A stretch of 44,900 bases of DNA from a virus: the IMG/VR virus record IMGVR_UViG_3300027996_000001, positions 1-44,900 of that record, one strand, 5' to 3'. The notes beneath the pieces were generated by a model. That model made no database searches, was not told the DNA's origin, and saw only the letters and a program-made list of their open reading frames with translations. The position numbers were made by a program, and so were the translations under genes. This document shows positions 1 through 44,900 of this stretch, one piece after another (positions within the stretch are counted from its first letter, which is position 1; each line of letters starts with the position of its first letter).

Positions 1-57
1 TAATTAAAGTATATTGATTTTCTAATGAATGTAAAAAAAAGATTACTAATTAAAGTA
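1..57. repeat. direct terminal repeat, left copy
   Basis: These 57 bases are identical to the last 57 bases of the window. The simplest reading is a circular genome or a circularly permuted assembly whose ends overlap, giving a unit length of 44,843 bp. The repeat cuts through the terminator hairpin at 37-64, so only the joined circle is biologically meaningful here. A genuine short direct terminal repeat of a linear virion genome is possible but less likely, because the break falls inside a functional hairpin. Confidence 0.9.
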
Positions 58-64
58 ATCTTTT
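33..64 (-). terminator. intrinsic terminator after the last late gene
   Basis: A perfect 11-bp inverted repeat (37-47 with 54-64, loop aattaa) is followed on the minus strand by a run of eight T that begins in the stem. It lies 7 bases after the stop of the gene at 71-349 and just before the promoter at 8-35, so it separates the end of the structural operon from the next transcription unit. Confidence 0.85.
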
Positions 65-70
65 ATTTTA

Positions 71-349
71 TTAACTAACAGTTCAGAATCTAGATCCATA
101 TTTCTGTTCCCATAAAGCTCTTTTATAACACTTAACAGCTAGTTCATTATCTCATCTAGCTTTAGCTCATGCAGCACTTCTAAGAAAAGCTAAAAAGTCT
201 AATTCATCTTTTACTGTTTGTGTAATTATTTCTCAATCTATAATACTATCTTTAATTTCTTTTAATCTATCTGTTTCTTCTGAAGTCATTTCATTTGGGA
301 CATTTATTACTTCTATGTAATCAAATTCACTTAGGTCTAATTTTGGCAT
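71..349 (-). CDS. small hypothetical protein, end of tail operon
   Basis: A 92-residue protein beginning MPKLDLSEFDY and ending KYGSRFGTVS. The start is the ATG at 347-349, 17 bases from the preceding gene, with the TAACTAAAAG leader typical here. It is acidic and probably helical in its first half, with a stretch rich in Ala, Arg and Lys at residues 60-80. TGA is used as Gly three times. Its place after the fibre and LamG genes, and just before a terminator, suggests a small tail accessory or fibre chaperone. I recognise no family. Confidence 0.75.
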
Positions 350-366
350 AATCTTTTAGTTATTAA

Positions 367-690
367 TTAAATAATTTCTTGTGGTCTGTTGTCAGTAAAA
401 ATATAATCACTAACTGTAATATCTCAAATCTCAGCTAAAAAAGTATTAGCTTCTGCTTCTGTAATAAATACACAATTAAATTCACTATGTTCAGCTACAA
501 GAGTGTCAATTACTTCTTGTGTTGTATCAGCAGGATATTCAACAACTCAAAGAAATCTAAGTCAAACATTGTATGGTGTTTCTGTAAATGTACTATCAGT
601 AGTTACATTATCAAAAGCTCAATCAGTATTAATATCTATGTATCTGTTTTCACTCACTTTTATTCTGTCCCATAAAATATAATTTTTCAT
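367..690 (-). CDS. hypothetical protein, tail region
   Basis: A 107-residue protein starting MKNYILWDRIKVSENRY and ending TDNRPQEII, between the LamG protein and the last gene of the operon. It looks like a compact alpha/beta protein with no signal peptide or membrane segment. The stop TAA lies 17 bases before the next start, so the two are surely co-transcribed. I recognise no family; from position it is probably a tail or adhesion accessory protein. The frame is unbroken and contains only a single TGA. Confidence 0.75.
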
Positions 691-700
691 AAGTTTTTAA

Positions 701-1459
701 TTAAGTTGTAAAATTATCGTATGATAATCAAGGTCAAGAATTGTAAAGAGCTGTAATTTTAGTTTGATTTAATGCTATGTTCCAAAATCAAACTTCGTCC
801 ATTTTTCAATCCATTGTATTACTAGAAAGCCCTATTGTTTTTTCATTAGTTGTAACTCCTCCTGAAAATCAACCTGTATAACTATCTTCTAAAATTCAAT
901 TAATGTATAATTTTTTAGCAGTTCAATCTCTTGTATAAACTATATGTTGCCAACTTCAAGTTGATAATGTATATTGTAAAAATCAACTATCTCAACTTGT
1001 AATTCAATTTCAAGTTTGACACTTTATTGTTCAATCATTAGCACTTGCTTGTATATAAAAATTTCTATAACTCATAGTCCAATCAGTTATTAAGGTATCA
1101 TATCAAGTAAGTGTATCAGGATTAAACCATATACTTACTGTTAAATATGAACCCCAACCAATATCTCAAGTTCAAAAACTTATATAATCATTAACTCAAT
1201 CAAAGTCATATCCTCAATTTATTTTTCAAGAAGCAGTATAAGTAGCACCATTTATTGTTCAGTCATTACTTCAATGTTCGTCAGGAAAACTACCGTTTGT
1301 GTCAGCTTTGTAATAACTAATTAAATTAGTTAATAATCAATTACTAGGGATCACTGGAGCTTCTCCAAAAACAGCTGTTTCTCACAAATAAGCTAAATTA
1401 ATTGCTCAACTACCTAATTTAACACCTCATATTTCTGTACTTCATAAGTAAATACTCAT
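701..1459 (-). CDS. LamG/concanavalin-like virion protein
   Basis: A 252-residue protein. The N-terminus (MSIYLGSTEIGGVKLGS) is the short beta 'LGST' motif common at the start of phage decoration and fibre-tip proteins. The rest is a LamG-type jelly roll. Its end, DEVWFGNIALNQTKIT followed by ALYNSGPGLSYDN, matches the usual last strand and helix of such domains, where the glycines of SGPG are written TGA. LamG domains bind carbohydrate, so a role in host-surface attachment is inferred. It lies between a homing endonuclease and two small genes at the end of the tail operon. Confidence 0.8.
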
Positions 1460-1465
1460 ATTATT

Positions 1466-2173
1466 TTAGTTATTAAGTATTGTTTTTATTTCATTTAGTT
1501 TTGATTTACTTTCTATAATCCAAGGATTAGTTAATAATTCAGGATTATTTATAGCTAGTAAGTCTACAATTATATCTAAAGTTCATGCAGCATAATGTTT
1601 ATTATAAAAATTTTTATAATTTATTCAATTATTTTCACATAATGTTATTAATGGAATTCAATTATATTTTATAGTATTTCTTTTATTTCTAGCTTGTTCT
1701 TTTAATGTTGCCCATACACAATTCTTTTTATTATAATTTCAATTAACTTCTATTCTTTCAATAGTTGTATCTCAATTATTTTCTTTAAAATGTTTTTTGT
1801 AAATTTTTCACATATCATTATTAAAATCTTCAACATTATCCCATTCACATTTTATTCATCTAGCTCAATAATTTTTATAATCTTTGTTGTTTTTATTATT
1901 ACACCTTTGTTTTATATGATTAAATGTATTATATATTTTTGTATAAGATAATTTATGTTTAGTATTTGTCCCTTTTAAAAGCAAACATCAACAACTTTTT
2001 ATTCCTCAATTTCTAAGATGTCCTAATTTTATTATTTTAATATTTCAACACTCACATTGACACTTAAAACATCTTCTTTTATGTCACTTAGGAGAGGTAT
2101 ATCAACATACTTCCTTTATAATAGTTAACATTCAATATTTATCTCATTTATTTACTTCAATTTTTTTAGTCAT
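1466..2173 (-). CDS. HNH homing endonuclease (HNH 1)
   Basis: A 235-residue free-standing HNH endonuclease. An N-terminal Cys-rich part (CFKCQCECGNIKI, then SCGCLL) resembles a zinc ribbon. It is followed by the central YGARGIKCEW motif and the nuclease core TTIERIEVNGNYNKKNC then VWATLKEQARNKRN, at about residues 130-165. Gly of VNGNY is TGA. The family cleaves intron-less or intron-bearing alleles to spread its own gene. The last 40 residues (INPELLTNP...) resemble the end of the adjacent gene at 2265-2582, so it seems to have picked up or duplicated that tail. It is preceded by a structured leader. Confidence 0.88.
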
Positions 2174-2181
2174 AATTTTAT

Positions 2182-2248
2182 AGTTAGATTATAAATTAGG
2201 AGCTAAGTAAATCTAACTTACTTAGCATTTTATAAGGAGCAACCCTTA
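2182..2248 (-). promoter_or_regulatory. structured leader of HNH 1
   Basis: Two interlocking inverted repeats precede the endonuclease start. One is 2202-2210 with 2218-2226 (9 bp). The other is 2182-2190 with 2210-2218 (9 bp). They share bases, so the loop of the first hairpin can instead pair with the sequence next to the start codon. A smaller taagg/cctta hairpin lies at 2233-2248. A TATAAT box at 2259-2264 directly after the previous stop may be a promoter, although its -35 is poor. Control of translation or transcription of the endonuclease is inferred. Confidence 0.5.
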
Positions 2249-2264
2249 ACCTATATATATTATA

Positions 2265-2582
2265 CTACTTTTCAGTAGAAAGTATAACTTTTATTTTACT
2301 AAATACATCTTTAGCTTTTATTATAGTAGGATTAACTAAAATCTCAGGATTATTAATAGCTATAATATCTATAGTTACTTCTAAAGAATGGGCTAACAAA
2401 TTTAATTCATCACTAAGTGAAGCAATCTTATCTATAGCTTCTTTTTTTTGTTGTTTAATATCTCATACTTGTCTTATTAACTCATTTGTAGGTTCAGTAT
2501 TACTATCACATATAATAGCACTCATACTAACTCAGTTATATTCTTTTAATATCCAATTAGTTCAATCATTATGTATTTGCAT
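2265..2582 (-). CDS. hypothetical protein sharing its C-terminus with HNH 1
   Basis: A 105-residue helical protein (MQIHNDGTNGILKEYNGVS...). A coiled-coil-like segment runs from about residue 35 to 65 (IRQVGDIKQQKKEA). The C-terminal 40 residues contain IAINNPEILVNPTIIKAK, closely resembling the end of the neighbouring endonuclease (LAINPELLTNPWIIESK). It follows the tail fibre gene at a distance of 20 bases and ends with TAG. A tail-fibre chaperone or tail accessory role would fit the position but is not shown by the sequence. Confidence 0.75.
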
Positions 2583-2602
2583 AATAGTGTAGTTAAAAAT
2601 TA

Positions 2603-5600
2603 TTATCTTTTATAATTAAAAGATGTTACATTTAATGTATTTGTAGAAGCAGTGGAATTATTACTTGTTCAAAACAAAGCTTGTTGTTGTCCTGTTGCTA
2701 TTGGAACATTAGTAGTTAGATTTGTAGCAGATGATAATGATCCTCAATTTTTTCTCCAATAATAATCTACACTTGCTGTTCAGTTTACTTTAAATATTAA
2801 ATCTAAAACATCCCCTGCGACTACAGTAGTTAATGCAGAAGTAGCTGATTCTCCTGTTCAAGTAATTCACTGTGTACCATATACTGATGTAGTTCCTGAA
2901 GATTCTATAATTTTAAATCAAATATGGTCATTTATATATGTTATTCCTGTTCAAGATACAGCCATATATCAAATTCAAACAGCCGACTCTCAATTAGTTC
3001 ATATTGCTGAAGTTCTTAAAGAAAAAGAAGCTGTAGGAGAACCTCAAAAAATATTAATACCTGAAAGTGTAATAAGATTAGTATTTCCAAATCCACCTGC
3101 ACTTGAACCTGAAGATACACCTAATCATCAAGGATTAGAAGAAAAAGCTGTACTACCTCATCATCAAGAAGAATTTTGAAATCTAGCAGCTGTTTCAAAT
3201 GTTGTTCAAATACTCATTGTAGGAGAACTTCCTCATGTAACTGCATCTGTTATATCATAATGAGTATTAGGATCAGGTGTTATAGCTGCAAATCAAGCAG
3301 TTGTAATACCTATTATGTTAGTTATTTGTGTAGCCCCTGTGATTCATGTTATATCACTATTAACTTTAAATTTATAAGCTAATCATGTTGCTTCTCAACT
3401 ATCTGCAACTATTGAATAATCATCTGTTCAAACAGACAATCTAGCATCAGCTGTTGTATATGTGTATATATCTCATTTAGTTGTTAATGGACTTACTCAT
3501 CAAGCATTATCATCTACATATTTTTTTGTTGCTGCTTGTAAATCAGTTGTAGGAGCTGGGACTATAGGAGAAGCAGAAAATGTCTTAACTCAAGCAACTG
3601 TTTGTGCTGTTGTTTTATCTACATAATCTCAAGATATTCAACTAACTATACTTGTTAATGTTCATAAATCTCAATCTACTTCATCAATAGCAGTTTTTAC
3701 ATTTGTAGCTGTTAATCAACTTATTGTATTATCATAACTAATTATCTCAGCAGGGTGTCAATTTGTAGTTGTATCTGTTAAATCAGAATGAAGATTAGTT
3801 ACTCAACTTGTTCATCAAGTTCAGTTAATATCTGTTGTTCTCCAATCTACATATGTATCTCAATCACTTGTTAGTTCTAATTCTCAGTTTTGGTCTAATA
3901 TTACAGTTCATATAAATACAAACTCTGGACTTGGTAATCAATCTAATATTAAATTATTTATTTCTTCTAATGCTCAAGCTCTAGCTTGGTTTCTTGTTCA
4001 ATATGGATTTTGTCCCAAAACTTTAACTATTGGTTCTAGTGTATCATTCGTTGCAAGGAAGTGAATTAATGTAAAATCATTATTTGGTATTTCATCTAAA
4101 CTCCACACTCAAGCTGTATCTAAGTTATAATAAGGGTTTCAACCTCCTCATAGATAAGCTAAATTTAAGTCGGCTGGTTGTTTAGTCCATTCAGTTCAAA
4201 CTAAATACCAAAAAGGTGCATTAGTTTGTGCTGGTAAATTAAGTGTTATATCTTCATCCATTAATATTCAACTTGAAGTAGAAGTATAAACTAAGCTATT
4301 ATTAGCTAATCAATTAATTCATAATCAACTTACATATTGAGTTCATCTAGTTATATGATTATATAAATGAGTTTGTGTATCCATACTTCTTCAATGTCTT
4401 TCTTCTCAGAATAATATTATTTCTGAAGTTGTAGCATTCCAATATATAACTGAAATAAATGCACAAGTGTAAAAAGCTCAAAGTATATCTGTTACTGAAG
4501 ATAAGTTACCACTTGAATCAAAACAAATCATTCTTTCTCCTGTAGTATCTGCAAAGTTTATTTGTTCTAATCCTGTTTTTACAAACTCTGTATTATTAAC
4601 CATAAAACTATACTCTGTTTCTCAGTTTTCAGGATAAATAGCAAATCATCTAGCACTTGCTGGAGTTTGATATGCTGTTCAATTAGCAAAGTTTCAAGAA
4701 GAATTAGTAAATAACACTCAACTACTATCTCTACCAACTATATTAGTTCAATCTTCTGATATTTCTATTCTTCAATTTGTTACTAGATTAAATCTATCAA
4801 ATCAAGTCTTATCATCAACCTTTACTTCATTTATTGTCTTCCCTCAATCTTTTATTAGTTTACCTGTAGTTGAGTCATAAGTTGCTATATTATTATCTTC
4901 TGCTGAAGTAGGTCAGACAACTAAATCACTTAAATTTTGTATTGATGGAACTCTAACTGCTAACACTCAATTAACTGCATGTGCATATAATACGAATGCA
5001 ACTGGTATTTCTATATTTGGAGAAGAAGGAGCTACATTAGTTAAGTTTCAAGCTATAGTTGGACTTGCATATAAAATATCTCAATCATTCCAAGTTTCAC
5101 TTACTGTAGTTCAAGAAGTATCTATAGTATTAATCTTTCAAAAATGAGTTATAAATCCATCTGCACTATTTGCTATATTTTCTGTAACTATACCTAATGT
5201 AAACATTCAAGGTATACTTCAGTCTGCTATATATGGAGCTATTGTCATTTTACCACTTGATCATAAAGTTCAAGAAGCATATACTATAGTCCCATTATCT
5301 ATTTGGCTTCAAGTATTATTTCTACCATACCAATATTGCTCTTGTCATATTTGTTGTGTTACATTTGCTGTATGTACTAAATCCATTGTTTGTTCATTAG
5401 TATTCCAAGACATACTTCAAATATTTGTAGGTGCTACTGATGGCGTTAAATCAACACTTAATCATCAAATGTTACCTAAATTTCAATTATCATCTTGTGT
5501 AACTGTTCAATCTTGTATTAATTTACCTGTAGTTGTATCAAATCTTACTAAAGCATTATCTGTAGCAGAAGCTGGTCAAACAACATTAGCAGCCCCTCAA

Positions 5601-5947
5601 CCACTTCAATTAGAAGCACTTGTTATTCTACCTTTACTGTCTACTGTAATATCAGTATTTGTATAACTTCAAGCTGCAACTGTTGTTGTTTTTAAATCAG
5701 CCTTAATATCTTGTCATGTAAGAGTTAAATCTATTTCAGCAGTATCCGTAACAGTTATATCTCATGTATTTGTTCATGATAAATTAGATACTTTTGTTTG
5801 TTCAGCATCAGTATAATTATTGTCTGATAATTCTTTTCAAACAACTTTATCCACTTTTAAGGCAAGTTCTGCTGTAGTGTCAGCTGGAAGGTTAGAAATG
5901 GCTTCTCAATCAATAAGTCTGTTAGATCCGATAGTTCTTTCACTCAT
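2603..5947 (-). CDS. large tail fibre / receptor-binding protein
   Basis: An 1114-residue protein. The N-terminus (ALKVDKVVGKELSDNNYT, then DAEQTKVSNLSGTNTGDI) is the classic start of phage tail-fibre proteins. Next come several copies of a beta-rich module with 'TGDITV', 'WSLDEIPNND' and 'VNEVKVDDKTGFDRF'-like segments, then a Gly/Ser-rich stretch near residues 920-945. It ends in a beta-sandwich-like domain (QQQALFGTSNNSTAS). Very many glycines are TGA. It has its own promoter (5979-6006). A trimeric fibre binding the host surface is inferred from the family. Confidence 0.85.
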
Positions 5948-5978
5948 AGTTTTTAATAATTAAATATTATATATTTTT

Positions 5979-6006
5979 ATTGTAAGGATTTTAAATAGTT
6001 TTGCAA
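5979..6006 (-). promoter_or_regulatory. promoter for tail fibre operon
   Basis: TTGCAA (6001-6006) and TACAAT (5979-5984) on the minus strand are exactly 16 bp apart. The site lies between the terminator of the preceding giant gene and the fibre start at 5947, giving a leader of about 25 bases. Confidence 0.7.
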
Positions 6007-6010
6007 AGTT

Positions 6011-6040
6011 AAAAAGTAGAGTTTTGAAGTTCTACTTTTT
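6011..6040 (-). terminator. terminator overlapping the end of the polyvalent gene
   Basis: A 10-bp stem (6011-6020 with 6031-6040, loop of 10) carries a T-run in its 3' arm on the minus strand. The TAG stop of the upstream gene (6032-6034) lies inside the stem, so translation up to the stop codon would compete with hairpin formation. Confidence 0.8.
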
Positions 6041-9000
6041 TAGCACTTTAATCTTCTTAAAATCATCTAAAGGATTACCATTCTCTTTTATAAATTGTTT
6101 AATCAACTCTCTTCTAGTTCAACTATTCTTAACATTTTGTAATCAAGTTAGTAATTTATCATAAACTCAAGATTCAAGTTTAAGTTTTAATTTCTTAATA
6201 TCACTTAATTCTCTTCAAGCTCAAGATAAATCTAATAAATCATCTACAGCACTTTCACTTAATCAAGTGTCTTTAGTTATTATTTGTTTACTTCTTGCTA
6301 TATCTTCAGTTAAATCAGGAGCTTTCTTTTTTAATTCAGTATCTGCAAGTCTTTTCTCAACATTTCTTGCCTCTACTTCTCAAGCATTTCTTTTATATCA
6401 TTCACTTCATGCTGCTTTTAAATTTGTACCACTAGCAAATCATTCAGTTTTTTGAATATTATGTTGAAGTTCATGTAATAAAGTTGCTTTTTCTTTATCA
6501 GTAAGTTTATAAACATTTTTCATTGTTCAATCATATACTCACTCTAAATTCTTAGGTACATTAGGAGCTGAGTTTCTTGTTGAATATTTTTGTATAAGTT
6601 TATTCTTCCAAAGTAATGAATCAATTTTTAATTTATCAGTATTAAATGTAATTATATTAGTACCTGGATCAAACTTAGCAGTTGCTCAAGATTTAATTTC
6701 TTTAAATACAACTTTAGTATCTTTTAAAATAGGATATTGTTCAAATAATTGTTTATGGTCTAATACTTCTGTTAACTTTAATCATTTATCTCATTCTATA
6801 GTCATAGTTCATTTAATCTTAGCTAAACTATCATCTATTTCAAACTTCCATTTTCAATCTTTTCATTTATTCCAACCTGTTTTTTCCCATATCTCTTGAC
6901 TTGTTTTTCAAGCACTTTTCATATTCTTAGCTCTTTCTAAAGTTGTTACAGGAGCTTTTAATGCTCATTCTCAACCAAGTAACTTAGCTTTTACTCATGG
7001 AATATTATCAGATAATTCTTCAAATAAATCTCAAAGTTTATCTTTTAGTTTTTCTCAATACTTCCTTACATATTTTTCTACTATTTTATAAGCTTGTTTT
7101 GTGTATTCTTTAGCAACTCACAAGTTTTTTACAATATTGTTAGATACTTGTTTAATTTGAGCAGGTGTTTTAATCTTAGATCATAGCTTAATTATTTCAT
7201 CTGCTATTTTTTCAAGTGCTTTAGTTTCAACAAAAGCTTTTTTGTTTATTGTGTTTGTAGACTTAACTAAATCATCTGTAAAATTCTTTGTAAGTGATTC
7301 TTTAATATTTGGAATCATTTCATCAAATACTTCTTTTTTCCAGTATCATGCTCTATCATAAAAAGCTTTACTTCATTTATTTACTGATACGTATTGTTCT
7401 ATCATTCTAGCTGTGATTTCTTTATCACTTGCCCAATATTTTCTTCCTCTATATCAATCTTTTACTTCATTAAAAGATATTTTACCTTTATTAATAAGGC
7501 TTTTGTTAAATAATTTATTATCTATCATATAATCAAGAGAGTGTCCTATTTCATGAGCTAATGTAGGATTAATCTTTTTTATAACCATTTTTCAATCTGC
7601 TCATTTAAATTTAATTTCTTCTACTCCTCCTATAGATATACTATTCCCATTTTTAGTTTGTCTATATAATCCTGCTGTGTTTTTCATAAGAAAAGGATTT
7701 TTTCAGCTTAAATGTGATATAACCACTCTTTTATCTGTATATAATTTATTGATGTCAATTCAAGTTGCATCTGTAAAATCAGTTATTCATTCAACTACTT
7801 CATCAATTTGCTCTTTTAATATCTCTTTCCCATCTTGCCTTTTCATTCATACAGATATTCTATCATCAAACTTAATTCTTGAATCATCTACTCAAAATGA
7901 TGTAGAAACTCCTTTTTCAAACCTCTCTCTATTATTAACAGCAGTTTTAAAAGACTTATCATAGTTCAATACCTCATCAGGATATTTATATCATTTACTA
8001 ATGTCTTTTTTAATCTTTGAAATATATACTTTTTTAATTGCATCATCTCACATAGATTTAATATTTTCAATTCATGGTGCTATTTTTGTATAATCTCTAC
8101 CTAAAATTTCTTTTAATTTAAGTTTAATCTCTAGTTTTTTAAAGTAGTCTACATTTTCATTTACATATCTTTCAACATTTCTTTTCCTAATTCATTCATA
8201 TTTTCAGTCTTTTAATCCTTGTTTATAAGTATTGTATTCATCAAAACTCTTTTTACTTCATCCTCTTATATCTGTTTTATTTCCTCTATAATCAGGTTTA
8301 ATATCATCCCATGCTTTAATTAGCTCATCATATTCAGATTTAATCCCTTTTATTCATGCTTCAGGCGTTAATTGTTGGTGTGCAACCAAATCAGGAGCTA
8401 TTCTTTTAGCTCATACTTTTTTAGCTTCATCAGCCATAGAACTTCACTTAGGTAAAGTTTCAAAAGCTTCTGTAGTTTTAGATTCTACTTTCTTTCAAGG
8501 CACTTTTATTTTTGTTTCCATTTTTTGTGTTTTAGGAGTTAATGTATTAACATTATCTCACACTTTTTTTTTGCTGTCAATTTTTGAAGTCTTTTTTGGG
8601 GTTTTAATTACTTTTTCAGGCATATCTTTTATTGCTCTGTCTAAATATTCTAACTCGCTATATAATGAATCTTTATATCTATGACCTGTTTCATAAGTAG
8701 CTTCTCATAATTTAGTTTCTTTTCATACTGAAATAAATCATTCTCAATCTCTTTTTACAACTTTTACATACACTCATCATTTTGAATAAATAGTTGTAAA
8801 ATCATTAGGGGTTTCTTTTTTGTATCAATTGTATTTTAAGTATTTTTCCATACTTCAATCATCAGTATATTTACCTTTGAATTCATCAGGAATAATTCTT
8901 CATTGTTCAGTTACTCATTCTTTTCTTATTTTATCACTTTGTGCTTGGATTTTTTCTCATCATTTTGTTACCTTCTTTGATTTTTGTTCTACAGTTTTTT

Positions 9001-11173
9001 CCACACCCTTTTCTTCGCTTACCTTAGCCATTTCTTTTTCAGATTTTTTTTCCACTTTTTTAGTAGGCTCTTTTTTGGTTTTTGGAGTAGGTTTTTTCGG
9101 AACTTTAATAGGTGTTTTTGTTGTACCTATTTTAGTTTTTTCTAAACCTTTTTTACTTTCTTGAATTATAGCTTTTTCAGCTGTTTGTGGGGTTATTACT
9201 GGTTCTTTCTTTCAAACTGGTAATGCTTTTTGAGGTTCTTTTGGTTTTATTATTTCTTTTGGTTTTAAAGTTACATCAATATCCTCTTTTCAAGTCATCT
9301 TTTGAATTTTACTTCAAAGTGTAGCTTTTTTAGGTCAATGTAATTTAAATAATTCTTTAACTATATTATTAGGATTTTCTTTTCTTTTCTTTAATGCAGA
9401 GAAAGTTTTTCATAAAGCTCATTTAGCAAATTGTGATACATCTCATGTCATACCTCAAATAATCATTTCAGGCAAAGTAAAAATATCAGTTAATCATGTT
9501 AATCAACCTTTAGTATTTCTTGTAAATACTCACATTCTTCTAGCTAAATCTTTTTCTACAGTTCTTAAAGCTCAATATTCTTTCATTAAAGCTTTATTAG
9601 TTTTTCATAATACTGCTTCAATATTATTATCAAATAAGTTTCACATAGCTCTAGCAACAATACTATCTGCTAATAATTGTTCTTTATCTGTAGTCATTAA
9701 TTCTGACCATTTATTTGCAGGTACTTTTTGTCCTTGTTTTGTCTTTATAAATAATAAATCCTCTTGTGATAATTTATTAGTGTTTGTAAATTGTTCTATA
9801 TATTCATCAAGCTTTTTTTCTAATTTAGGATAAGCTTTCATTGTTAATTGTCATTCTTTTGTTGCTTTCCAATCAAATACTGTATCAGCTATTTCTTGCT
9901 CTTTTGTTGATTTAGTAACATAATCTTGATTTTTTTCTACAGTTTTCCATACATCTTTTTTACTATCTCATACTTTATTTAAAGCATCCATTCAATCTGA
10001 AGGTATACCTTTCCTTGTTGCAGCTGATTCAATTCATTCTCTAATTTTACTATTATATACAGCTATTTTAGGAGCAGTATCTTTTCAAACTATAGAAGGT
10101 CTTAATCATCTTGATATTAAATCATCTGATTTAGCTATATCAACTCATTTTTGTATTACTGGTTTTTTAGTAATAATAGGAGTTACAATAGGTTCTTGTC
10201 ATACAACTCATCTAAATTCTTGTCATCAAGTTTCAATTCTTTCTTTTAAAATTTTTCATGTATCTTTAAGTTTTTTTATTGGTCAAGTATTTCAACTAAT
10301 TATTTTAGGAGCTTGATATTGTAAAGGTTTAGGTGCGATTATTCATGATGGTATAGTAGGTTTAACAATAGGAGCTACTGGAGGAGTTACAACTTGTTTA
10401 GCTGTTTGTTCAATTATTTCTTTTCAAACTTGTTTAGCAGGTTGCTTTAATAAACTAATACCCCATAAATCAGCAAAAAATTCTAATCATTTCATAGTTG
10501 CTCTTTGATTTCTTGCTTTACCTGGATCAGTTTCTTTTAATTCTTCATACTCTGAACTTATTTTTTGATAAGCTTCTCAAACCTTTTCTCATACTTTTGT
10601 ATCAGCTACTTTTCAAACTAAAGCTTTTAACTCTTCTTCTGTTGATTCAGGTGTTAATACATCCATAGTAGACATAAACAACTCTCTAAGAGGTGTTAAT
10701 GCCACATCTCAACTCTCTAATAACATTTGCATTCAAGTATCAAAAGCTCCTTGTTCTCATTTTCTTAATCATTCAGCACTTGCTTTATATCATTCTATAT
10801 TTCATTTAATTTGTTCAGCCATTCTAGGTAAGATTTGTTCTTCCTCTAAAGGCTTTGATAATCAACCTATAACTTCTTCTCAAACTCATTTTAAATATGA
10901 AGGAGCTTTTTTTACAGCCTCAAAAGCTTGTCATACAGGATGTTTTTTTAGAACTTTTGATATAAATCATTCCTCTTTTGGTTGCTCTAATCCTTTTTCT
11001 AAACTAGAAATACCTGTAGCAAAAGTTTGTGGTTCTTGTACAGGTGTTTGTTCTATAGTATCAAATAATCAATCATTAACTGCTTGTTTATAGGCAACAT
11101 TTATTTCATCTCTTGATTTATTTAAGTCTTTACCTCTTTGTATAAAAGATTGTACTTTAGTTTCATTTAACAT
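6032..11173 (-). CDS. giant polyvalent virion protein with two zinc-peptidase motifs
   Basis: A 1713-residue protein, the largest in the genome. The first 900 residues are helical with long Lys/Pro/Thr-rich linkers. Near residue 1208 lies LAHEIGHSLDYM, a typical HExxH zincin helix. Near residue 1564 lies LLHELQHNIQ followed by EGFASGTN, the hallmark of peptidase-like domains in phage 'large polyvalent proteins'. Such proteins are carried in the virion and delivered with the DNA, where their domains counter the host. It sits between the peptidase-bearing internal protein and the fibre. Cleavage of host or virion proteins is inferred. TGA is the dominant Gly codon. Confidence 0.85.
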
Positions 11174-11175
11174 TT

Positions 11176-14100
11176 TTAGTAGTATTTATCAAATAAATCA
11201 TCACTTGTAGGTTCTTTAGTTTCTACTCAAAAGTAAGAATCAAATTCATTATCCCCTCCATTTACTTGTCTTCATGTTCACAAAGCAGCTCATATTGCAG
11301 CTCCTTTACTTCATAAGGTTTGTGTATTTGATATATCTACAGGTGCTTTTCAAGTATATTTTTCTAGTCTAGCTACATTATTTCTAATTTCTTCATTATT
11401 TATTTCAGGTAATCAAGCATTTTTTCTTGCTATATTATAATCCCTTGTCATTTTTTTCATAATAACATCTATTTTTCAAAATGCTTTTTCTGGATTATCT
11501 CTTATTGAAGGAATAACATTATCTAAAAATTTACTTTCTGATTCAGTAACAGCTGTACCTGATATTTTATTTCTGTATTCAGCTACATATAATGCTAAGT
11601 TTCATAACATTTCTTGAAAATCTGAATCTCATGTAATATATGTATTTACCATTTCTGATTTCCATCCTTCAATAGGTCAGAATCTATCTTCATATTTTTC
11701 TAATCATTCTGTCATTTTATCATAAGTTCCCATATATCATTGTACTTCTGTTACAGGATTTTCATCTCATTTTCTTTTAAATCTTGCATCTTCAATAATA
11801 TTCATAGCACCTTGATAATTACCATTATTTATTTGTTCTGAAACTTCTCATGGTAAATCTGTATTTACTCAATAAGTATACTTTTTAAATTTATCTAAAG
11901 CAGTACCCATTTTAGTATCTCACTCATTTGTATCGTATAAATAATATCATGCGAATCTATCTATTATTCATTGATCATCGTATCAAGCTTCTCTTAAATC
12001 TACAAAATCTTCATAAAAACTTTGTCTTTCCTCCTCACTTGTTTGTTTACCCGATATAGCAAATAACATTTTCTTTAATTTAACCCTATCTTCTACTGAT
12101 AAATCAATAGTTTCTTTCCATTTATTATACTGGTCTTTAGCTCATTGTAAATCTGTTCATAACATCTCTGATAAATCATCAAACTTTCATTTATTTCAAA
12201 GATTTTTAAATAATGATACTTGTGAATCAGTAAATCATTCATCAATTCCCCTAAACTCATAATGTCCATAATCTCATCTAGCTATTGTTTCTTCAGGTCT
12301 AAAGAATCAATTTTTATTCATTTCAGCATCAATTCATTCAAAATATTTAACTTTATCCTCTCATTCAGGTAAAACTACATCAACAGCATTTCATTCCATG
12401 TGTGGAGAATTAGTTGTCCATGTTACTATATTTTCTTCAGGTTGTGCATAACTTGCATCAATTCAAGCAGCAGTTAATTCTTCTGCTGTTCTCCCTTGTC
12501 CATATAAAGCATATTGATCCTCTTGTGTTCTATATAAATTAGATATATCAAATTGTATATCTGAGTTTGTATCCATTATAGCATTTATTCAGTCTACAAG
12601 TCATTTAGTAGCTGTTATTTGAGTTCAATCATTTAATGTATATGTATCTAGTTTAGCTTGTTCAGCTGATATATTAGTTGCTTCTTCTTTTGGTACATTT
12701 TCTCATGTAATAGCACTTTTAAACTCTCATGTTCTTTGATTATATAAAAAGTTATCATCATATTTAGCCCAGTCTTGATAAGTTTTTCAATCAGCAACAG
12801 TAGTTTGTGTAAATCTTTCATCTGTTCTCATTTCAGCTACAACTTGAGCTGGAGTATTTCACTCTGAAAGTAATGTATTAACCTTAGCTATATCATCTGT
12901 TGTTAAATTAGCAGTTTTACCTAATACAGTTTGAATTGAATTAGTCATGATATTCTTTAAATCAGTTAATTTAGCTTGTGATAATGTTCAAGCTGTAACT
13001 TCATTAGCAAGAGTAGTTAAATTAGTGTTTTGTAATAATTCAGCATCATTTGCTAAATATTCGTTAAATCTAACATTTAATTTACCGTTTACTAATTCTT
13101 GTTCTTTATCATATAAATCAATAGCAGCATTAGTTCTGATTTGTTCATTTCTTAATAATTGTTGAAATTGTCAAACAGCAGCCATATCCATGCTTTGATA
13201 TTCTTTTGCTATATCATTTAAAGCTTCAGTTAAAGCTTCACTTCAAGCTCAATATTTATCAGTTAATCCACTTAATTGTAGACCAGCATTATATTTAATG
13301 TCTTTTATTTGACTATTAAATTCATCAGTAGCTCTTTGAACTCATTTATTATAATCTTCTGTTAATCTTTCTAAATTAGTTGTATCTGTACCCTCATATC
13401 TCTCTAAAGAAGTACTTAATTTATTTATTATTTTTTGTCCATCATCTTTAATATTTTTAATACCTTGTGCATATCATGAACTTCTTAATCATCCTGTCCA
13501 AGCTCATTGAGCTGTTGCAAATTGTACATTTCTGTCAATATTTTCTTGTACTCAATCAATAGCTAATTCAGTATCATCTTTCATGTTTTGAAGATTTGTT
13601 TTCATATCTTCTTTAGTCCTTCTGAAATTAGTATCAGCATCTGCCATTCATTGATCAAACTTTGTTGTTCAAGTATTCTTTTTTCATTCCTCACTTAAAA
13701 TAAGATTATCTTCAAAAATTGTTCAAGAATCTTTTATATTATTAATATCTACTCAAAATCTATCTGCTAAAGTTTGATTTTGTTCATCTGTTAATTCAGA
13801 TGTTCAGAACTCTTTGTATAATTCTATTTTTGCATCTCTTACTGAATTATATAAATCATTTACTTTATTATAATTTGTATAATTTCATCTATTTTTTTCA
13901 TAATTAGATGCTCCTCTTTCAAATTCCTTTAATTTAGTATCTACTGCTTTTCATTCTTCTTTTTCTATTCTAGCTCTTTCATCTCTTAATTTATTATCCA
14001 TTTCCCATTTAGCATATTCTTCTTGGAAAGTTCATTGTGAATCTACATCAAAATCTTGATTTGTGTCTACTTTTCAAGTAGTTCAAGTAGTATCTTGTCA

Positions 14101-14349
14101 TGGTATCTTAATTTTACCTCAAACAGTTGATTTAGGTGTATATTGATTAACATCAGGTATTTTTACTTGTGGCTCTTCATATCATTTAGCATCTATTTGT
14201 TCTCATCATGAAAGACCTGTATCTTGTACAGGGTCTTTTGGTAATAATCAAGCATTTCATATAGCTCATTTTGTTCTTTCAAGTCAAAACTTCTCTATAG
14301 ACTGTTTTACTTTGTTTGGATCTAAATCTTTATAATTCTTTATTGCCAT
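11176..14349 (-). CDS. internal virion / tail protein with M15-type peptidase motif
   Basis: A 1057-residue protein, mostly alpha-helical with long coiled-coil stretches in its first half. Around residues 645-700 it carries SPHMEGNAVDV and then GDYGHYEF. These match the SxHxxGxAxD and HxE zinc ligands of M15 peptidases (L-Ala-D-Glu or D-Ala-D-Ala type). A virion-borne peptidoglycan peptidase that opens the wall during DNA entry is inferred. It is the analogue in position of podovirus internal core proteins, and a tape-measure role cannot be excluded. Stop TAA lies 2 bases before the start of the polyvalent gene. Confidence 0.82.
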
Positions 14350-14359
14350 AATAGTTTAA

Positions 14360-16828
14360 TTAAAATTTATTATTAATATCAGAGTAATTAGTTACAGTAG
14401 CCATAGTTCATAATATATCTAAGATAAAATCTTGAGTTGTGCTATCACTTTCTATCTTTATTTTTATTCTCTTTCACATTCTATAAATCCTTCCTGCATC
14501 AGCTGTTTTTTCAAAAGGTGTTAATGTTGAAACATAATCTCCTCCTGGATCAGTTCATGCTGTTACCGTATCTGTAAAGACTTGTGTTCCATCTATATAT
14601 ACAGTATATGTTAAAGTTGTTAAATATCAACATCAACCTGCTGTAAAAAATCAATTAAACATTTTTTCTAATACAGTACCTAAATTCATATCTTGTGTTT
14701 GAATTTCAAAAGGAATTGCAACTCAGTTATCATTATATCCTATATCATCTTTATATATACTTGTATCTACATCTGATAATCCATAATAATCTAATCAGTC
14801 TTCTACTACAAAATTATAATATTTATTTGTATCTACACTAAATGTATCATTAGTTATATCATAAATTATTGTAATATCATTTATTGTTGAATCTTTTGTT
14901 CTTAAATGAAATTGTATTGTTTCATCTTTCTTGTTATATATTGCAAAAGCATTAGGTTGATTATCATCTACTGTAGCTATTAATTCTTTAACTCATATAA
15001 CTGGTCTTGAGCTTAATGTTCATACAGAAGCACTAGCAGTCCCTTGTATATAATTAACTGTTTGAATTTGTAATGATTTAGTTACATAGAATATTTTATC
15101 TCAACTACTAGCTATACAATGATTATTTACTGGCTCTCAACTCTTTCATAAAGGAGCTGATATAAATGTTGCACTTCAAGCTACATTTTGTAAAGCATTA
15201 GCACCTAAAAATTCTACTTTTTTTTCTGTAAATATATATAATCAATTCATTGTTCATTCTAAACCTACTATTGTATCATCATAAACTATATTTTGACTAC
15301 CAGCTCATGTAAAATCATAAGCATATTCAGGATTAGCTGCTGTTATAGGTCTTGATATATATAAACTACCTGTAGTTCATGAAATTGTATATAAAGCATC
15401 TAAATTAAACTGTATATCTCAATGTACTGCATAAGCAGCAGTTGTTTCATACATAACAAAATATACATCTCTGTCATAAGGAAATATAGTTGTCCAACTT
15501 GTTCATGTTCATTGAGTTCTTGTTAATTCTCATCCTGAATACATTGGTCTACCTGAATTTGAAACATTAGTATGTACATTATAAAAATTTACATTATTAA
15601 ATGTTCAGTCTTTTTCAAATAATATATAATAAGCTTCACTTGTAGTTAATGTCAAACTTCATGTAAGAGCTACTGATAATTTAGTTATACTACTTCATAT
15701 AGAAGTATCAGCTATTGTAGCTTCACTTGTAATTAAAACATCATCTGAAGTTCTGTATATTCATACTTTTACATCTGCTGTAGGACTATTTACTTTACTT
15801 AAATAAAAATCTAAATTAGGATTTGTTACTGTTGCATCTATAGTGAAAGTTTGTCTAACTTTTCTATTACTATCTGATAATGTACCAAAATCTGTTGTAG
15901 ACCATGGGTCTTCTCAAGATAAATAATCTATAATTATATCATCTTGATAAAAACTATTTTCTCAACCTGTATATACATCTGTTTCACTTCATTTTAAAGC
16001 ATAATAGTTTGTGTCATCTAAACTTGAACTTCTTGAAAGCTTTATATAATATGCTTCAGCCGTTGTTAATGGTAAAGCTCATGTTAAACTAACTGTTGTA
16101 GACACAGCAGAAGTTGTTAAACTTGTTCATGCCACTGTTCATACATTTGTGATTAAAGCATCATCTGAAGTTCTATAAATAGCTACATTTAAGTTATCTG
16201 TAGGACTTCATTCTTTATATAATTCTAAAGTTACTTCAGGATTATCAATTGCATCACTTAAAGTAATACTTTGTTTTAAATATTGTCCATAAGCACTTCC
16301 TGCAATATCATTTCAAATATAAAAATCATCAGGTCATTGATTTTGGTCTATACTAAAAGTTAATCCACTTCATCAAACAAGAAAAGAATACCCTCTTGTA
16401 TACTCAATAATTCAAGTATTAGCATCAGGTACTGTTGTCGGTGTAGTTTCTAATCATGTTCAATTAAAAACCTCTAAATCTTGCTTATTACTTACTATAA
16501 TAGCAAAATCTTTGTATACTAAAATATCAACTCTTTGATTATATGGTAAAGTTGCTCTTTCAGTTTGAACTCATGAATCTTTATTTACTTCATAAATCTT
16601 ACTATTTGCTACTTGGTATAATTTACCTTGCATTATAAAACCTCATTTATTATTAGTTCATAATGTACTTGAAGTTAATTCCTCAAAACCTCTTCTAGCT
16701 CATAAACCTCAATCGTATATTCTCACATTATTTGCCACAGTTAAATATTCTGTAGGTATTTTATTGATTGATTTACTAGCTACAAGCAGTTTTTGTCAGA
16801 ATTTATCTATAGGAATTGTATTTGGCAT
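14360..16828 (-). CDS. tail hub/nozzle beta-propeller-like protein
   Basis: An 822-residue beta-rich protein. The N-terminal part (NNVRIYDGGLGARRGFEEL) is typical of podovirus tail-hub proteins such as the T7 gp12 nozzle and P22 gp10 groups, where it starts a beta-propeller. Two tandem copies of a domain of roughly 100 residues follow (about residues 200-420). Both contain IYRTSDD(A/V)LIT and LTT(A/S)EAYYI, an internal duplication. Its place after the connector and before the internal protein supports the call. The family is assigned from motif and order only. Confidence 0.75.
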
Positions 16829-16834
16829 TTTTTA

Positions 16835-17908
16835 TTATCTTACTGATTTAAAACCATAACTTTTAGCTCTTAAACTTTGTTTTATAATATTTATTTCATT
16901 AGTGTAATACTGATAAAAGCTTTGTAGTGTTGTAAATCATATCATTAATTGTTGTTCACTATTTGGGATTCATTTACCATATCATAACTTTCAACTTAAT
17001 ATATTTGCTACTACACTTAATCAATACATATCAGGAATAGGAAAAGTTGTTGCATCATCTGTAATATTTGTATGTTTTTTAATATATTCTATTTCTACAA
17101 CTTCTGTATCATCTAATCAAACTACTTTTATATAAGTATTAGTTCATTCTTTAAGTATTTGGTAATATTTATCAAAACTTGTTGTATTATCCAATTCTAA
17201 CTCTACTTTTGTATTATCTGTACTCTTTACTATAAATTCAACTTTAGTAGGCTTATCCATTGCTTCAGGCATTAAATATAATGGTAAAACTCTATCTGCT
17301 GCTAAATGATTTATTGTTTGTCATGAAATTCACTCTATTTGTGTATCTGTTTTTGAAGTATATGTAATAATATCTCAACCAATTAATACTACTCAAGCAT
17401 CTAATAATCATACTGTAGACATTTCAGCTACTGTATCTCACATAGTTAATGCAGCTGTTAATATTGTAGATTCAATATATCTAAATCTTGTGAATCAATC
17501 TATAAAATTTAATGCTCCTGCTCTATATATTTTTTGTGTTAATGGATTTTGAACTCTACCTCTGTAAATATCAGAAACTAAACTATTCATTTCAGCATCT
17601 AAAATACTATTACTAAAAACAGTTGAACTTGAAGTTTGTCATAAATTTACCCATATTTGCTCTTTTACATCTCCCCATATTAAATCTGTTTGTGGATTAA
17701 CTGGAGCTGTTGAATCTTCATAATCTACATATAAACTAACAGTTGGAGCATCTGTTAATGTGATTTGATTTCATAAAACAGTGAAAGAAACATATATTGC
17801 ACCATCCATAAAAATATCATCAATATAATCAGGTGTATTTAATAATGTGAAAACCTTATTTACTCAATCTATAGTTCAAGTTGGTATTTCTTTGCTAATA
17901 AAACTCAT
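16835..17908 (-). CDS. head-tail connector / tail adaptor-like protein
   Basis: A 357-residue protein. Its start (IDGVNKVFTLLNTPDYIDD, then DGAIYVSFTV and TLTDAPTVSLYVDY) is a small beta-sandwich module seen at the N-terminus of many phage structural proteins. The middle contains a helical segment around an LTAALTMGD stretch and a beta region, with a helical C-terminus (SEQQLMIGFTTLQSFYQYY). The position between capsid module and tail hub suggests a T7 gp11-like adaptor. It has a candidate promoter (17938-17965) inside the preceding terminator. Confidence 0.7.
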
Positions 17909-17937
17909 ATTTTTATAATTAATAAGTATTTAATATT

Positions 17938-17965
17938 AGTATATACTTTTTAATAAAAAAAACAA
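17938..17965 (-). promoter_or_regulatory. candidate promoter for connector-tail operon
   Basis: TTGTTT (17960-17965) and TATACT (17938-17943) on the minus strand with 16 bp between. The -35 lies in the 3' arm and T-run of the terminator of the upstream gene. The -35 is a weak match, so the call rests on spacing and context. Confidence 0.5.
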
Positions 17966-17986
17966 ACATAAAATTTATGCTTGTTT
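17955..17986 (-). terminator. terminator after the 88-residue gene
   Basis: A 13-bp stem with one G:U pair (17960-17972 with 17974-17986) is followed on the minus strand by a run of eight T. The TAA stop of the gene at 17975-18241 lies within the hairpin. Confidence 0.8.
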
Positions 17987-18241
17987 AATCTTTTCTCTTA
18001 ATGTTTCAGCTTTTGACATTGGATGAGCTTTTTTTCAAAATACTTCTAAATGTTTTGCTCTTAATTCTTCTAATTCTGATTCTTCATCTGATTCTGTAAA
18101 GTTATCAGGGTTAATTTCTTCTTTAATAGGTGTTTCAACAGGAGTTTGTGTTTTAAAACAAGTATTTCTGTATTTATTAGCCTTTTCTATAGATTGCTTA
18201 GCAAGTGTAGTAAAAGTTTCGAAACTAAATTTATCATTCAT
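17975..18241 (-). CDS. small acidic hypothetical protein
   Basis: An 88-residue protein starting MNDKFSFETFTTLAKQSIE. An acidic run (TESDEESELEELRAKH) is followed, through one TGA read as Gly, by a basic end, KKAHPMSKAETLREKIKQA. It follows the antirepressor gene after 26 bases and is closed by its own terminator. No family is recognised. The mix of acidic and basic helices suggests a small binding or scaffolding protein. With the standard code it would be cut to 68 residues. Confidence 0.75.
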
Positions 18242-18267
18242 AATAGTTTAATTATTTGTTAATATGT

Positions 18268-18990
18268 TTATTGTAATGTTTTTTGAGGATTAATCAAATA
18301 TTCTTCTCTTAACTTTTTTAGAAAAAATATCTGACCACTTCAATTTATATAAGTTGTATTAGTTAATATATCTCATTTTACTGATTTTACAACTCTTTCT
18401 GATACAGAAAAATACTTTAAGCTATGTTGAAAAGGTTCGTTATTCTTCATTAAATAGCCATTTTTTCTAAACCATTTATATAATTTATTCTGTCATATAT
18501 TAATTCACTCATCTCATAATAATTTACAAAACTCTCTAACTAGTATTGATTCACTTGTTTGTGCAATAGTATTTGCAAAACTTACTAAAGGTCTATCTTC
18601 TTCTATTTTTTCTTCTAATATTAGATTCTTTTCTTTTTCTTTTATTATTTCTGTTTCTAAAAACTTAATTGATTCTAAAACTAAAGACATTCATGTTTTA
18701 GGTTTTTCTAATTCTAACCATCTATCAATAATTGATTCTCTTAATTTTGCATTATATCAACTCACTAAAGTTAGAGTTAGTTTTTTAGGAAGTTTATATC
18801 TCTTCATTTCTCCAGTTTGGCTTTGTTCTGCGAAGTAATATTTTACTTGGCTTTCTGCTCCCATTTCTAAATCATTAAACATCTTTTCAATATCCTTTAA
18901 AACATTACTATGTTCTTTTCAAGTAAGTATAGATATTTCTAAACTTGTCATTGTTAAGTTTTCAGTTGCTCCAACTAGTAAATCTGTCAT
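18268..18990 (-). CDS. Rha/KilAC phage antirepressor-like regulator
   Basis: A 240-residue two-domain regulator. Residues 1-95 are a Rha domain (TMTSLEISILTGKEHSNV ... RYKLPKKLTLTLVSGYN, then RESIIDRWLELE). After a Glu/Lys-rich linker the C-terminal half is a KilA-C/ANT domain (LVREFCKLLGDEGINIGQNK, then LYKWFRKNGYL). Such proteins antagonise repressors or act as DNA-binding switches. It sits between capsid and tail genes, as an independent unit with promoter 19087-19114 and a loop-paired attenuator (19004-19066). Function as a regulator is well supported; its target is unknown. Confidence 0.88.
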
Positions 18991-19003
18991 AATTATCTTA
19001 ATT

Positions 19004-19066
19004 AAAAAAACAATAACCGACCAGAGTTATTGTTTAAATATAAAGCATAAATACTTTTTCTGGTCG
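19004..19066 (-). promoter_or_regulatory. loop-paired attenuator in the antirepressor leader
   Basis: On the minus strand a perfect 10-bp terminator stem (19026-19035 with 19008-19017) encloses the loop TCTGGTCG and ends in seven T. The eight bases CGACCAGA at 19059-19066, upstream in the RNA, are an exact complement of the whole loop. Pairing would make a pseudoknot or favour read-through. The two elements could also be an inverted operator pair at DNA level. Confidence 0.7.
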
Positions 19067-19086
19067 TTAAAAATATTTATACATGT

Positions 19087-19114
19087 ATTATAATAATTTA
19101 AATTTTAAAGTCAA
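19087..19114 (-). promoter_or_regulatory. promoter for antirepressor gene
   Basis: TTGACT (19109-19114), 16 bp, then TATAAT (19087-19092) on the minus strand, a near-perfect sigma70-type promoter. The start would be near 19080, giving a leader of about 90 bases that contains the attenuator. Confidence 0.85.
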
Positions 19115-19143
19115 AAAAAAGACTATGGGAAAATTATGGGAAC

Positions 19144-19174
19144 AAAAAAAAGACTAGAAATTAATCTAATCTTT
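19144..19174 (-). terminator. terminator after the major capsid gene
   Basis: A 10-bp stem with one wobble pair (19149-19158 with 19165-19174, loop aattaa) is followed by a run of eight T on the minus strand. It lies 16 bases after the capsid stop. A second short T-rich hairpin (agtc/gact) lies at 19109-19123. Confidence 0.8.
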
Positions 19175-19189
19175 AATTTTGAATAACTA

Positions 19190-20275
19190 TTAGGCTATTC
19201 ATGTACCACCTGTAACACAAAATTCAGCATCATAGGCACCCACTCAGATTATAGCTCTTATAGAAGTGCTCATAACATCAGTTTCATCATTCTCAAAAGT
19301 TTTTACTCTCGCAGAATAAAGTGAAGCTGATCTAAATGCCTTCATATCTCTTACAGCTTTAGGATTAGTTACAAAGAACATAGAATCAGTACCAATAGTA
19401 TTTCCATCAGTATCTGTATCTCCTAGTAAATCTAATACTACAACTTCAACAAGATTGTTTTTGAAAGAAAAAGTATTCTTTTTAGCAGAGTTATTACCTG
19501 TTCCAGCTTTATCTGAACCTTCGTTGATAACTTCTAACCAAAATGTTTCTTTAACTCTTGAACAGTATAATTTATAAGCTTCGCCTTTAGGTTGTCTTAT
19601 TTTTTTACCATTATCAAATTTCATTGTTTTTAATGCGTCTAATGCAACTTGTAATTGAGCTTGTCCAGTAGCAACATCAGTATAAGCAGCACCTGATACA
19701 ACATTTGTAAATGTAGAACCATCTTTTAGTTCATGAGAAGCATTAAATAATGATAATCAATCTCTAGCAGAAGCAGCACCAGGACCTTCAGCAGCAGTAA
19801 CAGAAAAACCTAAAGTTAAGTTTTTAACCATTTCTTCAGCAAAAGTTATATCATAACCTTGTACTAAATCTCTAGCTTGGTCAGATATTTGAACTAATTC
19901 AGCTTGTACTCCTTCAGGAGCGCCTTTTAAGTTTTGTGCTTTTTTAGCCCATTGAGTCATTAAGTAAGACATATCAAATTTTTCTCAGATTTCTCTTTGA
20001 GACAAACCTTTTTTAGGTCCAAAGTTAAATTCTCTATTTGTTTTGATTCCTGTTTCAGTAATTCCTTTAAGACCACCATTTGGAGTTCTTGAACTAAATT
20101 TTTGATCAGGATTTAATAAAGTTGTATCAGTATAATCTAATAAAGCTTTATATTGTTTATGGTCTTCTAACAATTCATTTTGTTTAATTGTTTCTGATAC
20201 ATAAGCATCTAGGATTTCTCCTCATTTACCCTCATATAGGATACCATTGTCTAATGTGATTAAATCTACAGCCAT
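19190..20275 (-). CDS. major capsid protein
   Basis: A 361-residue protein starting MAVDLITLDNGILYEGK and ending FCVTGGTGIA. It has the alternating helix and beta layout expected of an HK97-fold shell protein, with an N-terminal extended arm and a central helical part (MSYLMTQWAKKAQNL). It follows scaffold and decoration-like genes and ends at a strong terminator. Most of its glycines are GGN and only about five are TGA, unlike its neighbours, which fits selection for fast translation of an abundant protein. The identity is inferred mainly from position, size and this bias. Confidence 0.82.
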
Positions 20276-20310
20276 TTTTCTATAATTAATTATTAAAGTA
20301 TTTTATGCAA

Positions 20311-20724
20311 TTAAGCATTAACTATTTTAAATACACTTGAAGTAGCAGATACAAATTCAATTAATTGTAATTGACCAGTAGTTGCACTTTCAGTTGTTCC
20401 ATCTACAGTTGAAGCAGTTGCTAAATCATAGAAATTACCTTCATCAGCAGCAGTAATTGTACCACCAGTAATAGTAACAGTATATAATCTATTTGATTCA
20501 GCAGGAGTGAAATTAACAGGAGCTAAAGCAACTGTTTCATTGTCAGCAGCATAAGTAGCAATAGTGTCATTTACTCATGAGATTATTCCTCCAACAGCTG
20601 ATAAACTAACTACACCAGCAGCTAATGTAACAAAATTGTACTCAATTAAAGCCATACTATTATCTCCAACACCACTTCTTTGTTTACCTTCATAGGTATT
20701 ATTTTCATATAATTTTATAGACAT
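20311..20724 (-). CDS. head decoration-like protein
   Basis: A 137-residue beta-rich protein (MSIKLYENNTYEGKQRSGVG, ending SSVFKIVNA). Its composition is rich in Ala, Thr and Val, with the glycines mostly GGN, as in the adjacent capsid gene. Between scaffold and major capsid this is the usual place for a capsid decoration or head-stabilising protein. No catalytic motif is seen. The assignment is from position and composition. Confidence 0.7.
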
Positions 20725-20742
20725 TTTTGATTCTATTAAATA

Positions 20743-21486
20743 TTAAAGTTTGTGTAACTTCATAAAGTCAGAAATATCTTTCTTTAATGAAGCGTTTTTT
20801 GTTTCTTTATTTGAATTACCTCATTTACCTTCACTTTTAGTCATAGCTTTTCAAACAATTTCTCATTTCTGAAGTTTCTTTAATTGTTCTTCATTTCATG
20901 ATATATCTCTATATGCTGCTTCTAAATGTTTTGATATAGTATCAGGGTTAAAGCTTTTTAGTCCTTGTCTATCAGTAAATTCAGCTTCAAATTTTTCTAA
21001 TTCTTCTCATTTAATATCTAAATCTTTAATAAACTTAGATTTTGTATTAGTGATTAAATCAGAACTAACTTTTTTTGCTAGTTTTTTTTCAACTAGAGCA
21101 TCTATTACTTTTGGATCACTATAATCAACCTTATATTCAATACTTTCTTTAAAAGCATTTATATCTTGTCAATCATAATATGTATCTAAAATAATTTGTG
21201 CTGCTTCTTCATTTTCAGAATATAGTTCAACTAATTCTTCAGGATTTTCAGATATATTACTTAAATTACTCATAGCTAATTTATAAGCCTTTTGTCATTT
21301 AACTAACTTTTGTACTCATTTTTCAGAATTACTCTGCATATCCTTTTTAATAGCTTCTACCTCCTCTAATGTGAAAGTCTTTGTTTCAGTAGTTTCAACT
21401 TTAGCATCTGCTTTAGTTTCTTCTTCTGATTTTTCTTGGTTTAGATTTTTATCATCCTCCAATTCTTCAATTTTCTTATCCTCCAT
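20743..21486 (-). CDS. capsid scaffolding protein
   Basis: A 247-residue, highly charged helical protein. The N-terminus is strongly acidic (MEDKKIEELEDDKNLNQEKS, then EEETKADAKVETTE). The centre has coiled-coil heptads, and the C-terminus is basic (NASLKKDISDFMKLHKL), the usual layout of scaffold proteins whose basic tail touches the shell protein. It lies directly upstream of decoration-like and capsid genes. A protease fusion is not evident. Confidence 0.78.
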
Positions 21487-21590
21487 GTAAATATGGTTTA
21501 GATTATAAAATATAAAAATTTAGCTGTAGCCTTTTTTATATTAAGACATAGTCTTACTTGAACCAACCATCTCTGATTGATTCTAAAAAA

Positions 21591-22088
21591 CTATTTCTTA
21601 CCTCATACTATTCATTTTTGCTCTCATGTAAACTTATTTGTGAATTTATCTTTAGTTACATACTTACTTATCATAGTAATTAACATATTATTTCTTGTTA
21701 ATGCACCTGATAAATATTGTATAACATCATTAGCATTATCTTTATTTAATGTCTTAGCTATGTTCTTTGTAAACTCATAACTATCTAACTCTAAATACTT
21801 AACAATCACTCATAGAGTAAATTTATCAGCTAATTTTAATGCACTTTCAAGTTCTTTAATATTTCTTGTTGGTTGATTCAAATTAATCTCTTTTGATTTT
21901 TCTAGTTTATCTTTAACTATATTATAACTGTGGTCAAGCTCATCACATTCTCTCTTGGATTCATTCAGTTGGATTTCAAGCGACTGGTGGTAAATCTCAA
22001 GGGTTTCATTCCTCTGTTTGTATTTCTTTGTTTCCTCCCATAGCTCATCATAAAGCTTTCATTTCTTGATTAGGTCAAGGATTTTCAT
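21591..22088 (-). CDS. coiled-coil protein overlapping the portal gene
   Basis: A 165-residue protein. The first 75 residues are a strong coiled coil (KILDLIKKGKLYDELWEETK, then KYKQRNETLEIYHQSLEIQ). The second half is helical (IVKYLELDSYEF ... NDVIQYLSGALT), and it ends GIVGGKK. Its ATG (22086-22088) lies inside the portal gene, and the first 167 bases overlap it in another frame. Both frames remain open under table 25. It may be a scaffold-associated or portal-associated assembly factor. A shorter version from a GTG at 21807 is possible, but the coiled coil argues for the longer one. Confidence 0.7.
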
Positions 22089-23913
22089 TTGTTGGTGTGT
22101 TAATTTTTAAAGCTTCTTGTAAAACTTTTAGTTTCTCCATATTTCTTCTAGCTATCTCATCTTTTTCTGTATTTGCTTTTAATCAGTTTATATCATATCC
22201 ATAAGTATCACTCATCCATCAGATTAATTCATCAAATCTAACAAATTCACTTAACTTCTTCATCATTTCTCATGTTTGGTCTAAAGATGCAACATTTCAC
22301 ATTGTCATGATATTGTTAATAAATTCAGTTATTTTAGCTCTTTCTATAATATCTAAACTAACATTTGTTGAACTTGTAACAATTTTAACTCCTATTCATT
22401 GAATAACATCAGGTTTTAATTCAAAATATCAGTATTTACCTATTGCTTCTACTACTATTTTCTTACCTCATTCTTTTTTAATCTCGTATCAATCCATTTT
22501 TATCAAAGGGAAAGTAGCTTTTAATAACTTTCAATCCTTTCAATAAATCTTTTCTGATAATAATGCAGGTGCAAATTGTTTTATTCTAGCCAACATCATT
22601 GTTAATGCAGAATCTAATCAAATATTGTAGTTTTCATCTACTGAACTTTGTCTAACTATTTTATTTGCTTCCATTATCTCTACAATACCTACCTTATCAC
22701 TTTGTGCTTGGAAAGGAGCTCTTAGATTATCTCATGTGTCTTGAACTACTAAATCATCAATTAAATTTAATACAGTTGTAAAATATCATAAATTAGGACT
22801 TGTATTAACTTGTTGTACATTTTCAGCACCTCATGTTGTTCTCCATAAATTAACTTTTCTACCTCATACATCCCAATCTTGACCTATTTCATCATCTCCT
22901 CATACTAATAGATTAATTCAACTACTCATTGCTGATCCAGTTAGTATATCTTGTAATACTTCTGATTTATAAGCTTTCAGGTATCAAACTCTTCTTGGTA
23001 CTCAATTACCCCGAATACAAGCATTGTTTGTATAATGTTGAACCATTTCTACTGGTAATTTACCATCATTATATAAATAGATTCAGTTTAATATTACAGT
23101 TTCTTCATTTGCTACAACTAAATACTTTTTAGTTATTCTATGATAATAATGCATAACAACTACATATCTTTCATCTTGTGGTGTATCATTTAAGTTTTTA
23201 GGCTCTGTGTCAGTTCACTCAGTAACCATTGAAGTATTATATTGCTTAGCTCAATATCTAGTTTCAAACTCCATCCATGATAATCTTTCTTTAATTATAC
23301 AATCATCAGCTTTTTGTACATCATTTTCTCCATAAACTCAATCATCTATATAAAAATCTTTAGGATGAATATTTTGTGGGAAAAAGAAATAAGTTTCATT
23401 CTCTGATTTATTAAAGTTTTTAGGGTTTTGTAAATCTGCTTCATCATTTATTACAGCATCTTCTTTAATTTCGTATCTATAATCTTTATAAGCTCTATGT
23501 CATGTAAACCGAACACCAGTTCAATATACAGCTTTGTTTTGTCTAAATTGTTTATTCTCTTTCCAAAAATTATCTTTACCATTTCAATCTAAAAAGAAAG
23601 ACATTGCAAACTTAGTTGGTTGTAATGCTTCTACATCAGCTTGACCATCTGGTTCAATAGCAAAATCTACTTTTCCATTAGTTCTACCCATATAAATCTC
23701 TATTAGATTCTCTTCTAAGGGTACATTAACATTAAGTTCTCATTGGTTATCATAATAACTTATTGCAGTAGTTTGTTTCTCATATTTATCAAACTCTTTA
23801 GTGATTGTACTTTTCTTACTTCTCATGAAGTTTAATCTATCTTGAAAATAGTCTAACCATTTAGCTTCAGACCAATCTTTACTATTTACTATATCATTAG
23901 TAGGTGTTTGCAT
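21922..23913 (-). CDS. portal protein
   Basis: A 663-residue protein directly downstream of the large terminase, in the size range of podovirus portals. The N-terminal half contains helices and a mixed alpha/beta clip (KVDFAIEPDGQADVEALQPT, then AVYGTGVRF). A helical stem follows, and the C-terminus is Gly/Pro-rich (GDLPPVAGNPTEG ... GGAGPQL), typical of portals. It would form the dodecameric DNA gate. Its last 167 bases also encode the start of a coiled-coil gene. The call rests on order, size and the C-terminal composition. Confidence 0.82.
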
Positions 23914-23970
23914 ATATTTTTAATTACAAAGTATATAATTAAATATAATCCTTTTTAATCTTTAATCAAA

Positions 23971-25515
23971 TTATATTGTAATTCTTTGATTCTCTCAGGT
24001 CATTTTGTTAGTAAATGTTCTTTTTTGAGGTTTTCTAATTATTAAAGATTTATAATCTACTGCTAAGTATCTAAATGAATCAGCCCCATTTGAATTTATA
24101 TCATGTTTTGGCTTATTTCTAAACATTCAATTCTTTTCATCAAATTCTCTTCTATATCATGCTAATCTACTTAATCCAGTATAACATTTAGTTTCATCAA
24201 AATAACAATTAATAAATATTTCTCTTACTGCATTAATTCAATCCGATATTAATCCTTTTTTTACTACATTAATCTTACCATTTAATTCTTTTTTAGCAAT
24301 AGATAATCTTGTTTTTCATGTTGTATATTCTGTTACTTCTACATCAAAAGGGAAATTGTGTGTATCATAGTTATTATATCTAGGATTTACAATAGTTTGT
24401 GCTATTTCTGTTAATCAATAACCACTTCATTCCCAGTAATCTATAATTCTAATTTCTTTAGCATATTTCTGATAAAACCAAATAGCTGTTTCATCTCATC
24501 ATCAAGCACCTCATAAATCCCAACTTGTATAAACTGCTAATTTTGGATCATAAAATACTTTTCAGACTCTTCATTGTGTTCTAGCTAGTGATAATTCTTT
24601 TTCATAATAAGCACCTTTTATAGCTAAATCAAAAGCTTCTTTAGGATAACTTGGATATTCTCTTTGCATATCATCCTTTTGTTCTTCTAATTTCTTTTGA
24701 TACCATCTCTTTTGTCAATCTGTAAATGATAAGTTTGGATATTTCCTATTAATCCAGCTATCATCTAATATTTTCTGAAAGTATACATGAATATCATTTC
24801 TAATAATATCTTCTGAATCTAGTGTATATGTTTTATCTAGCCACCAAGCATAAAAATGAAATTTATAATCCATGTTTGTTAATTCTTTTTCTTGTTCTTC
24901 TAATTCCATTGCCCTCATTGTCATATCAAAGAAATTTCAACTATTTCATTCTGCTGTACTTTCAATATCTGCCCTACTATTAGGAGCAATAGTGTTTAAT
25001 GCACCTGTTTGTATTTCTCTTGCTTTTTCAGGATATTTGTTACAAATTTTACCATACTCTGAAATATGAATATGTTGTAGTGTTCATCATCTAAATGAAG
25101 TATCAACTGAAACAGAGCAAGTGTTATTCTCAAACATTAACTCTCATTTCCTATCTGTTTTAAGTTTGTAGTTACTTTTTAGCCATTCAGGTACATTATC
25201 ATAAACAAACTTTATCTTGTCCTTAAAAATCATTATACTTGAATCTTTATTATCTGCAATTATACCTCCAGTGTAATAAGAGCTAAATAATACATCATCC
25301 AGCATATCTATATCTATAAGCGTACTGAATCATAATTGCCTTGCTTTAAGAATTATATTTTTTGTATGCCTATTCTCATAATAATGAGCTTGTGCCTCAT
25401 TTGGAATAAATGACACCTTTTCTCAATTTTTATTCTTGATAAAATATAGTTTTCATGAGAATATTCTCCATTGTTTATCTGATAATTTTTTTAATAATTG
25501 TTCTCTTTCTGTCAT
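23971..25515 (-). CDS. terL: large terminase subunit
   Basis: A 514-residue packaging motor. The ATPase part has KARQLGFST near residue 60 (the terminase Walker A variant), SFRGGTLQHIHISEYGKI near 140-155 (Walker B region with acidic pair) and IESTAEG near 186. The nuclease part begins at SWDLGGAG near residue 334 with a metal-binding Asp, and ends with ADSFRYLAVD. In these motifs RQLG, RGG, AEG and DLG have glycines written TGA, which is decisive for the genetic code. It starts by a one-base overlap with the preceding gene and is followed by the portal gene. Confidence 0.95.
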
Positions 25516-25823
25516 TAGTATATTTTATTATTAATAGTATCAAACTTATCAAATAATTCTTTATCTATTTGTTTAGTTTGATGTGCATAATATGGATTAA
25601 GATAATATTTACTCACACTATCACTAACTAATTTGAACTTTCAAACTATTCAATTCTTTATAAATAAAGGTCTTAATTTTTTTACAGTTCATTCAGGTAA
25701 TTCTAATATATCAAAATTAACCTCATTATCTTTTCTCATAGTATGAATTAATTTTATTACATAATACATTTTAGCTGTTCATATCTTTTCCGCTAAACTA
25801 TCTATATTATATTCTATATTCAT
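25515..25823 (-). CDS. winged-helix-like protein upstream of terL
   Basis: A 102-residue protein (MNIEYNIDSLAEKIG ...). Residues 15-75 look like a winged helix: three helices, then LELPEGTVKKLRPLFIKNG and a beta wing ending SKYYLNPYYAH, similar to the DNA-binding part of plasmid replication and terminase small subunits. The stop TAA overlaps the terL ATG by one base, so they are translationally coupled. It is the second candidate for small terminase subunit, the other being 26059-26466. A promoter and palindrome lie upstream. Confidence 0.7.
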
Positions 25824-25893
25824 TTTTACAAACTTATATTTTAAATGTAAATATTCTTTACTTTTTTTGGTTTTTAAATAATATGTCATCATT

Positions 25894-25931
25894 AAGGATT
25901 TAGTATTGTAGTTATTACTAATATAATCCTT
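25894..25931. promoter_or_regulatory. imperfect palindrome over the terminase promoter
   Basis: Outer arms aaggat (25894-25899) and atcctt (25926-25931) and inner arms tagta (25901-25905) and tacta (25916-25920) form an interrupted palindrome that covers the -10 box at 25920-25925. An operator for a dimeric regulator is plausible. No repressor can be assigned from sequence. Confidence 0.4.
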
Positions 25932-25947
25932 GTGTCAGTAAAAGCAA
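25920..25947 (-). promoter_or_regulatory. promoter for terminase-portal-capsid operon
   Basis: TTGCTT (25942-25947), 16 bp, TATATT (25920-25925) on the minus strand. It lies directly after the hairpin at 25946-26001 and about 95 bases upstream of the winged-helix gene. It would serve the packaging and head genes. Confidence 0.65.
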
Positions 25948-26001
25948 ATAAAAGTTCCGAATAATATACTTTTTAGTATACTATATATGGAACTTTTATT
26001 T
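25946..26001. terminator. bidirectional terminator-like hairpin
   Basis: A perfect 13-bp stem (25946-25958 with 25989-26001) encloses an inner hairpin (25965-25970 with 25975-25980). T-rich sequence follows on both strands, stronger on the plus strand. It separates the small-terminase candidate (stop at 26059) from the terL promoter, so termination of the upstream minus-strand unit is the likely use. Confidence 0.65.
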
Positions 26002-26058
26002 TTTTATTGGCTTTATACTTAACTTGAAAGTTAATCCCTCTTATATCTTATATTAGAT

Positions 26059-26466
26059 TTATAACTTGTTATCCTTCATTCATTGTATTTCTTGTAGTAC
26101 ATCTCAAAGTATATTATGATTTTCTGTAGATTCTCACTCCATTAATCTGTTTTGTTTAAAAGCTGATTCTCTTAATGCTGTTAATTGAGCAATAGTAATT
26201 TTTTCGTCTTTATTACAAATTAATTCTGAAATCATTATATCAGCCATTGATTGTAAATCATTGTTTCTATCTATCAAATTCGCCACTAAAACACTCTTTT
26301 CGCCAATTTTCGCCAAGTTTTCCTTTATAATTCTACTTACTGTTCTTTCTGACATTCATAATTTTATTGCAATATCTGAAGCACTAGAATTATTATTTAT
26401 TTTTTCTTCTATTACTTTTGCTTCTTTTTCATAGGAAGTTTTTTTTCATCTTTTACTTTCAATCAT
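26059..26466 (-). CDS. HTH protein, candidate small terminase subunit
   Basis: A 135-residue protein. After a basic start (MIESKRGKKTSYEKEAKVI) residues 25-55 form a helix-turn-helix (NNSSASDIAIKLGMSERTVS, then RIIKENLAKIG). The rest is helical (LTALRESAFKQNRLMEGE). The Gly in KLGMSE of the turn is TGA. An N-terminal HTH with helical oligomerisation part, two genes ahead of terL, is the classic small-terminase layout, which recognises the packaging site. A transcription regulator is the alternative. Confidence 0.72.
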
Positions 26467-26467
26467 C

Positions 26468-26596
26468 CTAATAATTTAAAAAGTAAAATATAATTGCTGC
26501 TATTACTACTGCTAATAGTAAAGGGTGTATCATAAACAGAATAACTGCTGATCATATAATCACAGTTGCTGCTAGTATTAAGTTTATTATAAACAT
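26468..26596 (-). CDS. small hydrophobic membrane peptide
   Basis: A 42-residue peptide, nearly all hydrophobic (MFIINLILAATVIIGSAVIL ... AIIFYFLNY), with two likely membrane segments. An in-frame ATG at 26642-26644 would add 16 residues. The shorter start has the TAATAACTA leader typical of this genome. It ends 2 bases before the small-terminase candidate start. A holin-like or membrane role is possible but not shown. Confidence 0.55.
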
Positions 26597-26759
26597 ATTA
26601 TATATAGTTATTAAATTAAATCAAGTTATAAGTTCAACTATCATATAGTAGCTAAACCTATAACTAAATAGGCTCTTAAATAATAAGTTACTGAAAATAA
26701 CAATTATTAATAAGATATACTTTTTTTACTTGCGAAGGTAAGAGTAATCTAAAACCTAT
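26597..26759. other. 163-base gap between HNH 2 and a membrane peptide
   Basis: AT-rich spacer with no convincing gene. It holds the possible longer start of the membrane peptide (26642-26644) and a short gttatt/gtaac-type hairpin. No clear promoter fitting the genome's pattern was found. Confidence 0.5.
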
Positions 26760-27290
26760 TTATTGGGGGAATTCCCATTTATATCATCAAGCTGTTTTCC
26801 TTTTTCAATTACAGCACTTTGATATTAATCAATTACATATTCATAATTCCCTACTTATATCAGACAAACTATCCCATAATTTTATTATATTTCAATGTAA
26901 AGATAATTGTATCACTTTTTTTGAATTATGGTTTAATATTCATTGTAAACCTTTATATCACTTAATCTTTCTTCTTTTATTCATCATATCATCCATATTA
27001 TCCTGATGAGTACCTAAAAATAAATTGTTTAGATAATTATTACTAGGATTGTCATCTCTATGACAAACTAACATTTTACTATCATCTATATTTAGTCAAA
27101 GAAATGCTTGGGCGACTAATCTATGAATAGAAAACATTTTTTTATTATTCTTCTTTGATAACCTAACTACTTTATATTTTACAACAGTTCCTGGTTTTAA
27201 TATAATATTCTTTCTCAAACTTTTTACCATCCCTTTTATACTTACTGCATATAATCATTCATATCCAATAATATCTTTCCATTCCTCCAT
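26760..27290 (-). CDS. NUMOD4-HNH-NUMOD1 homing endonuclease (HNH 2)
   Basis: A 176-residue homing endonuclease with the three standard parts. These are NUMOD4 (MEEWKDIIGYEGLYAVS), the HNH core (IHRLVAQAFLGLNIDDSKM, then LVCHRDDNPSNNYLNNL and FLGTHQDNMDDM at residues 58-110), and a DNA-binding NUMOD1/HTH tail (KKVIQLSLHGNIIKLWDSL, ending AGGYKWEFPQ). Several conserved glycines are TGA. It belongs to a different subfamily from HNH 1 and 3. It has its own promoter and a complex attenuator leader. Its spread by cleavage of uninvaded relatives is known for the family. Confidence 0.92.
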
Positions 27291-27303
27291 AAATTTACAA
27301 ATT

Positions 27304-27391
27304 AAAAACTCTTACAAACAGGCTTAACTCGCTAAAGACAACCTGCTCGTAAGAGCCTATAATAAGGGCGAGTTAATTTAATGTCTTTAGC
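27304..27391 (-). promoter_or_regulatory. loop-paired attenuator in the HNH 2 leader
   Basis: In minus-strand order there are X1 (27382-27391), X2 (27368-27376), a terminator stem (27349-27355 with 27309-27315, then five T) and, inside its loop, X1' (27331-27340) and X2' (27324-27332). X1/X1' pair over 10 bp and X2/X2' over 9 bp, all perfect. The three helices cross each other, so they are alternatives or a pseudoknot rather than one nested fold. A smaller cagg/cctg pair closes the inner loop. Confidence 0.7.
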
Positions 27392-27398
27392 TAAGAAT

Positions 27399-27426
27399 AC
27401 TATATCCATTTTAATATAAAAAGCAA
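27399..27426 (-). promoter_or_regulatory. promoter for HNH 2
   Basis: TTGCTT (27421-27426), 16 bp, TATAGT (27399-27404) on the minus strand, just after the stop of the small membrane peptide at 27450. The transcript would begin immediately before X1 of the attenuator. Confidence 0.65.
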
Positions 27427-27449
27427 TCTTATCTTTGTCTTATCTCTGA

Positions 27450-27569
27450 CTATAATTTATTTATATAATCTATTAATATGCTATAATATAATATATTAGA
27501 TATTACTACTCCTGCTAGTAGTAATAGATTTAGCAGTAGCCATGTTAAGGCTTTTTGTAGTTTAGTCAT
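27450..27569 (-). CDS. small membrane peptide
   Basis: A 39-residue peptide (MTKLQKALTWLLLNLLLLAG ...) with one membrane helix, N-terminal charge, and a short polar end (IDYINKL). Its start overlaps the end of the YopX-like gene by 8 bases, which argues for coupled translation. It ends with TAG. No family is recognised. Confidence 0.6.
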   Translation of the reverse strand: MTKLQKALTWLLLNLLLLAGVVISNILYYSILIDYINKL

Positions 27570-27966
27570 TTTCTATTAAGTTAGGGTTTTCATATATGTT
27601 TCAAACTACATATACTCAGGAAATATCTTTCCCCGTTTTACTATCTGTGCAATTTCAATCTTCTAATGCTTCGTGTAAAGGTGTTATAAGTCAAGGAGTA
27701 TATACTATAAAGCCTGAAAATTCCTCATCATATTCAACCTTAGAATAATTATCTATTCAAGCAATATTATTTCAGTCCCATACTATATCCCCCTCATATA
27801 TTTCTTTTCAGTTCTTATCTTTTAATCATATGTATTGCATAACTACATTAGAGGCTCTTCAGTCCTCAAAAGCTCTATAGTCTTCATATCATTTTCAATC
27901 ACTTACTACAACATTATCGTAATTCATTATCATTCAGTTGTAAGTTCTAAACTTTAAATTATTCAT
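27562..27966 (-). CDS. YopX-like phage protein
   Basis: A 134-residue protein of the YopX superfamily, common in phages of Firmicutes and others and of unknown biochemical role. The hallmark VMQYIGLKDKNGKEIYEGDI is at residues 40-60. The usual 'G-N-IYENPxL' close is present as VGNIYENPNLIE. Conserved glycines in this motif (YIGL, KNGK) are TGA. It lies in the early-type cluster of small genes downstream of a Rha regulator. Confidence 0.85.
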
Positions 27967-27968
27967 AA

Positions 27969-28094
27969 TTATATTTTTTTAAAATAATCTTCTTCACTCA
28001 TTTCTTCTATGTGTTGTATAGTAATGTTGTTACACACTCATTTACAGCTACATTTTCTAGGTGTTTTACTGTTAGGACATTGGTTAGGTTTCAT
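27969..28094 (-). CDS. Cys-rich small protein
   Basis: A 41-residue peptide (MKPNQCPNSKTPRKCSCKGV ...). Four cysteines are clustered at residues 6-21 (CPNS..KCSCKGVC), suggesting a small zinc-binding knuckle, followed by an acidic helix (HIEEMSEEDYF). It lies in a run of short co-directional genes with 2-base spacing on both sides. Function unknown; nucleic-acid or protein binding is an inference from the Cys cluster. Confidence 0.6.
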
Positions 28095-28096
28095 AA

Positions 28097-28408
28097 TTAA
28101 GTGTTATAAGCTATTTCTTTACTATCAAAATCATATAATTCTAAATAATGCAACATAGTAACTTCTCATATTTCTTGAACTAATATACTTCTTTGTTCAA
28201 TAGTCAATTCTTTTCATTCAAACTTATCCCATAAATTTCTCATAAGTACAGACTGCCAAGTCATTCATAGAGCAGTTTTACAATAATTACTTAAATGTCT
28301 AGTAGGTCATTCTGTTGCTTCTATTTCTTGTATCTTAACTAGAGTATTAAACATATTCTCTATTTGGTTTTCTAGTTTTTGTGTCAAAATTTCTAATTGA
28401 GTTTCCAT
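28097..28408 (-). CDS. hypothetical helical protein
   Basis: A 103-residue all-helical protein (METQLEILTQKLENQIENM ...). The middle reads GPTRHLSNYCKTALGMTG and the end EVTMLHYLELYDFDSKEIA. The leader before its ATG is the genome's TAACTAAATAA motif. No family is recognised. The size and helical layout are common for phage accessory or counter-defence proteins, but nothing specific supports that. Confidence 0.7.
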
Positions 28409-28414
28409 ATTTAT

Positions 28415-28582
28415 TTAGTTAGGATATATTCTTATCCGACCTTGTTTTTGTTTTTCTTTATATATTAATTCTCTTTTCAAAACTTCTTCATTATATTTTT
28501 GTTTATATTTTTTACTTTCTTTTTCTTCTTGAAATAAGAATATTCAGTAAATAATAATACATATTATAAATATTATTAACAT
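28415..28582 (-). CDS. membrane-anchored basic peptide
   Basis: A 55-residue protein with one N-terminal membrane helix (MLIIFIICIIIYGIFLFQ) and a long, strongly charged helix (EEKESKKYKQKYNEEVLKRE). The type resembles an anchor with a cytoplasmic coiled coil. The start has the TAACTAAATAA leader. No family is recognised. Confidence 0.65.
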
Positions 28583-28589
28583 AAGTTAT

Positions 28590-28970
28590 TTAGTTAGTAT
28601 ATATTTCAGTTGGAAAGGTTTTATGTTTTATTCAATCCCATTTAATATCAGTTTGTTTTATTTCGTCTAATCAGAATATATGAAAACTAATTATTGTGTT
28701 TTTATATTTGAAATACATAATTCAATCTCTTTGTCAGTATTCTATATTTAAGTCATATTCATTTATATTATTTATAGCTTTTCTAATAAATTTATTTTTA
28801 AGTTTATAATTATCTTCTTTTTTAAATCTACTTATTCTAGCATAATCTGTTTTAGTACCAAAGTTTATTTTTGAATTTTCTATTGCTCTATCTCTTAAAG
28901 AATGGGCTTCTCTGTTAGCATTAAATGCTTGTTCAATAGCTCTTATTGCAGTATAATAATTTGGTTTCAT
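28590..28970 (-). CDS. hypothetical protein
   Basis: A 126-residue protein. The first 65 residues are helical and basic (YYTAIRAIEQAFNANREAH ... FKKEDNYKLKNKF). The rest, reached only by reading TGA as Gly, looks beta-rich (DGIMYFKYKNTIISFHIFG) and ends KTFPTEIYTN. It lies in the block of small genes behind the Rha gene at 29061. No family is recognised. Confidence 0.72.
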
Positions 28971-28972
28971 AA

Positions 28973-29119
28973 TTATTTCTTTAGTAAGTTAATAATCTCA
29001 TTGTAGCAGTTTTTAATTACCTCTACTTGTTTAGCTAAACTGTAATGGATATTAGTTTCTTTAAGTTGCTGAATTACACTGTCTGCTTTCTCATTTGCTA
29101 GTTTTAGTTTCTTGTTCAT
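28973..29119 (-). CDS. small coiled-coil peptide
   Basis: A 48-residue helical peptide (MNKKLKLANEKADSVIQQLK ...) with heptad spacing throughout. Its start overlaps the end of the Rha-like gene by 59 bases, both frames staying open. Function unknown. Confidence 0.55.
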   Translation of the reverse strand: MNKKLKLANEKADSVIQQLKETNIHYSLAKQVEVIKNCYNEIINLLKK

Positions 29120-29813
29120 TAATTAATAGATTAGGTGTTTTTAAATACAAAGTTCCTGCAAAATTATCTAGTGCTATTTTACATAATAAATAAATCTCTT
29201 TATAGTGTGTTCATTTATTCATTTCTTCTACAATCACTCCTTTTAACATATTTTCTGCAACTGTTAAGTGAAATAACTCCATTTTATCTAAAGTATCTCT
29301 AGTTTTAGGTTTATTATGTTGTAATAATTTTAAAGCCTTGTATTCAGCCTTAGTTAAATTAGCATAATAAAATTTAACTCAACTACTTGCTCCTTGTTTT
29401 TTTGCATATTCAATAAAGTCTTTAATTGTATCTGTTGCTTGTAATCTAATTTGTTTTCATAATTCTCTAGTAGTTATCCACTCACTATTTTGTTGTTGTA
29501 ACAATATCTTCTCCATTTGATTAAAAGCCTTAATAAACTGTAATTTTTTATTGTGTGCTTTTTTATTTTGAATATTCATAACAATAAACATATATCAATC
29601 TCTATTTATTGAATAATTATCAAATGTTCTTTTATATGAATTTTCAAATGTAGATTTTCTAAACATTGCTTCAAAATCTATGGTGGAAATTTCCACCCTA
29701 AAATTATGTATTTTTCTTAATAATTCTTTATGTGCAATTCCAAATTCTTCTCAAATTCTATTACTTGTAGTTCTTGCTTCTCATTTTATTAGATTTACCA
29801 ACTCTTTTACCAT
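29061..29813 (-). CDS. Rha family phage regulatory protein (second copy)
   Basis: A 250-residue protein. The N-terminal 100 residues fit the Rha domain: an HTH-like start (ARTTSNRIGEEFGIAHKELL, then RKIHNFRVEIST), the segment FRKSTFENSYKRTFDNYSI and RDGYMFIVMN. The C-terminal half is helical (ITTRELGKQIRLQATDTIK). Rha proteins regulate phage development and may act against repressors. The ATG lies inside a perfect 16-bp inverted repeat, with a promoter just upstream, so autoregulation is likely. Confidence 0.82.
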
Positions 29814-29846
29814 AATATTAGTATTAACAATTAATACTAATATTAT
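29812..29846. promoter_or_regulatory. perfect 16-bp inverted repeat over start codon and -10
   Basis: Arms 29812-29827 and 29831-29846 are exact complements around a 3-base centre. The repeat includes part of the ATG of the Rha gene (29811-29813) and overlaps the -10 box (29842-29847). As DNA it is an ideal operator; as RNA it would bury the start codon. Confidence 0.75.
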
Positions 29847-29869
29847 ATTCTTTTATTATAATAAATCAA
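29842..29869 (-). promoter_or_regulatory. promoter for the Rha (second copy) operon
   Basis: TTGATT (29864-29869), 16 bp, TATAAT (29842-29847) on the minus strand. The predicted start lies within the inverted repeat, about 20 bases before the ATG. Confidence 0.75.
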
Positions 29870-29883
29870 ATTTTAATTTTTCA

Positions 29884-30102
29884 TTACATTTTTCTTTTAT
29901 CAAATATTCATAATTCAGCAAGGCTTATATTTGGCATATCTTTTTCAAAACCGCAGTATACAAGTGTAAGTTTTCAAACTTTCCCCTTAGCTTCTTCTAT
30001 AATCTCATTGAATTGTCTATTGGTATGAACTGTTCTTAATTTCTTTAAGTCTTGTTCTGATAAGTCTAAGCTATCTATATAATCAAAGTCTAATCTTTTC
30101 AT
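29884..30102 (-). CDS. hypothetical protein
   Basis: A 72-residue protein (MKRLDFDYIDSLDLSEQDLK ...), helical in the first half, with a beta-like KLTLVYCGFEKDMP in the second. It ends FDKRKM with TAA at 29884-29886. It is the last gene before the Rha promoter, and no terminator is evident between them. No family is recognised. Confidence 0.65.
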
Positions 30103-30113
30103 AGTTATTTAAT

Positions 30114-30317
30114 TTAAAGTAAATGTTCTCAAAGCCATAAACTATTTTCTTCTTCTATTCTTTTATCAACTAATAATTTATCTACTAATTCTCTAAAAGT
30201 ATCTATTGTTTCTTGTGCAAAATCACAATGCTGATTATCTTTTAATAAGTATATCAGAGTATTACTCATATCAGTTGCTTCTGATATGAGCCTGTTGGTT
30301 TCAGTTATTTCTTTCAT
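30114..30317 (-). CDS. small helical hypothetical protein
   Basis: A 67-residue helical protein (MKEITETNRLISEATDMSNT ... ELVDKLLVDKRIEE). One TGA near the end is read as Gly (SLWLGEHLL). It is evenly spaced between neighbours (3 and 11 bases). Function unknown. Confidence 0.65.
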
Positions 30318-30320
30318 AAT

Positions 30321-30590
30321 TTAATAATTATCATTTAAAACTTGTTCTATATCTGTTTTTGCTTCATTTTGTACTTGTTCAAGAATTTTAGTTCTTAACC
30401 ATAATTCTTTTGAAAGTCATTTCATACTTTGGTATTTCTCCCATTCTGCTTGAGTTAAACCAACCTCAACTTTTTTACTTAATCTTGATATTTCTCCAAA
30501 GTCTTTGTGGTAATCAGAAGTTAATCAAGTTTGTCAATCAGCTTCTAATACTCAATTTAAAACATAATCAATAGGTTGTTTATTTCTCAT
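30321..30590 (-). CDS. hypothetical protein
   Basis: An 89-residue protein (MRNKQPIDYVLNGVLEADGQ ...) with a central charged segment (SRLSKKVEVGLTQAEWEKY) and helical end (EQVQNEAKTDIEQVLND). Four or more glycines are TGA. It overlaps the following HTH gene's stop by 11 bases. Family unknown. Confidence 0.65.
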
Positions 30591-30813
30591 TTGTTAGTAG
30601 TTGTAAATAAGATTCTACTTTTTCAGGACTTATCAATAAATTACCCTTTTTAAATTGAGATAAATTAGTAGGATGTATATTTAATATCTCTGCTATCTCT
30701 TTATTTGTGATTCATTCTTTTATTGCATCAATAATTATATCTAATAAATATTGTTTCCTTTTTTTATCAAATGCTAATTGTTTAGCTTTCTTTGCTTTCA
30801 GTTCTTCTATCAT
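30580..30813 (-). CDS. HTH DNA-binding protein
   Basis: A 77-residue protein. After a basic helix (EELKAKKAKQLAFDKKRKQ) residues 35-65 form a helix-turn-helix (EGITNKEIAEILNIHPTNLS, then QFKKG). A short helical end (EKVESYLQLLTNEK) may dimerise. The small size is like Cro/XRE-type regulators or transposase-like HTH. It overlaps both neighbours, so it is co-expressed with the cluster. Its target is unknown; the palindromes at 29812-29846 and 25894-25931 are candidate sites. Confidence 0.72.
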
Positions 30814-31018
30814 GTTTATATTTTTTTCTTAAATTAGATATTTTACTTAAATTATTTCTATTCGCTTGTCTAACCCTTTCTAATTTCCTCTCTATTTTTT
30901 TATATTGTGATCCTGATTCTATTGTAAATATTAAATCATTTATTGTTTGTTTTCCTATATATATTATACTTATTAATACTAATATTACAATAATTAATGT
31001 TCCTATTATAATCTCCAT
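30782..31018 (-). CDS. membrane-anchored coiled-coil protein
   Basis: A 78-residue protein with an N-terminal membrane helix (EIIIGTLIIVILVLISIIYI) and a basic coiled coil (KKIERKLERVRQANRNNLSK). I chose the ATG at 31016-31018 over a GTG 51 bases upstream because it has the usual TTAATTAATAA leader. A spanin-like or accessory membrane role is conceivable; no motif proves it. Confidence 0.65.
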   Translation of the reverse strand: MEIIIGTLIIVILVLISIIYIGKQTINDLIFTIESGSQYKKIERKLERVRQANRNNLSKISNLRKKYKHDRRTESKES

Positions 31019-31031
31019 GTTACTTTTATTA

Positions 31032-31406
31032 TTAATTAAAACTATTATATAAACTTCTAGCTTCTGCACTTGTATATCTCATTCTTAAAGTATTCTCTTC
31101 ACAAAATATAATTATTCAATTTATTAAATCAGCAGCTTCTTTTGTTGTTAGTTTTGAAGTTTGAGTTTTATTATTAACTAATTCTCAATACACTTCTTTT
31201 TTTCAGAATACTCTTGATAAAATATATTGTTTAATTGTTTCAGAAGAGAAAGGACTTTGTTTCTCTATATCACTGAATAGTCAGTAAAAGAAATTGTTTT
31301 GTCCTAATGTTCTTCAAGATTTAGATTCTTTCTTATAACATATATATATTTGTTCTTCCTTTCCTTTAAATACATATTCTGTTATTTGATTTTTGTTTCA
31401 TATCAT
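31032..31406 (-). CDS. hypothetical phage protein
   Basis: A 124-residue protein, beta then helical: IGNKNQITEYVFKGKEEQI, then QNNFFYWLFSDIEKQSPFS. The end, TSKLTTKEAADLINGIIIFC, resembles the 'Ser-x-LT-x-x-EA-x-x-LI' close seen in several small recombination or replication accessory proteins of phages. That resemblance is too loose for a family name. It shares one base (TAATG-type junction) with the gene upstream. Confidence 0.68.
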
Positions 31407-31555
31407 TATATTGTAAAAATTATAGATAATACTGTACTTATATGTGCTAATAATATCATCATTGCTCATTTTAAATCTTTTGCGTAGGTAACAAATACTC
31501 CTCAAGTAATTAAACACAATATAAAATATAAAATTTTTACTATTAATGGTTCCAT
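31406..31555 (-). CDS. small two-helix membrane protein
   Basis: A 49-residue protein with two membrane segments (VKILYFILCLITGGVFVTYA and AMMILLAHISTVLSIIF) joined by a short Lys/Asp loop, a holin-like hairpin topology. The lysin is far away (40196), so a lysis role is uncertain. The start has a TAACTAAAAG leader. Confidence 0.62.
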
Positions 31556-31576
31556 ATTCTTTTAGTTAGTTATAAA

Positions 31577-32023
31577 TTATTTAAGCGTAGTTATAAATGG
31601 TATATAATTACTATATAACCAAAATATATCTTTTAAATGTTTATTATCTTTGTTTAAATTTCTTTCTATATTATTATTTATTAAATTCATTTTATATCAT
31701 ATTATAGATAATATATCTAAAAAATTATAACCATCTATTAATTTTGTTTTTAAACAACTAATATCATTATGTATAATAATATCTATTTTTGTTTTATCTT
31801 TAAAATTTAGTATAAAAATCCCATATTCAGCATAAGTACTCTCTGTTAGTGTAAAATCAAATTTATCTTTAAGTTTACTAATATGTCCTAAAATATCTAA
31901 ATCGCACATTATATCCAAGTCATCTGTATCTCTAAAATTAGCTATTTGTTTTTTTATAGCAGTACTTCATCAAATAATAAATTTATCTTTTGGTATATTT
32001 AATAAAAACCTTTTGTTTAACAT
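31577..32023 (-). CDS. nucleotidyltransferase-fold protein
   Basis: A 148-residue protein with the minimal nucleotidyltransferase signature. FIIGGSTAIKK at residues 15-25 is followed by RDTDDLDIMCD at 30-40 (GGS then DxD). A third acidic residue follows at DKTKIDIIIH near residue 85. Families with this arrangement include AbiEii/MNT-type toxin-antitoxin enzymes and tRNA-modifying transferases. Glycines of IIGGS are TGA. It lies next to the ERF gene without an obvious HEPN partner, so a counter-defence or tRNA-directed activity is inferred. Confidence 0.72.
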
Positions 32024-32026
32024 AGT

Positions 32027-32566
32027 TTATTTCTTAGGAGGTAATTCTACATATTTTTCATGAGCTTTTAATTTAACTATTTGTTCATCACTTATAATTT
32101 TCTTTTCTCAATTTAAATATATACTTTTTCAATAAATCTTTCATTCCCATAAATCAATATCTTTTACAGTCATTGTATAAATATTCGTAGAAGTAGTTGT
32201 TTCTTTTTTATCATCTCTACAAAAACTTGCATCTGTATCTTCTACTTCAAGATCAAGTAAACTTAATAGATTATATCTTCTGTAATAAGTTATTTCACTT
32301 CATTTGTCTTGTGCTTTAGTTCATTCAGTTAAAGAAATTCAACTTCTTACTCAACTTTCTGACTCTATATCTCTAATTTCTGTTATTACCATATTTTCTT
32401 CTATATAATGGACTACTAATAACCCTTGTTTTTCTAATTCTATATTTAGTTTTTCTTGTATTTGACTAAGAGTCGCATATTGATAATTATGAGCCTTAGT
32501 ATCTCTTTGAAGTTTTATTCAAGCCTTTTTAACTTCAAATAATTTTTTATATATATTACTTTCCAT
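32027..32566 (-). CDS. ERF-family single-strand annealing protein
   Basis: A 179-residue recombinase. The ERF core is complete. It runs YKKLFEVKKAGIKLQRDTKA, then YQYATLSQIQEKLNIELEKQ and GLLVVHYI, and on to SEITYYRRYNLLSLLDLE and DTDAS. The Gly-x-x-x-[T/Y]-YRRY...L block is diagnostic. ERF proteins anneal complementary single strands during phage recombination and circularisation. With RusA in the next transcription unit it forms a recombination pair. The N-terminal 115 residues hold the domain; the C-terminal part is probably for partner binding. Confidence 0.88.
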
Positions 32567-32583
32567 AATCTTATTTTAATTAA

Positions 32584-33180
32584 TTAAATTAACTCTAATG
32601 CTTTTTTATAACTCCAACCATATTTATTAATCCTAGTATGAATTGTATTATATTTTAAATTTAACTCTCTGCACCATTGAGTTAAATTTTGTGTTTTACC
32701 ATTTACTGTAATATTTAGATTATTTCTTTTATTGTTAGCTTGTTCTTTATGTGTAGCCCAGCAACAATTATAGCTACAATAATTTCAATTATTATCAATT
32801 CTCTCTATTGTTAATCATTCTTGATAGCTATATCACATATCCCTATAAAACTCTTCAAAATTACTCCATTCACACTTAATTCATCTTCATCCATAATTTT
32901 TATATCAAATATTTTTATTGTTTTCACATCTATTAATTATTCATTTAAAAATTTTATGTATTCTTAATCAACTCATTCAATGTGTTTTTATATTTTTTCA
33001 AATTAAACATCAACAAGATTTTTTAAATTTGTATAATATATCATTCATTTTAATTTCTATAATTTTTCAACAACTACATTTACATTGAACAAATCTAGTA
33101 TTTTCCTTTTTTTCTAATTCTTTCAATATAGTTAAAGAATAATATTTTCATCATATAAATAATGGTAATTTATTTAACAT
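32584..33180 (-). CDS. HNH homing endonuclease (HNH 3)
   Basis: A 198-residue endonuclease of the same family as HNH 1. A Cys-rich N-terminal knuckle (RFVQCKCSCGKIIEIK, KSCGCLIG) is followed by YGGRGIKCEW, the core LTIERIDNNGNYCSYNCC then WATHKEQANNKRN, and a C-terminal DNA-binding tail (LTQWCRELNLKYNTIHTRI). Tail and start differ from HNH 1, while the core is clearly related. It stands between a small gene and ERF with its own promoter and a leader built like that of HNH 2. Confidence 0.9.
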
Positions 33181-33197
33181 ATTAATTTAATTATAAC

Positions 33198-33289
33198 AAA
33201 AAAGAGTATTCAAGGATATACATAAATGTAATTGTGATCAAACAATTCCTTAAAAACTCTTTTTTGCCTATGTATATTACTGTTTGATC
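33198..33289 (-). promoter_or_regulatory. loop-paired attenuator in the HNH 3 leader
   Basis: In minus-strand order there are X1 (33281-33289), X2 (33269-33277), a 10-bp terminator stem (33256-33265 with 33198-33207, six T in the 3' arm) and, in the loop, X1' (33236-33244) and X2' (33216-33224). Both X pairs are perfect 9-bp complements. A further 5-bp helix (33247-33251 with 33212-33216) extends the terminator. The order of parts is that of the HNH 2 leader, with no sequence in common. Confidence 0.72.
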
Positions 33290-33295
33290 TTAATT

Positions 33296-33323
33296 AGTAT
33301 ATTCAGATTATTTTAAAAAGCAA
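33296..33323 (-). promoter_or_regulatory. promoter for HNH 3
   Basis: TTGCTT (33318-33323), 16 bp, TATACT (33296-33301) on the minus strand. It overlaps the end of the upstream gene (stop 33313). The RNA start falls at X1 of the attenuator. Confidence 0.65.
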
Positions 33324-33597
33324 ATTCTTCTCACCATAATTGTTCTTTTTCTATCATTGCTTGTGTTATATGCTTTTTCTCTACAAAAGCTGTTAAATGA
33401 TTAATAAAGGTGTATTTTTTAGCACTTCTAATTCTTTCTAAACTCTTAATCATTGCTTCCTCTCTTTTTTTTAATCTTTTTTCCTTTTCTTTCTTTTCTA
33501 TAATTCTCTCTTGTTCAGGTGTTTTCATATTCCTGATAGCTTGATCCATATACTTAATCTGTTTTAATTCTTCCTCTCAAATTGTTATATTGTGCAT
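33313..33597 (-). CDS. charged coiled-coil protein
   Basis: A 94-residue protein. The ATG at 33595-33597 adds 16 residues (MHNITIGEEELKQIKY) before the next Met. The middle is a very charged helix (EQERIIEKKEKEKRLKKREE), followed by a second helix (KYTFINHLTAFVEKKHITQ). It ends through a TGA read as Gly (LWGEEFAF). No family is recognised; possible nucleic-acid or protein-bridging factor. Confidence 0.7.
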
Positions 33598-33598
33598 A

Positions 33599-33841
33599 TT
33601 ATTTAAGGTAAAATCTAAAATCCTCTTTACTGTAGCTTAATATAAATCATGCTTCTAACCAAGGCTTTAACCACATATCAGCATCTAACATAATTAAATC
33701 TATTGTATCTACTGCAACTTCATAATATTCTAAATCTCAAATATGAATATTTTCTTTAGTTGTATATTCCACTGAATTAAACTCCTCTTCTAGGTTTTCC
33801 ATATCATCCTTAGATAATACAGTTTCAAAGTAAATCTTCAT
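33599..33841 (-). CDS. small acidic hypothetical protein
   Basis: An 80-residue acidic protein (MKIYFETVLSKDDMENLEEE ... YYEVAVDTIDLIMLDADM). It looks like a compact alpha/beta fold. It is the first gene behind promoter 33929-33956, with a leader of about 80 bases. Acidic single-domain phage proteins are often DNA mimics or inhibitors, but that is only a possibility here. Confidence 0.68.
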
Positions 33842-33853
33842 AAAATTAAACTT

Positions 33854-33919
33854 AAAAATTAAACTTTTTTTGTTTAACAAGTCAGCTATGTTGAATTAAA
33901 TCTGTTTAGTTGTTGTTAA
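33854..33919 (-). promoter_or_regulatory. attenuator-like leader of the 33841 gene
   Basis: A 6-bp hairpin (33872-33877 with 33859-33864) followed by five T on the minus strand is terminator-like. Upstream, TTAACAA (33913-33919) is complementary to TTGTTAA (33874-33880), which overlaps the 5' arm of the stem, so the two pairings exclude each other. The helices are short, making this the weakest of the leader devices. Confidence 0.4.
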
Positions 33920-33928
33920 GACACGAGT

Positions 33929-33956
33929 ATTATACTTATTATCATTTTAATTGCAA
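33929..33956 (-). promoter_or_regulatory. promoter for the 33841-33313 genes
   Basis: TTGCAA (33951-33956), 16 bp, TATAAT (33929-33934) on the minus strand. The bases after the -10 (ACTCGTGTC) resemble those at 39880-39888 (ACTCTTGTC), so the two promoters share their start region as well. Confidence 0.78.
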
Positions 33957-33997
33957 GTTTATTTATAACTTTCTTTTTAATTAATATACTTTATAGC

Positions 33998-34216
33998 TTA
34001 ACTAAACCATTTAATAAACTTATTTAAAAGTGTTTCTTCTTCATCTAAACACCAAACTCAGATTATATTTCTTCAAGCCTTGCTTCTGAAAATTCACTTT
34101 GTGTATCATTTCTTAAATCCATTTCTAACAAAAGCTTCAAAGCCATTACCAAATACAAAGCCAGTGTCCAAACGAACTATTATTTTTTTATTATCTACTT
34201 TGTGTTTTGTAGTCAT
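33998..34216 (-). CDS. small basic hypothetical protein
   Basis: A 72-residue protein (MTTKHKVDNKKIIVRLDTGF ...), beta-rich and basic, with repeated Gly-Phe/Tyr steps (FVFGNGFEAFVRNGF). The C-terminal part is rich in Trp (NIIWVWCLDEEE). It overlaps the end of the methyltransferase gene by 22 bases. No family is recognised. Confidence 0.65.
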
Positions 34217-34917
34217 AATCTTTTTTTAATTATATTAATATATTCTTTTTCCTTTTCTATAAGGATATATTTTCTATTTAATTTTTCACAAGCTAATCAT
34301 AAACTACCACTTCATGCAAAACAATCTAATATAATATCTCATTCAACACTTAATCCTCATATAAATTTAGTCAATAATTCTTGTGGCAGTTCACATGGAT
34401 GAGAATGTGATTTAGAAACATTTTTGACCTGATTAATATAAAACCAATCAACTTCTTTTGGTAATAATCACTCTGCGATTCTTTTTTTTATTCTTTTATC
34501 ATCAGGATTTTTATATTCTCATTTTATGTTATTATTTTTTGGTTCTCATTTACTTAACCATACACACATTCTACTGGCTTTTCTAAGATATTTACCTCAT
34601 AAATTAGTATTATATACCCGAGTAGCTATTTCTTTGCTTTCAACTGAATATCAACCATATAAAAACTCTGTAAATATTTCTGCTCATAATTCAGGATAAG
34701 TAATATAAATTAAACTTCCTCCATCTTTTAATTTATTTCAAATCTCATCTATTAATCATATTTGCCAATTAATATATTGTTTATGTTCTAAATTATCTTT
34801 ATATCATTTATATTTATAATTTACATTATATGGGGGATCAATTATACATAAATCTATACTATTGTTTTCTAATTTAAGTATTTCTATGTCACAATCTCAA
34901 TGTATTATATTTTTCAT
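34195..34917 (-). CDS. DNA methyltransferase (N4/N6 type)
   Basis: A 240-residue methyltransferase. DPPYNV near residue 25 is the catalytic motif IV, GGSLIYITYP the following strand, and near the C-terminus LDCFAGSGSLGLACEKLNRK is the S-adenosylmethionine-binding motif I. The order (catalytic then SAM motif) is that of beta-class enzymes. Glycines of FAGSG and LGLA are partly TGA. It likely masks phage DNA from host restriction. Its start has the TAACTAAATAG leader. The target sequence cannot be told. Confidence 0.9.
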
Positions 34918-34927
34918 ATCTATTTAG

Positions 34928-35356
34928 TTAATAATATAATTCTATGCTTCATTCATCACTCCGAATCTTTGTTGCATTCATTTTATAAATAGCACTGTCA
35001 TTATATTTCTTTTGTCAGTAAAACAATGTATCAGTCACGGCTTTAAAAATATTATCTATATCAGGAGTTGCTCTATGTGCTTCAAATCTCATTAAATTCT
35101 TTTTCTTTTCACTCCAACTCTTTGGCATTTCTATATTAAAAATTAATTCATAATCTCAATCTATTAATCATTGCATCATTCATTCTTTATTAGTCATAAG
35201 TAATCTTAAATGATTCATTTTATTATGATATTCTTTAGCTCTTGGAGTAAATCTTCAGTTTTTACCAGTTGTTCTTACACACGGAAAGGGATTTATTTTA
35301 AATTTCATATTTTGTTTGTTAGCTTCATGTATTATATCGCTTGTTGAACTTTTCAT
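34928..35356 (-). CDS. rusA: RusA-like Holliday junction resolvase
   Basis: A 142-residue protein. The core RATPDIDNIFKAVTDTL is the RusA signature (paired Asp that bind metal). A later acidic residue lies in KYNDSAIYKMNATKI. The N-terminal part (INPFPCVRTTGKNGRFTPRA) matches the usual PxPxxRPR-like entry. RusA cuts four-way junctions to resolve recombination intermediates before packaging. Its start lies within the end of the Rha-like gene (25-base overlap). Confidence 0.9.
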
Positions 35357-36087
35357 AGTTTCGGTTTAAAATCTAAACTCTCTACTAATCTCATAACTTC
35401 ATTTTTAGCTTCCTTATATATTTCTTTATATGGTAATTTTCTAGTCATCCCATCTATAATTACATCTTTACATCTATCATCTACTATTCATATAAATCAT
35501 AAATCTCTAACGCTAGCTAAATCTCTAATAGGTTTTCATTCTTTACAATCAACTATTAACTGTAAATATTTATTAGTCATACCTGTATATGTAGAATATA
35601 ATCTTTTTTCATTCTTTATATAATAACTTTCAGGATTTTCTATTTTTATATATTCAAATAAATCTTTTATTACATCTGTTTCAGCTTTTCTTAAAGTTTT
35701 TCATTGTTTTCTTGCTTCAATCCAACTATTATTACTTTGATTTTGGATTATCTCTTTCATTTGAAAGAATTGTTGTATAAAAAACCCTTGTACTTCAAAT
35801 GCTTTATCAAAATCTTTCAAATGCATAACTAATCTTGTAAAAGCTGGTTCATTTATTAAAAATCATTTATATTTTATTTTTGTCTTTCCATGTTCTAATT
35901 CTGTTTTTATAAATTTTTCTTTAAATTTAGGGTGCTTATCTGAGAACCCTAAATTATCCAATTTAATTAATATTTTTTCTATAACTTTTAAAATTCTATG
36001 ATGAGGTACTTCTAATTTATCTGCAACCATTTTACTTGTTGTAAAAATTTCTCATCTCTTAACTTGTACTAATTCATTTTCTAGCAT
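35332..36087 (-). CDS. Rha-like phage regulatory protein (third copy)
   Basis: A 251-residue protein. An HTH-like start (FTTSKMVADKLEVPHHRILK) is followed by a Rha-type block (KIKYKGFLINEPAFTRLVMH, then FEVQGFFIQQFFQMKE). A C-terminal domain of about 120 residues follows (RKAETDVIKDLFEYIKIENP ... TYTGMTNKYLQLI). It is the first gene of a unit with promoter 36120-36147, ahead of RusA and a methyltransferase, so it probably controls the early recombination block. Confidence 0.8.
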
Positions 36088-36119
36088 ATTTATTTATTTT
36101 ATTATTAAATTACATATCT

Positions 36120-36147
36120 ATTATAGTTATCTAAATTAATAATGCAA
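36120..36147 (-). promoter_or_regulatory. promoter for Rha-rusA-methylase operon
   Basis: TTGCAT (36142-36147), 16 bp, TATAAT (36120-36125) on the minus strand. The leader is only about 30 bases and unstructured, unlike the other units. The -35 abuts the stop of the HNH gene upstream (36149). Confidence 0.75.
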
Positions 36148-36148
36148 G

Positions 36149-36418
36149 TTATTTATACAGATTTTGCAAATAATTAATACATTCCTGTCTAATTCCTGTT
36201 CAACTTTTACATCAATGCACCAACAAATGATCCGAACCACAAATTGTCACTCATTCTTTAACTGTGTTTCTACTAGCTGTTCTATTAGCTTCAAGTCAAA
36301 ACCTGACATGATGAAAGTGCAGGTTCTCTTGTTTTTTACAGATAATGCAACACATTCAATCTCTTTCAAAGATTTTTTCTTTAGTTGCATTACTAAATTT
36401 AGCTTTTATCATTCACAT
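36149..36418 (-). CDS. small HNH nuclease
   Basis: An 89-residue HNH protein. CCIICKK provides a Cys pair, NLHFHHVRFG the catalytic His-His, and ICGSDHLLVHG the second metal site. This is the compact zinc-binding HNH type found as a stand-alone nuclease in phage replication or packaging regions, distinct from the homing endonucleases here. Several glycines (RFGL, ICGS) are TGA. It is the last gene of the replication operon. Confidence 0.82.
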
Positions 36419-36431
36419 AATAAATATAAGG

Positions 36432-36548
36432 TTAATAAACTTGTTTAGGCATTATAACTTCTTTAAATTCTCAATTCTCTAAAACTATAACTGTTTCATG
36501 TTCTTTGTATTTAATTATTTTTCAAATTTCTCATTTTATTAAAGGCAT
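36432..36548 (-). CDS. small beta-rich peptide
   Basis: A 38-residue peptide (MPLIKGEIGKIIKYKEHETV ...) with alternating hydrophobic and charged residues, as in a small beta-barrel or hairpin. It ends VIMPKQVY. It overlaps the next upstream gene by 10 bases. Function unknown. Confidence 0.55.
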
Positions 36549-36694
36549 TGTAGTTTAGTTTTATTAATTAAAGCTTCTTGTCTTAAAACTATCTCTTGGT
36601 TAGCAAACAAATTAATAGTTTCATTAGATGTAGTTTCTATTTGTAAGTTGTATAAATCTTTTAGCTTTAAACTTGTGTATGTTAATTGTTCCAT
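36539..36694 (-). CDS. small helical peptide
   Basis: A 51-residue peptide (MEQLTYTSLKLKDLYNLQIE ...), helical, ending INKTKLQCL. The leader TAACAAATAA precedes the ATG. No TGA codon is needed. Function unknown. Confidence 0.55.
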   Translation of the reverse strand: MEQLTYTSLKLKDLYNLQIETTSNETINLFANQEIVLRQEALINKTKLQCL

Positions 36695-36697
36695 AGT

Positions 36698-36886
36698 TTA
36701 TTTGTTAAGTAATTCAAAATAGTTTTTATCTTCTCATATTATATGAAATAAATTTTGGGCTACTGCTACTTCCATTGTTGTATTCATTTGTATAATTGGA
36801 TATTCAAATTCTAATCATGGTGCTATTTTTTTTCAAAAATCTAACATTGTATTCATTTTTATTTCTTTTAATAATTTATATTTCAT
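36698..36886 (-). CDS. small hypothetical protein
   Basis: A 62-residue protein (MKYKLLKEIKMNTMLDFGKK ...). The second half is helical (NTTMEVAVAQNLFHIIGEDK) and it ends ELLNK. Placed between replication genes. Function unknown. Confidence 0.58.
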
Positions 36887-36953
36887 AGTCTTTTTATTAA
36901 GTATTAATCTTTGTAGGTTTATAATCTTCTCTAAAATATTTTATCATGTATAG

Positions 36954-37136
36954 TTATTTTATAAAATTTTTAAAATAAACTTCTCATAAATGAAATTGTG
37001 ATATTTTTCATTTATTATATAAATCTCTTGCTAAATCAAGTATCTTTTCTTTTTGTTGTTTATTATATAGTTTTTCTAATCTTTTAAAATTTAAGTACTG
37101 CTTTACTGCTTGTGTTCAAGTTATTCAATTTTTCAT
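36954..37136 (-). CDS. small basic helical protein
   Basis: A 60-residue protein (MKNGITGTQAVKQYLNFKRL ... ARDLYNKGKISQFHLGEVYF). It is basic and helical. An in-frame ATG at 37161-37163, overlapping the helicase gene's end, would add nine residues and has a good leader (ACAAAATAAAT), so the true start is open. It directly follows the helicase and may be a helicase-associated factor. Confidence 0.6.
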
Positions 37137-37146
37137 ATTTTTATTA

Positions 37147-38124
37147 TTATATATTAAGTTCATATTTATTTTGTCTTTCACTTTTAATATTTGTATATTT
37201 TAAAGTGTCTATATTAAAATTCAACTCAATTATTCAGGTTCAATTAGGTTTTTCTCTATTTTTACCAACTATTAATTCAGTGATTCAATCTTCTTCTAAT
37301 AAATTTCTATAAAGCAATAATACTTTATTTGATACTTGTGAAATTGCTATTGTATCTTTAAAACTATTTAGATTAGGTCTTCATTCTAATTTTTTAAAAT
37401 GTGCAATTAATATTATTGCAATATTATATTTTCTTGAAAGATTTTTTATATTATACATTGTTTCTTCAATTCTTAAATCTTGTCTTTCATTAGAACTTTC
37501 TACTTTAAATTCCTGTAAATGATCTAAAACAATTAATTTTACTCCTTTTTCTATTCATTTTTTAATTATTGTTTCTACATCAACAATTCACATTTGAGTA
37601 TCTTTATTTCTTACTACATCATAAATTCATTTATTATCTTTTTTTAATCTTAATCTTGCTTCTTTTTTTTCTTCTATTATTAAATTATTTTTAATATCAT
37701 TACTAAAAAAATCATTGTAGGGGTATCAATTTAATCAATTTTTTCTTCTATTAATATTTATATCATAATACAAGTCTTGTTTTTTTCTATCCTGCAACCT
37801 ATCTTCAAGTGTAAATTTAAGCACTGTTTTTCATTGTTTAGATATGTTTTTTGCTATTTCGCTTGTAAAGGTACTCTTTCAAGTTCAAGTTGTACCTCAG
37901 ACTAATATAAGCTGTCATGGTAAAATATATCAAATTTTATCATCTAAAGATTTATACCCCCAACTAATTACATCATCAGGATTAGTGTTTTTTAATTCTT
38001 CTATTCATTCATCTAAAGTTTCTCAATATTCTTTAATTTCAAATTCTTCCATTCTATCATAATCTACTTCTTTCTCATAATCCTTTAATAAATTTTTAGC
38101 ATTGTCTAAATTTATTTCTTTCAT
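37147..38124 (-). CDS. DnaB-type replicative helicase (C-terminal domain only)
   Basis: A 325-residue RecA-fold helicase, shorter than the usual 450 because the N-terminal DnaB domain is missing. IGYILPGQLILVGG leads into the Walker A GTTGTGKST near residue 75. LKFTLEDRLQDRK is the following catalytic-Glu strand. LIVLDHLQEF is Walker B and LIAHFKKLEG the H3 motif, with NREKPNG as likely arginine-finger region. The invariant Walker glycines are TGA, which fixes the code. The gene ends in three consecutive TAA codons. It unwinds DNA at the fork with the adjacent primase. Confidence 0.92.
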
Positions 38125-39068
38125 AAAAGTTTTTTAAAAAATAAAAATGTTTCTTTATCATTCCAATTTTTATAGTTCCTAACTAATGTAAAATTATTAT
38201 AACAGCTTTCAGTTGTTCCCCAGTTAAAGTATCTACTACCTCAATTACAAATTGTGTTTGTTTCTCTATTATAAAAATATCCTGTGAATGAATGTTTTTC
38301 ATTTTTAAAGTTTTTTTCATTTTTATCAAGTGGAAATTGTGGTAATAATAATTGAGCTATTTGATATGCAGGCAATAGATTCAATTCTTCATAAAATTCA
38401 TTTCACTTTTCTCAAAAATCTTTTATTTGTTTTTCTAATTCTTTTTGTCTTTGTTTTTTTTGTAATTCTAGGGTTTCTTGTTCTTTATTTGCAAAAGATT
38501 TAATTAAATTAAATAACCTACTCTCTTTTTCTCTACTAGCTAACACTTCTACCTTAGCTCAATTTTTTTGATTAACACTTCATGGTAACCTTAATATTCT
38601 TGCTAGGTTTTTACAAGCTTTATCACAATCCCATAACTTATCTCACATAAATCTATCCCATTGTCTATAAATTCTACTTACTCACATAGAATATTGTTCT
38701 TTAGTAAATGTTGTAGGTTTTCATTTATAAATAATATGTAATCAATTTCATGTAAATATTATTTCACTCCACTCTCAAAAATATTCATCTTCTTTTTCTA
38801 AATGTGCTACTAAATTTTTTCATTCAAAAATTATATCTTCATTACTAACCTCTCAATCAAAATTATTTCTTATATCTAAATCAAGGACAAATATATCTTT
38901 TAAAATAATATCCTCATCTTTTGCTCTTTCTCATTTACTATAATCTTTATCTTCTCTAACACCATGTAAATAATAAATATTAGATTCTTTATTTTTTTTT
39001 GCTTCTGCTTCTGTAATTACTTTTATTCAATTACTATCTATTTTAGTATATTCTGTGATTGTTTTCAT
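38112..39068 (-). CDS. primase (archaeo-eukaryotic primase-like)
   Basis: A 318-residue protein. DIFVLDLDIRNNFDG gives the metal-binding Asp pair, IIFTGNGLHIIYKG the SGNG-H nucleotide-binding motif and ARILRLPGSVNQKNG the conserved close, as in AEP-type phage primases. The remaining C-terminal 150 residues are helical (SFANKEQETLELQKKQRQ) and probably contact the helicase. The stop overlaps the helicase start by 13 bases, so the two are translated together. Confidence 0.85.
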
Positions 39069-39070
39069 AA

Positions 39071-39757
39071 TTATAAATATTTAATAAATCAATTACTTTG
39101 TATTAAAAATGTTAAAGGCTCTAAATGTTTTGTTTTATCTTCAACTCATTCTTTCTTTTTATTATATCAAGTATATGCTAATACAAATTGTTCTTTTGTA
39201 TATTCCTTTCTAATTTTTTTATAAGCTTCTAATAATTTTTTAGTTACTTGTCTTTTCTCTTTGTATAAATTATTCCGATGTTCTATAAATTTAGTAAGTT
39301 CTGTTTTTACATTTACTAAATCCCCCCCCTTGTATTTATTTTCTTTATTATTTTTATTAATATTATTAGTAGTTGTTATTTGATTGTTATTTGATTGTTG
39401 TTTGTTTGTTATTTGATTGTTATCTACTGTGTTATTAACTTGATATGTATTATAATTATTTACCTTTACAATGGTAAACTTATTGGTTGTTTTGATTGTT
39501 ATCTCCCCTGTTACATTTAGCTTTTTTAGTGCTGTCCTTACTTGCATAACTGTGAACTTGTTATTTTTTCAAGAAAGCTCATTTGCTAATGTTTGATAGG
39601 AGGTTATAAACTCTCATCTCTTAATTAATATTCACTCCCATTTCTTATCACTCCAGTTAGCTTTTAGTAAACAATGTATAAAAACATTAAAAACATTTCA
39701 ATTTTTATACCACTCCCATTCTAACATCTGTCTATGTAGTTGTATAAATCATTCCAT
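39071..39757 (-). CDS. DnaD-like replisome organiser / origin-binding protein
   Basis: A 228-residue protein. Residues 1-95 form the winged helix of phage replisome organisers (GFIQLHRQMLEWEWYKNGNV, then LLKANWSDKKWEGILIKRGE and VRTALKKLNVTGEITIKTTN). An Asn/Gln/Thr-rich linker (residues 100-150) follows, encoded by 11-bp tandem repeats, then a basic helical C-terminus (EHRNNLYKEKRQVTKKLLEA). It should bind the origin and recruit helicase and primase, which follow it. A run of eight G (minus strand, 39322-39329) lies just after the linker. Expression is from promoter 39889-39916. Confidence 0.85.
39374..39424. repeat. 11-bp tandem iterons, candidate origin
   Basis: Five units at 39374, 39385, 39396, 39407 and 39418 share the plus-strand pattern tgttatttgat, three of them exact. 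The period of 11 is one helical turn and is not a multiple of three, so the repeat is not a codon repeat. It lies within the linker of the initiator gene, the same arrangement as the lambda origin in gene O. Confidence 0.6.
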
Positions 39758-39776
39758 AATAATTATTAAAGCAAAT

Positions 39777-39885
39777 AAAAAGACACTAAAGTTCAAGGGT
39801 ACTCCAACTTTAGTGTCTTTTCTTGTTCTAATTAATATGTGCTTAAAGGAGTACCAGTCCAAACACCTATTAATTAGAAGACAAG
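39777..39885 (-). promoter_or_regulatory. kissing-hairpin attenuator in the initiator leader
   Basis: In RNA order, hairpin 2 (39868-39885 with 39822-39837, one 2-base bulge) exposes GGTACTCC (39848-39855). Hairpin 1 is a perfect 16-bp stem (39806-39821 with 39778-39793) that exposes the exact complement GGAGTACC (39798-39805) and ends in a T-rich tail. The transcript begins right at hairpin 2. The two loops can kiss over 8 bp, which could set terminator strength for the whole replication operon. Confidence 0.72.
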
Positions 39886-39888
39886 AGT

Positions 39889-39916
39889 ATTATATCATAA
39901 AATGTATTTTTTGCAA
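39889..39916 (-). promoter_or_regulatory. promoter for the replication operon
   Basis: TTGCAA (39911-39916), 16 bp, TATAAT (39889-39894) on the minus strand, a close match to sigma70 promoters. It drives initiator, primase, helicase and the small genes to the HNH nuclease. Confidence 0.82.
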
Positions 39917-39965
39917 AAGATTTTACGAAGGTCAAAACTATATATAAACTTTTCTATTTGTCAAA

Positions 39966-40055
39966 TTAATAATTTTCATGTAATAATTCCATTCTCTTGA
40001 ATTTAGTTTCAGCTACTACTTTTTTTAGTTTAGCTAGTTGTTGTTTCCTTTTCAT
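39966..40055 (-). CDS. very small basic peptide
   Basis: A 29-residue basic helical peptide (MKRKQQLAKLKKVVAETKFK ...), ending LLHENY. It has its own candidate promoter (40084-40111), which is the main reason to believe it. Function unknown. Confidence 0.45.
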   Translation of the reverse strand: MKRKQQLAKLKKVVAETKFKRMELLHENY

Positions 40056-40083
40056 ACTCTTGTTGTTAGATAATATTATACTA

Positions 40084-40111
40084 GCTATACAAGTTTTATC
40101 TTAGAATGCAA
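40084..40111 (-). promoter_or_regulatory. candidate promoter for the 29-residue peptide
   Basis: TTGCAT (40106-40111), 16 bp, TATAGC (40084-40089) on the minus strand, followed at once by a second TATAAT-like box. It lies between the lysin terminator and the peptide. Confidence 0.5.
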
Positions 40112-40155
40112 GTATTTAGGCTTTAATTTCACATAATCTTCACACTATGCAACAA

Positions 40156-40179
40156 AAAAACACCAATTAAGGTGCTTTT
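40156..40179 (-). terminator. terminator after the lysin gene
   Basis: A GC-rich core stem cacc/ggtg (40161-40164 with 40171-40174, loop aattaa) extended by A:U pairs is followed by seven T on the minus strand. It lies 16 bases after the lysin stop. Confidence 0.82.
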
Positions 40180-40195
40180 ATTTGTATACACATTT

Positions 40196-40966
40196 TTATT
40201 GTTTTGGTCAATTCATATAATAAAAATTAACTATTCTCAACCAGTCAGAAGTATTATCTCAACCTGTCCATCTATCAGCCATTGCATAAGTAGGAAATTC
40301 TCCATACCATTTTTGCCAGATCAGTTTAAATGCTTCATGGCTTTCTCCTCTATTATTAAATTTACACATATATAATTTAGGTACTCATGGACAAGGAGCT
40401 GTATTTCAATGCTTAATACCATGTCAGTTATTATGAGTAACACCATATCATTTACTATATCAAGAAGTTTCAGCCATACTTACAGCGTAACTTAATCTGT
40501 CTATATTAAATTCTAAAGGTTTTATTTCTTCTTTAGCTTCTCTATATGCTTTATCACTTGCTTCTATATTTTCAGGAGTAATGTTCACAGTATCTTCTGA
40601 TAGTGAATTATATTCTTCATCAATCAATTCAATTAATAAATCTACATCAGCTTCAACAATTTCTTCTTTTTCTGCAATTCTTTCAAATTCAGTTTCTAAA
40701 GTTAGATTTTCTGCTGATATTGTTCTAATTCATAGTGAACCTATTAATATTAGTAATACTGTAGGAAGTAATATAGCTGTAAATCTCATTATTTTAGCCT
40801 CTGGTGTGTTTCTTTTTCTTTTCTCTATACTTTGTAACCTTTGAGTAGTTGTCTTTCTATTAGAAAGATTTATTGTACCTTTTTTTTTCATAACTCTATC
40901 AAAAGTTCTTTGATCTAATTCACTATTTGCATTTTCAACATTGACCTTTATATTTTTTGTTTTCAT
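40196..40966 (-). CDS. membrane-anchored lysin (lysozyme/transglycosylase-like)
   Basis: A 256-residue protein. The N-terminal 60 residues are cytoplasmic and basic. A membrane helix (FTAILLPTVLLILIGSL) lies at about 62-78, then an acidic stalk. The enzyme domain follows: AVSMAETSGYSKGYGVTHNN, then GHGIKHGNTAPCPGV, AFKLIWQKWYGEFPT and WTGGDNTSDW. A Glu after Met, the NNGHGIK run and the WTG-D close suggest a lysozyme-like fold with Glu of MAE as catalytic acid. A signal-anchor lysin needs no holin to reach the wall. It forms its own unit with promoter and terminator. Confidence 0.78.
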
Positions 40967-40973
40967 AATATTG

Positions 40974-41023
40974 TAATTATGTTATAAAATTAAACTGTAA
41001 GAATTAACCTTACAACATAATTA
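40974..41023. promoter_or_regulatory. nested inverted repeats at the lysin promoter
   Basis: Outer 10-bp arms (40974-40983 with 41014-41023) enclose inner 6-bp arms (40996-41001 with 41009-41014). The right outer arm reaches into the -10 box and the left one lies next to the lysin start codon. An operator for timed lysis is plausible. Confidence 0.5.
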
Positions 41024-41048
41024 TTCCATACTTTTAAAATTAATGCAA
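41020..41048 (-). promoter_or_regulatory. candidate promoter for the lysin gene
   Basis: TTGCAT (41043-41048), 17 bp, AATAAT (41020-41025) on the minus strand. The -35 lies within the last codons of the methyltransferase gene. Confidence 0.55.
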
Positions 41049-41951
41049 ATTATTGAGCCTTTTTTTTGCAATTTCATAATAATTCTTGTCTAACTCTATT
41101 CAAATACCCTCTCTATTTAGGTTATTACAAGCCAAAATTGTTGTTCAGCTTCACATTGTGAAATCTAAAACAGTTTCTCATTCTAAAGTATAAGTTTTAA
41201 TTAAATCTTCCATTAAAGCAACTGGTTTTTGTGTTGGATGTAATCAAGTATAATCTTTTTTATATTCTAGTATGTTTGATTTGTATTTAGCTCATTCTGA
41301 TAAATTAAATCTCTTTTGAAATCTCTTTTGAATATCTTTTAATTCTACATATTCCATATATCAATCCATTTTATCTATTCAGTATAACTCTATAAGTCAA
41401 TTATGTGTTTTTTCTGTATATAGCGTAAATTGTAAAGTATCATATCTCCAAAAATGACAAACTCATTGATGTCACATTTCTTTAAAAATTTCCTTTTTAG
41501 CTTTTCATACATACTTAACTACACTTTCAGCATATTTTCTCAATGGATGTGTATTTTCTGTATCATATTCTTTAGTAAAGACACAAATATCTTCAAAGTA
41601 ATTTACTGGTGCTTTTTTAGCAATTAAAGCATTTGCAAAGTGGTCTTTCTTCCAAAGTAACCTATAATTAAATGGAATATTTCAATGTGCATTTGTAATA
41701 AGTTCTGAAGTATAAGGTTCTTGTGAGAATAAAATTAAACTTCAGTTCATTCTTAAAAGTTTATTACATTTGTCTAATAGTTCTTTTAAATCTATTTTAA
41801 TATCCCAATCAGTTTTTCAATTTTCCCAACCGTCTAATCAAGCTCATTTTACAGTTCAATATGGAGGGTCTGTAATTATAGCATCTACCTTAACTCATTG
41901 TTCAATTAGTTTATCCATTTCTTCTAGGCATTCTCAATGTATTAATTTCAT
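41040..41951 (-). CDS. DNA methyltransferase (second)
   Basis: A 303-residue N4/N6 methyltransferase. MKLIHGECLEEMDKL starts the fold, TDPPYGT near residue 30 is the catalytic motif, and HPTQKPVALMEDLIKTYTL then LDFTMGSGTTILACNNLNRE near the end is the SAM-binding motif. The glycines of MGSG and PPYG are TGA. It is longer than the other phage methyltransferase (240 residues) and differs in motifs (PPYGT against PPYNV), so the phage modifies at least two sites or strands. Protection from host restriction is the likely purpose. Confidence 0.9.
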
Positions 41952-42070
41952 TTCTTTTTTTTAGATTTTAAATTCTTTTTAATTTGTTTTTGTTCTTCCA
42001 AAGCAAAGAAAGCAAATAGTTCAGTTTCTGACTCAGGGTAGTTTTGTAATAACATTTCTAGCTTATTCAT
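41942..42070 (-). CDS. small helical peptide
   Basis: A 42-residue peptide (MNKLEMLLQNYPESETELFA ...) that turns strongly basic at the end (IKKNLKSKKKKGN). The stop overlaps the methyltransferase start by 10 bases. The ATG follows the TAACAAATAA leader. Function unknown. Confidence 0.55.
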
Positions 42071-42073
42071 AAT

Positions 42074-42196
42074 TTATTTGTTATTTTTTAAATCCCACTT
42101 GTAAGGTTGTTCAAAAAGGTGGCTATATTCTTTCTTGTCACTTTTATAAATTACTTTTCATTCTCTTATTTCTATTAGTTTTTTATTTTTGTGCAT
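42074..42196 (-). CDS. small hypothetical peptide
   Basis: A 40-residue peptide (MHKNKKLIEIREGKVIYKSD ...), with a beta-hairpin-like start and polar end. Neighbours are 3 and 6 bases away. Function unknown. Confidence 0.5.
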
Positions 42197-42202
42197 AAGT
42201 TC

Positions 42203-42424
42203 TTAATTACTTGTTAAAATCTTGTTTATAAAATCTGTACTTTTCTTCACAAATATTCATCATGTTGGGTTTTTTCTTTGTTCAGATAGTTTATTTTCTC
42301 TTTGTTTTAATCTTCTTACTCTCATATATTCACGGTGGTAATTTCTCATTTTTTCCTTATTGTCTTCTTGCCGTTTCTTATAATATTCTCTCCTATGTAA
42401 TTCTTTAGTTAAATATTTGTTCAT
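42203..42424 (-). CDS. basic hypothetical protein
   Basis: A 73-residue, Arg/Lys/Tyr-rich helical protein (ELHRREYYKKRQEDNKEKMR, then HREYMRVRRLKQRENK). The composition resembles the basic region of small HNH-associated or nucleic-acid-binding phage proteins. It overlaps the upstream gene by 16 bases. Function unknown. Confidence 0.6.
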
Positions 42425-42588
42425 AATATATTTAATTCATCAAATAAATTTTCTTCTCTTAAAATAAATACTTGTTTTTCTTTTGTTCTTCTGTTTCGTA
42501 TATAATATCTAGTTCACTTTGCTCCGTATATCTCTAAATTAGAGTTCATAATAAAATGATTCATAAGCTTTTTACTGGGGAATAACAT
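42409..42588 (-). CDS. small hypothetical protein
   Basis: A 59-residue protein (MLFPSKKLMNHFIMNSNLEI ...) with an Arg-rich centre (TRYYIRNRRTKEKQVF). It is the first gene behind the best promoter of the genome (42631-42658) and a short attenuator hairpin. Function unknown. Confidence 0.58.
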
Positions 42589-42603
42589 GATTTATAGTTA
42601 AAA

Positions 42604-42625
42604 AATAAAACACCTGTGAAGGTGC
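42604..42625 (-). terminator. promoter-proximal attenuator hairpin
   Basis: A 5-bp cacct/aggtg stem (42612-42616 with 42621-42625) with a 4-base loop, followed by a T-rich tail on the minus strand. It begins within the first few transcribed bases of the promoter at 42631-42658, so most transcripts could stop after about 25 nucleotides unless the hairpin is bypassed. Confidence 0.6.
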
Positions 42626-42630
42626 TATTA

Positions 42631-42658
42631 TTATATTTTATGAATGGATTATGTCAAA
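42631..42658 (-). promoter_or_regulatory. consensus sigma70-type promoter
   Basis: TTGACA (42653-42658), 16 bp, TATAAT (42631-42636) on the minus strand, a perfect match to both consensus boxes. It heads the methyltransferase operon and is probably an early promoter. Confidence 0.88.
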
Positions 42659-42696
42659 ACAAAAAGTATTCACACAAAGGATTTTTATTGTATAGT

Positions 42697-43416
42697 TTAT
42701 TTCTTGAAAATACGAAGTTTTGAGGCTCTTGCGATTGCTTGTTGTTCTTTCTTACTTAAATTTTCTATATCATCTATTTTGATTCCTTTTTGATAATATT
42801 TAAGGTGTTTATCTAATAATCTATCTTTCATATAAAGAGTTCTTGCATTTCTATAATAAATTCATGCTCTAACTGAAGCTCTAAGAGTTTCTAATGACAT
42901 TAGTATAGGTTTACCACTAATTCATTTTAAACTGTCTAAGATGATTCATGTATGCATACTCTCTTTTGCTTTTGTAAATACATGATTATGTCATCCTTTA
43001 TAATAATTGTCTAGATCAATATCTGTAACTTCATGTAATTCTATTTTTCAATCAGCTCTTAAACTTCTATATAGACTACCTGTATACATTAGTCACAATC
43101 CGAATGCATACTTCTTATCGTATAATGCTTCAAACTCATCTGATAATATATCAACAGTTATTACTTTTACTTCAATATTAAATATTGTATATATTTTTCA
43201 AACGAACCATTTGTAGACTTTATCAAAGTAAGCTCACCATGTTTCATACCAAGCTTTATCTTTCTCTGCTTCGTGACATGCTTTAACTATATATTCATTA
43301 CTAAAGTTTATTCACCATTGTAATTGTACTATCATGAATAATGAATATAGACTACATGCATTTCTTGTATATCTTTCAAGTCCTTGATTATACCATTTAA
43401 ATATTCTGCTTAACAT
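42697..43416 (-). CDS. unknown protein, possible papain-like fold
   Basis: A 239-residue protein without a firm family. RYTRNACSLYSLFMI near residue 20 puts a Cys at a helix start. ALYDKKYAFGLGLMYTGSLY follows at about 105-125. GGHNHVFTKAKESMHTGII at about 155-172 places His after a Gly-Gly. Cys-helix then GGH is the layout of C1/papain-like peptidases found in some phage proteins. Residues are in plausible order but the third catalytic residue is not clear. An internal virion or lysis-time peptidase is one possibility; the call is tentative. Confidence 0.55.
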
Positions 43417-43421
43417 AAGTT

Positions 43422-43505
43422 TTATTTTATTAAATAAATAACACACATAATTATTATTGTAATTATGATAGCTTCCATTATTGTGATTTTGTTATCGTCA
43501 CTCAT
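43422..43505 (-). CDS. 27-residue membrane peptide
   Basis: A tiny peptide (MSDDNKITIMEAIIITIIIM ...) with one membrane helix and an acidic N-terminus. It starts inside the end of the DUF1353-like gene (28-base overlap). Belief rests on the open frame, topology and tight packing. Confidence 0.42.
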   Translation of the reverse strand: MSDDNKITIMEAIIITIIIMCVIYLIK

Positions 43506-43867
43506 CTTTTATTCTTATAAATATAAAATCATACTAGAGATGTTACTCATATATAAAATTTAATACTTTTATATATAGAACTTCAATTAGCTCTTAATGA
43601 TTTATAGAATAAACAATTACTCTTGAAAAATCATTTCTGTTCCTTCCATAACCAATCATGTAATATACATGGTCCTATTGTCTTAGGTTCTGCTCATTGT
43701 CATAACGGACACATAACACTACATCAGTCTGTTTTAAATCATGCAGGCACTATATGTACCTCTCATGTTAAATCATCTCTCTCATAGAAGATTAACTCAT
43801 CTGTAGTTATCCATAAGTTTTCTTTTGGTAATGGTAAGATAGAATTAAATTGTGTAAATTTACTCAT
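43478..43867 (-). CDS. DUF1353-like protein with membrane tail
   Basis: A 129-residue protein. HIVPAGFKTDGCSVMCPLWQ then PCILHDGLWKEQ matches the DUF1353 pattern (TDG-x-S-V ... HD), a phage family often found near lysis or tail genes. The glycines of PAG, TDG and HDG are TGA. The C-terminal 45 residues (YKSIKFYIGVTSLVGFYIYK) form a membrane segment. A peptidase-like or wall-directed role has been discussed for such folds; I infer only a membrane-associated accessory protein. Confidence 0.7.
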
Positions 43868-43871
43868 AATT

Positions 43872-44168
43872 TTAATTATTTAAATTATTAATTCTTTCTA
43901 AATATAAATGTCTTACTACTAAAGGTATTAATAATAAGTTATATATAAAGCTCATTATGTAATGATTACTATCATATAAAGCTAATCAATTCATTATGAT
44001 TCAATATAATAACATTAAGATTAACATTAATATATGTTGATGTGAATGTGATTTATTTTTATATACATATAATCATCTATTACAAAATTTATGTAATCAT
44101 ATTATTTCTTTTATTATTAAATATCAAGCATATATAGATGTTAATATTAATATTATATTTGTTATCAT
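43872..44168 (-). CDS. multi-span membrane protein, holin candidate
   Basis: A 98-residue protein with three likely membrane helices (ITNIILILTSIYAGYLIIKE; LMLILMLLYGIIMNGLALY; MSFIYNLLLIPLVV) separated by a basic, His-rich loop (KNKSHSHQH). The size and topology are those of class I holins. It lies between a membrane-anchored protein and DUF1353. The lysin is 3 kb away and has its own promoter, so the lysis role is inferred. Confidence 0.62.
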
Positions 44169-44171
44169 TTT

Positions 44172-44822
44172 TTATTTATTAAATATTATTCTTATATTTT
44201 GTATATGTTTCTCTACATCTGGTTCTTTTGTTAGTGTTTTGTATACACTACTAAAGAATATTATAGCATCTACTGATCAATTTAAATTACATATAGCTCT
44301 AGTATAAATACTCTTAGTTCATAAGTCATTAGCTATTGTTTGTGCTGTATTACCTAGATCAGAAATCTGTGCTAGATGTGGCATGTCTCATATAGCTCTT
44401 TTTTCATATTCACTAAACATATAATAATTTAATTTCTGTGTGTTAATACCATGTTGACTAAATAATTCTAATCAATTAGCTACTACTTCAGATATTAATG
44501 AATAATATTGAAAATGAAATAATCATTTTCTTGTACCATTATGGTTGTGCCATACATTGACCCTATCAAATCATAATGATTTAAACTCTTCAAAGTTATC
44601 TTCTAAGTATAATTGTAAATTTTTTATCTTTAGCTGACTCCTTACATTCTCCTCTTCATCTATTTTATTATTTATTGTTCTTATCTTTTGTATATTCTCT
44701 TCACTAAATAATTTCTTATTTGCCCATCTAAATCATAAGTAAAATATTCATGCTACGAATACAGTTTGAAATCAAGCTTCAGTTAAGTATGTGATGAATT
44801 GTCATATTCAAGTAATATCCAT
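44172..44822 (-). CDS. membrane-anchored GAF-like phage protein
   Basis: A 216-residue protein. An N-terminal membrane helix (AGFQTVFVAWIFYLGFRGAN) and a charged coiled coil (EENIQKIRTINNKIDEEENV) precede a soluble domain. That domain reads DRVNVWHNHNGTRKGLFHF, YYSLISEVVANG and ICNLNGSVDAIIFFSS. The 'HNG ... SLISE ... NGSVDAIIFF' pattern resembles small GAF-like domains fused to holin-type anchors in phage genomes. It is first in the operon behind promoter 44851-44878. Lysis timing or membrane sensing is inferred. Confidence 0.65.
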
Positions 44823-44843
44823 TTGTTTATTATTAAAGATTAA

Positions 44844-44900
44844 TAATTAAAGTATATTGATTTTCTAATGAATGTAAAAAAAAGATTACTAATTAAAGTA
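44844..44900. repeat. direct terminal repeat, right copy
   Basis: Exact copy of bases 1-57. It carries the promoter of the gene at 44172-44822. See the left copy for interpretation. Confidence 0.9.
44851..44878 (-). promoter_or_regulatory. promoter for the 44822-43478 operon
   Basis: On the minus strand TTTACA (44873-44878) and TATACT (44851-44856) are separated by 16 bp. The identical copy at 8-35 is the same site on the circle. The predicted start is about 20 bases upstream of the gene at 44172-44822. The spacing matches the other promoters of this genome. Confidence 0.65.

Follow-up and report, generated by a model that had tools for sequence, protein, structure and literature searches.

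The window analysed here is a whole virus record of 44.9 kb. Translated with table 11 it contains short frames only, whereas table 25, in which TGA is read as glycine, yields a full minus-strand gene set, and reading TGA raises open-frame coverage from 0.16 to 0.89. It is from this use of code 25 that we deduce a host of the Gracilibacteria/Absconditabacteria type. A direct repeat of ~57 nt is present at both ends of the record (1–57 and 44844–44900; TACTTTAATTAGTAATC... on the minus strand), which makes it likely that the genome is complete and either circular or terminally redundant. No close relatives were found with the helicase as query, and the sole match to the terminase query, contig L006, is 99.96% identical to the window record and does not cover the leader at 39.8 kb.

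This leader stands before a replication operon on the minus strand, in the order promoter, long hairpin, 16-bp hairpin, U-rich tract, ~20 nt and the ATG of the loader gene (Table 1). An initial sequence-only reading had placed an initiator, a primase and a helicase behind it. The gene order is loader, primase and helicase, and the first gene encodes a DnaD-like helicase loader, not a classical initiator. The same reading had the two hairpins transcribed one after the other from the first base, which is about right: with the −10 TATAAT ending at 39889 and the outer helix beginning at 39885, the predicted +1 is among the first 3–4 nt of that helix, and the long hairpin precedes the U-tailed one, both on the minus strand. 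A start at the stronger promoter-like site further upstream would add ~45 nt ahead of the leader. A 28-codon ORF (MKRKQQLAKLKK..., 39968–40054, minus strand) lies between an upstream promoter-like site and the leader, and a similar short ORF is found at the same place in the code-25 phage G004.

Table 1. Predicted features of the 39.8-kb leader, its operon and the other leaders of the window.
Feature	Position	Strand	Remarks
Promoter-like site adjoining the leader upstream	39889..39917	−	−35 TTTGCA, 17 nt, TG-extended −10 TATAAT; TTATGATATAATACTCnTG identical in relative G004
Second promoter-like site, upstream	39937..39964	−	TTGACA-16-TATAGT (11/12); stronger than the 39889..39917 site
Hairpin 1, transcribed first	39821..39885	−	Can close a 10-nt loop holding GGUACUCC
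Loop-1 kissing element X	39848..39855	−	GGTACTCC
Hairpin 2, terminator-like	39778..39821	−	16-bp stem and 12-nt loop
Loop-2 kissing element X'	39798..39805	−	GGAGTACC, exact complement of X
U-rich tract	39773..39783	−	TCTTTTTATTT, 3' side of hairpin 2
DnaD-like helicase loader, first gene past the leader	39071..39757	−	Code 25; phrog_2514, E 1e-27
Primase-like gene	38112..39068	−	Weak matches: phrog_2478, E 2e-5; phrog_1829, E 5e-5
DnaB-like replicative helicase	37147..38124	−	PF03796, E 2.7e-23; phrog_19, E 1.6e-38
Second kissing-hairpin leader	19008..19082	−	X CGACCAGA, X' TCTGGTCG, U tract; before anti-repressor Ant-like gene 18268–18990 (phrog_63, E 1e-42)
ABCABC leader	27301..27391	−	a GCTAAAGACA, b TTAACTCGC, both complementary to the terminator loop; before HNH endonuclease 26760–27290 (phrog_59, E 3e-42)
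ABCABC leader	33195..33289	−	a GATCAAACA, b ATATACATA; before HNH endonuclease-like gene 32584–33180 (phrog_374, E 6e-52)

Two hairpins with complementary loops

The arms of hairpin 1 (39826–39844 and 39861–39879) are 89% complementary and those of hairpin 2 (39778–39793 and 39806–39821) form 16 perfect pairs, while the two loops are perfect 8-nt complements (GGUACUCC/GGAGUACC). The arm and loop coordinates thereby confirm the original description of a 16-bp hairpin and a long hairpin with exactly complementary 8-base loops. The stem of the terminator-like hairpin is AT-rich, and the U tract lies partly inside it. The minus-strand leader has a computed folding energy of −46.3 kcal/mol (z = −8.6 relative to shuffles), and the cost of opening the two loops is computed at ~2.3 + ~4.7 kcal/mol, with ~−12.7 kcal/mol for the 8-bp kiss before any kissing penalty.

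When the loop letters were shuffled, an 8-nt complement arose in 22 of 50,000 trials. A scan of the real genome for neighbouring hairpins whose loops complement each other over at least 8 nt gave two loci (39.8 and 19.0 kb), compared with one match in ten shuffled genomes, and a chance origin of the complementarity was rejected. Within the 44.9 kb, the X and X' 8-mers are each unique to their own loop and no target for either in trans was found. A leader peptide was also considered and rejected: the minus-strand frame that runs through the hairpins (39757–39862) is an upstream extension of the loader frame, and no separate leader ORF was seen.

Related leaders in the window and in code-25 phages

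A scanner for U-tailed hairpins whose loop complements the preceding 110 nt returned four strong leaders in the window, compared with ~0.45 per shuffled genome. All four are on the coding strand, intergenic and located just past a −10. The two kissing leaders (39.8 and 19.0 kb) have no sequence in common, and each leader within one genome carries its own X. At 27.3 and 33.2 kb, two upstream segments, a and b, complement the terminator loop, giving the order a-b-c-a'-b'-c'. The leaders at 19.0, 27.3 and 33.2 kb thus bear out the suggestion that the window's leaders follow the same principle in different topologies. Genus-1 pseudoknots include the kissing hairpin (ABACBC) and the pseudotrefoil (ABCABC) (PMC3390330); the 39.8-kb leader is of the former kind and those at 27.3 kb, at 33.2 kb and in G004 are of the latter, providing natural pseudotrefoil candidates. 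The last helix in these phage leaders is always a terminator-like hairpin. Elsewhere in the window, a further leader may contain a pseudoknot: in a hairpin at 2174–2264 on the minus strand, GCTAAGTAA[GTTAGATT]TACTTAGC, the loop complements AATCTAAC, which follows closely downstream and precedes the next gene.

Two code-25 phages were among the viral contigs with a loader homologue: G004 (locus L023, to which L020 is identical over the shared stretch) and G005 (locus L080). Outside the window, the promoter stretch TTATGATATAATACTCnTG is found in the viral collection only in the G004 type (two records). The G004 leader differs in sequence from that of the window, has the a-b-c-a'-b'-c' topology with a stem that extends into the U tract, and ends ~16 nt before the ATG. 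In G005, the same a-b-c-a'-b'-c' arrangement, formed by GGTCGCCAA/TTGGCGACC and GCATA/TATGC, stands before a small gene that precedes the loader gene. The scanner found exactly one leader in each of these genomes, at the loader operon and with differing sequences. The window's 27.3-kb leader resembles that of G004 in segment a (CTAAAGACATTAAAT versus CTAAAGAGATTAAAT), and a' carries the compensating change. Hence both code-25 relatives examined keep the leader logic at the same operon, with the ABCABC instead of the kissing topology.

Conservation of the kissing geometry in Bacteroidetes-type phages

Leaders of loader operons in relatives with TAnnTTTG promoters share the kissing geometry of the 39.8-kb leader. 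Their order is h1 with loop X+ACATTATA, spacer, terminator arm, inner stem, X', inner stem, terminator arm and U6. The likely assignment of these metagenomic relatives to Bacteroidetes hosts rests on the promoter type and on a cultured member, Cellulophaga phage phi18:3 (host Cellulophaga baltica #18), which carries two kissing-type leaders, with U tracts at about 3.1 kb (minus strand) and 23.7 kb (plus strand) of its record. In an alignment (A3) of 28 such leaders, found partly via loop complementarity, 92.8% of cells are paired, the covariation score is 0.757 as against 0.222 when shuffled and ≤0.129 when slid, and the 19 distinct X/X' pairs have 151 of 152 cells paired as against a mean of 100.6 and a maximum of 123. 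Because of this route of discovery the test was repeated blind to the loops, using the exact terminator-arm and loop string CCCTTGTAATGAAGTAGA, which retrieved 53 contigs and 38 distinct leaders with enough flank to be scored. All 38 have T6 or more and an exact loop complement of 7–9 nt. Because many leaders share X, more than half of the trials with swapped loops give a match as well, and the independent evidence in this set consists of about eight X variants, each matched. A covariance model built without the X pairs brought in further members. The pairing is kept over 6–8 nt in L056, in L160 and in the second leaders of L063 and phi18:3.

Loss of loop complementarity in relatives that keep both hairpins, the outcome that was said at the outset to speak against the proposal, is mostly not seen: the 38 loop-blind leaders of kissing geometry all keep the complement, and L166, with mismatches at 2 of 8 loop positions, is the lone exception among kissing-geometry relatives. 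The 39.8-kb leader has the two hairpins and complementary loops of an ABACBC kissing hairpin, the covariation being that of the Bacteroidetes-type family, and the loop–loop pairing is supported as real and under selection. The direct comparative evidence for this geometry comes from Bacteroidetes-type phages and not from close relatives of the window phage. RNAalifold, with no helices supplied, recovers the non-pseudoknotted helices (h1, inner stem and terminator) with covariation. A DNA operator or invertible repeat was rejected as an explanation of the hairpins because compensatory changes keep the RNA pairing while the sequence changes.

Within this family, h1, X and the inner stem have pairwise differences of ~0.60 each, the loop beside X, the internal loop, the spacer and the promoter of 0.20–0.35, and the U tract, the least variable part, of 0.02. 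Variable helices together with steady unpaired residues and a steady U tract are the signature of an RNA that is folded and in which the unpaired residues and the terminator both have a function. These values bear on control in trans, in which terminated leader RNA would accumulate and its loops would bind nascent leaders as the antisense RNAs of pT181/pIP501-type rep attenuators do. Those plasmid systems likewise combine a replication gene, a leader terminator and kissing loops, and the separate X of each leader within one genome would also suit such a scheme; the phage leaders differ from them in carrying both partner loops on one RNA. Sequence prediction lists no plus-strand promoter-like site just before the 39.8-kb leader. 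Against such control, a cis partner that matches perfectly should outcompete one in trans, and a separate antisense gene was not seen. X is no more variable than the other helices, so that extra diversifying selection on X (trans immunity) is not supported and the main argument for a trans-acting specificity loop is removed. We regard control in trans as very improbable.

The near-invariance of the U tract argues for termination rather than merely for a hairpin. It is left unexplained, as is the recurrence of a terminator as the last helix, if the fold is a 5' stabiliser that blocks 5'-end-dependent decay of the mRNA; in the code-25 phages the fold does start at or a few nucleotides from the predicted +1, and in the Bacteroidetes-type leaders it starts near the TAnnTTTG box, but on balance we give this explanation hardly any weight. 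The first gene mostly starts ~20–30 nt past the U tract, which makes a promoter between them unlikely and readthrough necessary. Position, conserved U tract and nearby start codon thus indicate that polymerase would have to pass the terminator to express the operon. Among the 38 leaders, neither terminator arm has a conserved alternative pairing (longest complement 3–5 nt), and the selected state would accordingly hold kiss and terminator together.

Proposed function of the leader

We propose, with a probability of roughly 55%, that the 39.8-kb leader attenuates transcription of the replication operon in cis by means of a kissing-hairpin (ABACBC) pseudoknot formed by the 5'-terminal part of the RNA. 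Hairpin 1 would fold on leaving RNA polymerase and display its 8-nt loop. Hairpin 2 would be an intrinsic terminator with an unusually large loop that pairs with loop 1 while emerging, before the 3' arm of the terminator exists, and loop pairing and terminator stem would coexist in one compact fold. Most likely the kiss would pre-organise and reinforce this long-loop terminator, with only a fraction of polymerases reading through by default to the loader, primase and helicase genes. Readthrough could be raised when needed by a phage or host antitermination factor, by elongation rate or by unfolding of the kiss. The proposal draws on the structure, the cis partner, the position past the promoter and the conservation of the fold with compensatory change. 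Points against it are the AT-rich terminator stem of the 39.8-kb leader with part of its U tract inside, the source of the comparative support in Bacteroidetes-type phages, the two loop mismatches of L166, and a kiss that would form constitutively and offers no obvious switch. Control of operon expression by the leader and its direction are what we infer from sequence, as are termination in vivo, the favouring of termination by the kiss and the nature of the relieving factor.

The same elements could act in the opposite sense. If X–X' forms first, it would ring the 5' arm of the terminator and hinder winding of the stem while RNA polymerase holds the 3' end, making the leader an RNA-only antiterminator of its own terminator. 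The order of synthesis does place X–X' before the 3' arm, the stems of the code-25 phages (15–17 bp) exceed one helical turn, and the terminator loop is tied to the 5' end in each of several topologies. However, the Bacteroidetes-type stem of ~10 bp is short enough to form without threading, and conservation of the kiss extends to the inner stem on either side of X', which suggests coexistence; opposition to termination is in our judgement unlikely.

A position right after a promoter, two hairpins, several operons per genome and conserved unpaired residues beside the helices also recall the put elements of phage HK022, whose putL RNA forms two stem-loops shortly after PL (PMC9378689). By analogy, the hairpins would bind the RNA polymerase from which they emerge and confer resistance to pausing and termination throughout the operon, the U tract being a pause site, and protein-free action in cis is conceivable for both. 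The put RNA is ~70 nt long, its two copies share sequence and the paper mentions no pseudoknot (PMC9378689), whereas the leaders described here keep a complete terminator U tract and differ freely in helix sequence. Two stem-loops near an early promoter are thus common to both, but the kissing leaders differ in their loop–loop pairing, their terminator U tract, the lack of shared sequence among members and the phages of other hosts that carry them (PMC9378689). A put-like function appears improbable.

The attenuator that we favour resembles known intrinsic-terminator attenuators in that a terminator-like hairpin and U tract stand between promoter and first gene, the predicted arrangement at 39.8 kb, with readthrough needed for expression. 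Leaders of the 39.8-kb type differ in having neither a leader peptide nor a mutually exclusive antiterminator helix, and in pairing the terminator loop with the start of the transcript. Given the absence of such a helix in 38 leaders, they would work like an attenuator rather than be a classical member of that group.

Relation to known RNAs

Among known RNAs, put, the plasmid rep attenuators and c4 come closest in function. The c4 antisense RNA of phages (RF01695) has paired a and b segments upstream of the antirepressor gene ant, and the 19.0-kb leader also precedes an Ant-like gene. The kissing leaders differ in that they have no Rfam match and in that their partner is the terminator loop, not a ribosome-binding site. 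Neither the window nor 17 relatives gave an Rfam match at gathering score, and a relaxed threshold added only implausible sub-threshold matches (microRNA and similar). A blastn search of annotated phages with the Bacteroidetes-type leader gave no match, and none of 296 Flavobacteriales host genomes matched model R1 (strict filters, no positive control). No description of a kissing or pseudoknotted terminator leader in phages was found in a literature search mostly outside subscription journals. The kissing terminator leader is apparently a real, undescribed type of RNA control element that recurs before replication genes in many unrelated phages. The contact between loops that was noticed in a single uncultured phage belongs to a conserved RNA architecture that lies ahead of replication genes, just past the promoter, in phages of distant hosts and is absent from Rfam. 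It offers a testable model for the metering of early expression in phages of poorly studied hosts with neither a leader peptide nor a known antiterminator protein, and phi18:3 with C. baltica #18 provides a cultured system.

Other pseudoknotted leaders

Beyond the kissing and pseudotrefoil leaders, those of the loader loci L072/L108, L041, L159 and L038 form an H-type pseudoknot with the terminator as second stem. Large plain H-type pseudoknots are found right after promoter-like sites and upstream of loader genes in standard-code phages (L001, 7715–7795; L107, 4800–4940), and in L081 and L035 pseudoknots extend to the start codon region. In a scan of 87 loader upstream regions, 21 had a pseudoknot score that no more than 1 of 20 shuffles attained, several of these loci being near-duplicates. 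Tentatively, and with less than even confidence, we suggest an undescribed and widespread class of phage control RNA in which the first bases of the transcript lock the loop of an intrinsic terminator by kissing, pseudotrefoil or H-type pairing, with topology conserved and sequence free. In phages whose hosts are of the Gracilibacteria and Bacteroidetes types, such RNAs would gate early replication, antirepressor and HNH operons, possibly as RNA-only termination/antitermination switches recognised by shape and not by sequence.

Kissing or pseudoknotted terminator leaders are also located directly before NUMOD4/HNH-type endonuclease genes in L063 (4235–4352), L047, L160 and L251, the type being read from the N-terminal sequence, and two leaders of the window likewise precede HNH-type genes. 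In L081 (2870–3010) and L035 (60–225), an upstream segment d equals the start-codon-proximal b' in sequence, so that both can pair with b, while a pairs with a'; in L081, b' overlaps a Shine-Dalgarno-like GGAAGG. This d/b' arrangement looks like a strand-exchange switch.
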